64,000 bases of DNA, from assembly GCF_001282685.1 (NCBI RefSeq), contig NZ_LN875035.1, positions 1,629,572-1,693,571 on the forward strand, given 5' to 3'. Positions 1-64,000 of this stretch are shown in pieces. The stretch is from Niameybacter massiliensis (lineage in GTDB: Bacteria; Bacillota; Clostridia; Lachnospirales; Cellulosilyticaceae). The notes below the pieces were generated by a model, which saw nothing but the letters and a program-made list of their open reading frames with translations, did no database searches and was not told the DNA's origin. Positions within the stretch are counted from its first letter, which is position 1. Each line of letters starts with the position of its first letter. Position numbers and translations under genes: made by a program.

Positions 1-237
1 GTACGTGAAAACAGTGAATTCAACGAAGGCCATATTAAAGATGCCCTTCATATTCCACTGAACTCACTTGAAGCCCAAGCTGAAGGTGAAATGACAGATT
101 ATGACCAACCAATCTACGTTTACTGTCGTAGTGGTGTACGTAGCAAAGTAGGATGCCATATTCTAAATAGCTTAGGTTATACAAAGACCTATAACTTAGG
201 TGGTATTCTTGACTGGCCTGAGGAAATTGTAAAATAG
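1..237 (+). CDS. Rhodanese-like domain protein (5' end cut off)
   Basis: The reading frame is open from the first base and stops at a TAG ending at 237, giving the last 78 residues. It shows the rhodanese fold end: a catalytic loop CRSGVRS at about residues 42-48 with the active cysteine, followed by the typical GY...NLGGILDW ending. Rhodaneses move sulfane sulfur or act as sulfur carriers; the single-domain form is usually a small cytoplasmic or lipoprotein sulfurtransferase. Whether other domains precede it cannot be seen. A strong hairpin follows. Confidence 0.9.
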   Translation, partial: VRENSEFNEGHIKDALHIPLNSLEAQAEGEMTDYDQPIYVYCRSGVRSKVGCHILNSLGYTKTYNLGGILDWPEEIVK

Positions 238-252
238 GTTGATTTTTCTTTT

Positions 253-306
253 AAAATAGGCAAGACGTATTGCTCATATGCAATACGCCATGCCTATTTT
301 TTGTTT
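253..306. terminator. Bidirectional intrinsic terminator
   Basis: The outer arms AAAATAGGCA and TGCCTATTTT (10 bp) enclose a second 8-bp stem CGTATTGC/GCAATACG around a TCATAT loop, followed by T-rich sequence. It sits between the converging rhodanese and S41 peptidase genes and can serve both. Confidence 0.85.
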
Positions 307-324
307 TTATAACTTATTTTACTA

Positions 325-1626
325 TTACTCTAAACCTTCTACATCCAAAACTTTTTGTATACAAGTATCTATACTTAAATCATCTTTGCGCATTGGATGT
401 TGTACTTCATGATCTGGTATAGTCTTATGCTCTTCATTACATATCCCTTCTTCACTCGTTCCCATTTCCTTTGTAAACCTTACAACATATCCACTTTTAG
501 GAAGCATTGCCAAAATAGGATCTGAACCAATGCCATCTCCTCCAGTTTTTTCACCAATTAACGTAGCAAGCCCTGAACTTTTTGCAAACATTGCAAGTCC
601 TTCTGCTGATGAGTATACATAATGGTCTACAAGCAAATAAATATTCCCTTGAAATTGTATAGAATCCTCCGCTGGCTTTACTTCTACACAATATTTTTCA
701 TAGTAAGTAAAATCTTCGCTTACCTCTGGAGGAAGTTCCGGCAAGCTTGCAGTATCTAAATCCTTAACTTTTTTAGCATACATTTTAGGCATATGGTTTG
801 CTTGCATATATCGTTGTAAATACACGCCGTCTTTATAGAAAGTATATTCCCAAGATACATATGATTTATCAATAATTTGGGGCAATAAAAAGTCTGACCA
901 ATATCTTGTATCACCGCCACCATTTCCTCTGATATCAATAATGAGTGCTTGGTAATCTTTAATGTTTTGTAAATATGCCTGAATGATCTTATAATCAGCT
1001 TTGGCATTCCAAGGATTTAGCATCTGGGGAATATGTATATAACCAACTCTTCCTTCTAAAGCATCCTTGGCAATTACCCTAGATTGCTTTATTTTCTCTT
1101 GTACTTCTTGTCCTATCTCTTCATCCTGCTTTTCTTCTTCCGCTAATGGTATATTATATCTTCTAAGTGCTAATGGTTTGTTAACTGTATCATAATTGAT
1201 ACCTTGCCAATATCCCTCAACTTTCATATTATGGTAGACTTCTCTCATCCATTCAACTTCTTCCTTGCTAAGTAACTGTGTATGACCGTTATGAAGATCG
1301 TCTAGACTATCACTGATAACCTGTGCAAATTCCTTATCATTCCTACTTTCTTTAACTTGCTGCAAATATCGCTCTTTGTTATTTAGCCAATCTACACCAT
1401 TCATTCTTTTGTTCACTTCTAGATAAGGATAATTTTCCTCTATCGTTTTATAGAGATACTCAAAATCCTCTATCTTTTCTTCCATAGTGAGTGCCTGTAA
1501 CGGTGTTTCCAAGATTTTATCTCTTTTATTATAGCTTTGCTGCTTATAAATCAACACCCCTGCTAGCATGATAAAAACAGCCATACTTATTCCTAACAAA
1601 ACCTTCTTTGTTCCCCACTTCATCAT
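325..1626 (-). CDS. S41 family peptidase, membrane anchored
   Basis: This 433-residue protein begins with a positively charged start and one hydrophobic segment (about residues 8-27), so it is probably anchored outside the membrane. The C-terminal half carries tail-specific (S41) protease signatures: IDIRGNGGGDTR at about 230-241, the serine region YSSAEG near 338-343 and the lysine in GEKTGG near 359-363, which would form the Ser/Lys dyad. No PDZ domain is evident, so it resembles the simpler tricorn/interphotoreceptor-type S41 enzymes rather than classical CtpA. A GGGAG ribosome site precedes the double ATG. It is probably a single-gene unit; the substrate is unknown. Confidence 0.85.
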   Translation of the reverse strand: MMKWGTKKVLLGISMAVFIMLAGVLIYKQQSYNKRDKILETPLQALTMEEKIEDFEYLYKTIEENYPYLEVNKRMNGVDWLNNKERYLQQVKESRNDKEFAQVISDSLDDLHNGHTQLLSKEEVEWMREVYHNMKVEGYWQGINYDTVNKPLALRRYNIPLAEEEKQDEEIGQEVQEKIKQSRVIAKDALEGRVGYIHIPQMLNPWNAKADYKIIQAYLQNIKDYQALIIDIRGNGGGDTRYWSDFLLPQIIDKSYVSWEYTFYKDGVYLQRYMQANHMPKMYAKKVKDLDTASLPELPPEVSEDFTYYEKYCVEVKPAEDSIQFQGNIYLLVDHYVYSSAEGLAMFAKSSGLATLIGEKTGGDGIGSDPILAMLPKSGYVVRFTKEMGTSEEGICNEEHKTIPDHEVQHPMRKDDLSIDTCIQKVLDVEGLE

Positions 1627-1722
1627 TTTGTTTCTCCCAACCTTATTATTTTAATAATCATATTATATCATTTTTTTCTATCAATTCAATTTTCTACGCT
1701 TATTAACATTTCTAGATGTTCC

Positions 1723-1751
1723 TTGATTTCCTATTTATTTTATGCTACACT
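1723..1751 (+). promoter_or_regulatory. Promoter of the antiporter leader
   Basis: TTGATT (1723-1728), a 17-base spacer and TACACT (1746-1751) preceded by an extended -10 TG. Transcription would start near 1758, about 25 bases before the aptamer, so the whole riboswitch is transcribed. Confidence 0.65.
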
Positions 1752-1782
1752 AACTTCAATCTAATACTAGTGTCTTTATGAC

Positions 1783-1877
1783 CGAAGGGAATGAATGTCT
1801 CCCTTGGACTTAGTATCCAAAACTGCTCTTACAAGCTGATGACTTCTGCCACAAGCAGGGTTATCAGCTTTTTTTGC
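1783..1877 (+). promoter_or_regulatory. Fluoride (crcB-type) riboswitch with terminator
   Basis: The first hairpin AAGGGA/TCCCTT (1785-1790/1800-1805) has the loop ATGAATGTC. Its GAA(T)GTC can pair with GACTTC (1841-1846), the pseudoknot expected of the fluoride aptamer. A small extra hairpin TTGGA/TCCAA (1804-1818) follows, then AAACTGCTC and GCTGATGACTTCTGC (1834-1848), which match the signature seen in known crcB aptamers. The GCTGATGACTTCTGC stretch also pairs with GCAGGGTTATCAGC (1855-1868) followed by seven T's, an intrinsic terminator that overlaps the pseudoknot strand. Fluoride binding would hold the aptamer and block the terminator, switching the gene on. Identified by recall of the consensus, not by a model search. 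Confidence 0.85.
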
Positions 1878-1898
1878 GTGATTAAAAGGAGGAATAAA

Positions 1899-3080
1899 AT
1901 GATTCTTACAAGCTTAGCATTAATCTTTTTATGTGGTTTACTACTTGGTGGACTAATGAAAAAGTTAGGTTTACCTGACTTACTTGGTATGCTCATAACC
2001 GGCATCATACTTGGTCCTTATGCTCTTAACTTACTAGCTCCTAGTATTTTACAACTCTCTGCTGATTTAAGACAAATTGCTTTAGTCATTATTTTACTTC
2101 GTGCCGGTCTTTCTCTTGACCTTGAGGCACTCAAAAAGGTAGGGCGTCCTGCACTTTTGATGTGTTTTGTACCTGCTACTCTAGAATTATTAGGTACTCT
2201 AATCATAGCACCTACTCTACTTGGAATTTCTTTATTAGATGCAGCTATTCTTGGCACTGTACTTGCTGCTGTTTCACCTGCAGTTATCGTGCCAAGGATG
2301 GTAAATCTTATCGAAGAACAACGAGGTACACATCATAGTATTCCTCAACTGATTATGGCTGGCGCTTCTGTAGATGATATTTTTGTCATTGTGTTATTTA
2401 CCTCATTTACAGGTATTGCAGAAGGTGGGCAATTTAGCATAGAAAGTTTCTTAGGTATCCCCCTTGCCATTCTACTTGGAATTGTTGTCGGACTTGTTGT
2501 TGGTCTTTTACTTACAAAATGCTTTAAATCTATGCATCTTAGAGATTCTATAAAAGTTATTATTATCTTAAGTATTGCCTTTTTACTTGTTAGTCTGGAA
2601 AGTACAATTAAAGCAACTATTCCCTTTTCAGGCCTTATTGCTATTATGACTTTAGGTGCTACACTCTATCGTAACTATTGTCCACTCGCTAGTAGGCTCT
2701 CTAATAAATTCTCCAAGCTGTGGATTGCCGCCCAACTGATACTCTTTGTTCTTGTTGGTGCGACAGTAGATTTAAGCTATGCACTTAAGTCAACTATCCC
2801 AGCCTTATTAGTCATCTCCTTTGCCCTTGTCTTTAGAGCATTGGGTGTATGGCTTGCACTACTTAAGACACCTCTTACTAAGCAAGAGCGTATTTTTTGT
2901 ATTGTGGCTTATATGCCAAAAGCTACAGTACAGGCCGCTATAGGAAGTATTCCTCTTACAATGGGACTTAGTTGTGGGCCTATTGTACTTACTATTTCCG
3001 TTATTGCAATAGTACTTACAGCACCTCTTGGAGCCTTTGGTATAGACTATTTATCTCACCGCCTTTTACCTATTGAATAA
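1899..3080 (+). CDS. Cation/proton antiporter (CPA, PF00999-type), riboswitch-controlled
   Basis: I chose the ATG at 1899 because AAAGGAGG lies seven bases upstream; an in-frame ATG at 1791 falls inside the riboswitch and would add unrelated residues. The 393-residue protein is almost entirely hydrophobic with about 12 membrane segments and a glycine-rich Na+/H+ exchanger pattern (LGMLITGIILGPYAL, LLRAGLSLDLEAL, AAVSPAVIVP). It would exchange cations for protons at the cytoplasmic membrane. Genes of this type (KefB/NhaP-like) are a known minority partner of fluoride riboswitches, alongside crcB and ClC-F exporters, so a role in fluoride stress is a fair inference; direct fluoride transport is not shown. 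Confidence 0.88.
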   Translation: MILTSLALIFLCGLLLGGLMKKLGLPDLLGMLITGIILGPYALNLLAPSILQLSADLRQIALVIILLRAGLSLDLEALKKVGRPALLMCFVPATLELLGTLIIAPTLLGISLLDAAILGTVLAAVSPAVIVPRMVNLIEEQRGTHHSIPQLIMAGASVDDIFVIVLFTSFTGIAEGGQFSIESFLGIPLAILLGIVVGLVVGLLLTKCFKSMHLRDSIKVIIILSIAFLLVSLESTIKATIPFSGLIAIMTLGATLYRNYCPLASRLSNKFSKLWIAAQLILFVLVGATVDLSYALKSTIPALLVISFALVFRALGVWLALLKTPLTKQERIFCIVAYMPKATVQAAIGSIPLTMGLSCGPIVLTISVIAIVLTAPLGAFGIDYLSHRLLPIE

Positions 3081-3108
3081 TAGCTATAAAACCACTTATA
3101 TAACTGAC

Positions 3109-3152
3109 AAAAGGCTATAAAACGAGAACAAAATTCGTTTTATAGCCTTTTA
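3109..3152. terminator. Bidirectional intrinsic terminator
   Basis: A long perfect stem AAAAGGCTATAAAACGA / TCGTTTTATAGCCTTTT between the converging antiporter and hexosaminidase genes. Confidence 0.85.
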
Positions 3153-3169
3153 TATCTAACTTCTACCTC

Positions 3170-5041
3170 TTACCAACACATTTTGTTAGCTGTCATACTT
3201 TTTTGTGCCTCATTATACTGCATCATTTCCCCCGCACCTTCTTGTCTATAAGGTGTTTTAGGCAATCTCACTTCTTCTAATTCTACAATATGGTCTAATT
3301 GACCTTCTATATAGCTATTCACGATACGCTTTGTTGTACGAAGCCTTTGAAGCATCCCACCTATTCTTAAATCTAATACTTCATAACCAATACTTTTATT
3401 CGTCATTTGCCATTCATTAAAACGCTTTTCTCCAAATACTTCTAAGACATCAATTAATGGCTCAACTTGTCTACTAATAATTTCTTTTAATTTTATCTTA
3501 TCCTGTACTTGATAAGCATCTAATAGATTTACACCTAAATTCCACTTTAATTTTAATACCTTGGCAAATGCAGCATACATTTCGTCTACTTTTTTATAAA
3601 GTATATTGAATTCATTATCAGCTTCTTTCTCAAAATAATTTTGTAGCTCTTGGTAATATGAAGTTAAATCTTCTTGGATAGCTCTTGTATGATAGACAAA
3701 CATGCTGCAAAGTGGGTCTTCGTAAAACATATATTTACTTGGATTTACTGTAGCCGATGGGTCACTGACCTCTGGTAAAATATCAAAGGCTTCTTGTTTC
3801 ATAAAGTTTTCATAGCTTAATCCACTACAAAATGCTAATCTTTTCTTAAAGTCTTCTAAATCTACCGTCTCTTGATAACCATGTTCTGCAAAAAGCACTG
3901 TTCCAAATAAGCAAGTGCTAAGAGGTGCCTCACTTCCCTCATCTCCCCATGCTGTAGCTAAAACTTCTTTTACACCTGCTTTTTTACAAGCCATCAGTGC
4001 AGCATTAGTGGATACATAGGTTTTAGTATGATGCGGTGCATACCCAATCCAACGCCATGCCCCTCCAGCAAACATTACCTTTCTATCTAATTCTGTTCTC
4101 CTATTAAGATTATATGTATAATGCGCTTCACTATTGTTGTAGTAATCCCAATACATTAGATCTACTTCTTTAGGAATATTTCCTGCGTCATCTAATGATC
4201 CATGATTAAAGAACATATCATCCCAAATCATAGGCTGTAGCCCATAACGATTACAAATCTTTAATATATCCTCAAGATGCTTATTCATGATGGTAGACTT
4301 ACTTTCAAGTCCATGTTTATCTGCATATCTTCCTCTCCCTAGATTAAAAGCTTCATCCATTCCTATATGTATACGTTTACTTGTAAAGGTATCTGAAAGT
4401 TGTCTAAGCATGTTATCTAAGAATCTTTTAACCTCTTCATTACCTACGCATAAAATATTATCTATATCTAGATACTTATTTTTAGGCTCATCCCATGCTA
4501 AGAAATGTTCTAAATGAGCTAATGTTTGAATACATGGAATAAGTTCTATACCAAACTTGAGAGCATACTGATCAAGTTCTTGTAACTCTTCTTTTGTATA
4601 ACGTCCTCTCATATAACCAAAATACTGCTCACCTTCTAGCTCATATACATCTTCCATGTAAAGCATCATGACACTATGCCCCATAATAGCAAGACGCTCA
4701 ATTAGTTCTTTTCCATACGCTATATTGAGAACACCATTTCTTGAACAATCTACCATCAAACCATTAAAAGTAAAATATTGCTTCTCTTCTATTTCAAACT
4801 CTTGAACGCCTTCTTGTAGCTTTTGAATAACATACCCTATTGCCCTAAATAAAGTATTTATATTCTTATATTCTATAACAGCATTTTCTCCTGTCACTTT
4901 TACTTTCAATCCATCTATAGAAGTTTCTAGGCACTTTAAAATTCTTCCTGTTTCTATTATTTCAAATTCAAATCGTCTTCCTAGTAAACTAAGAGGTTCT
5001 TTTAAACTTTCCTCTAAACCAACTACATTTAATTGAATCAT
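3170..5041 (-). CDS. GH20 family beta-N-acetylhexosaminidase (cytoplasmic)
   Basis: A 623-residue protein without signal peptide. The N-terminal ~90 residues form a small alpha/beta domain as in GH20 enzymes, followed by the barrel beginning FNGLMVDCSRNG. The catalytic Asp-Glu pair is seen in HIGMDEAF (D229, E230). The family removes terminal N-acetylglucosamine or N-acetylgalactosamine by substrate-assisted catalysis. The lack of a signal peptide means imported oligosaccharides or amino-sugar glycosides would be the substrate, for example chitin or peptidoglycan fragments. AAGGAG sits upstream of the ATG. It stands alone; a glucose/GlcNAc-type PTS lies far away at 60831. Confidence 0.88.
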   Translation of the reverse strand: MIQLNVVGLEESLKEPLSLLGRRFEFEIIETGRILKCLETSIDGLKVKVTGENAVIEYKNINTLFRAIGYVIQKLQEGVQEFEIEEKQYFTFNGLMVDCSRNGVLNIAYGKELIERLAIMGHSVMMLYMEDVYELEGEQYFGYMRGRYTKEELQELDQYALKFGIELIPCIQTLAHLEHFLAWDEPKNKYLDIDNILCVGNEEVKRFLDNMLRQLSDTFTSKRIHIGMDEAFNLGRGRYADKHGLESKSTIMNKHLEDILKICNRYGLQPMIWDDMFFNHGSLDDAGNIPKEVDLMYWDYYNNSEAHYTYNLNRRTELDRKVMFAGGAWRWIGYAPHHTKTYVSTNAALMACKKAGVKEVLATAWGDEGSEAPLSTCLFGTVLFAEHGYQETVDLEDFKKRLAFCSGLSYENFMKQEAFDILPEVSDPSATVNPSKYMFYEDPLCSMFVYHTRAIQEDLTSYYQELQNYFEKEADNEFNILYKKVDEMYAAFAKVLKLKWNLGVNLLDAYQVQDKIKLKEIISRQVEPLIDVLEVFGEKRFNEWQMTNKSIGYEVLDLRIGGMLQRLRTTKRIVNSYIEGQLDHIVELEEVRLPKTPYRQEGAGEMMQYNEAQKSMTANKMCW

Positions 5042-5247
5042 CGTAAATTCTCCTTCTCTCTAAGTATTCTTTATATACGATTGATTAAATTAAATTTTAC
5101 TATATTTTTACTATTTTTTCACTATATTTTATTAATAAATTCATCTATCTCAAATAAAGCAACTTAGGTCTTTGATAAAATATATCATTCTACCTATAGT
5201 TGAAAATTTCTCAATAAATAAGTTATTCATATCTCAAAAGTAACTGC

Positions 5248-5253
5248 TATACT
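5248..5253 (+). promoter_or_regulatory. Probable extended -10 of the XRE gene promoter
   Basis: TATACT preceded by TGC forms an extended -10 about 47 bases upstream of the start codon; no good -35 is visible. Confidence 0.4.
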
Positions 5254-5299
5254 TTAATAAGAACCAGCGCTGATTACTTTATAATGAGGAGCAATACTT

Positions 5300-6118
5300 A
5301 TGAATATTAAACTAGGTGAAAAAATTAAATATTTACGTAAGAAGAAAAATATTTCTCAAGAGATACTTGCAAATTATCTTGGTATTTCATTTCAAGCAGT
5401 CTCTAAATGGGAAAATGGCGCCACTATGCCTGATGTATGTTTAATCCCTGCACTTGCTTCATTCTTTGGTGTATCAACAGATGAACTCTTTGATTTTAAT
5501 CTCTATGAAATCGAAAACAATGTTAATGACATTGTTCTAAAATCAAGTGAATATTATTATTGCGATCCTGAAATGTGTGAAAAAATATTACGTGAAGGAT
5601 TAAAGAAATATCCTGGTAATGACATCCTACTTAATTGCATCATTGGGGTTATACCTATACCAGAAAGAAGCTCAGAAGTTATAGACATGTGTCAGATATT
5701 AATTGAATGTACAAAACATGATGATATTAAATATGATGCATACCGTATTCTGGCAGAAGCATATAAATCTATAGGAGAATACAGTCTTGCTAAAGCAACA
5801 ATAAATAAGATTCCTGAGATTTATTTTACTAAGTTAGAAGTTGCTGCTCTATTGCTTGATGGAGAGGATATGTATGAAGCAGCTCATAAACAAAAAAACC
5901 TATCTGCAGATTCTCTTATAGAAATGCTTATAAAACTTGCTGATTTCTATAACCAAGCAGGTGAAAAAGAAAAATCAAAAACACAATTACTTATTGTTAA
6001 AAAAGTAATCGATGCTTTTAAAGATGATTTCACTGCCGAATTTTTTAAAAGTACTATCTACGAAACTAGAAAAGACTTCCTAAAAGATATTGAAACAAAG
6101 ATAGACTTATTGAATTAA
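5300..6118 (+). CDS. XRE-family regulator with C-terminal helical repeats
   Basis: 272 residues. Residues 5-60 are a helix-turn-helix of the Cro/CI type (GEKIKYLRKKKNISQE..., FQAVSKWENGATMPD), the form common in Clostridia. The rest (about 85-270) is helical and resembles tetratricopeptide-like repeats often used to sense peptides or partner proteins. AGGAG precedes the ATG. No obvious target gene is adjacent; the divergent neighbour is the GH20 gene, so control of that gene is possible but unproven. Confidence 0.8.
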   Translation: MNIKLGEKIKYLRKKKNISQEILANYLGISFQAVSKWENGATMPDVCLIPALASFFGVSTDELFDFNLYEIENNVNDIVLKSSEYYYCDPEMCEKILREGLKKYPGNDILLNCIIGVIPIPERSSEVIDMCQILIECTKHDDIKYDAYRILAEAYKSIGEYSLAKATINKIPEIYFTKLEVAALLLDGEDMYEAAHKQKNLSADSLIEMLIKLADFYNQAGEKEKSKTQLLIVKKVIDAFKDDFTAEFFKSTIYETRKDFLKDIETKIDLLN

Positions 6119-6126
6119 CCTTGGGT

Positions 6127-6166
6127 AAAAGGAGCAACTTCATTTTAAATGAAATTGTTCCTTCTA
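6127..6166 (+). terminator. Hairpin after the XRE gene
   Basis: Arms AAGGAGCAA...TTCATTT / AAATGAA...TTGTTCCTT with one G-U pair. The T-run is weak on the plus strand. Confidence 0.55.
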
Positions 6167-6198
6167 AGATTAACTATTAGTTTAGATATGTATAGATG

Positions 6199-6663
6199 TT
6201 ACTTCTTTTTGCATCTGCATAGTTCAATAGCTTCTTGTGCCATATAGTAAACATCCTTTAATAAGTGATCTTTAATTTCTTTTAATTCTTTTTCCGAATA
6301 CCACCTTAAATTAAGAGATTCATCCTCTTGTGGTCTTAACTCATCAGTCATACTTGTAGCATAAAATACAAAGTCTATATGTTCATGTCCCTTCTCAATC
6401 TCACCCCATATCGTGTGTATGGGATTAATCAATACCTTTTCTCTCTCATTATCTACATTTTTATCCTTTAAGCTATCTATGTCATATAATTCTATTTTAA
6501 TTCCGGTCTCCTCTAAAGCCTCTCTTTTAGCAGTTTCCTCAGGTAATTCGTTTAACTCTATATGACCTCCAACAGGTAATAATATTTGGGCTTTTTTGTG
6601 CTTATGAAGTAAAACTCTATTATTATTTACAACATAAATAGATACTGTAAAGTGTCTATTCAT
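6199..6663 (-). CDS. NUDIX hydrolase
   Basis: 154 residues, the usual size for a single-domain NUDIX enzyme. The NUDIX box is complete: GGHIELNELPEE followed by REALEETGI (about residues 32-54), with the metal-binding glutamates in place. These enzymes hydrolyse nucleoside diphosphates linked to another group; the substrate cannot be told from the sequence. Transcribed alone; a GAGGGG ribosome site precedes the ATG. Confidence 0.88.
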   Translation of the reverse strand: MNRHFTVSIYVVNNNRVLLHKHKKAQILLPVGGHIELNELPEETAKREALEETGIKIELYDIDSLKDKNVDNEREKVLINPIHTIWGEIEKGHEHIDFVFYATSMTDELRPQEDESLNLRWYSEKELKEIKDHLLKDVYYMAQEAIELCRCKKK

Positions 6664-6814
6664 ACTTTCATATTCCCCTCTCTCAACCTATAAAATTTCT
6701 CACCAAATAAAAATATTATAAACTAATATAATCCTTTTAGCATTATTTCATTAATTTTAGGAACTTTTTTATAAGAATATGCGTCTAAACTATCATATAT
6801 AGGGAGGTCTAGAG

Positions 6815-7261
6815 ATGAAAAAACTATTATTAATTGTAATATGTATAATCACCTTGTCTCTTCTTGGCTGTAGCAAAAATACCCATCCCCCTCTTCCTAC
6901 ACTTCAACTCACATATAACGATCAGCAAATTCCAATTACTCAAGGTGGTTATCATTGGACTTATCAAACTGGCTTATTGACAAGTAAGAGCGTTGTTGCT
7001 GATGCTGCTAGCCCTAGCCAAATTGCCCTTAAAATGGGTGGAACTATGATCACTCCATCAGCTAATATCTCTTTAAATTTTTCAACTATACCAACTGATG
7101 TAAAGATTTACTCTTGGGTTGCTGAGTCTTCTACCCTTTATTCCACATCTACTGATAGTTTTGGCCTACCTTCTGAAGAGGGTACATATATCTTCGAGAT
7201 TATCGGTACTTGGCCTGAAGGCTCTGTCTCTTATACCACTAAACTTATTGTAAAGCCATAA
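6815..7261 (+). CDS. Small lipoprotein of unknown function
   Basis: 148 residues with a lipoprotein signal peptide ending SLLGC at about residues 15-19, so the mature protein starts at a lipidated cysteine on the outer membrane face. The remainder is rich in Thr, Ser and beta-strand patterns (NISLNFSTIPTDVKIYSW) resembling a small immunoglobulin-like sandwich. No known family is recognised. GGGAGG precedes the ATG; a strong hairpin follows. Confidence 0.8.
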   Translation: MKKLLLIVICIITLSLLGCSKNTHPPLPTLQLTYNDQQIPITQGGYHWTYQTGLLTSKSVVADAASPSQIALKMGGTMITPSANISLNFSTIPTDVKIYSWVAESSTLYSTSTDSFGLPSEEGTYIFEIIGTWPEGSVSYTTKLIVKP

Positions 7262-7262
7262 T

Positions 7263-7310
7263 AGAAGCACCATTAATGTTAGATCAACCAACATTAATGG
7301 TGCTTCTATT
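7263..7310. terminator. Bidirectional intrinsic terminator
   Basis: Perfect 18-bp arms AGAAGCACCATTAATGTT / AACATTAATGGTGCTTCT with a nine-base loop, between converging genes. Confidence 0.88.
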
Positions 7311-7318
7311 TAATCTTC

Positions 7319-7639
7319 TTACATCATTTTTATATATCGTACAAGCTTTGCTTCAAACTCCCTTAAATCTAAGTTCCGCCCTACTCTTAGACTTTCTCTT
7401 TCTTGTACAAATAAAATCATAAGAGGGAGAGCATATACTTCAAAACTTGTTGCCACTTCAGGATATTTTTCACCATTAACTTCTATTGCCTTTATCTTTG
7501 GATATTTAGCAAGAATATTCTCTACTTTCTCCTTAATCACTTCACAAGCACCACAAGCACTTCCTGTAAAGTAGACAACCACTAAGTCATGTGCTTTAAT
7601 CTGTTCTTTTACTTCTTCTTGGTTTGTTATAGATTGCAT
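7319..7639 (-). CDS. Thioredoxin-family protein
   Basis: 106 residues, the size of a classical thioredoxin. The active site is CGAC (in GSACGACEVI) in place of the usual CGPC, and the conserved cis-proline is present (YALPLMILF). It is a cytoplasmic thiol-disulfide protein; the changed CxxC dipeptide suggests a specialised redox role. GGAGGAG precedes the ATG. It lies at the far end of a kilobase lacking genes, directly downstream of the large RNA candidate at 8110-8690. Confidence 0.87.
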   Translation of the reverse strand: MQSITNQEEVKEQIKAHDLVVVYFTGSACGACEVIKEKVENILAKYPKIKAIEVNGEKYPEVATSFEVYALPLMILFVQERESLRVGRNLDLREFEAKLVRYIKMM

Positions 7640-8109
7640 ATCATCTCTCCTCCTACGCCTATTTCTATTTACTTCATCTATCTTTATTGTTTATTTAAGT
7701 ACTTTATAAATGTATCTCTTTGTTCATATACTTTATTTTTACTTAGTTCTCTACATAGATTAAAATATATTGTTTAATAATATCCCATTTTTTTATTTTA
7801 TCCTCAAATAATGTATTATATCCAAATTTCTTTATTTCATAATTAAAAATAACCTGCATCTCTATGAAAGCAAATAAATATTTACTCGTAAAGTCATAAA
7901 ATGTTCTATTATATTATTTTTCAAAAATAATATCACCTTTTTGTGCAACCACTATTCCATTTTTGTTCCTATACTGCGAATATATTAAAATAGTTATTAT
8001 ACTCATTTCATCAGCAATATGTACAATTAACAACTTATCTTTTTATAAATATCTTACAATCCTCTATTCTTCCATCAAAAAATGTGACGGATTCTATCTT
8101 CTCATTTGT
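7640..8109. other. Gene-free AT-rich stretch
   Basis: About 470 bases. Short open frames exist (for instance 7963-8160 on the plus strand) but lack ribosome sites and have random-looking composition. I see no RNA gene, repeat or clear promoter here. It would be the 3' flank of the large RNA candidate if that RNA is read from the minus strand. Confidence 0.5.
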
Positions 8110-8690
8110 ATATATAGGTTAGAGGTTAAAACAATGCTAACTCTTCTTTCTAAAGTATGACCTTTTTACCTCTTAAAAGTTTTTATATAATGCAAAGATG
8201 GGCTACTAAGAACTCATCCTAGGCTGTTCTTTATAGCATTTCTTTATCTAAGAAAAGTTTTATATTTCTAGGTCCCCCTCTTACCTAAAATGTATATTAT
8301 TTTTCTTAGGATTGAATTTCTGTTAGCTGTGGCAAACTTCAGAAATTCATTGCATTATCCATATGCCTCACTCTTTTTTAGCTAAACTTAAGCTTCTTTT
8401 AGAATTTCAAGTTCTTGTAGTCTATGTTTCTAATGTGCACAATCTTAAAAGTTATTTAACTAGCAACTTATCGTGATCTATGCCTTGCATCCTTTCACTA
8501 ATAGACGCTTACTTAAGTCACTTACAAGACCATCCACTTATAAGTCATAGTTTACAAAAGCCTCATTCACTTTGAAGTTAAACCTAGCTTATTTCGTGAG
8601 CACTTTGCCACACAACAATAAAGCTAACCTAAACCTGTCCATTTGATAAAAGGGGGAGACAGTCTTGGGTTAGCTTTTTGTTGTTTATTC
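8110..8690 (-). ncRNA. Candidate large structured RNA (ROOL/OLE size class)
   Basis: A region without genes, about 580 bases, with dense long-range complementarity. Given in plus coordinates: a closing helix at the 5' end pairs 8612-8618 with 8678-8684 and 8620-8629 with 8668-8677 (17 bp, one bulge). Its loop 8648-8656 (CCCCCUUUU in the RNA) matches the nine-base loop 8274-8282 (AAGAGGGGG) of a hairpin TAGGT/ACCTA. 8604-8612 (UGUGGCAAA in the RNA) matches the loop 8328-8336 of a perfect 9-bp hairpin (8314-8322/8340-8348). A further 9-bp helix joins 8248-8256 with 8301-8309, and 8121-8131 pairs with 8164-8173. Several helices need G-U pairs only on the minus strand, fixing the sense. Length and folding resemble the ROOL and OLE classes; the assignment is inference. 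It may be cotranscribed with the gene ending at 8710. Confidence 0.72.
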
Positions 8691-8709
8691 TTATAAGCTC
8701 AATTTAAAT

Positions 8710-9201
8710 CTATTTATTGCCTCTTTTGCTTCCACCCTGGCCCTTGCTTTTGCCTGGTGCTTGTCTTTTATCAAAGCCACTACGCCCTCTTCTAATATCT
8801 GATTCTTTCTTGCTTGGCGCTGCTTGGAAGGCTTTACTTACATTTTTAGCGTGCATTTCTGGCTTATCTGCTAACTTCTTTTTGAGACTTGTAATATGTT
8901 TAGTTGCCATATTAATAGTCCATTGTCTATCAATCATACGAACTTCAATACCTGTCTCATTGAACAGTTCTTCATAGAGTTCATTACAACGTTGTACATT
9001 GTTTGCAACTTGTTGACCTTCTTCTTGTTGGCTTCTACGTTTTTTCTTTAAACACTCTCTTGCTTCTTGTTCATTTAAAAAGATGCAATTGTTAGGTACA
9101 CGTTGCTCTTTTGCTCCTGCACCCACCATACATACTGACATTCTCTCATCTTTTCTTTTTACTTCACATTGAAGTACTTTATCTCCTAATACGCAATACA
9201 T
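8710..9201 (-). CDS. Unknown protein with a highly basic Gly/Lys/Arg tail
   Basis: 163 residues, no recognised family. The first ~50 residues look like a small beta domain (MYCVLGDKVLQCEV..., VPNNCIFLNEQEAREC). The middle (about 52-115) is charged and helical, possibly coiled coil. The last ~35 residues are disordered and very basic (IRRGRSGFDKRQ, GKSKGQGGSKRGNK), like nucleic-acid-binding tails. GAGGAA precedes the ATG. The stop codon lies only about 20 bases before the first helix of the large RNA candidate on the same strand, so the two may share a transcript and possibly a function; that is inference from position and charge only. Confidence 0.75.
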   Translation of the reverse strand: MYCVLGDKVLQCEVKRKDERMSVCMVGAGAKEQRVPNNCIFLNEQEARECLKKKRRSQQEEGQQVANNVQRCNELYEELFNETGIEVRMIDRQWTINMATKHITSLKKKLADKPEMHAKNVSKAFQAAPSKKESDIRRGRSGFDKRQAPGKSKGQGGSKRGNK

Positions 9202-9355
9202 CTGTCATTCCTCATTTTATCTATAGATTTTTCTATAGTATACCATATTCTTCTAGTTTTTATCACACCTAAAGTCCTAGTTATTACTTAGCTTGTTTCA
9301 TTCATCATGACTCGTTATAATATTTGATTTAATCTCCCCCCTACTGATGTTCTGC

Positions 9356-10732
9356 CTATACTAGTGGAATGATTATAATCACTTTTGCTCCCGATCTATC
9401 TTCTCTATTCATAAGTTTTAAACTTCCACCATGCAATACTATAATCTGACGTGCAATATGAAGTCCCATTCCGTAGTGCCCTTTACGCGACCTACTTTCT
9501 TCTCCCATATAAAATTCCTTGCAAGCGTTTTGCAAATCTTGCTCACTAAAACCTTTTCCCTCATCTTGGATGATTATACTTAATTGTCTATATGCATGCT
9601 CTCCTATTGCATCAACTTCCATTGTTACCCTTGTCATTTCTTTTGTATGATCGATTCCATTGCTAATAATATTCATTACAGCTCTGTTCAAAAGTTCTTT
9701 ATCAATATTTATCTTATATTCTTCAGTTCTATCTGCCACTTCAAATTGAACTTGTCTAACCTCAGCAAGTTGTCCACCTTGCTGGCTTACCTCTTCCATA
9801 AATGTCTTAAGGCTCACCCTTTTTCTATTTAATGTGCCTATTTCATCCGAATGAGAAATATCTAATAATAATGTCACATAGTCTTGGATCTGCTTGCTAT
9901 TTTTCAAGATATATCCACTATATTCTTTTTGTTCTTCATCTAATGTATCATCTTCAACAAGTAACTCTGCATTTCCTTTTATAATTGTAAGAGGTGTTTT
10001 AATATCATGTGCAATGGCAGCCATTTGCTCTCTTTTCCTTTTTTCCAAATTCCACTGCACTCTAAGTGCATCGCCTAAAGCTTCCTTTAGTTGTTCGAGA
10101 GACTCACTAATCTCATTAAATTCCTTTATAGAAGTAGGTGCTACCTGAAAGTCTAAATTTTGATTTTTAATTTGTTCTACAGCCTCTTCTAAAGGGATAA
10201 GCGCACGCTTAATTCTTTTAACATAAATACCAGATACAATACTTACTCCTAACACTATACTCCCTACTAATATAAGTATAAATAAAAGCTCTACATTAGG
10301 AAGATACTTTTCTAAAATAGGAGAGCTATAGTGTGCACCTATTCTATATAGTAATACGCACCATTGTTGTTTACCTTCCACTAAAATATATTGGGTTAGT
10401 CCATCTGGTTTATCTCCAGTTTGCACATATAATCTTGCACGCTCTACTTCTGATGCCTTTAGATTTGTTCCTAATAAATTCTCCTCTATATCAAATAAGG
10501 CGTAACGACATCCACCTGGTATATCCGCTAGGCTTATAGTTTCTTTTCCTCCTAATGTGTCACGTACCTTGAATACCTTCTGCTCCTCATAGTTAGCTGG
10601 CAAAATAAACTGTGTCTGTACAAGTATATTCATGACTAAAGATACAATGGCTAAGATTAGCAAACTGGTAGTGCCAATAACAATCATGTATTCTATAAAA
10701 ATACTTTTAAGTGTTCTTTTTCTTATACCCAT
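9356..10732 (-). CDS. Sensor histidine kinase
   Basis: 458 residues. Two membrane segments (about 17-38 and 148-170) flank a ~110-residue outside sensor region; a HAMP segment follows (172-225), then the dimerisation domain with the phosphorylated histidine in AAIAHDIKTP (H242) and the ATPase domain with N, G1 (DEGKGF) and G2 (GMGLHIA) boxes. The order and the AHDIKTPLT motif resemble the NisK/SpaK-type kinases. Its start overlaps the upstream response regulator by ten bases. No transporter or peptide gene typical of bacteriocin sensing is adjacent, so the signal is unknown. Confidence 0.92.
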   Translation of the reverse strand: MGIRKRTLKSIFIEYMIVIGTTSLLILAIVSLVMNILVQTQFILPANYEEQKVFKVRDTLGGKETISLADIPGGCRYALFDIEENLLGTNLKASEVERARLYVQTGDKPDGLTQYILVEGKQQWCVLLYRIGAHYSSPILEKYLPNVELLFILILVGSIVLGVSIVSGIYVKRIKRALIPLEEAVEQIKNQNLDFQVAPTSIKEFNEISESLEQLKEALGDALRVQWNLEKRKREQMAAIAHDIKTPLTIIKGNAELLVEDDTLDEEQKEYSGYILKNSKQIQDYVTLLLDISHSDEIGTLNRKRVSLKTFMEEVSQQGGQLAEVRQVQFEVADRTEEYKINIDKELLNRAVMNIISNGIDHTKEMTRVTMEVDAIGEHAYRQLSIIIQDEGKGFSEQDLQNACKEFYMGEESRSRKGHYGMGLHIARQIIVLHGGSLKLMNREDRSGAKVIIIIPLV

Positions 10733-11382
10733 TTATAACCAATCCCCCAAACTGTTTCAATAGGCACAAGGCCATAAGGTTTCAGCTTAATACGTATATT
10801 TTTGATATGCACTGTAATCGTACTCACATCACTTTCTCCCTCGTACCCATAGACCTTTTCATATATACTTTCTTTTGTAAAAACCTGTCCCTTATTATGA
10901 GCAAGATATTCACAAATAAGATATTCACTTTTAGTTAAATTAATCTTCTCCCCATTCACTAACACTTCTTTGCCTGAAAGATCAAAGTCCACCCCCGATA
11001 CATGCAAAGTATGTTTTTTCTCTCGTTGCTCTCTTCTTAAATGCGCTTCTACACGTGCTCTTAACTCACCTGTACCAAAAGGTTTAGTTAAGTAGTCATC
11101 TGCTCCTATACATAATCCATACATAATATCATTTTCCATACTCTTTGCCGTTAAGAAAATAATAGGTACATCTACTTGGTGACGTATCTGCTTGCAAAGC
11201 TCAAAGCCATCCATCCCTGGCATCATCACATCTAATAATATTAAATCATAAAACTTATAGTCTTTTTCTAATACTTCATATGCCGAAAAGGCAGTAACAA
11301 CTTCATGTCCTGCCTTTTTTAATACATTTGCAATTAGCTTTACTAAATCTGCTTCATCATCTACCACCAAGATCCTACTCAT
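10723..11382 (-). CDS. OmpR/PhoB-type response regulator
   Basis: 219 residues. The receiver domain has the acidic pair DDE (8-10), the phosphorylated Asp in LLDVMMPGMDG (D51) and the conserved Lys in LTKPFG. A winged-helix DNA-binding domain follows (about 125-219, ending VWGIGYKWV). It forms a two-gene operon with the kinase directly downstream, with overlapping reading frames. The sequence MYGLCIGADDYLTKPFG is like that of lantibiotic or bacitracin-type regulators, but no target is visible nearby. Confidence 0.93.
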   Translation of the reverse strand: MSRILVVDDEADLVKLIANVLKKAGHEVVTAFSAYEVLEKDYKFYDLILLDVMMPGMDGFELCKQIRHQVDVPIIFLTAKSMENDIMYGLCIGADDYLTKPFGTGELRARVEAHLRREQREKKHTLHVSGVDFDLSGKEVLVNGEKINLTKSEYLICEYLAHNKGQVFTKESIYEKVYGYEGESDVSTITVHIKNIRIKLKPYGLVPIETVWGIGYKWV

Positions 11383-11551
11383 TGCACACTTCCTATCTTT
11401 ATCCTACTCATTTCTCTTGGAACTCATCTTAACACCTTTAGTCTACACCTTTATACATCCTTATGAAAGCTCCATTTAATCAATTATATCTTATTCATTT
11501 GATATGTCTTATCCCTATAGAATCCTTTTAAAAATTGAGTTAAGGTTTCTC

Positions 11552-12436
11552 TTATCCTTTGAAAAATATAAAAGATAAAATGTAAAATACATAAACGTGA
11601 ACTGGATAAAAGGCATAGAAGAATCCTTTCATACTACGTCCCCTTTGGCCGTTGTATAAACACATGAAAGGAATTGCAAAGATTCCTATCCACTCATAGT
11701 AAGTTGTAAATAAATTGGCTACTGTAAGGTCTATTCCCATTAAAAGAGGCATTCCTATTGTCCATAGTAATGTAAATATCCCAAATACACTTATTTGAAG
11801 TACTTTACGCTTCTTGAAGCCATAAAGAATTAAACCTGCTATTACATAGAAGATTCCTCCTTCAACAAACATTGGTAAAGGTAAAACTGTTGTCATCACT
11901 AATCCTAATACTGGCATCATACTCATTGGTAACAAATAGGCTAGACAATTTGGTAATATCCCCACTGCTAAAAATGCTATACCTTGTACTCTTTTCTTCT
12001 GTTTCAAACACTCTATTCCTTCTACTAATATTAGAATAAGTGTAAACGTTGCAAAAATATTATTTATCGGATAAAATCCATCTGGTCTGCTGAGCCCAAA
12101 GGTTGCAATACAATAATTAATCGTTCCCATCAAAACAGACATACCATACATACGTCCTATATATTTTTTTCGGCTACGTGTATGACTAAATCCTTCTAAT
12201 ACCATATATAAAAAGAGATACCCCGATATCCTCCCAAGTTGTGAAAATAATGTAGGCACTTGCCCTGTATACTCAAAGAAATAATGAATATGATCAAATA
12301 CCATCAATACTAATGCAATAACCTTAATCTGAAATCCCGTTAAACCATTTTTCCATATTGGTACTACACTCCTATTTACACCCTCTTGTTGCTTCACTTC
12401 ACTTACTAAATCTATACATTGACCATTTTTCTCCAT
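11552..12436 (-). CDS. TraX-family membrane protein
   Basis: The ATG at 12436 has AAGGAG eight bases upstream and is preferred to a GTG three codons earlier, giving 294 residues. The protein is hydrophobic with about eight or nine membrane segments and contains the TraX pattern (FQIKVIALVLMVFDHIHYFF, GRISGYLFLYMVLEGF). F-plasmid TraX acetylates pilin, but chromosomal homologs in Firmicutes are common and probably act as membrane acyltransferases on unknown substrates. No conjugation genes are nearby. It may be read through from the HEPN gene about 90 bases upstream. Confidence 0.85.
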   Translation of the reverse strand: MEKNGQCIDLVSEVKQQEGVNRSVVPIWKNGLTGFQIKVIALVLMVFDHIHYFFEYTGQVPTLFSQLGRISGYLFLYMVLEGFSHTRSRKKYIGRMYGMSVLMGTINYCIATFGLSRPDGFYPINNIFATFTLILILVEGIECLKQKKRVQGIAFLAVGILPNCLAYLLPMSMMPVLGLVMTTVLPLPMFVEGGIFYVIAGLILYGFKKRKVLQISVFGIFTLLWTIGMPLLMGIDLTVANLFTTYYEWIGIFAIPFMCLYNGQRGRSMKGFFYAFYPVHVYVFYILSFIFFKG

Positions 12437-12527
12437 AAAAAACACTCCTTATCTTTTTAACTGATGACTGGCATCTGTTTAATAGTATAAGGAGCATTTC
12501 TAAGGATTTTCTAAAGATTTATTTATT

Positions 12528-12908
12528 TTATTCAAGACCACATAACTTTCTAAGATAAGCTATGAGTTCTAAGCTTTGATTGAGATAGTCTTCATATTCG
12601 TCTGGCTCGAGCAAGACATAATCTTCACTCTCATAACGTCTATCATAATAACTATCTGTCAAAAACCTGGCAATACGTTTAAAATCCTGTAATTCAGGAA
12701 ATGCCTCTTCAAGTTTAGCAATCATTGCTGAAAGACTATGACTACGCATAACTTCATTTGCATGTTCACGTACAAGATGTTTTAAGTATTTTTCTGCACA
12801 CTGCTGGCAGTTGACGATTGTAGGATCTTCCATCCCCTTTACATCTTTAATGTGTTGAATCAGTTCATAATCAGTGTTGGCAAAGTCAAGCATAGACCTA
12901 TTCACCAC
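12528..12908 (-). CDS. HEPN domain protein (partner of MNT nucleotidyltransferase)
   Basis: 126 residues from a GTG at 12908, which has GGAGG six bases upstream; an ATG at 12893 is the alternative. It overlaps the end of the nucleotidyltransferase gene by 11 bases. The helical sequence with NCQQCAEKYLKHLV and SYYDRRY is typical of HEPN proteins. In MNT/HEPN toxin-antitoxin pairs the HEPN member is an RNase silenced by adenylylation. A canonical R-x4-6-H ribonuclease motif is not obvious here, so an inactive or divergent HEPN is possible. Confidence 0.85.
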   Translation of the reverse strand: MVNRSMLDFANTDYELIQHIKDVKGMEDPTIVNCQQCAEKYLKHLVREHANEVMRSHSLSAMIAKLEEAFPELQDFKRIARFLTDSYYDRRYESEDYVLLEPDEYEDYLNQSLELIAYLRKLCGLE

Positions 12909-13257
12909 ACACCGCCTCCTTTAATGGCAGCATATATTTTGTAATTTCACTTTCAAATGAGAGTTTACTGGCTAACTCATAAAAACGTGCCTTATTATAA
13001 ATTTTCACATCTACTTCATAAGTGTAGTGTATTTTTTCCTCATAGTCTTCTCTTAAATCCATACGCAGCATCTTAGCTTCTTTCGGTGTTAAGGGTCTCT
13101 CTAATAAGATTAGAAGATCAATATCGCTGGTGGATTTAATTTCTCTTTTAGCATAACTACCAAAGAGATAAACTTCATACTCTCCAAGATCTAAAGCTTT
13201 AAAATGCTCATAGACTGCTAAAAGTCTTTCTTGATAGATACTAGGAATATCAATCAC
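12898..13257 (-). CDS. MNT-type nucleotidyltransferase
   Basis: 119 residues. The minimal nucleotidyltransferase signature is intact: GS at the start of GSYAKREIKSTSDID, exactly ten residues before DxD, and a third acidic residue in YEVDVKIY. The start is a GTG with only a weak purine-rich ribosome site; no better start exists. Members of this family transfer AMP to the partner HEPN protein and neutralise it. The gene is immediately upstream of, and overlaps, the HEPN gene, the standard arrangement. Confidence 0.88.
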   Translation of the reverse strand: MIDIPSIYQERLLAVYEHFKALDLGEYEVYLFGSYAKREIKSTSDIDLLILLERPLTPKEAKMLRMDLREDYEEKIHYTYEVDVKIYNKARFYELASKLSFESEITKYMLPLKEAVCGE

Positions 13258-13295
13258 CTGTTCTCATCTCTTTTCTTTTGTAGAATACGTATACT

Positions 13296-13619
13296 TTAAA
13301 AATGTTGACCATTTTCATAGTAACTACTTTCCTTAAGTGGCACAAAATATACTTCAAGACATGATATACCTGCTCCAAAGTATTTTGTAATACATTCTGC
13401 GACTTTATCTTGTACTTCCTGACCACGGTCGAACCAGGCTACTTCAATAATTGCAGGAGGCTCTACTTCTTTACCTTCCAAAATAAAAGTAGTATGCATA
13501 CATTCAAGTGTAAAGTAATCCTTTGGACAGCCCACAATCATTGCAAGATCATTTACAAGATCACGGCTTACTTGTTTTATTTTTGGCATTTGAATACCAC
13601 GAATACGTAACATTGGCAT
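13296..13619 (-). CDS. DUF1904 family protein (tautomerase-like fold)
   Basis: I place the start at the ATG at 13619 (AAAGGAG eight bases upstream), giving 107 residues beginning Met-Pro; an in-frame upstream ATG adds nine residues without a ribosome site. Family members begin MP-hydrophobic-L-R-x-RG, and this one begins MPMLRIRGI, so Pro2 would become the N-terminal residue as in tautomerases. The function of DUF1904 is unknown. It lies 38 bases upstream of the MNT/HEPN pair on the same strand and may share its transcript. Confidence 0.82.
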   Translation of the reverse strand: MPMLRIRGIQMPKIKQVSRDLVNDLAMIVGCPKDYFTLECMHTTFILEGKEVEPPAIIEVAWFDRGQEVQDKVAECITKYFGAGISCLEVYFVPLKESSYYENGQHF

Positions 13620-13724
13620 AATTCTATTCTCCTTTAAAATGTCCATAGTCTAATCTAGTCATCTCTTATCATATCATAAACAAGGTTCTTTCGTTCAGAT
13701 GAAAAAGTAAAAAGGAGGTTCCTA

Positions 13725-14510
13725 ATGTTGAATTTCTATATTAATAGTTTATACTTTGTACTTTATAGTATGCTAGGTTGGTTGTCTGAAGTTATCTATT
13801 GTTCTATTCCTAGAAAAAAATTTATTAATAGAGGCTTTTTAAATGGTCCCTACTGTCCAGTCTATGGATTTGGCGCACTACTTGTTATTCACTTTTTATG
13901 GCCTTTTTATCCCTATCCTTTACTGGTATTTCTATTGGGTATTATAGTTACAAGTCTATTAGAATACATAACAAGCTTTCTCTTAGAAAAGCTCTTTCAT
14001 GCCCATTGGTGGGATTATTCTCAGCACCACTTTAATATTCATGGACGTGTCTGCCTACTTAATTCTACACTATTTGGCTTACTTTGTTTGATACTTGTCT
14101 ATGGGATCCATCCTTTTTTGACTAAAGGAATCTTCAATATACCTAGTACGTTTCTCCCACTTATTGTGATGGGATTTAATATTATTTTGTGTGTAGATAT
14201 TGTTGTAACGCTCTACACCATTACATCTCTCAAAGACCGTGTTCATTCAATCTCTGAACTAAACACTACTTTGAAAGAAAAGTTGTATTTACTCGAAAAT
14301 AAACTTTCATCTCTAGAAGAAAAACATTTACTCTCAGAAGGACAGCGTAACCTAAGGTGTGCTGAATTCATTACTTATCTTGAAAATGAAATGAATAAAA
14401 AAGTAGCTATTAAAAATATTCTCCATGACCGTCTGTTAGATGCATTTCCTAGCTTTCACTTTATTCATCTTGAAGAGTACATTTCAAAACTACGTGATCG
14501 TCTAAAATAA
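13725..14510 (+). CDS. CmpB-like membrane protein (PF06541, 'ABC transporter type IV')
   Basis: 261 residues. Five or so membrane segments occupy residues 1-165, with the family pattern FYINSLYFVLYSMLGWLSEV and NRGFLNGPYCPVYGFGA. A charged helical tail follows (about 170-261), probably cytoplasmic coiled coil. The family is common in Clostridia and is called a putative ABC transporter component, but no ATPase or partner lies here, so its role is not established. GGAGG is correctly placed before the ATG. Confidence 0.82.
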   Translation: MLNFYINSLYFVLYSMLGWLSEVIYCSIPRKKFINRGFLNGPYCPVYGFGALLVIHFLWPFYPYPLLVFLLGIIVTSLLEYITSFLLEKLFHAHWWDYSQHHFNIHGRVCLLNSTLFGLLCLILVYGIHPFLTKGIFNIPSTFLPLIVMGFNIILCVDIVVTLYTITSLKDRVHSISELNTTLKEKLYLLENKLSSLEEKHLLSEGQRNLRCAEFITYLENEMNKKVAIKNILHDRLLDAFPSFHFIHLEEYISKLRDRLK

Positions 14511-14628
14511 GTTTATCCTAAAACTTTAATTTCAAACCACGTACATTTTCCATAGTGTATAAAAACACATTTTTTGCAAGTCCTAATGACATACCATTAA
14601 ATTTTAAAATCTGAATTCATTTGATACC

Positions 14629-14684
14629 AAAAGAGGGTGTCACACAGTTAACCTCATTGGTTATTGTGTAACACCCTCTTTAGA
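14629..14684. terminator. Bidirectional intrinsic terminator
   Basis: Arms AAGAGGGTGT(CA)CACA-GTTAACC / GGTTA-TTGTGT-AACACCCTCTT between the converging CmpB-like gene and the ABC exporter operon. Confidence 0.8.
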
Positions 14685-14696
14685 ATTTACTATTTT

Positions 14697-16559
14697 TTAA
14701 GCCTCTTCTGTATTTTCAAATTGGCTATTATAAAGTGATGCATAGAATCCATTTGCTGCAAGAAGATTATCATGTGTTCCTTGTTCAACAATATCCCCAT
14801 CTCTCATTACAAGAATAAGATCTGCATTACGAATAGTGGATAATCTGTGGGCAATAATAAAGCTTGTGCGACCTTTCATAAGGTTTTCCATTGCTTGTTG
14901 AATGAGTACCTCCGTACGTGTATCTACTGAACTTGTTGCTTCATCTAGAATAAGTACTTTAGGATCTGATAAGATTGCTCTTGCAATAGTAAGAAGTTGC
15001 TTTTGCCCTTGAGACACATTACTTGCTTCTTCATTAAGCACCATGTTGTAACCATCTGGAAGTGTTTTTACAAAGTGATGTACACGAGCTGCTTTTGCTG
15101 CTTTAATAACCTGTTCATCTGAAGCTTCTAAATTACCGTAACGGATATTTTCCATAATAGATCCATTAAATAACCATGTATCTTGGAGTACCATCCCAAA
15201 AGCATCTCTAAGTTCACTTCTATTGAAATCTTTGATATCATGACCATCAAGGCGAATAGCTCCTGAGTTTACATCATAGAAACGCATAAGAAGCTTGATC
15301 ATTGTTGTTTTACCTGCTCCTGTTGGTCCTACAATAGCTACTTTTTGACCTGGTCTTACATGTGCTGTAAAGTCATTAACAATAATCTTTTCTGGATTGT
15401 AACCAAAGTGAACATGTTCAAAGTCCACATATCCTGATAGATTATCTATACTTACTGGTTCTTTCGCAAACTGTTCTTCTTCCTCTTCATTTAAGAATTC
15501 AAAAACGCGCTCTGCTGCAGCTGCTGTTGACTGCATTAAGTTAGCAACTTGAGCTGTCTGTGCGATCGGTTGATTAAATGATCTCATATATTGAATAAAT
15601 GAAAGGATATCCCCTACTTCAATCGTATTTTTAATTGCAAGCCATCCTCCAAGAATGGATACCATTACATAGCCAAGGTTTCCAATAAAGCTCATAATTG
15701 GCATCATCATACCTGATAAGAACTGAGATTTCCAAGCTGAATTATAAAGTGTATCATTAAGTTTGTTGAACTCTTCTACTGCTGCTTCTTCTCCATTGAA
15801 AGCTTTTACAATATTGTGACCACCATATATTTCTTCTACCTGACCATTTACATGACCAAGGTATTCTTGTTGTGATTTAAAGTATTTTTGTGATTTCTTA
15901 ACTACAAGTGTGATAAACACCATAGATAATGGAAGTACTAATAAAGCAACAAGTGTCATCACCCAACTAATAGAGAACATCATAATGAGTACCCCTATTA
16001 AAGTTGTAATGGATGTAATCATTTGTGTCATACTTTGGTTAAGGTTATTACTAATCATATCTACATCATTTGTTACTCTTGAAAGTACTTCACCATGTGT
16101 TTTAGTATCAAAATACTTAAGCGGCATACGGTTCATTTTCTCAGAAATTGCTTTTCTAAGATTATAAGATACTTTTTGTGATATTCCTGACATTACAAAA
16201 CCTTGAATGAAAGAGAACAATGCACTAATAATATATAGACCTAATAGGAATAAAAGCATATTACCAATGTAAGTGAAGTCGATTCCTCCACTTCCACCAC
16301 TTACTTTGCTTACAAGTCCCTCGAAAATCTTTGTTGTTGCTTTACCTAATAATTTCGGTCCTACAATAGAGAAAGATGCACTTCCTATTGCAAAAATAAC
16401 AACTGTAATAATAGAAATTTTAAATGGAGCTAGGTATTTAATTAAATTTTTCATTGTGCCTTTGAAATCTTTTGCTTTCTCACCACCCATAGCCCCCATT
16501 GGACCGTGTCCACCACCTGGACCAAACCCTCTTTTTGGTTGTTGTCTTTGATTACTCAT
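14697..16559 (-). CDS. Heterodimeric ABC multidrug exporter, subunit with catalytic Glu
   Basis: 620 residues: a Gly/Met-rich cytoplasmic N-terminus (1-35), six membrane helices (about 45-335) and an ATPase domain. Walker A is GPTGAGKT (411-418), Walker B ends LILDE with catalytic E540, the H-loop is H571, but the signature is VSQGQ (515-519) in place of LSGGQ. Its start overlaps the end of the partner gene by eight bases. The faults of the two partners are complementary, which predicts one working and one degenerate ATP site, as in LmrCD and TM287/288. Likely a drug or lipid exporter under the nearby MarR regulator. Confidence 0.92.
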   Translation of the reverse strand: MSNQRQQPKRGFGPGGGHGPMGAMGGEKAKDFKGTMKNLIKYLAPFKISIITVVIFAIGSASFSIVGPKLLGKATTKIFEGLVSKVSGGSGGIDFTYIGNMLLFLLGLYIISALFSFIQGFVMSGISQKVSYNLRKAISEKMNRMPLKYFDTKTHGEVLSRVTNDVDMISNNLNQSMTQMITSITTLIGVLIMMFSISWVMTLVALLVLPLSMVFITLVVKKSQKYFKSQQEYLGHVNGQVEEIYGGHNIVKAFNGEEAAVEEFNKLNDTLYNSAWKSQFLSGMMMPIMSFIGNLGYVMVSILGGWLAIKNTIEVGDILSFIQYMRSFNQPIAQTAQVANLMQSTAAAAERVFEFLNEEEEEQFAKEPVSIDNLSGYVDFEHVHFGYNPEKIIVNDFTAHVRPGQKVAIVGPTGAGKTTMIKLLMRFYDVNSGAIRLDGHDIKDFNRSELRDAFGMVLQDTWLFNGSIMENIRYGNLEASDEQVIKAAKAARVHHFVKTLPDGYNMVLNEEASNVSQGQKQLLTIARAILSDPKVLILDEATSSVDTRTEVLIQQAMENLMKGRTSFIIAHRLSTIRNADLILVMRDGDIVEQGTHDNLLAANGFYASLYNSQFENTEEA

Positions 16560-18744
16560 GAGTTAGCTCCTCCTTTGAAAGTTGTGATAAAGCAATTTGC
16601 TCATAAACTTCACAGTTCTTAAGAAGCTCTTCATGTGTTCCTTTTCCTACAATTCTTCCTTCATCTAATACAATGATTTGATCTGCATGAAGAATTGTAC
16701 TAATACGTTGAGCTACTATGAGTACCGTACTATCTGCTGTTTCCTGTTTAAGTGCTTTACGAAGTACCACATCTGTTTTGTAGTCAAGTGCAGAGAAACT
16801 ATCATCAAAAATATAGATTTCAGGATCTTTTGCAATAGCCCTTGCAATAGAAAGACGTTGTTTTTGTCCTCCTGAAACATTGGTACCGCCTTGTGCAATC
16901 TCTGAGTCAAAACCTTCTGGTTTGGCAGCAATAAAGTCTGATGCTTGAGCAATCTTGGCTGCTTTTTCAATTTGATCTTGTGTGGCATCTTGTGTACCAT
17001 ATCTTAAGTTGCTATCAATTGTACCTGAGAACAATACACCTTTTTGAGGTACGTAACCTATTTTTTCTCTTAAGTCATGTTGACTTACATCTTTGATATT
17101 GACACCATCAACAAGAATCTCACCTTGTGTAGTATCATAAAATCTTGGAATAAGGTTAATCAATGTAGACTTACCACTTCCTGTACTTCCAATAAACGCT
17201 GTTGTCTGACCTGGTTTTGCTACGAAGTTAATGTCCGTAAGTACATCTTCTTCCGCATTAGGATATCTGAAAGATACATTTTTAAATTCTATAATACCTT
17301 TTTGTGCTTGATTAAAAGCTTTTGTTGCTTTTGGATTTTTAATGGTTACTTCTGTTTGTAAGACTTCTTCTATACGTAATGCAGATACTGATGCTCTTGG
17401 AAGCATAATAGATACCATAGAAATCATGAAGAAACTCATGATAATCTGCATTGTATATTGAATAAATGCCATCATATCACCAACTTGCATTGTTCCTGCA
17501 TCTACACTATGAGCACCTTTCCATACAATAAGTACGGTGATACAGTTCATAATAAGCATCATGATTGGCATCATTGTTGCCATTGATCTATTTACAAATA
17601 ATGTTGTTTTCATTAAGTCTTTATTCGCTTTATCAAAACGTTCTTCTTCATGTTTTTGGGTACTAAATGCACGAATAACAAGCATACCTGTAAGAATTTC
17701 TCTCATAACAAGGTTTACTTTATCTACTAACTTCTGAACCATTTTGAACTTTGGAATAGCAATTGCAAATAATACTAATACAAGTGTTAAAATAGCCATA
17801 ACTGCTACAGCAATAATCCATGCCATAGAAGTATTCGTACCAAGGACTTTAATTACACCACCAAGTCCTAGAATTGGTGCATAGAATACAACTCTAAGGA
17901 GCATAACCATAAGCATTTGAATTTGTTGAATATCATTTGTACTTCTTGTAATTAGAGAAGCTGTTGAGAATTGATCAATCTCTGCATTTGAGAAAGATAC
18001 AACTTTGTTGAACACTTTTCCTCTTAAATCACGTCCAAGTCCTGCTGCTACACGTGCACCTAAGAACCCTACTGTTACAGTAGCTGCCATACTTATAAGA
18101 GCAATTAGTAACATTAATCCACCAGAGTATAGGATATAATTTGATTGCATTTTTTCCATATTAAGTCCAATAGCTTCATATTCAGCTTTTACAACTTGTG
18201 TTGCTGATTGAGTAATCATACTTTCTGGCATATTAGCAAATTGCTCATTGATTTTTTCTTGCATCGCTACTAATTGCTCTTTTGGCATCTGAGCAATCAT
18301 TTGTGTAACATCTGTACCTTCTGGAATAGTTATACCAGAAGGTAGTTCATCCATTTTTGAAAGGGCTGAAAGAGGTAAAATAGCTCTACCAAATATATTA
18401 TTAAGTTGTTCCTTAACTTCTTTATCTTTAGTGTTTAATTTATAAACTTGTTCCGTTGCTGCAAGAGGATACTCATTGACCTCACTTCCATCAACCAGTA
18501 TATAATTTGCTTTTACTAACTCTTGTTCCTCGTCTGACATAAATAGTGTGAGTTTATCTAACTCTGTCTTGCGAATTACTTTAGGTATAGCATTTTCTAC
18601 GCCACCTTGTTGAATACCTACATTGACAATATTAGATGTATAATCTGGCAATGAAAGGTCACAAATTGCTTGCACCATAAGTAATACAACGATTACTAAT
18701 ATAGACAAAGCTGATCGTTTTAAATACTTAATCATCTTCAACAT
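16552..18744 (-). CDS. Heterodimeric ABC multidrug exporter, subunit with degenerate ATP site
   Basis: 730 residues. Between the first and second membrane helices lies an unusually long outside insert (about residues 38-200). The ATPase domain has Walker A GSTGSGKS (519-526) and a proper VSGGQ signature (623-627), but Asp648 stands where the catalytic Glu should be (IYIFDD) and Gln679 replaces the H-loop His (IVAQR). It is therefore the non-catalytic side of the heterodimer. GGAGG precedes the ATG. First gene of the two-gene operon, with a strong promoter at 18793-18821. Confidence 0.92.
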   Translation of the reverse strand: MLKMIKYLKRSALSILVIVVLLMVQAICDLSLPDYTSNIVNVGIQQGGVENAIPKVIRKTELDKLTLFMSDEEQELVKANYILVDGSEVNEYPLAATEQVYKLNTKDKEVKEQLNNIFGRAILPLSALSKMDELPSGITIPEGTDVTQMIAQMPKEQLVAMQEKINEQFANMPESMITQSATQVVKAEYEAIGLNMEKMQSNYILYSGGLMLLIALISMAATVTVGFLGARVAAGLGRDLRGKVFNKVVSFSNAEIDQFSTASLITRSTNDIQQIQMLMVMLLRVVFYAPILGLGGVIKVLGTNTSMAWIIAVAVMAILTLVLVLFAIAIPKFKMVQKLVDKVNLVMREILTGMLVIRAFSTQKHEEERFDKANKDLMKTTLFVNRSMATMMPIMMLIMNCITVLIVWKGAHSVDAGTMQVGDMMAFIQYTMQIIMSFFMISMVSIMLPRASVSALRIEEVLQTEVTIKNPKATKAFNQAQKGIIEFKNVSFRYPNAEEDVLTDINFVAKPGQTTAFIGSTGSGKSTLINLIPRFYDTTQGEILVDGVNIKDVSQHDLREKIGYVPQKGVLFSGTIDSNLRYGTQDATQDQIEKAAKIAQASDFIAAKPEGFDSEIAQGGTNVSGGQKQRLSIARAIAKDPEIYIFDDSFSALDYKTDVVLRKALKQETADSTVLIVAQRISTILHADQIIVLDEGRIVGKGTHEELLKNCEVYEQIALSQLSKEELTHE

Positions 18745-18792
18745 CGCTTTTCCTCCTCAAAGTTGTCTCTTTTAATTATGATTTTGTATTAA

Positions 18793-18821
18793 TTATATTT
18801 TCATAACTATTATAAGTCAAT
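18793..18821 (-). promoter_or_regulatory. Promoter of the ABC exporter operon
   Basis: On the minus strand TTGACT (18816-18821), 17 bases, TATAAT (18793-18798): near consensus. TTATGA (18776-18781) and TCATAA (18802-18807) form a loose inverted repeat around the -10, a possible MarR site. Confidence 0.7.
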
Positions 18822-18831
18822 AACTTTTATT

Positions 18832-18860
18832 TGTGTAACTAAGATGTTTGGGGTATACTA
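18832..18860 (+). promoter_or_regulatory. Promoter of the MarR gene
   Basis: TTGTGT (18832-18837), 17 bases, TATACT (18855-18860), divergent from the exporter promoter 11 bases away; a regulator bound between them could control both. Confidence 0.6.
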
Positions 18861-18894
18861 AAAATAATTAGCCGTTTACAAAGGAGACTTTATT

Positions 18895-19338
18895 ATGAGT
18901 ACTACCAATTTACCTAATATATCTGATCAATTATTTGAATTGGTTGTAAAATTAAACACTAAAATTTTTAATCAAGAGGAGTTCCTTAAAAGTTTGCCTA
19001 TTCCTCCATCTCAGGTAAAGGTTATTTTCTACCTAGTGCACAATGGACCTGCCTCTGTATCTCATATTGCAGATAAACTCTGTATTTCAAAACCTAATAT
19101 GACCCCTATTATTGACAAACTTATTTTAGAGAATCTTGTTTCTCGTTCTGAAGATCCTACTGATAGACGTGTCATCCTTGTAGCAGCCACACCAAAAGCT
19201 AAAAAGGTCTTAGAAGGTCAGCGTCAAATCATAAAAGAGCGCCTTATCTCTAAACTACAAAGCGTTCCACCAGAAAATCTCCCACAATTATTAGAGGGTA
19301 TAGAAATGCTCTCACCTATGCTAGATTTTCTTAAATAG
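18895..19338 (+). CDS. MarR-family regulator
   Basis: 147 residues, the usual MarR size. The winged helix spans about 32-105 with the family pattern (ADKLCISKPNMTPIIDKLILENLV, DPTDRRVILVAAT). It is divergently transcribed from the two-gene ABC exporter with only 150 bases between, so it most likely represses that operon and its own gene until a ligand binds. AAAGGAG precedes the ATG. Confidence 0.9.
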   Translation: MSTTNLPNISDQLFELVVKLNTKIFNQEEFLKSLPIPPSQVKVIFYLVHNGPASVSHIADKLCISKPNMTPIIDKLILENLVSRSEDPTDRRVILVAATPKAKKVLEGQRQIIKERLISKLQSVPPENLPQLLEGIEMLSPMLDFLK

Positions 19339-19357
19339 TATTTTTAGTTATTATATT

Positions 19358-19414
19358 AAAAGCCCCCTTAAGATTTACCTTTATGCAAAGGTTCCTTAAG
19401 AGGGCTTTTATATT
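19358..19414. terminator. Bidirectional intrinsic terminator
   Basis: Arms AAAAGCCCCCTTAAG... / ...CTTAAGAGGGCTTTT followed by T-rich sequence, between the converging MarR and FtsX genes. An inner CCTTT/AAAGG stem extends it. Confidence 0.82.
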
Positions 19415-19421
19415 TTTTAAA

Positions 19422-22400
19422 TTATTCAACTGATTTTAATGCATCAATCATATCAATATTTTTCAATTTAATATGCATCATAATCATAACTAAAAATGCA
19501 AACATAAGTGTCATACATCCTGATGTGATATAACTGCTCATATAAATATCTGGTACCATCATCATTGTATCTGTCTCTGCAGTCATTAAGATAAAACTAA
19601 AAAGTACTTTCCCCATAACTGAGCCTACAAGTATGCCTAATAGCGTTAAAATAATATTTTCTCTGAAGATGTACATGGTCACTTCATTATCAAAGAATCC
19701 TAAAACTTTAATCGTTGACAACTCTCTTATACGTTCAGATACATTAATATTAATTAGATTATATAATACAACAAAGGCTAAACACCCTGAAGATACAATT
19801 AACACTAACATAACCATATCTAAACTAGAATCCATACTAGAATTCTCTAATACTGAAACTAACGTTACATTGATTACTTTATCGGTATCCATTAATATGC
19901 TTTGTACACTATCTTCATTTTGTTCTGAACTAAATTTTAGAAGTTGTGCATTATAAGTAATTGCTTTATTAAATACCTCTTCATAGTACTGTGGTGATAA
20001 ATAGAGATTATGTCCATAGTAGTTTTCTGTTATAGCATCTACTCTAACTTCATAAGTATTTGCATCTGAATCTTGGAATGTTATTATATCACCTTTAGAT
20101 ACACCTAATAGTTTTGCTAGCTTTTCGTTTATAATTGCTCCATCATTAGAAAGGTGATAGGTCTCTTGAGTCTTCCTATCTCGGAGTGTCATATAGTTAT
20201 TTAATGCCTCTACATCTTTAGGAGCATATAACATAACTGTTTGTTTATTCATTCCTTCTTTTCTAAATGTGATCGATTCTTGATGTATATCTAAGCTTGA
20301 CTCATAACCTTGTAATTGATTCAATGTTTCTTCATAAGCCTGATTCTCTTCTTCTGTTACATCTTCATTAAATACAACCATCGCGTCGTACTGAATCATC
20401 TGACTAAACTGCTTCTCCATTGACTCTGAATTAGACTTTTTCAAAGAGAAACCTGTTACAAGCATAGCCATACACCCTGCTATCCCAAGTACAGTCATAA
20501 TCATACGTTGCTTATATCTAAATAAGTTTCTAAAGGTTACCTTTTGATTGAAATTCAGCCTTCTCCATAAAGGTATAATTCTCTCTAAGAATATCTTTTT
20601 CCCTAGCTTTGGTGCCTTAGGTCTCATGAGATTTGAAGGATGATCTCTTAGTTCTTCCATTAATACAAACACAGAAGCTCCTACTGTACATAATATAGAC
20701 AAGATCATAGATTGTACAATATATGAAGTATAGTAGTGTATCTTAAGTTCTGGTGTATCAAACATACTTGCATAAGCACTATTAATAATATAAGGAAGTG
20801 CACTACTTCCTACTAAAATTCCAAGAATTGCTCCTATAATACTTGCTAAGGCTGAATACACTACAAACTTTTTAGCAATTTCTAAGTTAGTATATCCAAG
20901 AGCCTTCAATGTACCTATCTCCCCCCTTTTTTCTTCTACCATTCTTGTCATTGTAGTTAAACAAATTAAGATGGCAACTAAGAAGAAAAATACTGGAAAA
21001 ACAGAAGCAATATTATCTAAACTTTGTATAGAATCGCCATAGGTTGAATACCCTGGGTTATCTGTTCGATCAAAGAAACAATACTTGCTACTATCTAGAT
21101 CATTTAATTTAGCCTTTTCATTTTCTATTTCTTCTTTAGCTTCTACTAATTTTTGCTTATTATCCTGAATTTTCTTTTCACCATCAGCAAGTTGAATCTT
21201 AGCATCTTCTAATTGCACTCTGGCTTCTTCAAGCTCTACTTTCCCTTCAATCTTACCTTTTTCAAGCTCTCTTCTTCCTTGCTCTAGCTCGCTTTTGGCT
21301 TGATCTAATTCTCTCTCGGCTTGCGAAATCTGTACTTTTCCATCATTGAAAGTTTTTAGTTCTTCTTTGTACCGAGTGAGTCCATTGTGATACTGGATTA
21401 TTCCTTCAACTACATTTTGTAGTTGTGCTCTATTTTCCTCATTACCTAACTTAATTACATCAATATTTCGAGCTATATTTATAGCTAAATCAATCTGAGT
21501 TGGTGCCTTTGCTAGTTGATCGATTAAACCATTTAATTCACCTAGACCTAAACTAGCATCCAAAATCATGCCTTTCCAGTACTGAATCTTCTCTCTTGGT
21601 ATTGCACTACCTTGTGACGTTTGTCCTGCAATATTTCTTATATCTTTTGCAAGTTCATCATAAGTATTGATTAAACGATTTAAGTTCTTAATTTGTTCTT
21701 GATACGTACTTAAATCATTGTCTGGATCAATACCTTCTGCTAAAAGTTCTTCTTTCGCTTGGTCTAACTGTACTTTAGCTTCTTGAAGCTGTTTTTCACC
21801 TGTCTCAAACTGTTGTTTTTGTGTAGTAAGTTCATTTCTACCTTGTACAAGCTGACTTTCCCCTTCTGCTAATTGTGCTTCACCATCTTTAATACCTTTT
21901 TCATAATCTAATAAGCCTTGCTCGTAGTCTTTGTGTGCCTTTGCAAGCTCTAGCTTACTTTCTGCTATATCTTTTTCCCCTTTGGCAAGTTCTCCTTCAC
22001 CATCTTCTATTTCTTTATACCCTTTATCAATTTCTATCTTTGCTTCTGCCTTAACCTCTTCTATTCTTGCTTTTGTTCTTCCTGAAAATAATGTTTTTAA
22101 ATGTTTGTTATTCTCTTCCATCTTTTCTTTGTATGCTTGGCTATAAGGGGCAACACCCTCTACATTTTTAAACCTTACATAAACTTCCGTATAAACATCC
22201 ATTGCAATATCAGACTCATTAACAACTGCAAAGTAATCTATACTACCTTTTCCAATAGTTGTACTACCTCTAGAATCTTTATCGATATACATTGGATGTT
22301 TTGCAAAGCCAACAATCTCATATGCTGTACGATTAAACATCTCCATTGTATCTTCATCTGACTCAATGTTGTAGAGATCACCTATCTTTAATTCTTTATC

Positions 22401-22826
22401 AAATTGCAACGCCTTTTCATCAAGTACAATCTCTCCTGGCTTTTGTGGAAGGCGCCCTTCTACTATAACAAGTTGATTAATACCACTTATACTTCTAGGG
22501 TTATAGCTCATAAATTTAACAACACTATTTTTATTTGTTAGATTCACATCTAAACTTTGTGCTGCCTCATATTCTAATATACTTTCATCCTCTGCGAGTA
22601 ACATTAAATCATTTTTAGTAAGACCTAAACTGGATACAATTTTACTATCCATAAGTTTCTGATTACTATAAAATTCATTAATAGTTGCTTCCATGTCTGG
22701 TCCACTTGATTTAATACCTGAGTAAAAAGCTACCCCTAAAAAGATAATAACCAATATGGATGCAAATCTTGCTTTTGATGATAGAATCTCTCTTACTATA
22801 GATTTACTATGTGTACTATTTTTCAT
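19422..22826 (-). CDS. FtsX-type ABC permease with long extracytoplasmic coiled coil
   Basis: 1134 residues. A first membrane helix (about 16-38) is followed by a large outside region that includes two stretches of heptad-like charged sequence (about 255-345 and 475-580) rich in repeated G-E-x-Q-L/L-A-K patterns such as GEGELAKGEKDI. Three membrane helices with the FtsX pattern follow (about 615-735: RGEIGTLKALGYTNLEI), then a second outside domain and a final FtsX domain (about 1015-1125). This is the two-FtsX layout of MacB/YknZ-like systems extended by a helical hairpin. It forms an operon with the ATPase 12 bases upstream. Such systems often expel peptides or act in envelope stress; the substrate is unknown. 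Confidence 0.88.
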   Translation of the reverse strand: MKNSTHSKSIVREILSSKARFASILVIIFLGVAFYSGIKSSGPDMEATINEFYSNQKLMDSKIVSSLGLTKNDLMLLAEDESILEYEAAQSLDVNLTNKNSVVKFMSYNPRSISGINQLVIVEGRLPQKPGEIVLDEKALQFDKELKIGDLYNIESDEDTMEMFNRTAYEIVGFAKHPMYIDKDSRGSTTIGKGSIDYFAVVNESDIAMDVYTEVYVRFKNVEGVAPYSQAYKEKMEENNKHLKTLFSGRTKARIEEVKAEAKIEIDKGYKEIEDGEGELAKGEKDIAESKLELAKAHKDYEQGLLDYEKGIKDGEAQLAEGESQLVQGRNELTTQKQQFETGEKQLQEAKVQLDQAKEELLAEGIDPDNDLSTYQEQIKNLNRLINTYDELAKDIRNIAGQTSQGSAIPREKIQYWKGMILDASLGLGELNGLIDQLAKAPTQIDLAINIARNIDVIKLGNEENRAQLQNVVEGIIQYHNGLTRYKEELKTFNDGKVQISQAERELDQAKSELEQGRRELEKGKIEGKVELEEARVQLEDAKIQLADGEKKIQDNKQKLVEAKEEIENEKAKLNDLDSSKYCFFDRTDNPGYSTYGDSIQSLDNIASVFPVFFFLVAILICLTTMTRMVEEKRGEIGTLKALGYTNLEIAKKFVVYSALASIIGAILGILVGSSALPYIINSAYASMFDTPELKIHYYTSYIVQSMILSILCTVGASVFVLMEELRDHPSNLMRPKAPKLGKKIFLERIIPLWRRLNFNQKVTFRNLFRYKQRMIMTVLGIAGCMAMLVTGFSLKKSNSESMEKQFSQMIQYDAMVVFNEDVTEEENQAYEETLNQLQGYESSLDIHQESITFRKEGMNKQTVMLYAPKDVEALNNYMTLRDRKTQETYHLSNDGAIINEKLAKLLGVSKGDIITFQDSDANTYEVRVDAITENYYGHNLYLSPQYYEEVFNKAITYNAQLLKFSSEQNEDSVQSILMDTDKVINVTLVSVLENSSMDSSLDMVMLVLIVSSGCLAFVVLYNLININVSERIRELSTIKVLGFFDNEVTMYIFRENIILTLLGILVGSVMGKVLFSFILMTAETDTMMMVPDIYMSSYITSGCMTLMFAFLVMIMMHIKLKNIDMIDALKSVE

Positions 22827-22838
22827 CTTTGATCACCT

Positions 22839-23546
22839 CTACCATTCTATAGATTCTACCGGTACAGGACTTTGATTGATTTCCACACTTCTAACTTTTG
22901 CATCATTAATCTTAATTACTCTATTTGCAATAGGAGCAAGTGCTGAGTTATGAGTGATAATAATAACTGTTGTACCTGTATTTTTACAAGTATCTTGTAG
23001 CGTTTTTAATATTTGTTTACCTGTTTTATAGTCAAGTGCACCTGTTGGTTCATCACAAAGTAAAAGTTTTGGATTCTTAGCTATAGCTCTTGCAATAGAT
23101 ACCCTTTGTTGCTCTCCACCTGAAAGTTGAGAGGGAAAATTATCTTTTCTATGACTTAAGCCTACAAGCTCAAGAGTCTGGTCTACATCTAAAGCATTTT
23201 TTGAAATCTGAGTAGCAAGTTCTACATTCTCTCTTGCCGTTAAGTTCTGCACTAGGTTATAAAATTGAAATACAAAACCTACATCATTTCTTCTATAACT
23301 GGTTAACTGTCTATTATTAAATTTGGCAATATCTGTACCATCAATAATGACCTGTCCTTCATCACAAGTATCCATACCTCCAAGTATGTTAAGTACAGTA
23401 GACTTCCCAGCTCCACTGGGTCCTAATATAATAACTAATTCACCTTTTTCTACTGAAAAAGTAATACCATCATTGGCAACAACAACATTTTCTCCTATTT
23501 TATATCTTTTGTACTCATCGGTAATTTGTATATATGACATATTCAT
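22839..23546 (-). CDS. ABC transporter ATPase (MacB/LolD type)
   Basis: I prefer the ATG at 23546 (GGAG six bases upstream) over the ATG at 23558, whose own codons supply that GGAG; this gives 235 residues. Walker A is GPSGAGKS, the signature LSGGEQQR, Walker [13 protein letters not shown] and the H-loop IIITHN, all intact. It powers the FtsX-type permease encoded immediately downstream. A divergent TetR gene and a palindrome in the shared upstream region suggest repression. Confidence 0.92.
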
Positions 23547-23690
23547 ATTCAACTCCATTCATTTCAAATTATTAATCATACTCTTGTCATTAAGTAGACA
23601 CCCCGTATGATTAATAGTACAATAATAAGTATAATAGTTAGTATAAAGAATAGCCTTATCTAGAACAATAATCACATCTATTCAAATTGA

Positions 23691-23729
23691 TATTAAATAG
23701 ACATTCTATAAAAATATGTCTATTTAATA
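23691..23729. promoter_or_regulatory. Long palindrome, probable TetR operator
   Basis: TATTAAATAGACAT (23691-23704) and ATGTCTATTTAATA (23716-23729) are a perfect 14-base inverted repeat around 11 bases. It lies in the region between the divergent TetR gene and the ABC operon, 51 bases before the TetR start, without a T-run that would make it a terminator. Confidence 0.65.
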
Positions 23730-23779
23730 CCATTTATTTTTAAATTGTTAATGACTAAAACACATAAAAGGTGAACAAA

Positions 23780-24343
23780 ATGGCTGGAATTAAAGGAAAT
23801 CGCAGAATTATATATACCAAAACAGTAATTAAAGAGAGCTTAATTGAATTACTGCAAGATAAAGAAATTCATCAGATCACTGTTACAGATATTTGTAAAA
23901 AGGCTGATATTAATAGGGGCACATTTTATTCTCATTACAAAGACGCTTATGATCTTTTACAATCTATGGAAGATGAACTTTTTAATCAAATATTAGAATA
24001 CGTATTAGAAATGCCATTAGAAACTCATCTTAATACGTTACTCATCAGTATCTTTGAGCTAATTGCTGAGAATCAGTCTTTATGCAAAATACTCTTTTGC
24101 AATCAAAGAGGCAGCCAACTCTTAGATCGTATACTTTATATTGCCCATAAGGCTGATATTGAATCCCTCGTACAAAGTCCAGAACTTGATGGCATATTTC
24201 TAGATTATTTAATCAAATATTCTATTGGGGGGATCTTATCAGTTATCCAAGTTTGGCTTCAAAATGGTTTAAAAGAATCTCCTGCCGACCTTGTCAAATT
24301 TTTAAGCAATATGAGTACCTACACTTATTATCCACAAAATTAA
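23780..24343 (+). CDS. TetR/AcrR-family regulator
   Basis: I use the ATG at 23780 (AAGGTG upstream), 187 residues; an in-frame GTG lies three codons earlier. The N-terminal helix-turn-helix (about 8-55) reads TVTDICKKADINRGTFYSHYKD, with the FYSHY pattern of the TetR_C-33/DhaS-like group. The rest is the helical ligand domain. It is divergent from the ATPase/FtsX operon and probably controls it through the palindrome at 23691-23729. Confidence 0.9.
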   Translation: MAGIKGNRRIIYTKTVIKESLIELLQDKEIHQITVTDICKKADINRGTFYSHYKDAYDLLQSMEDELFNQILEYVLEMPLETHLNTLLISIFELIAENQSLCKILFCNQRGSQLLDRILYIAHKADIESLVQSPELDGIFLDYLIKYSIGGILSVIQVWLQNGLKESPADLVKFLSNMSTYTYYPQN

Positions 24344-24390
24344 AAAAGGAGCAGAAGAATTATCTTTTAATTCTTCTGCTCCTTTTTTAA
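24343..24390. terminator. Bidirectional intrinsic terminator
   Basis: Arms AAAAAAGGAGCAGAAGAATT / AATTCTTCTGCTCCTTTTTT between converging genes. Confidence 0.9.
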
Positions 24391-24404
24391 TTCCCTTTTA
24401 TGCC

Positions 24405-25844
24405 TTAAATACACTGTTCATATTCTTCATTTTCTTCTTCATCTAAATACCTATTTATAAAAGCTGTTGAATCTTGAATAACATACTCGTAACCCATATA
24501 TTGTATTAATGCATCAAGTTCTATTCTAGTTATACCATCTTCTATCCAATAATGTAGCGGAACTACACTTCCATCTTCTAATACTATATCAATATAATCT
24601 TGTTCCCTTTCTAATATATAAGATTGACCCTCTAGTTGTATATAGACTTTTTTATCTTTATATTCATAGTTAAAGGAATCTATAAATTGACTTATATAAC
24701 TGACTGGAATAAATATATGTTCATCTTTTAATAGTATATCCTTCCCCTCTTCTGTAACGATTAGTTCGTTATCTACTGATATTTCCAATACTTTATATAC
24801 ATCCATTAATAATTGCTCATCTTGCACACTGTATGTAATAGGCAAAAGTTCTGTTAAGCCATTTAGTTCTATTCGTGTAATACCTTTATTAACTTCATAA
24901 GATAGCTCTGTTGTTTTCTTTTCATTAAATACTATATCCATTTTATTTTGTCTCGTATCTAGCTGTACTTCTCTACCTTTGATATTTAAATATACTATCC
25001 TATCTCTATAAGTAGCTGATACATCATCCATTATATATGTAAGATAGCTTACAGGTATAAATACTTTATTTTCTTTATATATAATCTCTTGTGCATCTAC
25101 CTCCTCAATCACTCTTCCATTCACGCTTAGTTTTAATACTTTTTCCTCTGGTAAAATGGCTACTGCTCTTTTGCCTAATGTATTATAACGATTTTCAACG
25201 ACTTCTCGTTTGTACTTTTTCTCTTGTCCCGTATAAGGATCATTTAAATAAATATATGTTGAGTCATAGCCTACTAATAATAAAGCATGTTCATTACCAG
25301 GCCAACTAAACATTTCTCCCGTATCCAACCTCCATCTTTGTTGATAAACTACGTCTAGCATATTTATTGTAGCCCATATCATAACAGGTCTTCCATCCTT
25401 TACAACTTCTAAGAGTTGATCTAGTGTCTTCCCTGTTAAGTTTTCCCCTCGCTCAGGCAAGTATTTATTAATGACTTGTAATATAGGCTTTTCAAATACA
25501 CCATAGCTAGATTTTGAATACGGATTTCCTACAAATCCTTTATTAGGATCTCCTCCATATCTTACACCATTTTTATAGTAAGATACGGGTTCTTTAGGAA
25601 GACTATCTGCTACCTGCTGTTTTGTCACATCCACACCATAATATCTTAATAACATAGTCAGTGCTGTTGCCTCACACCCTGTAGGCAATTCTGGAAACTG
25701 ATTAATCACTGGTATATTATTTATTTTAGTAATCTTACTATTGATTGTTATTGAATCATTTGCATATAGAGTTACTGTATGATTAAATAACCAACTACTC
25801 ATCCCCATAACTAATATCATCTTTTTGATTGTTTTTAATTTCAT
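24405..25844 (-). CDS. Secreted C39-like cysteine peptidase with copper-amine-oxidase-N-like repeats
   Basis: 479 residues. A signal peptide (1-28) precedes a C39_2 peptidase domain (about 42-215) with Cys57 in PTGCEATAL, His186 in GNEHALLLVGYD and Asp202 in YLNDPYTG. Residues about 235-470 hold two copies of a ~110-residue beta unit (VFIPVSYLTYIMDD and IFIPVSYISQFIDS) of the type called copper amine oxidase N-terminal-like, common as surface stalks in Clostridia. The protein is probably a cell-surface or secreted peptidase or adhesin processor; the substrate is unknown. Confidence 0.85.
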   Translation of the reverse strand: MKLKTIKKMILVMGMSSWLFNHTVTLYANDSITINSKITKINNIPVINQFPELPTGCEATALTMLLRYYGVDVTKQQVADSLPKEPVSYYKNGVRYGGDPNKGFVGNPYSKSSYGVFEKPILQVINKYLPERGENLTGKTLDQLLEVVKDGRPVMIWATINMLDVVYQQRWRLDTGEMFSWPGNEHALLLVGYDSTYIYLNDPYTGQEKKYKREVVENRYNTLGKRAVAILPEEKVLKLSVNGRVIEEVDAQEIIYKENKVFIPVSYLTYIMDDVSATYRDRIVYLNIKGREVQLDTRQNKMDIVFNEKKTTELSYEVNKGITRIELNGLTELLPITYSVQDEQLLMDVYKVLEISVDNELIVTEEGKDILLKDEHIFIPVSYISQFIDSFNYEYKDKKVYIQLEGQSYILEREQDYIDIVLEDGSVVPLHYWIEDGITRIELDALIQYMGYEYVIQDSTAFINRYLDEEENEEYEQCI

Positions 25845-26008
25845 ATTTCCCCCATGTACATTACTATTTTCTATTTATAATAAGTAAAAAATTAATGATA
25901 ACTTATAAGTAATTAAATCTTTGAACTATTGTTTATTTTTAATTTTAATTATTACATTTTTATACATTTTTGTCAAATACAATATTATCTTCTATATATT
26001 TCTTCTAT

Positions 26009-26054
26009 AAAAAATCCATCTTAATAAATAATTTATTAAGATGGATTTTTTATT
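26009..26054. terminator. Intrinsic terminator after PFOR
   Basis: Arms AAAAATCCATCTTAATAAAT / ATTTATTAAGATGGATTTTT, with T-rich flanks on both sides; it follows the PFOR stop codon on the minus strand. Confidence 0.85.
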
Positions 26055-26055
26055 T

Positions 26056-29589
<3,534 letters not shown>

Positions 29590-29594
29590 TTAAC

Positions 29595-29789
29595 TTATAA
29601 TCTACTTCCGTTATCAACCCATTCCTTAGCATTTATAACACCTGCTTCAGTAGGAATGCTTACATTAGAATCTTTTAATCGTTCTTTTGTATCATTAAGG
29701 GCTGCTGTTGTATTACTATTTTGTGCATTTACATTATTAAGACGTTTGTTGTGTGTACCTGAAAGTGTTAAATCCATTTCGTCTTTCAT
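29595..29789 (-). CDS. Small DUF3787-like protein (possible spore surface protein)
   Basis: The ATG at 29789 has AAAGGAG nine bases upstream and gives 64 residues; an in-frame upstream start would add 15 without a ribosome site. The ending VSIPTEAGVINAKEWVDNGSRL fits the DUF3787 family (pattern ...IPsE..v..AKeWVD), members of which were found on spore surfaces in clostridia. The rest is polar and probably disordered. It sits 17 bases upstream of PFOR. Family assignment is from memory of the motif. Confidence 0.7.
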   Translation of the reverse strand: MKDEMDLTLSGTHNKRLNNVNAQNSNTTAALNDTKERLKDSNVSIPTEAGVINAKEWVDNGSRL

Positions 29790-29880
29790 AGAAATTTTCT
29801 CCTTTACTATATAATCTTTGACGTATCTATTCATCTTTTATTTATTCCCTAGATTGTTTATTTTATCCTTGTTTTCATAT

Positions 29881-29912
29881 AAAAGGAGAGTGCTTTATAG
29901 TACTCTCCTTTT
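29881..29912. terminator. Intrinsic terminator
   Basis: Arms AAAAGGAGAGT / ACTCTCCTTTT; it overlaps the stop codon of the 147-residue helical protein and separates it from the DUF3787-PFOR unit. Confidence 0.8.
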
Positions 29913-30354
29913 ATTCATGACCTTGTCTTAAATATTCTTTAAGCTCTTCGATATTTCCTTCTTCAAATTCTAAAAGATGCTGCCCTAAAGCGCGTACCTC
30001 ATCCTTTAAATTTTTATAACTATTTAACTTCTTACACATATCTACTGTACCCATTGTACTGCCTTGTATAAGCATTTCAGCTAAATGAGATGCTGATTGA
30101 TTGTTTAATGTGGATGCTTTAATCATAATGTATGTTTTAATCTGATCTAATTTCTTTATACCTTTTGGTTCATGATCTTCTGCCTCAAGTAAGCTAATAG
30201 CTTCTTTATTAATTGCTTTATATCCTTCTAGCTCTTTAAGGAGTACTTGTTCAAAAGGTACATCTCCTGCTATTTCAATAAGTTCTGTCAAAGTATTTGT
30301 TCCCATTTCTGAATTTTGATATATAAAGTTAAGTACTTCTACATTTTCATTCAT
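29911..30354 (-). CDS. Helical protein, ferritin-like/DUF2383-like
   Basis: 147 residues, predicted almost wholly alpha-helical with four helices (about 3-28, 30-55, 63-100 and 105-143), the pattern of a four-helix bundle. It resembles clostridial proteins of the ferritin-like DUF2383 group, but the di-iron ligands (E...ExxH pairs) are not clearly present, so metal binding is doubtful. GAGGTGA precedes the ATG. Ends in a hairpin; single-gene unit. Function unknown. Confidence 0.65.
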   Translation of the reverse strand: MNENVEVLNFIYQNSEMGTNTLTELIEIAGDVPFEQVLLKELEGYKAINKEAISLLEAEDHEPKGIKKLDQIKTYIMIKASTLNNQSASHLAEMLIQGSTMGTVDMCKKLNSYKNLKDEVRALGQHLLEFEEGNIEELKEYLRQGHE

Positions 30355-30507
30355 TTTGTCACCTCAATGTCATTTTTAAATTAGTATGAGTCAAAATACT
30401 TTTTTTCATAGCATTTAATTTTATTTCTTTAGGATATTTGATATTCTTCAACATTTCCTTTATAATATCTTCATATCTTTTTATAAAAGGATATGGGGGA
30501 GGTATGT

Positions 30508-31071
30508 ATGAAAACAATCTATATTATGCTTACTAAGACTGAAAGCATCTTTTGTTATTTAATAAAAAAGTATACTCGTGAGCCTTATGCTCATGTTTCT
30601 TTACTTTTCACAGATGACTTTACACATGGTTATAGTTTTAGCCGCAAAAAAATTCGTAATCCTTTTATTGGTGGGTTTAGATGCGAAAACTATATCAAAT
30701 GGGTAGCTGCTTTTCCAAAAACAGAATGTCAAATGTACCGTTTAACTATTAGTGATGTCCAATATGAAAAGCTTACTTCTTTACTTAGCGAGTTTTGCTT
30801 AGAAGAAGAAAAATATAAATATAATATCCTTGGTGTTATTGGACGCCTTTTTAATATCAAGATTCAACCTAAACATAGTTATTTTTGTTCTCAATTTGTT
30901 TCTTACATATTAAGTGAAGCTGGCATTTTAGAATTTAATAAAGAACCTATTCTTACAACTGCCAAAGATTTTAGAACCCACTCTGATTTAAATCTGATTT
31001 ATGAGGGCTTCCTAAATACATTATTAGGTGATCCTAAAGGCCTTATTTTCTGTGATCAACTTGTTTCTTGA
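30508..31071 (+). CDS. Permuted papain-like (YiiX/YycO-type) protein
   Basis: The ATG at 30508 is preferred because GGGGGAGG ends six bases before it; the ATG at 30493 lies upstream of that ribosome site. 187 residues. His in EPYAHVSL (about 29-33) and Cys in YFCSQFVSYIL (about 132-142) give the His-before-Cys order of permuted NlpC/P60 (papain-like) enzymes. Such proteins may be thiol hydrolases of lipids or peptides. No signal peptide is seen. The flanking hairpin marks a single-gene unit. Confidence 0.75.
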   Translation: MKTIYIMLTKTESIFCYLIKKYTREPYAHVSLLFTDDFTHGYSFSRKKIRNPFIGGFRCENYIKWVAAFPKTECQMYRLTISDVQYEKLTSLLSEFCLEEEKYKYNILGVIGRLFNIKIQPKHSYFCSQFVSYILSEAGILEFNKEPILTTAKDFRTHSDLNLIYEGFLNTLLGDPKGLIFCDQLVS

Positions 31072-31076
31072 CATAG

Positions 31077-31119
31077 AAAAGGAGCTATTACATATCATTT
31101 ATGTAATAGCTCCTTTTTA
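31077..31119. terminator. Bidirectional intrinsic terminator
   Basis: Arms AAAAGGAGCTATTACATA / TATGTAATAGCTCCTTTT between the converging papain-like gene and the phosphonate importer. Confidence 0.88.
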
Positions 31120-31145
31120 GTATCTATTCTTATTTTCTATTCATT

Positions 31146-31955
31146 TTATCCACGTGCAAGTTTGACACGGATTTTAGATGAAATCCATTCTACTATTAAT
31201 ACAAGGATAATAAGTCCTGCTAAGATAGCACCTACTTGATTCCATTTATAAGCATTCATAGCAAAAATCAGTGGTGCACCAATCCCACCTGCACCTACTA
31301 ATCCAAGTACTGTTGCGTCTCTTAAGTTCATATCAAAACGATAAATAATAGTTGATGCAAAATCTGGCATGAGCTGTGGTAGGATGCCATATTTAATCTT
31401 TTGGAAAGTTGTACAACCACTAGCTTCAAAAGATTCAAGAATTTTTGTATCTAAATCCTCAATAGATTCTATATACATTTTTGAAACCATACCAATAGAT
31501 GCAACAGACATGGTTAAAAGTCCTGCAAACGGTCCTGGGCCTGTTACACGTATAAACATTAATCCATAAACAAAAGTCGGAATTGTTCTGATTGCCATAA
31601 TAAGTACACGCCCAATAAGAGCAATTGGTTTAGGCACAAGATTTGTTGCACTTAAGAAAGCTATTGGAATAGCTAAAATAGCACCTACTATAGTTCCTAG
31701 GAAAGCAATACATACTGTTTCTAATAATAAATAAGGCACGCCTTGATTAGTAAAGTTGAAAAGAAGCTGTGTATCTGGATTAAAAATTCCTTTGATAATG
31801 TTACCTGCTACATCCATACCACCAGCTGTAACCCCTTTGAAATTCACTGCACTACTAGACCATCCAATGAGAATGACAACAATTAATACTGAAATAACTT
31901 GAAAGATCCATGTTTTTGGTTGTTTATTAAGCTGTGCTTGAATACGTTCATTCAT
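31146..31955 (-). CDS. phnE: Phosphonate-type ABC permease (PhnE-like, second)
   Basis: 269 residues with about six membrane helices and the BPD permease loop near the C-terminus (EASGCTTFQKIKYGILPQLMP). It has the phosphonate permease look (LRDATVLGLVGAGGIGAPL). Last gene of the operon phnD-phnC-phnE-phnE; GGAGG precedes the ATG and the gap to the first permease is 15 bases. Together with the other PhnE it forms the membrane channel. No C-P lyase genes follow, so the substrate may be phosphite, phosphate esters or a phosphonate used elsewhere. Confidence 0.88.
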   Translation of the reverse strand: MNERIQAQLNKQPKTWIFQVISVLIVVILIGWSSSAVNFKGVTAGGMDVAGNIIKGIFNPDTQLLFNFTNQGVPYLLLETVCIAFLGTIVGAILAIPIAFLSATNLVPKPIALIGRVLIMAIRTIPTFVYGLMFIRVTGPGPFAGLLTMSVASIGMVSKMYIESIEDLDTKILESFEASGCTTFQKIKYGILPQLMPDFASTIIYRFDMNLRDATVLGLVGAGGIGAPLIFAMNAYKWNQVGAILAGLIILVLIVEWISSKIRVKLARG

Positions 31956-31970
31956 GTTGTTATCCTCCTT

Positions 31971-32792
31971 TTAAGTTAATTTTTTACGTAAGTAATGGCT
32001 AATACCTTCAATAATCATAACGGTTACGAATAAAGCTACTAGGATCATCCCTACACTTCCATATTCTCTCCAACCGATTTTCTCATTAAGGATAAGGCCT
32101 AAGCCTCCAGCACCTACATAACCTAAAATAGAGGCATATCTTACATTCCCCTCAAAGCAGAAGAGACAATTTGCAATATAACCTGGTAAAACTTGTGGTA
32201 CGATAGCAGCAAGGAAAGCCTTTAGCTTTGTAGCACCTGCTGCTTCCATAGCTTCAAAGGCACCCATATCTACTGTTTCAATTTGCTCGTAAAGAATCTT
32301 TCCTACATAAGCAAATGTAAAGACAGCAATAGCTGTTGTCCCTGCCAGTGTCCCAAGGCCAAAGATGTAAGTTGCAATTAATGCAATAACAAGTGTTGGT
32401 AAAGTTCTTACTAAGCTTAAGAAAAGGCGAGATAGACTAATAACTACACGACTTTTTACTACGTTACTCGCTGCAATAATTGAAAAAGGAATAGCTAATA
32501 GTGAACCTATTACTGAACCTAATAAAGACATTTTAATAGTGTCAAATAGAGGTCCCCAAATACTATTCATATAATCTAAATTTGGTGGAAACATTTGCTC
32601 TAAAATAACAAAAAACTGCTTCCCTCTTTTTATAAGTACAGTTAAATTAAACCCTGTCACATCAATAGCAATCCATGAAGCAATAACGAGAAGCAATATG
32701 ACAAGTGGCATACGTGAGTGTTTCTCACTGACTACCTTTCCATCAGAGAGAATAATCTTTTTAGGTGGAAATATTTTGTCATACAGGCTCAT
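31971..32792 (-). CDS. phnE: Phosphonate-type ABC permease (PhnE-like, first)
   Basis: 273 residues, six or so membrane helices, with the EAA-type loop EAMEAAGATKLKAFLAAIVPQ and the ending NVRYASILGYVGAGGLG typical of PhnE. Its ATG overlaps the phnC stop by four bases (ATGA), implying coupled translation. It pairs with the second permease downstream. Confidence 0.9.
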   Translation of the reverse strand: MSLYDKIFPPKKIILSDGKVVSEKHSRMPLVILLLVIASWIAIDVTGFNLTVLIKRGKQFFVILEQMFPPNLDYMNSIWGPLFDTIKMSLLGSVIGSLLAIPFSIIAASNVVKSRVVISLSRLFLSLVRTLPTLVIALIATYIFGLGTLAGTTAIAVFTFAYVGKILYEQIETVDMGAFEAMEAAGATKLKAFLAAIVPQVLPGYIANCLFCFEGNVRYASILGYVGAGGLGLILNEKIGWREYGSVGMILVALFVTVMIIEGISHYLRKKLT

Positions 32793-33553
32793 TGTATCCC
32801 CTCCATTGTATCTGGTTCCTGTCCTCCATAAATACGGTCTAAGATTTCACTTGTTACCTCTTTACTTGGTCCATCATATACAATCTCCCCACCTTTTACA
32901 CCAATTACACGGTCTGCATATTCAAGGGCTAAGTCTACGTGATGGATATTAATAAGTACAGAGATGTTCATCTCTCTATTGATACGTCTAAAGTCATTCA
33001 TAACTTGTTTTGCTGTTACTGGGTCAAGAGCTGCAACTGGCTCATCCGCTAAGATAATCTTAGGATTTTGTGCCAGTGTACGAGCAAGGGCAACACGTTG
33101 TTGTTGTCCACCTGAAAGTTGATCTACCCTTGTATAAGCTTTATCTAAAATTCCTACTTTATCTAAAGCTTCTAAAGCAGCTACTTTATTAGACTCTGGA
33201 TAAGCCCCAAGGAGCACTCTCCAAAATGGCATATCTGGTATATTAGATGTTAAAACATTTTTAATAACTGTTGTTCTTGTTACTAAGTTAAAGGATTGGA
33301 AGATCATCCCTATTCCTCTACGAAACTTACGAAGTGATTTTCCTTTTAGACTATTTACACTTACTCCATCTACTGTAAGTTTTCCTTCTGAGATATCATG
33401 CATACGGTTAATTGTACGAATTAATGTGGATTTCCCTGCACCTGAAAGACCAATGATGGCTACAAATTCGCCTTGCTCAATTTCAAGCGATACATTATTT
33501 AATCCTTTATAACCATTCGGATATACTTTGCTTACATTTTCAAATTTAATCAT
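32789..33553 (-). CDS. phnC: Phosphonate-type ABC importer ATPase
   Basis: I choose the ATG at 33553 (GTGGAG six bases upstream); a longer frame from 33586 adds 11 residues. 254 residues. Walker A GLSGAGKS, signature LSGGQQQR, Walker B ILADEPVAALDP and the H-loop (INIHHVD) are complete; PhnC proteins show this HHVD form. It energises the two permeases just downstream. A hairpin at 33620-33652 lies between it and phnD. Confidence 0.93.
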   Translation of the reverse strand: MIKFENVSKVYPNGYKGLNNVSLEIEQGEFVAIIGLSGAGKSTLIRTINRMHDISEGKLTVDGVSVNSLKGKSLRKFRRGIGMIFQSFNLVTRTTVIKNVLTSNIPDMPFWRVLLGAYPESNKVAALEALDKVGILDKAYTRVDQLSGGQQQRVALARTLAQNPKIILADEPVAALDPVTAKQVMNDFRRINREMNISVLINIHHVDLALEYADRVIGVKGGEIVYDGPSKEVTSEILDRIYGGQEPDTMEGIQ

Positions 33554-33619
33554 AGTGTGCTCCACTTCTCCTATCGAATAAGGCATAATTTTATACTATC
33601 GTTAAATTAACATATACGT

Positions 33620-33652
33620 AAAAATGGGTGAGTTTATTAAACCCACCCATCC
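33620..33652 (-). terminator. Hairpin between phnD and phnC
   Basis: On the minus strand ATGGGTG-GTTTA...AAAC-CACCCAT is followed by TTTTTA. It looks like a partial terminator or mRNA-stabilising stem that would leave the binding-protein message more abundant than the ATPase and permease part, a common feature of binding-protein operons. Confidence 0.6.
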
Positions 33653-33667
33653 TGTTATTTATACAGA

Positions 33668-34732
33668 TTATTTTCCTGCATTAAGTTCTTGAATTAATTT
33701 TTGGGCAGCACGCTCATTATCATAATCAGCAGGATTTGCTACTTGGTAACCTTTGTGACTGTAGATAGAAATTACTTCTTGGCCTTCTGGTGTATTACCA
33801 AGGTTGATAAATGCATTTTGTACAGCTTTTTTGAAGTCTTCATCCATAATATCTGATGTCATACTTGCAGATACTGTATCATTGTAAATAGCTGGTGTTA
33901 CACCGATTACATTTGTTTCATCCCAAATAGATGCTGTTCTACCGAACTCGCTTGTCCATTTTTCTTCATTGTCACGACGTGCATCTGCATAAGTTAATAC
34001 GATATCAACTTGTCCTGATGCAAGACGAGCAAATGCACTACCATAAGAATCTGATTGTACAGCATTTGCTAAATCAGTAATGCTTTTACCGAAGTTTTCT
34101 TGTAACCATAACGCTGGGTAAATGTAACCTGCTGGAGATGTTGTAGACATAATGCTCCAGTTTGCATCATTTAATTCTTCCCATGTAAGCGCTTCACCTG
34201 CGTTTACTTTAGCAGCAAGTGCTTGACCTTTTTCTGATGGACCAGTAATAATTAATGAACGGTAAGAAACAGCTTTGTCCTCAATACCTTCTGTTGGTAA
34301 ACCATCATTCCAATCTTTAGCATTATCTGAGTCTTTGTTTAAAGCATCACGTGTTGCAGTTAATATAACTTCTGCACTATCATCGTATAATACGTAAGTA
34401 CCACCTGGGATTAAACCAATATCTGCAGTACCTGCACTAAGTGCTTCCCCTACTGCTTCGTAGTTTGTTCCTACAGTAATCTCTACATTTTTAACATCAT
34501 AACCTTCTTTAGCTAACTCTGTTTGTAACATCCCTTTTAAAGGTGCTGTAGCTGTTACGATTTCTTCTGGATCACGTGAAGGTACGAAAGCTACTGTTAA
34601 CTTTTCAATTTGTTTGTTACCTGTTGCTTCTGGTGCTGGTGATGTTGCACCATTATCTGGTGTACCTGCACAACCTGTAAAGATTGATAAACATAATGTT
34701 GTTGCCATAAACAATTTTAAAAACTTTTTCAT
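33668..34732 (-). CDS. phnD: Phosphonate/phosphite-type substrate-binding lipoprotein
   Basis: The ATG at 34732 has GGAGG five bases before it (an in-frame ATG four codons earlier contains that site), giving 354 residues. Signal peptide with lipobox FTGC (cysteine near residue 21), then a Thr/Pro/Ala-rich linker and a periplasmic-binding-protein type 2 domain of the PhnD group (LTVAFVPSRDPEE, GTADIGLIPGGTYVLYDD, SAGYIYPALWL). It captures the substrate outside the cell for the PhnC/PhnE importer. Confidence 0.9.
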   Translation of the reverse strand: MKKFLKLFMATTLCLSIFTGCAGTPDNGATSPAPEATGNKQIEKLTVAFVPSRDPEEIVTATAPLKGMLQTELAKEGYDVKNVEITVGTNYEAVGEALSAGTADIGLIPGGTYVLYDDSAEVILTATRDALNKDSDNAKDWNDGLPTEGIEDKAVSYRSLIITGPSEKGQALAAKVNAGEALTWEELNDANWSIMSTTSPAGYIYPALWLQENFGKSITDLANAVQSDSYGSAFARLASGQVDIVLTYADARRDNEEKWTSEFGRTASIWDETNVIGVTPAIYNDTVSASMTSDIMDEDFKKAVQNAFINLGNTPEGQEVISIYSHKGYQVANPADYDNERAAQKLIQELNAGK

Positions 34733-34776
34733 GGTATCCTCCATTTATTTTAAGTTTTGGTTTCCCAAGTTATCTA

Positions 34777-34798
34777 TTTAAAGACCGGGGTCCTTAAA
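34777..34798. promoter_or_regulatory. Palindrome upstream of phnD, possible LacI-type operator
   Basis: TTTAAAGACC and GGTCCTTAAA around GG form a near-perfect inverted repeat (one mismatch) 45 bases before the phnD start and just behind the LacI gene. It has no T-run. Its position suits an operator, or it may be a processed intergenic stem. Confidence 0.45.
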
Positions 34799-34821
34799 GT
34801 CTCTATTCATTTCTAATATTT

Positions 34822-35787
34822 TTAATTACCTATATAAAACTTAGAAGGTAAAATGACAGTCATGGTCTCTGAACGTGCGCCTGTTATTCTTTCAAGAAGT
34901 AACTTAATAGCTGTTTCCCACACAAAATCTGGTAGCATCTGTATGGCTGTATACGTTGGAAACTTAGATCTTAAAGTTTCAATATCCTTATACACGACTA
35001 CTGCTACATCTTCCGGTACCCTAAGTCCTGCCTCTTCTATAGCTTCAAGAGCGCCTTCTGCGATCTGATCATTGCCAAGAAGTACTGCTCTTGCTAATCT
35101 CTTATTCACTATGGCTTCTTTCGCCATCTGATAACCGCTTTCCTTACTCAGTTCACCTATAAAGAAATTCTCTTCTTTATACTTATCTTGCGCTTTGAGT
35201 ATACGCATTAAAGCATGATGCCTTGTCTTGCCTATAACAAGTGGGCCTTTTTCATAATAACCACCTATATAGCCAATGTTTTCATAGGCCTTTGTCTCTA
35301 AAATATAATGAACCATCTGCATAAGACCTTCATTATAGTCCATAATAATTCTATCATATTGATAATCGTGTCTATCGGAGTTAATAAATAAAATAGCATA
35401 GCTCTGTTTCTTTAAATACATAACTTCTTCTTCACTAAAACTACCTAAAGCAATAATGCCTTCAACTTCCATAGGTTCGCCATATACCATACGCTCAAAT
35501 TCGACAGGTGCTTTGCAAAATCTAGTTGCGATGCTAATATAATCTCTTAATTTTATATTATCTCTATCTTCTCTGATAATATGCCAATCTGCTATTCCAA
35601 TTTTAATTCCTTTTTCTGCTTTTATACGGCGTTTTTTAGGTGGTACATAGTTAAGTTCATGGGCAATATCAAAGATTCTGTTGCGTACTTCTTCGCTGAT
35701 TAAAATATTTTTATCTTGATTAAGTACTCTTGATACTGTTGCCATCGAGGTATTTGCTCGTTCTGCAATTTCTTTTAAAGTTGCCAT
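34822..35787 (-). CDS. LacI-family regulator
   Basis: 321 residues. The N-terminal helix-turn-helix is typical (TLKEIAERANTSMATVSRVLN) with the hinge (about 45-60), followed by a periplasmic-binding-protein-like ligand domain. LacI proteins usually sense sugars. This one lies directly upstream of the phosphonate-type importer on the same strand with 89 bases between, so it probably controls that operon, an unusual pairing that hints at a sugar-phosphate-like ligand. Confidence 0.88.
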   Translation of the reverse strand: MATLKEIAERANTSMATVSRVLNQDKNILISEEVRNRIFDIAHELNYVPPKKRRIKAEKGIKIGIADWHIIREDRDNIKLRDYISIATRFCKAPVEFERMVYGEPMEVEGIIALGSFSEEEVMYLKKQSYAILFINSDRHDYQYDRIIMDYNEGLMQMVHYILETKAYENIGYIGGYYEKGPLVIGKTRHHALMRILKAQDKYKEENFFIGELSKESGYQMAKEAIVNKRLARAVLLGNDQIAEGALEAIEEAGLRVPEDVAVVVYKDIETLRSKFPTYTAIQMLPDFVWETAIKLLLERITGARSETMTVILPSKFYIGN

Positions 35788-35935
35788 TTTTCTTCCCTCC
35801 TCTACCTATTATATGTATAAATACGCAAAGCACAAGAGATTTTAGTAAAGTTTTATGCAAAAAAATGAGATTTTACATATTTTTAACGTAGCGTTCGATA
35901 ATAGAAAAACATTACATAACCTATGTTAATAAATT

Positions 35936-35974
35936 AAAAGGGATGTTGACTTTATCGCATTCAACATCCCTTCT
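35936..35974 (-). terminator. Intrinsic terminator after the cyclase-family gene
   Basis: Arms AAGGGATGTTGA / TCAACATCCCTT with a T-run on the minus strand (CCCTTTTAATTT). Confidence 0.78.
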
Positions 35975-36001
35975 ATCTTTATTCTTATAAGTTCTTGTTT
36001 T

Positions 36002-36586
36002 CTATTCTTCATCTTCAGGCTGTACAGCAACAACTCTACAACGAACCCCTGTTGCCTCAGGATCATCTTGCCACATGGTAAGCATTTTACATACTACATC
36101 TGGTTTAATCTTATCTAAATTCTTTAGATTTTCGATAACATAGATACCTTTAGCTTCACACATCTTTTCTGCCTCTATATGCTCATGATTACGACGAATA
36201 TCTTGTGTGTCTAAACCAATAAAACTTACTCTACAATCAATTAATTCCTCGATAAGTTCCCAAGATAAAACAGGACTTTCTCTAAAATACAGCCCACTTC
36301 CATACGGGTGTTTTTCAATAGTTCCTGTTCGTATTAAAACAAAGTCTCCTGGTTTTACATAATCTAGATCTACATCATCACTTGTAATTTCTTTTCCTTG
36401 AACATGGCTAACATCTAATAAAACCCCTCTGGTTTGCATATATTCAAGAGGAACATTCGGCCTATCGTACACATCAAAATGTGTTCCTACATGCCCCATA
36501 ACAATTTCTTTTTTCAATTGGGATTGTGCCCACTGATAAGCTTTATTTGTTTTTCTTACTGTTAATGTTAAGTCTATATATTTCAT
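36002..36586 (-). CDS. Cyclase-family metal hydrolase (kynurenine formamidase-like)
   Basis: 194 residues. The family metal site is present as GHVGTHFD (about residues 31-38), and a second metal-site region follows in FIGLDTQDIRRNHEH (about 123-137). These enzymes hydrolyse formamides or cyclic amides, for example N-formylkynurenine, but most members are uncharacterised. It stands alone with its own terminator. The acidic tail QPEDEE is ordinary. Confidence 0.82.
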   Translation of the reverse strand: MKYIDLTLTVRKTNKAYQWAQSQLKKEIVMGHVGTHFDVYDRPNVPLEYMQTRGVLLDVSHVQGKEITSDDVDLDYVKPGDFVLIRTGTIEKHPYGSGLYFRESPVLSWELIEELIDCRVSFIGLDTQDIRRNHEHIEAEKMCEAKGIYVIENLKNLDKIKPDVVCKMLTMWQDDPEATGVRCRVVAVQPEDEE

Positions 36587-36708
36587 ATCTTCATCTCTTA
36601 TCTTTGTAGTTTTCTATCTTTTACTTCACATTACAGTATACCAAAATCTCACTGATAAAGTCTAGTTAAGTTAGTTTTTTGAACATTAATAGATGATTAT
36701 ATAATTTT

Positions 36709-37938
36709 CTACATAGCTACACCATTCCGCTCCTGCATTTCTCCTGACCATTTGAAGGCTTGTTTAGCTACAAATACAGCAATTACTTCATTGATAACAG
36801 CTGCTGCTGCTATTGTTCCTTGAATAATCTGAGCACATTCAGGTGCTGGCCCACTTAATATACCAACTGCAATACCTGTAAAAACTAAGGATACTCCTGA
36901 ATGAGGTAAAAGTGTGAATCCAAGGTACTTTCTTACTGGCTCAGGTGCCTTCATCACCTTTCCCCCTAATGTTGCTCCTCCTATTTTACCTACTGCACGT
37001 GCGCCAATATAAATGATTGTAAACAGCCCTGCACCAAATATAAGATGATAATTAAGAGGTGCACCTAAATTTAGAATAGCACAGATTAAACTTATGCCTA
37101 ATACAGGTTGGAAAGCCTCTAGTATAGCTTCTAAGCGCTCTTCAGGCACCATATTGGCAAAAGTTGCTGTAAACGCCATACCTATAAGCATAAAGTTCAG
37201 TACAGATCTTTCAAAAATAAATTTGTTGATTCCAAATCCAATAGCTGTTGCTAATAAAATAAATAAAATAGTTAATGCCAAAGTGAATCCTTTAGGCCTA
37301 TCCTTTTTAAGAACTACACCACCTAGAAGCCCTACTAAACATCCTACAACTAATGGTAGTAATACCACTAAAAAAATCATATAAGCTGGTAACTTTTGTG
37401 TTGAAATATTAGCCGATACAATGCCCATTACTGTAAAGAATACTGTTACACCGACTAAGTCATCTAGAGCGGCCATGGGAATAAGCGTTTTAGTAACAGG
37501 CCCATCTGTCTTATATTCATTTACAATAGATAAAGCTGGTGCTGGCGCGGTAGCAAGAGCAATTCCACCAAAGATTACAGCTAAATAAATTGGGATATTC
37601 ATAAAGTAAAAGACTATACCAAAGACTAAGGATACAATGAAAAAAGTTCCTAGTGATTGCATTAAAGTAATCATTATAATTTGCTTTCCTGACTTTTTAA
37701 TACGTTTCCATATTAATTCACTACCAATCAATACACCCACTGCACATTCAAAGATATGCATGAGTATTTCATACCAACCTGCTTCCATAACCTCTTGACT
37801 TAATAACCCAATAGCATGAGGCCCAAAAACCATTCCGGCTATAAGCCATCCTAAAATAGCAGGCATTTTCATTTTGGTCATTAACTTACCTGTTCCAAAA
37901 CCGATAACAACGAGTAAAAGAAATCTCACTAAATCCAT
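36709..37938 (-). CDS. Cation/proton antiporter (CPA2, PF00999-type)
   Basis: 409 residues with about 12 membrane helices and the exchanger pattern (AILGWLIAGMVFGPHAIG; ALATAPAPALSIVNEY; LDDLVGVTVFF with an acidic pair in the ion path). It lies 15 bases downstream of a TetR gene on the same strand, so the two form an operon in which the regulator probably controls its own antiporter. It is a separate type from the riboswitch-linked antiporter at 1899. Confidence 0.9.
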   Translation of the reverse strand: MDLVRFLLLVVIGFGTGKLMTKMKMPAILGWLIAGMVFGPHAIGLLSQEVMEAGWYEILMHIFECAVGVLIGSELIWKRIKKSGKQIIMITLMQSLGTFFIVSLVFGIVFYFMNIPIYLAVIFGGIALATAPAPALSIVNEYKTDGPVTKTLIPMAALDDLVGVTVFFTVMGIVSANISTQKLPAYMIFLVVLLPLVVGCLVGLLGGVVLKKDRPKGFTLALTILFILLATAIGFGINKFIFERSVLNFMLIGMAFTATFANMVPEERLEAILEAFQPVLGISLICAILNLGAPLNYHLIFGAGLFTIIYIGARAVGKIGGATLGGKVMKAPEPVRKYLGFTLLPHSGVSLVFTGIAVGILSGPAPECAQIIQGTIAAAAVINEVIAVFVAKQAFKWSGEMQERNGVAM

Positions 37939-37953
37939 TAATATACCTTCTTT

Positions 37954-38571
37954 CTATTTACCAATACCATATAATAATAAATCAATTGATTTTTTCATTT
38001 TCTTCTCATGTAATTCTAAACGTTCTTGCTCTGTATAATCTGACATCTCTTCACTTTCAAATGTGCTATTATAAAATTCACTGAAGGACATAATATATTC
38101 AATAGCCTCTTCCTTTGTAATATCTTCTCTTAACTCTACTAAGTTAAGAAATTCTCTAAGAAAACTTCTATTAAAGGCATCTAGTTGTACTTTTCTTTGT
38201 TTCACTTCAGCTCTAAGGTGAGATGGTGTCTGGAATAATGCAATACTAAAAATATGAGCAAGCTCAGGGTGATCCTTAAAAAACGCACATCTTACCTTCA
38301 TAAAGGAATCCATTGTAGCATCACGATCCTCAGGTATGAAGCAAATATTCTCTTCTAGATACTGATACATTTTAGAAAAGCATTCTTCTACACAAGCTAA
38401 AAAAACTTGGTCTACATTCCCAAAATAATGGTAAATCAATCCCTTAGAAATTCCATTCTCATTACAAATAGTATTGATAGAGGTTTCACTGTAATTTTTA
38501 GTTCCATATTCTTTTAATGCTGCTTGCAAAATACGATTACGGCTTTTCTCATTTTGCTCTTCACGTTTCAT
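37954..38571 (-). CDS. TetR/AcrR-family regulator of the antiporter
   Basis: Start at the ATG at 38571 (GGAGGAG nine bases upstream) rather than the one at 38589 that overlaps that site; 205 residues. The helix-turn-helix reads INTICNENGISKGLIYHYFGN. The rest is helical and acidic. It is the first gene of a two-gene operon with the antiporter downstream. Confidence 0.88.
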   Translation of the reverse strand: MKREEQNEKSRNRILQAALKEYGTKNYSETSINTICNENGISKGLIYHYFGNVDQVFLACVEECFSKMYQYLEENICFIPEDRDATMDSFMKVRCAFFKDHPELAHIFSIALFQTPSHLRAEVKQRKVQLDAFNRSFLREFLNLVELREDITKEEAIEYIMSFSEFYNSTFESEEMSDYTEQERLELHEKKMKKSIDLLLYGIGK

Positions 38572-38674
38572 AATTAATTGCTCCTCCATTTTAGACCCAT
38601 AGATCTATTTTATTTTCCAACATTTAGACCTCTAAGTCAATATTTAATTTTCTATTATTTTAAATTTAAAAATA

Positions 38675-38711
38675 CAAAAATGAGGCTCTCCCCCCTAAGG
38701 ATAGCCTCATA
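38675..38711 (-). terminator. Intrinsic terminator after purA
   Basis: Arms TGAGGCT / AGCCTCA with a T-run on the minus strand (CTCATTTTTG). Confidence 0.75.
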
Positions 38712-38743
38712 CTTATACACACTTTTTAATTTATACACACTTT

Positions 38744-40030
38744 TTATTTGACATTTCTCATGATAATGTCTTCACGTTTTGGACCATTTGAAACCATAGT
38801 TACTGGGTAACCAAGTTGCTCCTCAACAAACTCTACATATTTTCTAGCATTTTCTGGAAGGTCTTCGTAGTTTCTAATACCACTAATATCGCATTTCCAT
38901 CCATCTAAATAAGTTAAAACTGGTTTTGCTTTATTAAGTTTTGGTGTACATGGGAATACATCTGTTACTTCACCATCAATTTCATATCCAGTACATACTG
39001 GAATTTTGTCTAAGTAACCTAATACATCTAGTAATGATAAAGCTACATCTGTTGTACCATGAAGCATACATCCGTATTTTGTTGCTACTACGTCAAACCA
39101 TCCCATACGACGTGGACGACCTGTTGTCGCTCCGTACTCACCACAGTCTCCTCCACGTTTTCTAAGTTCTTCAGCTTCTTCACCAAAGATCTCACTTACA
39201 AAAGCTCCAGCCCCTACTGCTGAAGAGTAAGATTTAACAACAGTTACAATTTTCTCAATTGCATGTGGTGGGATACTTGCTCCTACTGTTGCAAAACCTG
39301 CAAGAGGTGATGAAGAAGTAACATATGGATAGATACCATTATCTGTATCTTTTAACGCTCCAAGTTGTCCTTCAAGTAAAATATTTTTGCCTGCTTTCAT
39401 TGCATCATTTAAATAATAAGCAATGTTTGTTACCATTGGTTCAAGACGTTCACGATATTTAATCACTTCATCAAAAATTTCTTTTGGATCAAGTAAGCTT
39501 GCCCCATTATAAAGTGCACTAATCATTTGGTTTTTAATTTCGCATACTTTTTCTAAACGTTCCATAAGGATTTCATCATCGAACATTTCACCAACTTGTA
39601 CACCAATTTTTAAGTATTTATCTGAATAGAATGGCGCAATACCTGATTTTGTTGAACCAAAGCTTTTAGCCCCTAATCTTTCTTCTTCTAATTCATCAAG
39701 ACGTACATGATATGGCATTAAAATCTGTGCACGGTCAGATACTAGAATGTTTGGCATTGGAACCCCGCGACTTGTAAGACCATCTAATTCTGCAAATAAT
39801 TTACTTAAATCAAGTGCAACACCTTGTCCAATAATATTTACTACATCTTTTCTAAATACACCTGATGGTAAAAGATGTAAAGCAAATTTTCCATACTCAT
39901 TAATAATTGTGTGACCTGCATTCGCCCCACCTTGGAAGCGGATGATAATATCTGCATCTCCTGCTAATAAGTCTGTTACCTTACCTTTTCCTTCATCGCC
40001 CCAGTTTCCACCTACAATTGCACTAACCAT
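38744..40030 (-). CDS. purA: Adenylosuccinate synthetase
   Basis: 428 residues, the normal length. It joins IMP and aspartate with GTP to form adenylosuccinate, the first step of AMP synthesis. The P-loop GNWGDEGKGKVTDLLA (about 8-23) carries the catalytic Asp and the family ends match (ISGIRNYEDLPENAR, VSNGPKREDII). AGGAGG precedes the ATG. A single-gene unit with its own terminator; the region upstream has the inverted repeats noted at 40116-40157. Confidence 0.97.
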   Translation of the reverse strand: MVSAIVGGNWGDEGKGKVTDLLAGDADIIIRFQGGANAGHTIINEYGKFALHLLPSGVFRKDVVNIIGQGVALDLSKLFAELDGLTSRGVPMPNILVSDRAQILMPYHVRLDELEEERLGAKSFGSTKSGIAPFYSDKYLKIGVQVGEMFDDEILMERLEKVCEIKNQMISALYNGASLLDPKEIFDEVIKYRERLEPMVTNIAYYLNDAMKAGKNILLEGQLGALKDTDNGIYPYVTSSSPLAGFATVGASIPPHAIEKIVTVVKSYSSAVGAGAFVSEIFGEEAEELRKRGGDCGEYGATTGRPRRMGWFDVVATKYGCMLHGTTDVALSLLDVLGYLDKIPVCTGYEIDGEVTDVFPCTPKLNKAKPVLTYLDGWKCDISGIRNYEDLPENARKYVEFVEEQLGYPVTMVSNGPKREDIIMRNVK

Positions 40031-40115
40031 TTACATGTACCTCCTACACTGTTGTTGTCTTTATCATACTATAAATCCATCTATAAGTATAATTACCATT
40101 TTTTATTAGTATTAT

Positions 40116-40157
40116 AAGTTATACTTATACCATAACTTTATGCTATAAGTATAACTT
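40116..40157. repeat. 14-base inverted repeat between purA and hydF
   Basis: AAGTTATACTTATA (40116-40129) and TATAAGTATAACTT (40144-40157) are perfect inverted copies. A further TATAAGTATAA lies at 40082-40092. It may end the hydF transcript as a weak hairpin or be a binding site upstream of purA; an AT-rich stem without strong GC makes an intrinsic terminator less likely. Confidence 0.6.
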
Positions 40158-40177
40158 AATGAAATAGCCTTACTTTA

Positions 40178-41341
40178 CTATGGAATCCATACTTTATCTA
40201 GTATTCCTGATAAATAAGCAAGTACTATACCAAAATTTGTAATGGGTACTTGTTGTAACTTTGCACCTTTTAATCTAGTCTTAATTTGTTTAGGAGTATG
40301 CATGCAACCTCCACATTGAATAACTAGCGCATAAGCAGACAGATCCTCCGGGAAACTATTCCCACATACATTTTCAAACTGAATTTCTACCTGTGTCTGC
40401 TTCTTAATGGCCTGAGGAATTTTACATCTTGCAATATCCCCATGTAAAGGATTATGACTACAACTTTCTGCAATAAGCACTTTATCTCCTGACTTTAATT
40501 GCTTTAATGCATAAACGCCTTCTACATATTGCTCTAGATCACCTTTCCGCCTTGCCATTAATATAGAGAAAGAAGTAAGTGGTATGGATTTTGGACATAC
40601 TTCATATACCTCACTAAAAATTTGTGAGTCTGTAATAATCAAATCAGGTGGTTCTTTTAAAGATGTTAATGTTTCTTCTAGTGTTTCTTTTGTGGTCATA
40701 ATAGGAATGGCATGTGCATCTAAAATTTCTCTTAATATCTGAACTTGTGGCAGGATAAGTCGCCCTTTAGGTGCTTGCAAATCCTGTGGCATCACTAATA
40801 ATACCCTATCTCCCACTCCCACCTTATCACCTATACATTTTGGCTCTTCCATCTGCATGAGTTTATTCGTAATAGCTACCTTTAATGTATCTATTCCTAT
40901 TTGATCTTTTGCACTAATTGTAATACTTTCTTTTATCTCTATACCTTTATTTTCTTCTATTATATACTTATTATACACAATAAGATAAGGTGTTTTTGCT
41001 TGGTCCAGTTGCAATAACACTTGTTGTTCTTCTTCCTCTAGCTCTTCTTCCTTAGTTATCCATAATACTAGGTCTACTTGCCTTAACATCTCCATTGCCT
41101 TTTGTATCCTTAGTTCTCCTAGTGTACCTTCATCATCTAAACCTGGAGTATCCACAAATACAATCGGTCCTAATGGATGCCACTCTTTACTCTTATGTAC
41201 AATATCTGTAGTTGTTCCTGCAATTGGAGATACAATCGACAGCTCTTGGTCAAGTAATACATTCATCAATGTAGATTTTCCTGCATTTCTTTTTCCAAAT
41301 AGTCCTATATGGAGTTGATTTCCTTTCGGGGTTTGTTGCAT
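40178..41341 (-). CDS. hydF: [FeFe]-hydrogenase maturation GTPase HydF
   Basis: ATG at 41341 with GGAGG seven bases upstream (a GTG two codons earlier is less likely); 387 residues. The GTPase domain has GKRNAGKST (P-loop) and FVDTPGLDDEG. The C-terminal iron-sulfur domain keeps CSH (in AESCSHNPLHGD) and CGGC, but the residue before CGGC is Gln where many HydF proteins have His. HydF is the scaffold on which the two-iron subcluster is built and from which it is passed to the hydrogenase. It follows hydG by 12 bases. Confidence 0.95.
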   Translation of the reverse strand: MQQTPKGNQLHIGLFGKRNAGKSTLMNVLLDQELSIVSPIAGTTTDIVHKSKEWHPLGPIVFVDTPGLDDEGTLGELRIQKAMEMLRQVDLVLWITKEEELEEEEQQVLLQLDQAKTPYLIVYNKYIIEENKGIEIKESITISAKDQIGIDTLKVAITNKLMQMEEPKCIGDKVGVGDRVLLVMPQDLQAPKGRLILPQVQILREILDAHAIPIMTTKETLEETLTSLKEPPDLIITDSQIFSEVYEVCPKSIPLTSFSILMARRKGDLEQYVEGVYALKQLKSGDKVLIAESCSHNPLHGDIARCKIPQAIKKQTQVEIQFENVCGNSFPEDLSAYALVIQCGGCMHTPKQIKTRLKGAKLQQVPITNFGIVLAYLSGILDKVWIP

Positions 41342-41353
41342 ATACACGCCTCC

Positions 41354-42769
41354 TTAAAATCTAAAATCTCGTTCTCCTGCATTTATGCGTTCTATCCATT
41401 CCCCTGCTTGTGCACGAGCCTTTTCACTTTGAATTGTCTCAAGTTGTTTCTTTATAACTTGTTTACCTATTACTTTTAACTTCTCATCTCCGTAGTCTTC
41501 TAGATACTCATTTAAAGTAAGGAGTGCATTAGGTGTACAAATATTACCTATTTGTCCTGTCTTAGCAAGTCGCATAAAACGATCCCCTGTACGCCCTTGT
41601 CTATAGCATGCTGTACAATAACTTGGTATATAGCCTCTCAGTAATAAATCTTTTATAACCTCTGCAGGTGATCTATGATCATCTACTTCAAATTGCGGCT
41701 TGTGATCTGGAGATTGATAGCCCCCAACAGCAGTACATGACCCTGCACTCATTTGTGATATTCCAAGTTCTAATGCCTCCTCACGAAGTGCAGCATCCTC
41801 TCTAGTAGAAATAATAAGCCCTGTATAAGGTACTGCAAGCCTTAGTACCATAACAATATGTTTAAAATTCTCATCACTTACACCTGGATATTTACTGGTT
41901 TCTACATTTTCTGCTGCCTTAATACGTGGTACAGATATAGTATGTGGTCCTACCCCCATATCTTGCTCTAGTTTTTCTGCATGCATCAACATGGCAACTG
42001 TTTCATAACGGTAGTCATACAAACCGTAAAGTACTCCAAATCCTACATCATCAATCCCCCCCAACATAGCACGATGAAATGCAGATGTATGATAGCTATA
42101 ATTATGCTTTGGTCCTTTAGGATGAACACTTTCATAAGTTGGTCTATGGTAAGTTTCTTGGAAAAGAATATACGTACCAATCTGTGCTTCTTTAAGCATC
42201 TTATATTCTTCAATGGTTGTCGCAGCGATATTGACATTAATACGTCTAATCTGACCATTTTTAAATTTCATTTGATAGATTGTATCAATGCACTCTAGTA
42301 CATACTCTATTGGATTATTAACAGGGTCTTCTCCAAGTTCTAAAGCTAAACGTTTATGCCCTAACTCTTCTAATGCTTGAACTTCTTTTTTAAGTTCTTC
42401 CATTGTAAGTTTTTTACGTTCTAATTCACAATTACTGTGTTTATAACCACAATATTCACAGCCATTAACACAATAATCACTTACATATAAAGGTGCAAAA
42501 AGTACTACTCTTTTCCCGTAGATATCTTCTTTAATCTGCTTAGCTGTTTCTTTCATCTGCTGGAGTAAATCTTCATCTTCTACCATCAGCAACACTGAAG
42601 CTTCCTTATGAGTAAGTCCCTTTAAATTTGCTGCTTTTTCTATAAGTTGAGTCACATATTCTTTGTTACTAGCTTTGTCTCTTGCTTTATCTAACACCTC
42701 ATAAATGTAACCTTCCTCAAACCATTCATTAGCACATTCAGACCAGTTAACATTTTCCCATCCTATCAT
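41354..42769 (-). CDS. hydG: [FeFe]-hydrogenase maturase HydG (radical SAM tyrosine lyase)
   Basis: 471 residues, the family length. The radical SAM cluster motif is CVNGCEYC (CX3CX2C). The C-terminal cluster region is intact: CTACYRQGRTG followed 22 residues later by Cys in NICTPNAL. HydG cleaves tyrosine to give CO and cyanide bound to iron for the H-cluster. GGGGGG precedes the ATG. Second gene of the operon TM1266-like/hydG/hydF; hydE is not in this window and must be elsewhere. Confidence 0.96.
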   Translation of the reverse strand: MIGWENVNWSECANEWFEEGYIYEVLDKARDKASNKEYVTQLIEKAANLKGLTHKEASVLLMVEDEDLLQQMKETAKQIKEDIYGKRVVLFAPLYVSDYCVNGCEYCGYKHSNCELERKKLTMEELKKEVQALEELGHKRLALELGEDPVNNPIEYVLECIDTIYQMKFKNGQIRRINVNIAATTIEEYKMLKEAQIGTYILFQETYHRPTYESVHPKGPKHNYSYHTSAFHRAMLGGIDDVGFGVLYGLYDYRYETVAMLMHAEKLEQDMGVGPHTISVPRIKAAENVETSKYPGVSDENFKHIVMVLRLAVPYTGLIISTREDAALREEALELGISQMSAGSCTAVGGYQSPDHKPQFEVDDHRSPAEVIKDLLLRGYIPSYCTACYRQGRTGDRFMRLAKTGQIGNICTPNALLTLNEYLEDYGDEKLKVIGKQVIKKQLETIQSEKARAQAGEWIERINAGERDFRF

Positions 42770-42787
42770 TCTTTATTCCCCCCTCAT

Positions 42788-43036
42788 CTATTTTTTTGTA
42801 AGAGCTGATTTTACTGTAACACCTTTAATCTTTCCTAATCTTCCAGTCATTGCACTTAGTTCATCTACCGTCCCATCTACTATTACAGAAATAACACTAA
42901 TACCTTTCTCCCTATAGGGAATCCCCATCCTACCTACAATCTTATCTGCTGATTCATGCAAAATTTGGTTGACCATTACAGCACTTTCTAATTCTTCAAT
43001 AACAATTCCAACCACTCCAACTCTTGTTTCTACCAT
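42788..43036 (-). CDS. TM1266-family iron-only hydrogenase system regulator
   Basis: Start at the ATG at 43036 (AAGGAG five bases upstream); an ATG five codons earlier overlaps that site. 82 residues with an ACT-like ferredoxin fold pattern (RVGVVGIVIEELESAVMVNQ; GISVISVIVDGTVDELSAMTGRLGKI). The family sits beside hydrogenase maturation genes in many anaerobes and is called a putative regulator. First gene of the operon, 18 bases before hydG, and preceded by the leader at 43057-43205. Confidence 0.9.
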   Translation of the reverse strand: MVETRVGVVGIVIEELESAVMVNQILHESADKIVGRMGIPYREKGISVISVIVDGTVDELSAMTGRLGKIKGVTVKSALTKK

Positions 43037-43056
43037 ATTTTCTCCTTCCATTCACT

Positions 43057-43205
43057 AAAAAAGCCCTTTTGCATGAGTGCAAAAGGGCATACTGATCCAT
43101 GTAGATGTAAATGATCTTCTGGATTGATTAGCGCTATGTGTCCTTTGCCCATTGCTTAGAAATTTCCTCGCAAGAGGGTCTAGATTGCTCGAAATCCATT
43201 CTTAA
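43057..43205 (-). promoter_or_regulatory. Unidentified structured leader with terminator (hydrogenase maturation operon)
   Basis: On the minus strand an 11-bp stem GCCCTTTTGCA / TGCAAAAGGGC (43063-43073, 43078-43088) followed by six T's is a full intrinsic terminator just 20 bases before the start codon of the first gene. Upstream, about 110 bases show pairing: GGATT/AATCC (43193-43197 with the strand near 43119-43124) closing a region with a CCTC-TTGC-GAGG hairpin, then GATC...GATC. GGGCA in ATGGGCAAAGGACAC can pair with the TGCCC of the terminator, a possible switch. The layout is that of a riboswitch or protein-controlled attenuator. I do not recognise a known class. Confidence 0.65.
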
Positions 43206-43303
43206 GAAATATTCCTAAAAATCGATGACTAACTTTATCATAGCCTAATTTATTATTTATTTCTAGTCTAAATTTTATATATTTTTATTATTATTCTCAC
43301 ATT

Positions 43304-44224
43304 TTATCTAGTTCCATTTATCTCTATCATCACAAGCTCTGGTGGGTTAAAAATACGTGGTAATCTTTTATTAATAGAAAGCCCTCTACTTACAATTAAG
43401 TTGGACCCATTTAGCAGGTTATAACTTCCTCCTGCATATTTAGGAAATCCCCCTTGACCTGGCGCATATAAACCATTAATAAGTCCTGGTACTCTTACTT
43501 GGCCACCATGGGCATGTCCTGAAACGACTAAGTCATATTCTCCTCTACTATAAAGGTCAACAAATTCTGGACGATGGCTAAGAAGTATCTTGTAGCCTCG
43601 CTCTTTTACTACTTTTTCTTCTAACTCCACATAGGCTAATTCAAATCCAGTTTCACTATATAGCCCACGCCATTTATCTGGATCACTTATACCTGCTATT
43701 ATAATAGGCATCCCTTTTATCATTTCTACTCTATAGTCTTCTTCTAATACAATTACACCATAACTTTCAAGAAAAGTTTTAATCTGTTCTATTTCTCCTG
43801 TCCAGTATTCATGATTTCCTGTTACATAATAAATAGGTACTGTATTTTGTAATCCTTCTAAAAGATAAGTAACACCCTTAATAGGCTCTTCATCATCTAC
43901 AATATCCCCACTTAGTAAAATAAGGTCAGGCTCTTGTTCATTAAGTTTCTCTAATAACTTTTCTTGTTCCTTCCCATAGTTATAACTATGCAGATCCGTT
44001 AATAAGGCTATTTTTATAGGTTGTTCTAACTTGAATTTATGTGTAGATACTTGATATTTTTTTATCACTAATCCATTGTATAAACCCAATATAACAATGA
44101 TTGCTAGTCCACCTAATACTAAATAAAATATTAACTTATTAGCGCTTTTTAGTTTAACTAATCCGTATAATACAGCTATCCCTATTAATACTGTCACTAT
44201 ACATAGTCCTATTAAAAAACTCAT
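43304..44224 (-). CDS. Membrane-anchored metallophosphoesterase
   Basis: 306 residues. Two membrane helices (about 2-20 and 30-52) precede a calcineurin-like phosphoesterase domain with all metal motifs: LLTDLHSY, LSGDIVDD, TGNHEYW and VSGHAHGGQ. It resembles YkuE-type phosphoesterases, which act outside or at the membrane on unknown lipids or envelope components. Single-gene unit. Confidence 0.88.
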   Translation of the reverse strand: MSFLIGLCIVTVLIGIAVLYGLVKLKSANKLIFYLVLGGLAIIVILGLYNGLVIKKYQVSTHKFKLEQPIKIALLTDLHSYNYGKEQEKLLEKLNEQEPDLILLSGDIVDDEEPIKGVTYLLEGLQNTVPIYYVTGNHEYWTGEIEQIKTFLESYGVIVLEEDYRVEMIKGMPIIIAGISDPDKWRGLYSETGFELAYVELEEKVVKERGYKILLSHRPEFVDLYSRGEYDLVVSGHAHGGQVRVPGLINGLYAPGQGGFPKYAGGSYNLLNGSNLIVSRGLSINKRLPRIFNPPELVMIEINGTR

Positions 44225-44298
44225 ATTCTCTTCTTCCTTTCTACTACAAACAACTAAGGAGCCATTGCAGTCATTTTTGCATTAGCTCCTTGGTTACT

Positions 44299-45204
44299 CT
44301 ATCTTGTTGCAATTTTAATACTTCCAATACCAGCTTCAATATCTATTGTTTGGTCACTTCTATTAAGGATATTCACATCACCTAAACCATTATAATGCTG
44401 GTCATTAATTTCAATTTCTCCAGCACCTCTTGAAATTTGGTAGTTATAATCTTCTTCTCTACCCTCTAATATAATCTCTAAGTCACCTAGTCCGCCTTCT
44501 ATTTCCATATCACCTTCAAGAGCAGTCTCTATTCTTACACTTCCAACACCCATTGTAATTTTAGCTTCTCCAAGATTACTTCCTTCTAAATTAACCTCCC
44601 CAACACCACCTTCTATAGAAGCATATGCTGTATTAAGGCCTTCAATATTAGTACTTGCTACACCCGCTATAAGATTGAACTTTTCTGTTGTAATATTTTT
44701 AAAGTTCCCTTCTCCTACACCTAACATAACAGTTGTCTTTTCTAACTTTGTTCCACTTGGTATCGTAATCACAATTTCTCCACTATATTCAGACATTGAA
44801 TGATTACCAAATAAACCCCACTTCATCTTGTCGCCTTCTTGTTCAATATAAAGTGTATCACCTCTTACCCCATAATTAAGCTCTACCTTTGAACCTACAT
44901 TCATACGAATAGCGTAGTCATTACCTTCTTGAATATTAATAGCTACTGTTCCACTTGTTACATCTATCTTACTAAAACGCTCCACACTTTTAACATCTCC
45001 ATTAAAAGCTTGTGTACGAATAACCTCTAAATCATTTCTATCACTTCTATATCCTACCTCTTCGTTCCATCCTCTAAAATGTATCCCTGTATCATCAGAA
45101 TAAAGTGAGCTTTTCCCCCCTAATGCAAGGCCTGCTACACTTATCCCTATTCCTCCAACAATAAGGCATACTGCTAATACAATAAGTGTTGACTTTTTTA
45201 ACAT
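44299..45204 (-). CDS. DUF4097 putative adhesin/stress protein
   Basis: 301 residues: one N-terminal membrane helix (about 5-27) and a long beta-repeat region (about 70-301) with repeated G-x-V/G-x-I patterns (INIQEGNDYAI, MGVGSVRIETALEGDMEIEG), as in DUF4097 proteins that form a beta-helix. Its ATG overlaps the DUF1700 gene end by seven bases. It is the last gene of a PadR-DUF1700-DUF4097 operon, a standard Firmicutes cassette thought to respond to envelope stress. Confidence 0.86.
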   Translation of the reverse strand: MLKKSTLIVLAVCLIVGGIGISVAGLALGGKSSLYSDDTGIHFRGWNEEVGYRSDRNDLEVIRTQAFNGDVKSVERFSKIDVTSGTVAINIQEGNDYAIRMNVGSKVELNYGVRGDTLYIEQEGDKMKWGLFGNHSMSEYSGEIVITIPSGTKLEKTTVMLGVGEGNFKNITTEKFNLIAGVASTNIEGLNTAYASIEGGVGEVNLEGSNLGEAKITMGVGSVRIETALEGDMEIEGGLGDLEIILEGREEDYNYQISRGAGEIEINDQHYNGLGDVNILNRSDQTIDIEAGIGSIKIATR

Positions 45205-45794
45205 ACCGCATTCCTCCTTTTCGCTTTACTGCATAAGTTACTAATTCCTCTTATAATCATAGGTATACCTTTACCTACTACTACATACATAAGTACACCT
45301 GATAATATGCCTATACCAAGAAGTGTACATGCTGCGCCAAGAAAAACTGCACCTGTTGCTGGCTGAACAAATAATGCCCCAATTCCTACTACGCCACAAA
45401 TCAAAGATGTTCCTAACATTACAATTGCTACTAAACACCCTGAAAAAATTAAAGCAATCATTGTTACAACTGCTGCAAATCCTACTGCTGCAATTGCTAT
45501 TGCAAGTGGAAATGCAATTGGGCTAGCAAATAATGCTACTATAACAATCCAAAGCGCTTGAAAACTTTGTTTTGGTTTCATGGATTTTACTTCTGCTTCT
45601 TTTACTACGAAATCAGCCAGCAATTGTTTAGCTATTTGAGCTGGGTTCCCTAATGCAGCTATAGCTTCTTGCTCATGCTCTACACCAGCTTCTTCTAAGT
45701 ATTCTTCATAATATTGCATTGCTGATTCGCGTTCTTCCAATGGTAACTTATATAAATTTTGTTCTAGGATTCTTAGAAATTCCTCTTTATTCAT
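45198..45794 (-). CDS. DUF1700 membrane protein
   Basis: 198 residues. The N-terminal 65 residues are a charged helical domain (MNKEEFLRILEQNLYKLP..., YYEEYLEEAG) and the rest holds about four membrane helices. This is the DUF1700/HAAS layout; the cytoplasmic domain is thought to contact the PadR regulator encoded just upstream, whose end it overlaps by eight bases. Confidence 0.88.
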   Translation of the reverse strand: MNKEEFLRILEQNLYKLPLEERESAMQYYEEYLEEAGVEHEQEAIAALGNPAQIAKQLLADFVVKEAEVKSMKPKQSFQALWIVIVALFASPIAFPLAIAIAAVGFAAVVTMIALIFSGCLVAIVMLGTSLICGVVGIGALFVQPATGAVFLGAACTLLGIGILSGVLMYVVVGKGIPMIIRGISNLCSKAKRRNAVC

Positions 45795-46107
45795 TATTAT
45801 TTCCTCCCATCAATACCCTATCTACTTTATCTTTGTATATTGTCCATTCTTCTAAAAAGGCATCGTACTTTGCATGCCCTAATTCTGTTATTTGATAATA
45901 CCTTCTATTTCGTCCTTGATAAGGTTCATCATATGTGCATAAACATCCTTCTTTTTGTAACCTTCTAAGTACTGGATATAATGTTGACTCTGATATTTCT
46001 AATGCTGCTCTTACCTCTTGTGTGAGTCTATAACCATATACGTCCCCTTTACGTACTACAGCTAATACACAAGCATCTAGCAAACTACCACTTAATGGAA
46101 TTGCCAC
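45787..46107 (-). CDS. PadR-family regulator
   Basis: 106 residues, the short PadR type. The winged helix spans about 8-75 with the pattern VYGYRLTQEVRAAL, ISESTLYPVLRRLQKEG and YYQITELG. First gene of the operon with DUF1700 and DUF4097 genes; its promoter at 46164-46192 contains a palindrome, so it probably represses itself and the operon. Confidence 0.9.
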   Translation of the reverse strand: MAIPLSGSLLDACVLAVVRKGDVYGYRLTQEVRAALEISESTLYPVLRRLQKEGCLCTYDEPYQGRNRRYYQITELGHAKYDAFLEEWTIYKDKVDRVLMGGNNNE

Positions 46108-46163
46108 AAATACTACCTCCTCTTTAGTCCCTATAAACCGTCTTATATTATTAATTCTTCAAT

Positions 46164-46192
46164 ATTATATGATGTATAATATCATAAGTCAA
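46164..46192 (-). promoter_or_regulatory. Promoter and operator of the PadR operon
   Basis: On the minus strand TTGACT (46187-46192), 17 bases, TATAAT (46164-46169): near consensus. The spacer carries an inverted repeat ATGAT...ATCAT (46169-46185) placed exactly between -35 and -10, where a bound PadR dimer would block RNA polymerase. Confidence 0.72.
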
Positions 46193-46225
46193 CTTATATC
46201 TAATATTTTTCTAATAATTAAAATA

Positions 46226-46280
46226 AGAAAAGGCTATTACAGAAAATATAATCTAAATCCCTGTAATAACCTTTTCTTTT
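46226..46280. terminator. Terminator after the 2'-5' RNA ligase gene
   Basis: Arms AGAAAAGGCTATTACAG / CTGTAATAACCTTTTCT with a short unpaired base and an AT-rich loop. Confidence 0.75.
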
Positions 46281-46287
46281 CTCTCTT

Positions 46288-46818
46288 CTATTTTGATATA
46301 TGATAGGCTTTATGAACTACCCATTTATGTTCTTCCCATTTATATAAAGTTATGTTATCAAAACTACATTCAAATTGGCAAGGGTATTGATGAACATAAT
46401 CCCATAACTTAGAGTAAATGGGTTGAATTTTCTTAGATGAAACTGTTACATGAAAGACCTTATCCTTACCATCCTTTTTATCAAATGTTAGATAAGGTAA
46501 CTCTTCTAGTGTATCAATTAACCTATCATGTAATACTTTTCCCTCTTTAGACATGACTACATCCATATAAATAACACGATCATCAAAGTGATTATATCCT
46601 TCTAATCTAAATGGTGCTGCCTTTTCATGCTTACAAAATTGTTCCAGCTTCATATCTAAATCATTTGGAATGCCATCATATTCAAAAGGTGCCTTAATAG
46701 TAAAATGAGCTGGTAAGGTAGATGATTTTGCTCCTAACTTTTCATATACTTCTTTTCTAAGTTGATTATTAAATCTCCCTCCTTCCCCTCCTACTTCACA
46801 TACAATAACATATCTCAT
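46288..46818 (-). CDS. 2'-5' RNA ligase / cyclic phosphodiesterase-like protein
   Basis: 176 residues. The two catalytic HxT motifs of the 2H phosphoesterase fold are visible: HFTIK (about 38-42) and HVTVS (about 124-128). Such proteins open cyclic 2',3' phosphates or join RNA ends; the real substrate is unknown. Single-gene unit with AGGAGG upstream of the ATG. Confidence 0.87.
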   Translation of the reverse strand: MRYVIVCEVGGEGGRFNNQLRKEVYEKLGAKSSTLPAHFTIKAPFEYDGIPNDLDMKLEQFCKHEKAAPFRLEGYNHFDDRVIYMDVVMSKEGKVLHDRLIDTLEELPYLTFDKKDGKDKVFHVTVSSKKIQPIYSKLWDYVHQYPCQFECSFDNITLYKWEEHKWVVHKAYHISK

Positions 46819-46888
46819 CCTTTTTCCTCCTTATTTTGTTACAGTATTGCCATCGATAATTTATAAAATTGTCCTATTGGTTCCTTAT

Positions 46889-46942
46889 AAAAAAAGAGAA
46901 CTAGGTTCCTCACTTTAATGATTTCCCTAGTCCTTTATTTTT
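46889..46942 (-). terminator. Terminator after the phosphoglucomutase gene
   Basis: On the minus strand GGACTAGG...CCTAGTTC (one G-U) is followed by a long T-run. Confidence 0.65.
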
Positions 46943-46944
46943 AT

Positions 46945-48666
46945 TTAATCTACACCTACAACTGCTAAAACTTGTTTTTTGAAATTATTAAGTACTACAT
47001 TTGCATCTGCTAAATCTTTACCAATGATTGAAAGGTAAATTTTCATTTTTGGTTCTGTTCCTGAAGGTCTTACAACAAACCAGTTACCATCTTCTAAAAT
47101 AAATTTCATAACATTCGAAGTTGGTAAATAAATTGTTTCTTGTGTTCCTTCTAAGCAGTTATATCTTGTAGAAAGTTTATAATCTTCTACAGTTGCTATT
47201 TTCACACCATTTACATCTACTGGTGTATTGTCACGAAGTGCACTTAAGATAGCAGCTATTTTTTCTTGTCCATCTTTTCCTTCCATTTCTACTGAAATGA
47301 GGTCTTCTCTATAGTAACCATATTGTTGGAATAAGTCTTCAAGTGCTTCGTAAAGATTTTTGCCTTGTTCTTTATAGTAAAGTGCCATCTCTGCAATAAG
47401 AACAGAAGCAATAACAGCATCTTTATCACGTACAAACTCACCTGATAAATAACCATAGCTTTCTTCATATCCAAATACAAAATTATTTGCACCTGTTTCT
47501 CCAAACTCTTTAATCTTTTCCCCAATATATTTAAAGCCTGTTAAAACGTCCATAACTTGTGTTCCATAATGAGCAGCAATAGGTTTTACCATATCTGAAG
47601 TTACAATTGTTTTAACAATAGTATCTTGTTCACTTAAAAGCCCCATCTCACGACGTGCATTTAAGATGTAATCGCTTAAAAGAATACCTACTTGGTTTCC
47701 TGTTAATACTTTATAGCTTGTTGCACTTTCTTTCACTACAACCCCAATACGGTCACAGTCTGGATCAGTACCAAAAATTAAATCTGGCTCTGTTTGTTTT
47801 GCCATTTCAATAGCAAGTTCAAATACTGCTTTATCTTCTGGATTTGGGTATGGTGCTGTTGGGAAGTTACCATCTGGTAATTCTTGTTCTTTTACAACAT
47901 CTACTTGTTCATAGCCTAATTTTTTAAGCATTGTACGTACTGGAATATTACCACTACCATGTATTGGTGTATAAATGATTTTAAGCCCTGAAGCTTTTTC
48001 TTTAATAAGGTCTTTACGGATGCATAAAGTTGCTACCTTATTGTAATAAGCTTTATCTACTTCTTCTGTTATGTATTCGAGTAAACCTTTTTCTTCTGCT
48101 TCTTTTAAGCACATTGTATGTACACCATCAAATACATCTGTTTCATCAATAAAGTTTAAAATTTCTTTTGCTGCTTCATCTGTAATTTGACCACCATCAT
48201 TACCATATACTTTATATCCATTATAAATTTTAGGGTTATGAGATGCTGTAATAACAATCCCTGCATCAGTTTCTAAATGTCTTACAGTGTATGAAAGCAT
48301 TGGTGTTGGTCTTAATGATGGATAAAGAAATACTTTCACCCCATTCGCAGCAAGTACACTAGCTGCTGTATCTGCAAATTCCTTACTCATATTTCTTGAA
48401 TCGTAGGCAATTGCTATACTTGGTTGCTTTTTATGTTTTAATAAATATGTAGCTAATCCTTGAGTTGCTTTTCCTACTGTATGTACGTTCATACGATTGC
48501 TACCTGCAGCAATTTTACCACGTAAACCGCCTGTACCAAATTCAAGATTTTTATAAAATCTATCTTCTATTTCCTTTTCATCAGTTAATTGCTCTAATTC
48601 AGTTTTTAAACCTGCTTCCACTTTTTCTTCTGTAAGCCATCTATTGTACCCTTGTTTAAAATCCAT
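46945..48666 (-). CDS. pgcA: Phosphoglucomutase (alpha-D-phosphohexomutase)
   Basis: 573 residues, matching the Firmicutes PgcA type. It interconverts glucose-1- and glucose-6-phosphate. The phosphoserine loop is TASHNPKIYNGYKVYG, the metal loop GTDPDCDRIG and the sugar loop GYEESYG; the C-terminal phosphate loop is VRPSGTEPK. The product feeds cell-wall and storage sugars, and the sucrose PTS pathway supplies glucose-6-phosphate. GGAGGG precedes the ATG. Confidence 0.93.
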   Translation of the reverse strand: MDFKQGYNRWLTEEKVEAGLKTELEQLTDEKEIEDRFYKNLEFGTGGLRGKIAAGSNRMNVHTVGKATQGLATYLLKHKKQPSIAIAYDSRNMSKEFADTAASVLAANGVKVFLYPSLRPTPMLSYTVRHLETDAGIVITASHNPKIYNGYKVYGNDGGQITDEAAKEILNFIDETDVFDGVHTMCLKEAEEKGLLEYITEEVDKAYYNKVATLCIRKDLIKEKASGLKIIYTPIHGSGNIPVRTMLKKLGYEQVDVVKEQELPDGNFPTAPYPNPEDKAVFELAIEMAKQTEPDLIFGTDPDCDRIGVVVKESATSYKVLTGNQVGILLSDYILNARREMGLLSEQDTIVKTIVTSDMVKPIAAHYGTQVMDVLTGFKYIGEKIKEFGETGANNFVFGYEESYGYLSGEFVRDKDAVIASVLIAEMALYYKEQGKNLYEALEDLFQQYGYYREDLISVEMEGKDGQEKIAAILSALRDNTPVDVNGVKIATVEDYKLSTRYNCLEGTQETIYLPTSNVMKFILEDGNWFVVRPSGTEPKMKIYLSIIGKDLADANVVLNNFKKQVLAVVGVD

Positions 48667-48938
48667 AGTATGCCCTCCTCATATTTTTTCAACTCTATTA
48701 TGTCATTTTCTAGTAAAAAAATCTAGTTACAATTTGATTTGCGTAATGAAATCGTGAGTATTGCCAAAAACTTCCCTCTAAAAGGGATATGAATTTAATT
48801 ACAGTATTATATAAATATACTTTTATACATATAATTTCTGTATTTTTTATTCAAAAATATTTAATTCTTTATTTTTAACCTATAATTTTAATAATAGATT
48901 TCCTATTTATTAAGATTACTAAAAAAATATCTATTGAT
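48667..48938. other. AT-rich spacer upstream of the phosphoglucomutase gene
   Basis: About 270 bases between the phosphoglucomutase start and the tRNA terminator. It should hold the phosphoglucomutase promoter, but I see no clear element, repeat or open frame beyond short chance ones. Confidence 0.4.
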
Positions 48939-48990
48939 ATAACAAAAAGGAGATTCTGAGTGATATCACTCAGAATCTCCTTTTTGTTAT
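48939..48990. terminator. Perfect 52-base palindrome ending the tRNA transcript
   Basis: Two 26-base arms are exact reverse complements (each starts ATAACAAAAAGGAG...) with no loop. Its T-run on the minus strand follows the tRNA 3' end directly, so it acts as the tRNA terminator; one arm overlaps the tRNA discriminator base. Confidence 0.88.
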
Positions 48991-49061
48991 GACCCATACG
49001 GGAATTGAACCCATGATTTCACCGTGAGAGGGTGACGTCTTGACCTCTTGACCAATGGGCC
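48990..49061 (-). tRNA. tRNA-Glu (CTC anticodon)
   Basis: The cloverleaf folds fully on the minus strand: acceptor GGCCCAT / ATGGGTC (one G-U), D-arm GTC...GAC, anticodon stem TCACC/GGTGA around the loop CTCTCAC with anticodon CTC, and T-arm with TTCAATT. The discriminator base is A; the CCA end is not encoded. A perfect palindrome terminator follows at once. Confidence 0.93.
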
Positions 49062-49305
49062 ATGCTTAACTTCTTTACTTATTATAATCCTGCCTATAAA
49101 TAAAATCAATATTTTTTATTATTTTTTATAAAATTATTAACAAAATTATTTTAAGACTTTTATAAGTACTCCATACCTTTTCTTCTATATTTTTAAACTA
49201 ATACCTAATTATTTTTACTTTTGCCATTTTATGTAATCCTATTTTATCTATAAATAACTTATGTTATACTTTTATTGTTAAATTTTTATTAAAGGGAGAG
49301 ACAAC

Positions 49306-51150
49306 ATGAAGATAAAAAAACTTTTATCACTCGTAGCTTGCTTAGGTTTATCAGTATCCCTATTAGCTGGATGTGCAAATGCACCTTCTGGCACACAAAC
49401 TGAAATCAAAACTGAGACAACTGAATCATCTGAGGAAAATATCCTTGAAACAGATGTTATTGTAATTGGTGCTGGTGGTGGCGGATTAAGCGCTGCTATT
49501 GAAGCCCATGATGCAGGCGCAAATGTTATTATTGTTGAGAAAATGCCATTCGTAGGAGGAAATACTGCTCGTGCAACTGGTGGTATTAATGCTGCTGGTA
49601 CAGCTTTCCAAAAAGAAGCTGGTATTGAAGATACAGTAGAAGTTCACTTCGCTGATACAATGAAAGGTGGAGAAGAACTTAATGACCCTGAACTTGTTAA
49701 GTTTATGACAGAAAATGCAGCTCCAGCTATAGCATGGCTTACAGATTTAGGTGCAGACCTTTCTGATGTAGGTTCTTTAGGTGGTGCATCATTTAAGCGT
49801 GCTCATAGGCCTACTGGTGGTGCTCCTGTTGGCGACCACTTAGTTAATGTACTTTTCCAAAATACAACCAGCCGTAACATTACAACAATGCTTAATACAG
49901 AAGCTACAGAAGTTATTTATGAAAACGATAACGTAACAGGGATTAAAGCAATTGAAACTGTAAATGGAGAAAAAGTAAATTATACAATTAAAGCAGATGC
50001 AGTTATTATTGCTTCTGGTGGTTTTGGTAACAACCCAGAACTTTATACACAATACCAACCACAATTAGATGGTTTTATTTCAACAAATCAACCTGGTGCA
50101 ACTGGTGATGGTATTATTCTTGCTGAAGCACTTGGTGCAGACTTAACAGATATTGAGCAAATTCAGATTCATCCAACAGTACATACAGAAACTGCAGCAC
50201 TTATTACTGAAGCTGTTCGTGGTAACGGAGCTATCCTTGTAAATGCCAAAGGTGAGCGTTTCACAGATGAAATGTCCACTCGTGACAAAGTATCTGCTGC
50301 TATCTTAGAACAAGAGGGTGGTTCTGCTTACTTAGTCTTTGATCAAACTGTTCGTGAAAGCTTAAAAGCTATTGAAAAATATGTAGCTCAAGGCCTAACA
50401 GTAGAAGGTGAAACACCTGAAGCACTTGCTAGTGCACTTAACATGGATGGTACTACACTTAAAACAACCATTGATACATGGAATAAAGCTGTAGAAAGTG
50501 GTACAGATTCTGCATTTAATCGTAGTGCAGGCATGGAAATTCCTTTCACTAAAGCACCTTACTATGCTATTCCTATGGCTCCTGGTGTTCATCATACAAT
50601 GGGCGGTATCAAAATTAACACTGATGCACAAGTTATTAATAAAGAAGGTAATCCAATAAATGGCCTATTTGCTGCTGGTGAAGTAACTGGTGGTGTACAT
50701 GGTGCTGAACGTTTAGGTGGAAATGCTTTAGCTGATATTATCGTATTTGGTCGTGAAGCTGGTACAAATGCTGCTGCACTTGCTAAGTCTGATAATAACT
50801 TTATCGGTGCTGCTACTACTTCTACTTCTACTGAAACAGATAAAGCTGACCAACCAAAAATTAATGAAGAAGCTAAACCTCAATATAAAGATGGTACATA
50901 CCAAGGTGAAGCAACAGGAAATAATGGTAAAATTTCAGTCGAAGTTACTGTAAAAGATGGTTTCATTGATACAATTGAAGTACTTGAACATCATGAAACA
51001 TCTACAATCTTTATGTCTATTCAAAATGATTTAATTCCAAGCATTATCTACAGCCAATCTACAGAAGGTATTGACGCTGTAACAGGTGCTTCTAACTCAA
51101 GTTCAGCTGTATTTGAAGCTGTTAATATGGCTTTATCAACTGCTCAATAA
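49306..51150 (+). CDS. Lipoprotein flavin reductase (FAD fumarate-reductase-type plus FMN-bind domain)
   Basis: 614 residues. A lipoprotein signal ends LAGC (cysteine near residue 23). The FAD-binding reductase domain (about 47-490) starts VIVIGAGGGGLSAA and resembles fumarate reductase flavoprotein/flavocytochrome c. The C-terminal FMN-bind domain (about 528-614) carries DAVTGAS, where FMN is attached to the last Ser by ApbE. It has no heme motif, so electrons must come through flavins from the cell. It probably reduces an unsaturated acid (fumarate, urocanate or related) outside the membrane. An extended -10 TATACT lies at 49265-49270. Confidence 0.88.
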   Translation: MKIKKLLSLVACLGLSVSLLAGCANAPSGTQTEIKTETTESSEENILETDVIVIGAGGGGLSAAIEAHDAGANVIIVEKMPFVGGNTARATGGINAAGTAFQKEAGIEDTVEVHFADTMKGGEELNDPELVKFMTENAAPAIAWLTDLGADLSDVGSLGGASFKRAHRPTGGAPVGDHLVNVLFQNTTSRNITTMLNTEATEVIYENDNVTGIKAIETVNGEKVNYTIKADAVIIASGGFGNNPELYTQYQPQLDGFISTNQPGATGDGIILAEALGADLTDIEQIQIHPTVHTETAALITEAVRGNGAILVNAKGERFTDEMSTRDKVSAAILEQEGGSAYLVFDQTVRESLKAIEKYVAQGLTVEGETPEALASALNMDGTTLKTTIDTWNKAVESGTDSAFNRSAGMEIPFTKAPYYAIPMAPGVHHTMGGIKINTDAQVINKEGNPINGLFAAGEVTGGVHGAERLGGNALADIIVFGREAGTNAAALAKSDNNFIGAATTSTSTETDKADQPKINEEAKPQYKDGTYQGEATGNNGKISVEVTVKDGFIDTIEVLEHHETSTIFMSIQNDLIPSIIYSQSTEGIDAVTGASNSSSAVFEAVNMALSTAQ

Positions 51151-51169
51151 TGTTATAATCATCAAACAC

Positions 51170-51225
51170 TAAAAACCTCCTATATAACTAGCGTAATAAC
51201 TAGTTATATAGGAGGTTTTAGATTT
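51170..51225. terminator. Bidirectional intrinsic terminator
   Basis: Arms AAAACCTCCTATATAACTAG / CTAGTTATATAGGAGGTTTT with a short loop, between the flavin reductase and the converging sucrose operon. Confidence 0.9.
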
Positions 51226-51238
51226 TCCTGTTGCTTTC

Positions 51239-52210
51239 TTACTTATTGCTTCTAAACTTTATAATTTCTTCTAATGTTGCATACGATCCAATAGCACCTT
51301 TTCCTAATGTGCTATATCCTGCATAATCATTTGCAAAACTTAAATAGTCTACTAGTTCTTCTTCATTAAGTGTTCCTAGTGCTCCTTGATCTACTTGATT
51401 ATTAAGTAGCATAAATAAAAATGCACCAATAAAAGAATCACCTGCTCCTGTCGTATCTACTACATTCAATTTATTGCCTGGGACATGTGCTTTCTTGTTT
51501 CTTGTATAAATTTCAGCACCATCTCCACCTTTTGTATAAATTATGATTTCTCCATTTCCCTTAAATAAGTCAGGAAGTGCATCTTCTATTTTGTCAAATC
51601 CCGTAATAAATTCAAGTTCCTCGTCTGAAACTTTAATAATATGAGCATAGGGTAAAAATTCTAATATTGCTTGTCGGCATGCCTCTTCTGATTCCCATAA
51701 TGGTAAACGTACATTAGGATCAAAACTTATAATTCCACCATGTGCTAATACACTGTTAATAGCTTTTTTATGAGCTGATTTCATTGGTGATTCCACTAAA
51801 TCTACTGAACAAAAATGTAAACCATAGCACTCTTCAAACCATTCTTCTTTAATCTCATTTGCTTCTAATAACATATCCGCACTTGGATTACGGTAGAAAG
51901 AAAAATCTCTATTACCATCTTCTTTTAAGGATACAAATGCAAGTCCTGTGCCTGCTTTATTTGTTCTTAGAACATACTCACATCCTACACCTGCTTCTTC
52001 TAATACCTCTATAATATAGTCTCCAAAGGCATCTTTACCTAATTGAGAAATAAATTTAGCTTCTCCACCTAACTTAGAAATTGCTGCACATACATTAGCT
52101 GGTGCTCCCCCTGCTACACGTTCAAAACTTACTACTTCTTTTAGTGCACACCCTTTTTGGTTTGGGATAAAATCAATTAATGCTTCACCTATAGCAAAGA
52201 TTTTTTTCAT
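51239..52210 (-). CDS. scrK: PfkB-family fructokinase of the sucrose operon
   Basis: 323 residues, PfkB fold. The N-terminal signature is AIGEALIDFIPNQKG and the catalytic loop DTTGAGDSFIGAFLF (with the base Asp) is near residue 255-269. It phosphorylates the fructose released when sucrose-6-phosphate is split. Last gene of the operon scrA-scrB-RDD-scrK. Confidence 0.9.
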   Translation of the reverse strand: MKKIFAIGEALIDFIPNQKGCALKEVVSFERVAGGAPANVCAAISKLGGEAKFISQLGKDAFGDYIIEVLEEAGVGCEYVLRTNKAGTGLAFVSLKEDGNRDFSFYRNPSADMLLEANEIKEEWFEECYGLHFCSVDLVESPMKSAHKKAINSVLAHGGIISFDPNVRLPLWESEEACRQAILEFLPYAHIIKVSDEELEFITGFDKIEDALPDLFKGNGEIIIYTKGGDGAEIYTRNKKAHVPGNKLNVVDTTGAGDSFIGAFLFMLLNNQVDQGALGTLNEEELVDYLSFANDYAGYSTLGKGAIGSYATLEEIIKFRSNK

Positions 52211-52239
52211 ATTCTACTCTCCTATTTATCTTCTATTTC

Positions 52240-52635
52240 TTATACACGAATAACTCTTGTTCCTGCAATTAAATCATGTAATGCTTTTCCATCTTCTCTT
52301 CTTGCCATCAAAAACTGAGAAACAAGCAGAAATCCAATACCTATTAATGGTATAGCGTACATGATTTTACTCAGTTCTCTCACTATAAACCTCCACACAT
52401 TAGGTTGCTTGTAATCTTCTGTGGTAATCTTCATACCCAATAAATATTTACCTAACTGATACCCTCTACAAAATATAGGTGTAAGAATACTATAAAGTAC
52501 AAATATCAAACTCATCATAAAAAGTGCCTTATTTGTTTGTACACCTAGTTGTATAAGTACTCCAAGTCCTAATGCATAGATTGCTATATTATCGAAAAGT
52601 ACTGCTCCTATTCTACTAATTAATTTAGTTTTCAA
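52240..52635 (-). CDS. RDD-family membrane protein inside the sucrose operon
   Basis: 131 residues with three membrane helices and the RDD pattern (RIGAVLFDNIAIYALGLGV; GYQLGKYLLGMKI; HDLIAGTRVI). Its ATG overlaps the scrB stop region by eleven bases, so translation is coupled. RDD proteins are small membrane proteins of unknown or ion-transport role; one within a sugar operon is unusual, and its link to sucrose use is unclear. Confidence 0.86.
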   Translation of the reverse strand: MKTKLISRIGAVLFDNIAIYALGLGVLIQLGVQTNKALFMMSLIFVLYSILTPIFCRGYQLGKYLLGMKITTEDYKQPNVWRFIVRELSKIMYAIPLIGIGFLLVSQFLMARREDGKALHDLIAGTRVIRV

Positions 52636-54082
52636 TAGTTATCGCCTTCATTTCCCATAAATTTAATTTTCCATTTAGCTCTATTCCTTCAACTTCAATT
52701 TGATTTTCTTCTGTACTTGGATAGTAACGTGATGTAAAGACTTCTTCTCCGTCATTTAAGAAAATTTCAAGTGATGATGTATCTCCAAATATACGGATAT
52801 TTTTCACTACTTCTATTTGGACACTTCTCTTGTCACGTCCATAACCACATTCATCAAATATTAAAGAAATTACTTTTTCTTCCGCTTTATATTCAAGAAC
52901 TGCACCTTTTCTTATAATAATCTTTAAATCCTTTTTAAGCGTTTCTAACATAAGTTCTAATTCAAATGTATGAGCTGGTAGCTGAATCTTTGTATTATTT
53001 TCCTTTAATTCTAGGCCAACTACTTTACTTCTTAGATTCTTTAACTCTTCTATAGGTTGTTGAATCAGTTTGCCCTCTTTCATATGAAGTTCACGAGGAA
53101 TTGTAAGGGCATGTTGCCAACCATGTTCTGTCGTTGGATTGCTATATAGATCATCAATATCAGGTAACCCCATCCACCCAATCAAAATACGTCTTCCTTG
53201 CTCATCTATAAATGTCTGTGGTGCATAGAAGTCAAATCCTCTATCCATCTCCTCAAAGCCACTTAAGGCATATTCACTTGTTGTAATATCACCTTCTACA
53301 ACATAGTAACCACTTTGATAAATATTATTATACTTTATTCCATCAGCTTCAATCCCTTGTGGAGATAATAATAAAACTTTTTGCCCATCTAGTTCAAAGA
53401 AATCTGGACACTCCCACATATATCCAAACACATCTTCACTTTGAATTTTATTAATAACTTTCCAGACTATTTTATCTTCTGATGCAAAGAGTAAGATTTG
53501 TCCTCTATCCTTTTTATCTCTTGCCCCTTGAACCATATAGTACATATTATCTTCTTTCCATACTTTAGGATCGCGTACATGACAAGTCATCTCGCTTCCA
53601 TAGTCTTCATTTGTCATAAGAAGCTCTTTATGTGTAAAAGTTTTACCATCTTCGCTGACAACCATGACTGTATTATGCTCTCTACCTGTCGTGACATAAT
53701 CATGCTTACCTACTTGTTTCACATTTCCAGTATAGTATAAATACATTTTATTCTCGTCAATTAATGCTGAACCTGAGTAAACACCATGACAATCAAATGG
53801 TTGATCTGCATATAAGGCTGTATTTTCATTTTTCCAGTGTATCATATCTATACTTGTATAGTGCCCCCAGAATTTTAATCCACCCTTTTCATCAAAAGGC
53901 GAGTATTGAAAGAATACATGATATTTTCCTTTAAACTGGCAAAGTCCATTGGGATCATTTAGCCAACCTACCTTTGGCATAATGTGAAATTTGAGTGCAT
54001 AAGAGTCTTTCAAAATTCTCCCTGCTTCTTTTTCTTCTATTATTTGTGTCAATTTTTTTAAGTCTCTATTTAAAGCATTCAT
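52625..54082 (-). CDS. scrB: Sucrose-6-phosphate hydrolase (GH32)
   Basis: Start at the ATG at 54082 (AGGAG seven bases upstream); a TTG 18 bases earlier gives a longer frame but no good site. 485 residues. GH32 motifs are present: WLNDPNG (nucleophile Asp), RDPK, and ECPD with the acid/base Glu. No signal peptide, so it acts inside on sucrose-6-phosphate from the PTS, giving glucose-6-phosphate and fructose. Lies between the PTS gene and the RDD gene. Confidence 0.94.
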   Translation of the reverse strand: MNALNRDLKKLTQIIEEKEAGRILKDSYALKFHIMPKVGWLNDPNGLCQFKGKYHVFFQYSPFDEKGGLKFWGHYTSIDMIHWKNENTALYADQPFDCHGVYSGSALIDENKMYLYYTGNVKQVGKHDYVTTGREHNTVMVVSEDGKTFTHKELLMTNEDYGSEMTCHVRDPKVWKEDNMYYMVQGARDKKDRGQILLFASEDKIVWKVINKIQSEDVFGYMWECPDFFELDGQKVLLLSPQGIEADGIKYNNIYQSGYYVVEGDITTSEYALSGFEEMDRGFDFYAPQTFIDEQGRRILIGWMGLPDIDDLYSNPTTEHGWQHALTIPRELHMKEGKLIQQPIEELKNLRSKVVGLELKENNTKIQLPAHTFELELMLETLKKDLKIIIRKGAVLEYKAEEKVISLIFDECGYGRDKRSVQIEVVKNIRIFGDTSSLEIFLNDGEEVFTSRYYPSTEENQIEVEGIELNGKLNLWEMKAITIEN

Positions 54083-54178
54083 GATTATTCTCCTGTTCAA
54101 CTACAAGAAGCTGTCACAAAATACTCCTTCTCTATATGAAATAAAAGTACATTATGACAGCCCTATATATTTAATATC

Positions 54179-55567
54179 TTATTTTGTTTCTTCATCCCAT
54201 CCTAGTACTAAAGTCATTACAAATGCCACACTTAATGAAATAGCAAAGAGGATTAAGTATTGAATTGGTGCATGTAAGTGAAGAAGGATTCCAAAAATTC
54301 CTGTTACACCAGTACCTGTAGCACCAAGTCCTACAATAGATGCATAAAGTGCACCAAATGCTGCCCCAATAGAAGCACCAATAAATGGTTTCATATATCT
54401 TAAATTAACACCAAAGATTGCTGGTTCTGTAATCCCAAGCATTGCACTAAGTGCAGCTGGGAAAGCTAATGCTTTTAATTTTGTATTTTTTGTTTTAACT
54501 GCTACTGCAAGTGCTGCTCCACCTTGAGCAATGTTTGCTGCTGAAGCAATTGGTAACCAATAAGTATATCCATATTGTGAAATCTGTCCTAAGTCAATAA
54601 TTGAGTACATATGATGAATACCTGTTACAACTGTTGATGCATAGATACCACCCATTAAAAATCCACCAACACCAAATGGTAATGCAATAAGTTGTTGTAC
54701 ACCTGTTAATACTGCATTTTCAATAAATACAAATACTGGTCCAACCATTGTTAATGTTAAGTATCCTGTAACAAAAACAGTCACAAGTGGTGTAACAAAT
54801 AAGTCTAGCATTTCTGGTACAATTTTATGAAGTTTTGTTTCGATCTTACTCATAATCCATACTGCTATAACAATAGGAATAACGTGTCCTTGATAACCTA
54901 CCATTGGGATTTCATATAAGCCACCCCATACACTTTGCATTACTTGATAACCTTCTGTGGATACGGTCCATGCATTTTGTAGGTCTGGATGGATCATAAT
55001 CATAGCAATGATCGCTCCAAGATATTGATTTCCACCGAATACTTTTGCTGCACTAAATCCTATTAAGATTGGTAAGAAAATATAAGCTACGTTACTAAAT
55101 AATTTTAAAAATACAAACACTGAACTTTGAGTATTAAAATCAATGAATCCATTATTTACAGCAAACATTACAGCTTCTGTAAGCCCCATCATTAACCCAC
55201 CTGCAACGATCGCTGGGATAATTGGTACAAATATGTCTCCTAATGTTTTAATTAATTGTTTAAACTTATTTGTATTAGCTGTTGCCATGTTTTTCACTTC
55301 TTCTTTTGAAACTTCTTTGCCTCCTGTTAAAGACATCAGTTCTGCATAAACCTTATTAACTGTACCTGTTCCAATGATGATTTGAAGTTGACCTGATGCA
55401 AAGAATACACCTTTAACACCATCAATATCCTCGATAGCTTGCTTATCTACTTTTTCGTTAGAAGCAATAATTAAACGAAGTCTTGTTGCACAGTGTGCAG
55501 CTGATACTAGGTTCTCTTGACCGCCTAGGCCTTTTAAAATGAGTTCTGCTACTTTTCTGTAATCCAT
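54179..55567 (-). CDS. scrA: Sucrose PTS transporter subunit IIBC
   Basis: 462 residues. The IIB domain comes first (1-90) with the phosphorylated cysteine in HCATRLRLI; the IIC membrane domain follows (about 105-462, ten or so helices). No IIA domain is attached, so phosphate must come from a separate IIA such as the glucose-type one. GGAGGT precedes the ATG. First gene of the operon; the promoter and two operators lie in the 292 bases upstream. Confidence 0.93.
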   Translation of the reverse strand: MDYRKVAELILKGLGGQENLVSAAHCATRLRLIIASNEKVDKQAIEDIDGVKGVFFASGQLQIIIGTGTVNKVYAELMSLTGGKEVSKEEVKNMATANTNKFKQLIKTLGDIFVPIIPAIVAGGLMMGLTEAVMFAVNNGFIDFNTQSSVFVFLKLFSNVAYIFLPILIGFSAAKVFGGNQYLGAIIAMIMIHPDLQNAWTVSTEGYQVMQSVWGGLYEIPMVGYQGHVIPIVIAVWIMSKIETKLHKIVPEMLDLFVTPLVTVFVTGYLTLTMVGPVFVFIENAVLTGVQQLIALPFGVGGFLMGGIYASTVVTGIHHMYSIIDLGQISQYGYTYWLPIASAANIAQGGAALAVAVKTKNTKLKALAFPAALSAMLGITEPAIFGVNLRYMKPFIGASIGAAFGALYASIVGLGATGTGVTGIFGILLHLHAPIQYLILFAISLSVAFVMTLVLGWDEETK

Positions 55568-55583
55568 TTTAAACCTCCCTGTT

Positions 55584-55603
55584 AATGTGTTATCGATTTC
55601 ATA
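55584..55603. promoter_or_regulatory. Second ScrR-like operator
   Basis: AATGTGTTATCGATTTCATA closely matches the upstream copy at 55660-55680 with the central CG of LacI-type sites; it lies just before the scrA ribosome site, in the transcript. Confidence 0.6.
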
Positions 55604-55659
55604 GTCTGTAAAAAAAAACTACTTTTATCGTTTAATTTTTCTATTGTTTTCTTATGTAT

Positions 55660-55680
55660 AATGTGTAATCGTTTTCACAT
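55660..55680. promoter_or_regulatory. First ScrR-like operator
   Basis: TGTGTAATCG and TTTTCACA form an imperfect palindrome around CG, as LacI-family sites do. It lies about 12 bases downstream of the -10 element, a blocking position. Confidence 0.7.
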
Positions 55681-55691
55681 TTTATATTTTT

Positions 55692-55721
55692 ATTATACGA
55701 TTCTCTATCTCTATTTGTAAA
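55692..55721 (-). promoter_or_regulatory. Promoter of the sucrose operon
   Basis: On the minus strand TTTACA (55716-55721), 18 bases, TATAAT (55692-55697). The first operator lies directly downstream. Confidence 0.7.
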
Positions 55722-55826
55722 TAGATGTATTTATACAAAAACAATTTCTTACATTGTATAAATTGCACAATTTCTATCTTTGATATACACTTATACATCT
55801 TTGATTTCACTAAATTTTTTATTAAA

Positions 55827-55866
55827 TAAAAAAAGAGAGACTATTAAAACAGTCTCTCTTTATTTA
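55827..55866 (-). terminator. Terminator after the LacI-type gene
   Basis: Arms AAAGAGAGACT / AGTCTCTCTTT; it separates the repressor transcript from the sucrose operon promoter and slightly overlaps the repressor's stop codon. Confidence 0.8.
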
Positions 55867-56843
55867 AAGCTCTCTCGGAGTTTTAGTTCATACCCAAGCT
55901 TAACTTCCTTAATCATCTTAGTCTCTGATTGCATAGCATCTAATAACATCTTTGCAGCTTCCTTACCACTCGTTTTATAGTAGTAATGCATAGAAGCTAA
56001 CTTAGGTGAAATAGCTTTTGCTAAAACCGAATCTCCTATACCTGCAAACTTGATTCTCTCTATTTGTTCAGGTTGTTTTTCTTTCATCCATTCTAGTGCA
56101 CCTACTGCAATTTTATCTGTTGCACAAAATACACCATCTATACGTTTATCTAGCTGCATTAACTCATTTATAGCTTGATAACCTGATTCCTCTGAAAAAT
56201 CACCTATTTTAATTAACTCTTGTTGTACCTCAATTCCACTATCTTGTAATGCTTGCATAAAACCTCTTTTTCTCTCATATCCAACTGCTATATCTTTTTC
56301 AGTTACACCTATATATCCTATACGTTTACAACCTTTTTGGATAAATTCTTTCGTAAGGGTATAAGCAGCACCAAAGTCATCATGATATACACAAGAATAT
56401 CCTTCCACCTGTTGCCCAACAACAATAATAGGCACCTTAATCTTCTCCATAACTTCTAAATGTGCTGGAGTTAAGATTGTGGCTACAAAGATAATACCAT
56501 CTACTTGGTTATTCTTAAAAATATTTAAGTATTCGATTTCCTTTTGGATGTTAAGATCTGTATTCCCAAGTAAAATATGATAGCCTGCTTCTGTAAGTTC
56601 TTTGCCAGCCCCTTCTATAATTCTACTTACTGCTTCTGAGCTAATCTTAGGTAATATCACTCCTATTAAATTAGTCTTTTTAGTTCTCAATGTCTGCGCA
56701 TGAGCTGAAGGAATATATCCTGTTTCATCAATTATCTTTTGTATTTTTTCCCTATTTTCTTGACTTACGTATCCATTGTTTAAAAATCTTGATACAGTTG
56801 CATTGGATACACCTGCTAAGGTAGCAATTTTACTTATGTTCAT
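55860..56843 (-). CDS. scrR: LacI-family repressor of the sucrose operon
   Basis: 327 residues. The helix-turn-helix reads ISKIATLAGVSNATVSRFLNNG; the ligand domain follows (about 60-327). It is next to the sucrose operon on the same strand with its own terminator. Two matching LacI-type sites lie between it and scrA, so it most likely represses the operon when sucrose or its phosphate is absent. Assignment rests on neighbourhood. Confidence 0.88.
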   Translation of the reverse strand: MNISKIATLAGVSNATVSRFLNNGYVSQENREKIQKIIDETGYIPSAHAQTLRTKKTNLIGVILPKISSEAVSRIIEGAGKELTEAGYHILLGNTDLNIQKEIEYLNIFKNNQVDGIIFVATILTPAHLEVMEKIKVPIIVVGQQVEGYSCVYHDDFGAAYTLTKEFIQKGCKRIGYIGVTEKDIAVGYERKRGFMQALQDSGIEVQQELIKIGDFSEESGYQAINELMQLDKRIDGVFCATDKIAVGALEWMKEKQPEQIERIKFAGIGDSVLAKAISPKLASMHYYYKTSGKEAAKMLLDAMQSETKMIKEVKLGYELKLRESFK

Positions 56844-56933
56844 ATCGTCACCTAATCTATATTTAAAATAATATACGTTTGTGCTTTAAGACTAACATAC
56901 TCCTCTATCTTTGACAACGTAAAAGATTAATGA

Positions 56934-58223
56934 CTACTGGGCTATAGCTTTTTCAATTGCTTCTTTGATATCTATAATAATATCTTCAATATTCTCGAGT
57001 CCTACTGAAAATCTCACCATGTCATCTGTTACACCACACCCTTTTTGTTCTTCTTTTGTAAGTTGTTGATGTGTTGAGCTTGCAGGATGAATAGCTAAAG
57101 ACTTTGCATCTGCAACATTTGCAAGCTGAGATACTATTTCTAAGTTATCAATAAACTTTCTTACAATTTTTTCGCCGCCTTTTATTCCAAAAGTAAAAAT
57201 TGATCCTGCTCCCTTTGGAAAATACTTTTTGCAAAGTCCTTCATATTTACTCTCCGCTCTACTTGGATAATTCACCCAAGCAACTTGAGGATGACTTTCT
57301 AAAAATGTGATAAGTTTATGTGTATTTTCTATATGTCTTTCTACACGTAAAGATAATGTTTCTAATCCTTGTAGAAGTAAAAAGGCATTAAATGGACTAA
57401 TACATGCACCTGTATCTCTTAAAAACTGTACCCTTGCTTTTGATATATAAGCACTTTCTCCTAGATCTTGTGCATAACGTATACCATGATAGCCTTCATC
57501 TGGTTCTGTCATATTACTAAACTTTCCACTAGCTAACCAATCAAATTTTCCACTATCAATAATGATTCCTCCAATAGATGTACCATGCCCACCAATAAAC
57601 TTTGTAGCCGAATGTACTACAATATCCGCACCGTGTTCTATAGGTCTTAATAAATAAGGTGTCGCAAAAGTACTATCTACAATAAGTGGAATATGATGAT
57701 TATGTGCAATTTTTGCAACTTCCTCTATATCAATAATGTTAATACCTGGATTCCCTATTGACTCTATGTAAATCACTTTTGTATTCTCATTTAATGCCTT
57801 CTTAAAGTTATCTATATCATCTGGATCTACAAAATTTGTATGAATACCATACTGAGGTAATGTATGAGCAAATAAATTATAAGTGCCTCCATACAAAGTT
57901 GAAGCTGCTACAATTTCATCTCCTGCTCTTAAAATGGTTAAAATTGCTGCTGTAATCGCTGCGGCTCCTGAAGCTAATGCTAGTGCCCCTATACCTCCTT
58001 CAAGTGCTGCCATTCTTTTTTCAAACACATCAGTAGTTGGGTTCATTAATCTGGTATAAATATTTCCTGACTCTTTAAGCCCAAATAAGTTCTCCGCATG
58101 CTCTGTATTATCAAATACATAAGACGTAGTTTGATAAATAGGTACTGCTCTAGATTTTGTTACTGGATCAGGTGTTTGCCCTGCATGTAATTGTAATGTT
58201 TCAAAATGTAATGCTCTTTCCAT
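56934..58223 (-). CDS. metY: O-acetylhomoserine sulfhydrylase (PLP enzyme)
   Basis: 429 residues, longer than cystathionine gamma-synthases and typical of O-acetylhomoserine sulfhydrylase. The PLP lysine is in [11 protein letters not shown] (about 206-216). It makes homocysteine from O-acetylhomoserine and sulfide, joining sulfur and methionine metabolism. It lies 27 bases downstream of two tandem Rrf2 regulator genes on the same strand, probably one operon. Confidence 0.92.
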
Positions 58224-58250
58224 AAATTCATCCCCTCTTTACTCATAAAT

Positions 58251-58691
58251 TTAGATATAAAACATAAGTCCTTCACACTCTTTTTGCTGATAGTAATCCT
58301 GTAGTAAATCCTGTAAGGTCATATCTGTTAATGCTTCTTGAAGTTCTTCATCAATAGGTTGCCAAACCAGCTTCTTAATGCAACATCTCATTAAGTCATC
58401 TCCGTCATCTATCTCTGGCTCTTCAATACACAAATTACCTTCTAGTACTTCTAGTATCTCTATGACCTTCATCACCTCGGGTGCTTTACCTAATTGATAT
58501 CCGCCTGATGGTCCTTTAGTTCCTTGTACTAATTTAGCCTTTTTTAAAAGTGCAAAAGCTTGCTCTAAGTAGTTAATAGATACACCTTGCCTACTGGCTA
58601 TATTTCCCAAAGATATAGGCTTTTTGTCTGAGTGGGTAGCTAAATCAACCATTGCACGTAGTCCATATCTTCCTTTAGTAGATATTTTCAT
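58251..58691 (-). CDS. Rrf2-family regulator (second of two)
   Basis: Start at the ATG at 58691 (GGAGG eight bases upstream); a start two codons earlier is too close to that site. 146 residues beginning MKISTKGRYGLRAMVDLA, the Rrf2 consensus. The middle has LCIEEPEIDD and MRCCIKK, cysteines that do not match the IscR cluster spacing, so it may be a CymR-like regulator that does not bind iron-sulfur. It is twelve bases downstream of its paralog and 27 upstream of metY. Confidence 0.88.
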   Translation of the reverse strand: MKISTKGRYGLRAMVDLATHSDKKPISLGNIASRQGVSINYLEQAFALLKKAKLVQGTKGPSGGYQLGKAPEVMKVIEILEVLEGNLCIEEPEIDDGDDLMRCCIKKLVWQPIDEELQEALTDMTLQDLLQDYYQQKECEGLMFYI

Positions 58692-58703
58692 CTTCATGTC
58701 CTC

Positions 58704-59159
58704 CTAAAGATAGTATTCTACCTCTCCATACCTTTCTTGTAACATCTTTAAGTACTCTTCTAATAGTTGAAATACTGTAACTTGTTCGGTATACGCAGCT
58801 ACTGATTGATTCATCTTTTGCCATAACCTTTTAGTTGTACAAATGTCGCCAAGTTTACAGTTACATTTACTCCCTTCTTCTACACAAGGAACTAAAGCTA
58901 TCTTTTCGTCTACCCCCATTAAAATTTGTCTTACTGTAATTTCCTCTAATGGTTGCTTGATAAGATACCCACCTTTAGTTCCTCTTACAGAAGTAATTAG
59001 ATGTGCTTTTCTTAGCTTAAAGAAAATTTGTTCTAGGTAGTTTTCTGTAGTTCCTATTTTTGATGCAATCACTTTAGATTGAATAGGATTACCATTTGAT
59101 AGATGTGCTAAATATACCATTGCTTCGATTGCATATTGTGCCTTTAATGAAATTTTCAT
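58704..59159 (-). CDS. Rrf2-family regulator (IscR-like cysteines)
   Basis: 151 residues: the winged-helix part (about 1-75, MKISLKAQYAIEAMVYLA; GTTENYLEQIFFKLRKA) followed by CVEEGSKCNCKLGDIC (about 92-107), four cysteines with spacing like iron-sulfur binding Rrf2 proteins such as IscR. It starts a group with the second Rrf2 gene and metY, suggesting control of sulfur or iron-sulfur metabolism. Confidence 0.9.
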   Translation of the reverse strand: MKISLKAQYAIEAMVYLAHLSNGNPIQSKVIASKIGTTENYLEQIFFKLRKAHLITSVRGTKGGYLIKQPLEEITVRQILMGVDEKIALVPCVEEGSKCNCKLGDICTTKRLWQKMNQSVAAYTEQVTVFQLLEEYLKMLQERYGEVEYYL

Positions 59160-59324
59160 AAGGATTCCTCTATGGTGTTTTTATTTCCTACTTTTATGAT
59201 AAAGATTCTATTCCTACACCCCTTAATTGTCAATAAATTTTATGAAATTTTTAAATGTTTTTTCTTATGTCAACATTTCATTTAACTTCCTATATGACTC
59301 TGATAAATCAAGAAATGTACGTAC

Positions 59325-60095
59325 CTATCTTGTAAATACAAAATGCTCCTCAGACGACTCTTCTATATTCAACTCATATCCATCCTCTTTGAAGCTTTTG
59401 ATAGCTTCTATGGTGTCTATTCTATTTTCTCCTATATAACGTACCATTAAGCCTCTTGCCTTTTTAGCATACATACCTACTACTTTATAGCTATCTCCCT
59501 TCTTCTCTTTAAAGCTTACTTTTATAACCGGAAATTGCTTTTGTATTATTTTTAATTGAAGTGCCTTACTATACTCATCAGATGCTAAATTCAAAAGTAT
59601 TTGATCGCCTGTTGTTCGTTCCAGCGCCTTCATCATATGCGTTGTAAGCCTGTCCTTCCAAAATGCATACAAGTCTTTTCCTACTGAATTAGTAAACTTA
59701 GTTCCCATTTCTAACCTATAAGGCTTAATACATTCAAGAGGTTGGATTACTCCATATAAGCCTGATAAAATACAAACATGTTCATGAAGATATGCTAACG
59801 TTGGCTGATCTAATGTGGATGCTTCTAATCCCTTATAAGCTTCTCCATAAAAATATAAAAGTGCCTCATACGCATTTACCTCTTCTATATCTGCAAAATT
59901 CTTGTAGCGTTCACTGTTTATCTTGGCTAGTTCATCGGACATCTTCATAAGTTTTGCCAGTTCTGGTTCTGTATATCTTTTTAACAGTTCAATAAGTTCC
60001 ACACTCTCTTCATGAAATTTCAAAGGGTTGTATGTCTTATATTCTTGTTTTTCTAACGTTCTAAAAATTTTTGCTGGTGATATAATTGTAATCAT
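59325..60095 (-). CDS. yaaA: YaaA family peroxide-stress protein
   Basis: 256 residues, the family length. The start MITIISPAKIF and the blocks LMKMSDELAKIN, YGVIQPLECIKPYRLEMGTKF and NLASDEYSKAL match YaaA (DUF328). In E. coli it lowers free iron and protects from peroxide. Here it lies beside a divergent peroxiredoxin gene, in keeping with a stress role. Confidence 0.93.
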   Translation of the reverse strand: MITIISPAKIFRTLEKQEYKTYNPLKFHEESVELIELLKRYTEPELAKLMKMSDELAKINSERYKNFADIEEVNAYEALLYFYGEAYKGLEASTLDQPTLAYLHEHVCILSGLYGVIQPLECIKPYRLEMGTKFTNSVGKDLYAFWKDRLTTHMMKALERTTGDQILLNLASDEYSKALQLKIIQKQFPVIKVSFKEKKGDSYKVVGMYAKKARGLMVRYIGENRIDTIEAIKSFKEDGYELNIEESSEEHFVFTR

Positions 60096-60280
60096 TTCAT
60101 TCTCCTGTTCTTCTCACTCACTTTATTAATGGCATTAAGCAATTGATTTAATCTATTTAATTTATTAAACAATTTATTATTTTACTTATTCTATTATATA
60201 AAATTTATTTACCACTTTACAAACAAAAGAATTTATATAATAATTATTATTAAATAAATTCTTTGCTCGGAGGTTTTAAT

Positions 60281-60757
60281 ATGGAAAATATCGAATTAGT
60301 AGAAGGTATGCAAGCACCAAACTTTTCTTTACCAGGCTCAGATGGACAAACGCATCAGTTAAGTGATTATATCGGTAAAAAAGTAATTCTTTACTTTTAT
60401 CCAAAAGATAATACCCCTGGCTGCTCAAAAGAAGCCGAAGCTTTCCGTGACCAATATGAACATTTCTCAAGCGAAAATACAGTAATTCTAGGTGTTAGTC
60501 GTGATACACTTACTGCTCATGCTAAATTTATCGATAAATATAGCTTACCCTTTGTGCTTCTTTCTGACAAAGAAGAAGTGGTATGTAAACTCTATGATGT
60601 ATTAAAAGAAAAAACAATGTGCGGCCGTACAGGCATCGGTATTGAAAGAAGTACTTTCATCATTGATGAAACTGGAAAACTTGTAAAAATCTATCGTAAA
60701 ATAAAAGTGGCTGGACACGTTGATAACGTTAAATGTGCACTTTCAGAATCTCTATAA
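60281..60757 (+). CDS. bcp: Peroxiredoxin (BCP/PrxQ type)
   Basis: Start at the ATG at 60281 with CGGAGG upstream; an in-frame TTG six codons earlier contains that site. 158 residues. The peroxidatic cysteine is in NTPGCSKEAEAF; the resolving cysteine normally five residues later (TPGC-x4-C) is replaced by Glu, so it would act as a one-cysteine enzyme or use another cysteine. It reduces hydroperoxides with a thiol donor such as the thioredoxin-like proteins. Divergent from yaaA. Confidence 0.92.
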   Translation: MENIELVEGMQAPNFSLPGSDGQTHQLSDYIGKKVILYFYPKDNTPGCSKEAEAFRDQYEHFSSENTVILGVSRDTLTAHAKFIDKYSLPFVLLSDKEEVVCKLYDVLKEKTMCGRTGIGIERSTFIIDETGKLVKIYRKIKVAGHVDNVKCALSESL

Positions 60758-60767
60758 TAAATTTCAA

Positions 60768-60806
60768 AAAGGAGCTAGTGCATAAAACATGCATCAGCTC
60801 CTTCTA
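60768..60806. terminator. Bidirectional intrinsic terminator
   Basis: Arms AAGGAGCT-GTGCAT / ATGCA-CAGCTCCTT between the converging peroxiredoxin and PTS genes. Confidence 0.78.
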
Positions 60807-60830
60807 TCATTTAATAACTTAATTACTCGC

Positions 60831-62477
60831 TTATTTAGATGATCTATCTATAATGTCTTGAATATCATTTTTAATATTATCAGAACGTCCTCCAAATATA
60901 GCTTGTATGTTATCTCCTACTTCCATAACACCACTTGCACCTAGTTCTTTAATACGTCCTTTATCAACATTTTTTACATTTTTAACAGAGACACGTAACC
61001 TGGTAATACAAGCATCTAGGTTTGTAATATTCTCTTTACCACCTAACGCTACAAGGATAGCTTCTGGTAGGCTCCCTTCTTCTCCAAGTGCTTCCGGTGA
61101 GCCGTGTACATCCTCATCATCTTCTCTACCTGGAGTTTTTAAATCCATCTTTTTAATTAAGAAGCTGAAAATAAAATAATAAATAGGGAATAAAATAACC
61201 CCAACTATAACAATGTAGAACCAGTTAGTTGGTACACCTGCTCCTGCTGGTAATAGGCCAAATAAACTAAAGTCAATTAAACCACCAGAGAATGTCATCC
61301 CTACAAATACATTTAAGATATCCATAAGCATATAACATAAACCTGCAATCACACAGTGCACACCATAAAGAACTGGTGCAACAAATAAGAAAGCAAATTC
61401 CATTGGTTCAGTAATACCTGTTAACGCTGCAGTAAGTGCTGCTGAAGCAAGTAATCCACCTACTTGTTGCCTTCTTTCTGGTTTTGCAGTTTTATACATA
61501 GCAAGAGCCGCTCCACCTAAACCAAAGATCATAAATGGGAATTTTCCTGCCATAAAACGAGTGGTTGTACTTACAACTTCATTCATAACACTTTGTGGTG
61601 CACCAACAAGTGCCCCCATGTTAGATAACTGTGCAAAGTAAGCTGTATTAGCACCATCTACAAGCATAGTACCACCACCATCAAGCAATACATTAGATCT
61701 TACAAATCCAGTAAACCAGAATGGTGTATAGAATACATGGTGTAATCCTACAGGTATAAGTGCACGTTCTATTGTACCGTATAAGAATGTACCAATTGGA
61801 CCTGAGCTATTTACCCATCCTGCTACTACTGCAATACCATTTTGGATGAATGGCCAAATAAATGCTAAAATAACACCAATAATTAACATAGTAACAGATG
61901 TTACTATAGGTACAAATCTTGAACCTCCAAAGAACCCTAATACTTGGGGTAACTGAATCTTATGATACTTATTGTGTAAAATAGCTGCTGTTACACCAGC
62001 AACAATCCCACCAAATACAGATATATTTAATGTAAAAATACCTAATGTTGTTGTAACATAAGTACTATATGCATCTGACACATTACCTGGTGTGAGAACG
62101 CCTAATGATGTTACACCTAAAGATAGCATTGTTGAAATAGATTGATGCATAATAATGAATCCAATAGCTGCAGCAAGCGCTGCTGTACCTTTATCTGATT
62201 TCGCAAGACCTACTGCTATACCAATTGCGAACAATAAAGGTAAGTTGGCAAATACAATATCACCAACATTTTTCATAATTGTTAAAATGGCTGTAACCCA
62301 TCCAATACTAATAAATTGAATAAGTCCTATATAAATGGCAGGTGGGTTTTCGAGGGTTGTTAGATTTAAAAGTGCTCCACCTACTCCTAATAAGATCCCA
62401 GCCGCTGGTAGGAGTGCTATTGGTAACATAAATGCCTTACCAACACGTTGTAATACTCCAAAGACTTTACTCATCAT
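60831..62477 (-). CDS. PTS transporter subunit IICB, glucose/N-acetylglucosamine type
   Basis: 548 residues. The membrane domain (about 1-440) begins VGKAFMLPIALLPAAGILLG, the glucose-superfamily start, with about ten helices. A charged linker follows and a IIB domain (about 468-548) with the phosphocysteine in LDACITRLRVSV. No IIA is attached. The sugar may be glucose, N-acetylglucosamine or maltose; the name cannot be settled from the sequence. GGAGG precedes the double ATG. Single-gene unit. Confidence 0.88.
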   Translation of the reverse strand: MMSKVFGVLQRVGKAFMLPIALLPAAGILLGVGGALLNLTTLENPPAIYIGLIQFISIGWVTAILTIMKNVGDIVFANLPLLFAIGIAVGLAKSDKGTAALAAAIGFIIMHQSISTMLSLGVTSLGVLTPGNVSDAYSTYVTTTLGIFTLNISVFGGIVAGVTAAILHNKYHKIQLPQVLGFFGGSRFVPIVTSVTMLIIGVILAFIWPFIQNGIAVVAGWVNSSGPIGTFLYGTIERALIPVGLHHVFYTPFWFTGFVRSNVLLDGGGTMLVDGANTAYFAQLSNMGALVGAPQSVMNEVVSTTTRFMAGKFPFMIFGLGGAALAMYKTAKPERRQQVGGLLASAALTAALTGITEPMEFAFLFVAPVLYGVHCVIAGLCYMLMDILNVFVGMTFSGGLIDFSLFGLLPAGAGVPTNWFYIVIVGVILFPIYYFIFSFLIKKMDLKTPGREDDEDVHGSPEALGEEGSLPEAILVALGGKENITNLDACITRLRVSVKNVKNVDKGRIKELGASGVMEVGDNIQAIFGGRSDNIKNDIQDIIDRSSK

Positions 62478-62674
62478 TTGTTTTTCCTCCTATAATTCAG
62501 AATGGACATTATTTTATTATAGGATTTCACCATAACCCAATTTTTATGTCTAACTTCAAATAATTTATGATATTATAAACTGTAATCTTTATAACACTAG
62601 TCTTTTAATCCTATTGTTATACTTACATTTTATCGACTTAATATTTACATTCTATTTACTACAAGGAGCTTCAC

Positions 62675-63943
62675 ATGACTAAATTAAACAAAAAACTTTC
62701 TTCACTTTGCAAAACAAAAGTACTTCTTTTAAGTTCTTTAATCTTTTTATCCGGTTGTGCACCAGTTGCTACAACCGAAATACCTAAAGGAGACTCAGCT
62801 ACCTCTGAATCCACTACACAAAATTCTACTACTTCTGAAGTCGGTGAACTTGAAGTCAGCCTACCAGATACCACTTTACCTGATTCAGCTGTATCTGAAT
62901 CAAATAGCTCTACTTCAACTAGTCAAGTAGAGGTTCATTTCATCAATACAGGAAATAGTGATAGCATTTTGATTAAAGACGGGGTAAAAGCTATGCTTAT
63001 TGATGGTGGAGATACTGATGATGACCAAAAAGTTATGGAGTATTTAAAGGCTCAAAATATCCAATCACTTGAATATATTATTGCTTCACACCCACATGCT
63101 GATCATATTGGCGGGCTAGACACTGTTATTAAAACATTTCCTACTCAATATCTATTTGTAGCAAATGGTGATGCTGATACTAAAGTTTATAGAGACTTTA
63201 TTAATGCTGCTATGGATAAAAACCTTCAGCCTAGTGTTCCTTTAGAAGGCAAACAATTTAAATTAGAAAATAGCTATTTTGAAGTCTTTAATACAAATGG
63301 TGGTTCAACAACTAATGAACAATCTTTAGTTATTCGTCTTACTCATGGTGAGGATACCTTCCTCTTTACAGGAGATGCTGAAAAAGAAACTGAAGCTGAA
63401 ATTTTAAATCAAATGACAGGAGTAGATTTACTTAAAGTTGGTCATCATGGTTCTCATAGTAGTACAACTGATGGTTTCCTAGAGCAATTAAGTCCTACAT
63501 ATGCCGTTATTTTAGCCGCTAATCCAAATAAATATGGACATCCTCATATAGAAACAGTTCAAAAACTTGAAAAAGCACAAATTGAAGTACATCGTTCAGA
63601 TGAATGTGGTGATATTATCTTTACTTCAACAGGAAATGGGCTTACTACTGAGTGCCCTGTTGGTAGCTATAACCGTGGTTCAAAAGCGGATACTGCTAGC
63701 AGTACTAATAGCAACAATACTACTAGCAGTAACACTAACAGTACTAATAATATCAATACTACTACCAACACACAAAGCATAACTAATGCTACAGGTTCTA
63801 CAGAAAAAACTATTTACTGGACACCAAATGGTAAAAGCTATCATACCACTAAAGACTGTTCAGCACTTTCTAAAAGTAAAACAATCTTAAGTGGTACCCA
63901 AGCTGAAAGTGGCAAATTTGATCCTTGTGATCGTTGCCACTAG
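62675..63943 (+). CDS. ComEC/Rec2-like metallo-beta-lactamase lipoprotein
   Basis: 422 residues. A lipoprotein signal ends LSGC (cysteine near 28), followed by a Ser/Thr-rich linker. The metallo-beta-lactamase domain (about 88-330) has HPHADHIGG, FTGDAEKE and KVGHHGSHSS, as in the ComEC C-terminal domain and secreted nuclease-like relatives. Residues about 338-372 are almost only Asn, Thr and Ser, a likely wall-spanning spacer. The last ~45 residues have Cys at DCSALSKSK and CDRC, a small metal-binding Ada-like end. Probably a surface nuclease or phosphodiesterase. Confidence 0.86.
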   Translation: MTKLNKKLSSLCKTKVLLLSSLIFLSGCAPVATTEIPKGDSATSESTTQNSTTSEVGELEVSLPDTTLPDSAVSESNSSTSTSQVEVHFINTGNSDSILIKDGVKAMLIDGGDTDDDQKVMEYLKAQNIQSLEYIIASHPHADHIGGLDTVIKTFPTQYLFVANGDADTKVYRDFINAAMDKNLQPSVPLEGKQFKLENSYFEVFNTNGGSTTNEQSLVIRLTHGEDTFLFTGDAEKETEAEILNQMTGVDLLKVGHHGSHSSTTDGFLEQLSPTYAVILAANPNKYGHPHIETVQKLEKAQIEVHRSDECGDIIFTSTGNGLTTECPVGSYNRGSKADTASSTNSNNTTSSNTNSTNNINTTTNTQSITNATGSTEKTIYWTPNGKSYHTTKDCSALSKSKTILSGTQAESGKFDPCDRCH

Positions 63944-63973
63944 TATCCAAGTTTTCTAACTGTTCTATATCAA

Positions 63974-64000
63974 AAAAGGAGAGTTACGAAATTCATATAC
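63974..64000 (+). terminator. Probable terminator left arm, cut by the window end
   Basis: AAAAAAGGAGAGTTACGAAA... at the window end has the same form as the left arms of other terminators here (AAAAAGGAG...). The matching right arm would lie beyond base 64000. Confidence 0.4.

Follow-up and report, generated by a model that had tools for sequence, protein, structure and literature searches.

A strongly diverged, multi-copy family of structured RNA genes, recognised by no Rfam model, is present in the genome of Niameybacter massiliensis. It came to light at a single locus of the window, that is, the whole 64,000-nucleotide stretch of contig NZ_LN875035.1 that was analysed, and it comprises 26 intact copies on contigs C8 to C11 together with at least five truncated relics. 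The copies have in common a fold of about 450-540 nt, conserved and covarying, which is closed by two nested long-range loop pairings. The family probably consists of dispersed, self-contained non-coding RNA genes, read from the plus strand, whose product would be a trans-acting structural RNA. Few large ornate RNAs are known from bacteria, most of them without an assigned function. In this case the diversity of the copies in a single genome is enough for covariation analysis from one strain (median pairwise identity 45%, range 35-97% over 325 pairs, with an alignment that is rough at that level), and the 26 copies can be compared, deleted and probed side by side.

Common fold and covariation

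The common architecture consists of a terminator-like hairpin, two nested long-range pairings (A and B) and further hairpins, which are listed for the window copy in Table 1; the partners of the two long-range pairings lie 285 and 383 nt apart in that copy. The original prediction, made from the window sequence, had described a large RNA of several helices, with no protein gene, on the minus strand, and most of its helices are found where it placed them. On that strand CCCCCTTTT (8656-8648) pairs with AAGAGGGGG (8282-8274) with one G-U, TGTGGCAAA (8612-8604) pairs with TTTGCCACA (8336-8328), and both downstream partners do lie in hairpin loops; CTAAGAAAA (8309-8301) and TTTTCTTAG (8256-8248) form a perfect helix of 9 bp, and the long hairpin that had been taken as the first helix is present at about 8620-8680. 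The energy of the window copy was lower than that of 100 dinucleotide shuffles in 100/100 cases on both strands (z of -5.07 on minus and -4.60 on plus). The reading as an RNA without a protein gene is likewise borne out, and a protein-coding reading was rejected, since the longest ORFs in the 26 copies are as a set no longer than in mononucleotide shuffles, whose mean is 47 aa and whose 95th percentile is 80; a single copy has a frame of 124 aa.

Table 1. Features of the window copy and its surroundings (positions within the window)
Feature	Position	Strand	Remarks
Promoter-like element, GACGGA, 17 nt, TATATA	8086..8114	+	from sequence and, by eye, from likeness to the corresponding place in further copies
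Proposed structured non-coding RNA gene, about 565 nt	~8121..8686	+	both ends predicted
Hairpin H3	8205..8235	+	self-complementary loop core CCTAGG at 8218-8223
Helix 8248-8256/8301-8309 around hairpin H2	8248..8309	+	H2 loop 8274-8282 is arm B2
Hairpin H1 (8314-8322/8340-8348)	8314..8348	+	loop carries arm A2 (8328-8336)
Central hairpin (minus: GTGAAAG..ATCAC)	8473..8498	+	in nearly all copies by eye
Arm A1	8604..8612	+	partner is 8328-8336
3' hairpin with T-rich tail, intrinsic-terminator-like, bidirectional	8620..8686	+	loop 8648-8656 is arm B1, partner 8274-8282
Neighbouring convergent gene, 163 aa	8710..9201	-	no Pfam match; 23 nt from the predicted 3' end of the RNA

Covariation was assessed in two local alignments, one of the hairpin region (23 copies) and one of the other end of the RNA (21 copies). 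The first has 21 pairs with 82.1% of cells paired, 14 of the pairs showing changes on both sides; at the other end 81.2% of cells are paired and 15 pairs are changed on both sides. Cells changed on both sides number 51 in the hairpin region and 65 at the other end, against shuffled means of 20.4 and 24.8, and 0/500 shuffles reached the observed number in either alignment. Further pair types were not above shuffles in the hairpin region (404/500 shuffles reaching the observed value, as compared with 21/500 at the other end). When the partner was shifted by one column, the covariation score fell by about half or more (from 0.304 to 0.113 or 0.097, and from 0.410 to 0.191 or 0.205). For the helix 8248-8256/8301-8309 with H2, 89.4% of cells are paired and 5/10 pairs are changed on both sides (21 copies), while all 6/6 counted pairs of H1 are altered on both sides with 72.2% of cells paired. 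The central hairpin has apparently been lost from one copy (L027, by eye). Compensatory changes, which the original prediction had named as a check on its helices, are thus found among the 26 paralogues, with one exception: the stem 8121-8131/8164-8173 falls outside the common fold because the stretch of about 70 bases that holds it was not seen, by eye, in other copies. RNAalifold returned no structure from one of the alignments (A5), a result blamed on misaligned loops. All of the covariation is among paralogues, because no relatives were found outside the window genome; the 26 copies are not independent, and the permutation and shuffle counts given here are not probabilities.

The two long-range pairings both recur and covary across the 26 copies, beyond what chance would give. 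For arm A, the copies' own partners pair at -11.80 kcal/mol as against -10.47 for permuted partners, and 0/10000 permutations reached the observed value. An initial test of arm B, with loops taken from energy folding, could use 14/26 copies, and 76/10000 permutations reached the observed value; with the arms defined as pyrimidine and purine runs in all 26 copies, the energies are -19.31 (own) and -15.60 (permuted), and 0/20000 permutations reached the former, as was also the case with 23 de-replicated copies. Read on the plus strand, the same test gave 1/20000 for A and 0/20000 for B. The A pair is GUGGC:GCCAC in 22 copies and GGUGACA:UGUCACC in 4, having switched from the former to the latter. 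The uninterrupted B helix on the minus strand is at least 9 bp long in 23/26 copies (the exceptions are L019 with 5, L036 with 6 and L108 with 7), and on the plus strand, in wider windows, it is 7-14 bp long and at least 9 in 15/26. The mean length of pairing A, 7.5 bp, is unexceptional. Random windows reach 7 bp for A and 10 for B at the 95th percentile, so the evidence lies in the permutation test and not in length alone. In most copies the arm-B sequences of the H2 loop and the terminator loop resemble the Shine-Dalgarno and anti-Shine-Dalgarno sequences (GGGAGG, CCUCC), possibly by chance.

The loop core of H3 is a Watson-Crick palindrome of at least 6 in 24/26 copies, and in one more with G-U, and its sequence varies between copies: CCUAGG in 17, UCUAGA in 5, GGUGGCCACC in 2, GGUGGCCGCC in 1 (self-pairing with G-U) and CCUGG in 1. 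The switch is thus among three main sequences, with few independent changes, and palindromes as long as that of H3 occur on average in 23% of other windows of the same RNAs. Sequence marks distinguish some subfamilies of the RNA: GGUGACA/UGUCACC together with UCUAGA for group D, and CCUCCCU/AGGGAGG for group A.

Copies within and beyond the genome

A BLASTN search of the source genome (G000) with the element returned six places, and a covariance model of the hairpin region built on these (R1) gave many more. Of the 28 R1 loci that were inspected, 25 are full copies, the others being a reverse-strand shadow and two partial or doubtful cases; the 26th copy, at C11:955225, was among further model hits. 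Two further models, a broader one of the hairpin built on 23 copies (R2) and one of the opposite RNA end built on 21 copies (R3), agree on the copies. R3 returned 25 places in the genome, missing the copy at C11:1155415, which R2 scored at 62.4 bits; it found the copy at 955225, which was absent from its training set, with 63.2 bits, and it matched the window copy, which was in the model, at 8196-8365 (+) with 96.2 bits. The relics (at 2601k, 1347k, 1348k, 1361k and 1368k) are truncated and retain the hairpin end and some of the body, and hits to the hairpin only (e.g. at 1306k, 1297k and 2810k) may be older relics or plain terminators. Eight hairpin hits, comprising copies, relics and hairpins, fall within 72 kb of contig C11 (about 1297-1369 kb), and five fall within 14 kb of the same contig (2600-2614 kb).

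No real copy was found by R2 in 391 other genomes of the order or 390 of the class, nor by R3 in 294 other genomes of the order and 397 of the phylum, these genome sets being overlapping ones. A class-search hit of 51 bits (in genome G588) proved to be a plain terminator hairpin. The large runs were made under stricter filters, which recovered just 12, 12, 9 and 7 of the copies in the window genome, and so a genome with one weak copy may escape; restriction to one genome means one among those searched, in a collection that holds one genome per species. A BLASTN search with the element gave no match outside the window genome in 58 relatives, phages (50,697 records) and plasmids, and an exact pattern, which finds just 4 of the copies in the window genome, had no match in 145 other relatives. 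Within the bacterial family, R1 matched 20/23 other genomes at E<=0.1, with a maximum of 35.4 bits as compared with 101 in the window genome. The 28 loci retained from this search (L041-L068) are regarded as background hairpins, none of which has GTGGCA, TGCCAC and CTAGGA-type motifs together, a check that would miss copies like those of group D. A pattern scan of genome contigs gave 3 hits, in unrelated taxa, with no R2 match and at most 15.7 bits from R3; four pattern scans of viral contigs gave 0, 0, 0 and 2 hits, and the two hits of the last scan match neither R2 nor R3 at E<=1.

The original prediction had suggested possible membership of the ROOL, OLE or GOLLD class, and this was not upheld. 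Rfam includes models of all three (that of ROOL being, presumably, RF03087), and the copy number of OLE and GOLLD per genome is, as far as is known, very different from that of a 26-copy family. At curated cut-offs, no Rfam family was found at any copy in the window and 19 related loci; the families that did exceed their cut-offs there were tRNA, fluoride riboswitch and RNase P, all at places other than the copies. The ROOL, OLE and GOLLD models matched neither at gathering cut-offs nor, in two copies, up to E=10, where what did match was weak and unrelated (best E values of 0.73 and 0.11). The open-licence literature, searched without the species name, yielded no description of the family that was recognised, and the alternative that had been left open, a new class, holds as far as was searched.

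Transcribed strand and rival explanations

The RNA is probably transcribed from the plus strand, at about 8121-8686, in which case the first helix of the original prediction is its 3' terminator. The minus strand chosen there is probably wrong, as argued by G-U pairs, fold z-scores and promoter signals. The G-U pairs had been said to occur only on the minus strand. When the structures of 25 copies (four groups, without L013) were predicted with G-U disallowed, such pairs fell mainly on plus, with 43 G-U cells as against 24 A-C. Most of these come from groups B and D, and group C leans the opposite way (2 against 5). In the terminator stem, G-U and A-C cells on the plus strand number 28 and 2 in the outer part and 13 and 12 in the inner part, with 13 unpaired cells of the outer part lying in one column pair; a further alignment (A7) gives 40 and 29 on plus. 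The z-score is lower on plus in 20/26 copies (mean -5.1 vs -4.2, 25 shuffles each). On plus, the 160 nt that precede H3 have a best sigma-70-like site with p<0.05 in 5/26 copies (Fisher p=0.005), with TTGACT-17-TATAAT (L015) and TTGACA-17-TATATT (L022) as examples; on minus, the 72 nt at the opposite end give 2/26 and p=0.45. In 8/26 copies the convergent gene stops no more than 24 nt from the hairpin, so close that a promoter for an RNA read from that end would not fit. The start of the window copy is uncertain because its best site, TTTACC-15-TATAAT, is a different one from the promoter-like element of Table 1, lies nearer H3 and does not outscore shuffles (p=0.43); the -35-like box of that element is not consensus sigma-70. 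The T-rich tails of the terminator-like hairpin are about equal on both strands.

Transcription on the plus strand would run from a promoter upstream of H3 to the intrinsic terminator. H3, H2, H1 and the centre would fold first, and A and B would then close as the terminator hairpin emerges, the terminator's own loop being an arm of B and an arm of A lying just before it. With one arm each of A and B at the 3' end, the final shape would close only once the terminator has been made. The RNA is most likely a trans-acting structural RNA, perhaps a homodimer: the product would act as a scaffold, sponge or assembly unit, the RNA copies would meet via the H3 loop, and the genes would have multiplied by a copying process in which one border stays at the terminator.

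Alternatively, the minus strand could be the functional one, giving the same RNA as a structured 3' UTR or a processed product of read-through from an upstream gene, with its start at the long hairpin. This is unlikely, even though pairing B is an exception to the G-U trend (26 on minus vs 9 on plus) and has the longer helix on minus (mean 11.2 vs 9.7 bp). The minimum free energy is also lower on minus in 16/26 copies (the window copy itself folds slightly better there), the consensus energy favours minus in groups A and B and plus in C and D, and 18/26 copies come after a same-strand gene in the minus reading. Against this stand the G-U pairs outside B, the z-scores, a promoter signal that is above shuffles on plus only, and the 8/26 copies that have no same-strand gene at the hairpin end on minus. 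The G-U bias and the promoter signal, which are expected of an RNA and not of single-stranded DNA, also bear on a quite improbable reading in which the element is selfish mobile DNA, its single-stranded fold being recognised by a transposase acting in trans (IS200/IS605-like or one-ended) and the RNA being incidental. Such an element would account for dispersed copies with unrelated flanks, for truncated relics that retain the hairpin end, and for the borders of the three youngest pairs, where homology stops within a few bases of the terminator and the other border is variable. In addition, a copy on C9 holds about 58 bases of the 3' tail of an unnamed gene that flanks its closest relative, and so was probably copied from such a place. 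The flanks of 16 elements, inspected by eye for inverted terminal repeats and target-site duplications, gave only one sharp border. Counting against mobile DNA, the long-range pairings have been kept at a median identity of 45%, and no transposase was recognised by inspection among the ORFs beside the copies.

A role as a cis-acting leader or attenuator of the gene beyond the terminator is very unlikely, given the orientation of neighbouring genes (ORFs of at least 90 aa, called mechanically). Read on plus, 8/26 copies lie before a same-direction gene on the terminator side, at 25-732 nt, and three of these genes are amidases (that of L011 by Pfam, those of L012 and L024 because they resemble it or one another); however, the other 18/26 face a convergent gene, so that a leader role could not hold for the family as a whole. 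On the other side, 14 copies are divergent from their neighbour and 12 follow a same-direction gene. It would be more surprising still if the family belonged, in diverged form, to ROOL, OLE, GOLLD or some other Rfam class, in view of the lack of any match above cut-off at a copy and of the weak, unrelated matches of two copies to E=10. What speaks for such membership is the size, the long-range loop pairings and the palindrome-switching loop, since in OLE and GOLLD a palindromic loop switches sequence, which is taken as evidence of homo-oligomers in PMC12286853. As described there, ROOL RNAs are large (the solved one has 659 nt), have no protein partner identified, contain pseudoknots and kissing loops, and are located in phages or prophages, often by tRNA islands. 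The RNA described here is likewise large and without an identified protein partner, with long-range loop pairings where ROOL has pseudoknots and kissing loops, but its copies have no Rfam match and no BLASTN match in phage or plasmid records. An octameric nanocage is a further feature of ROOL. The only tRNA of the window is 40 kb from the RNA copy.

Nearest in kind are the Lactobacillus plantarum supermotifs (LPSM), on which Wels et al. reportedly published in 2009. These are transcribed, stable, structured intergenic elements of 800-1000 nt in many copies, which were not found in other Lactobacillus species and are said to be cruciform, according to PMC5643018. The likeness is that of many copies in one species, there being 26 in the window genome and none in the searched genomes of the order; the supermotifs differ in being longer and cruciform, and the passages that describe them do not mention long-range loop pairing, the comparison being one of descriptions only. 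HEARO, the omega RNA of IscB/IsrB, is also a structured RNA, spread by a mobile element, and has many copies per genome in some species. It differs from the present family, which has no Rfam match and no IscB-like protein among ten Pfam-scanned proteins.

Possible assembly and neighbouring genes

Dimerisation of the RNA molecules through the self-complementary loop of H3 is a tentative proposal, drawn by analogy, and is somewhat doubtful; covariation does not assign contacts to one molecule or to two. An extension of the idea, which is decidedly improbable, is that one bacterium maintains several mutually exclusive self-assembling RNA sets, with the contacts serving as intermolecular addresses and each subfamily forming a homotypic particle. 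Group mean pairing energies agree with this only in part, in that the A arm of group D and the B arm of group A are selective but other groups cross-pair well. If the loops do drive assembly, the family would test whether natural RNA-only complexes of the OLE, ROOL and GOLLD kind are widespread, and whether several of them can be kept separate within a single cell.

Several copies adjoin amidase or GH25 genes. Three copies (L012, L013 and L024) belong to a module that also encodes a sigma-70 region 2 protein, DUF1659, DUF2922 and an unnamed protein (ORF325), the names being from Pfam at the L013 locus and by similarity at the other two. Because three copies sit beside it, the ORF325 family was examined: relatives occur in 8/245 other genomes, and 11 loci from six genomes with such relatives have no RNA counterpart by gene spacing, which makes the protein an unlikely partner of the RNA. 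The module itself recurs in the bacterial family (L085, L086, L077, L151 and L152, with Pfam names from L086 and the rest by similarity or by eye), its unnamed protein starting ..YYPELN..GS.TASLL..QLEYWF.

Some further features of these loci were observed. One RNA copy (L031 1744-2095, minus) has the RNase P RNA gene about 160 nt away, and another directly adjoins a Pfam HEPN gene (L069:3377-3760). Two small adjacent ORFs of the window (12528-13257, minus) have by eye the look of a HEPN protein and an MNT nucleotidyltransferase, and are presumably a toxin-antitoxin pair. The window also holds a fluoride riboswitch aptamer at 1778-1855 (+), with 35.9 bits against a cut-off of 34. At the end of contig C10 (L117 11977-12612) there are long tandem repeats that, by eye, are apparently collagen-like G-Q-N/D-G coding sequence.
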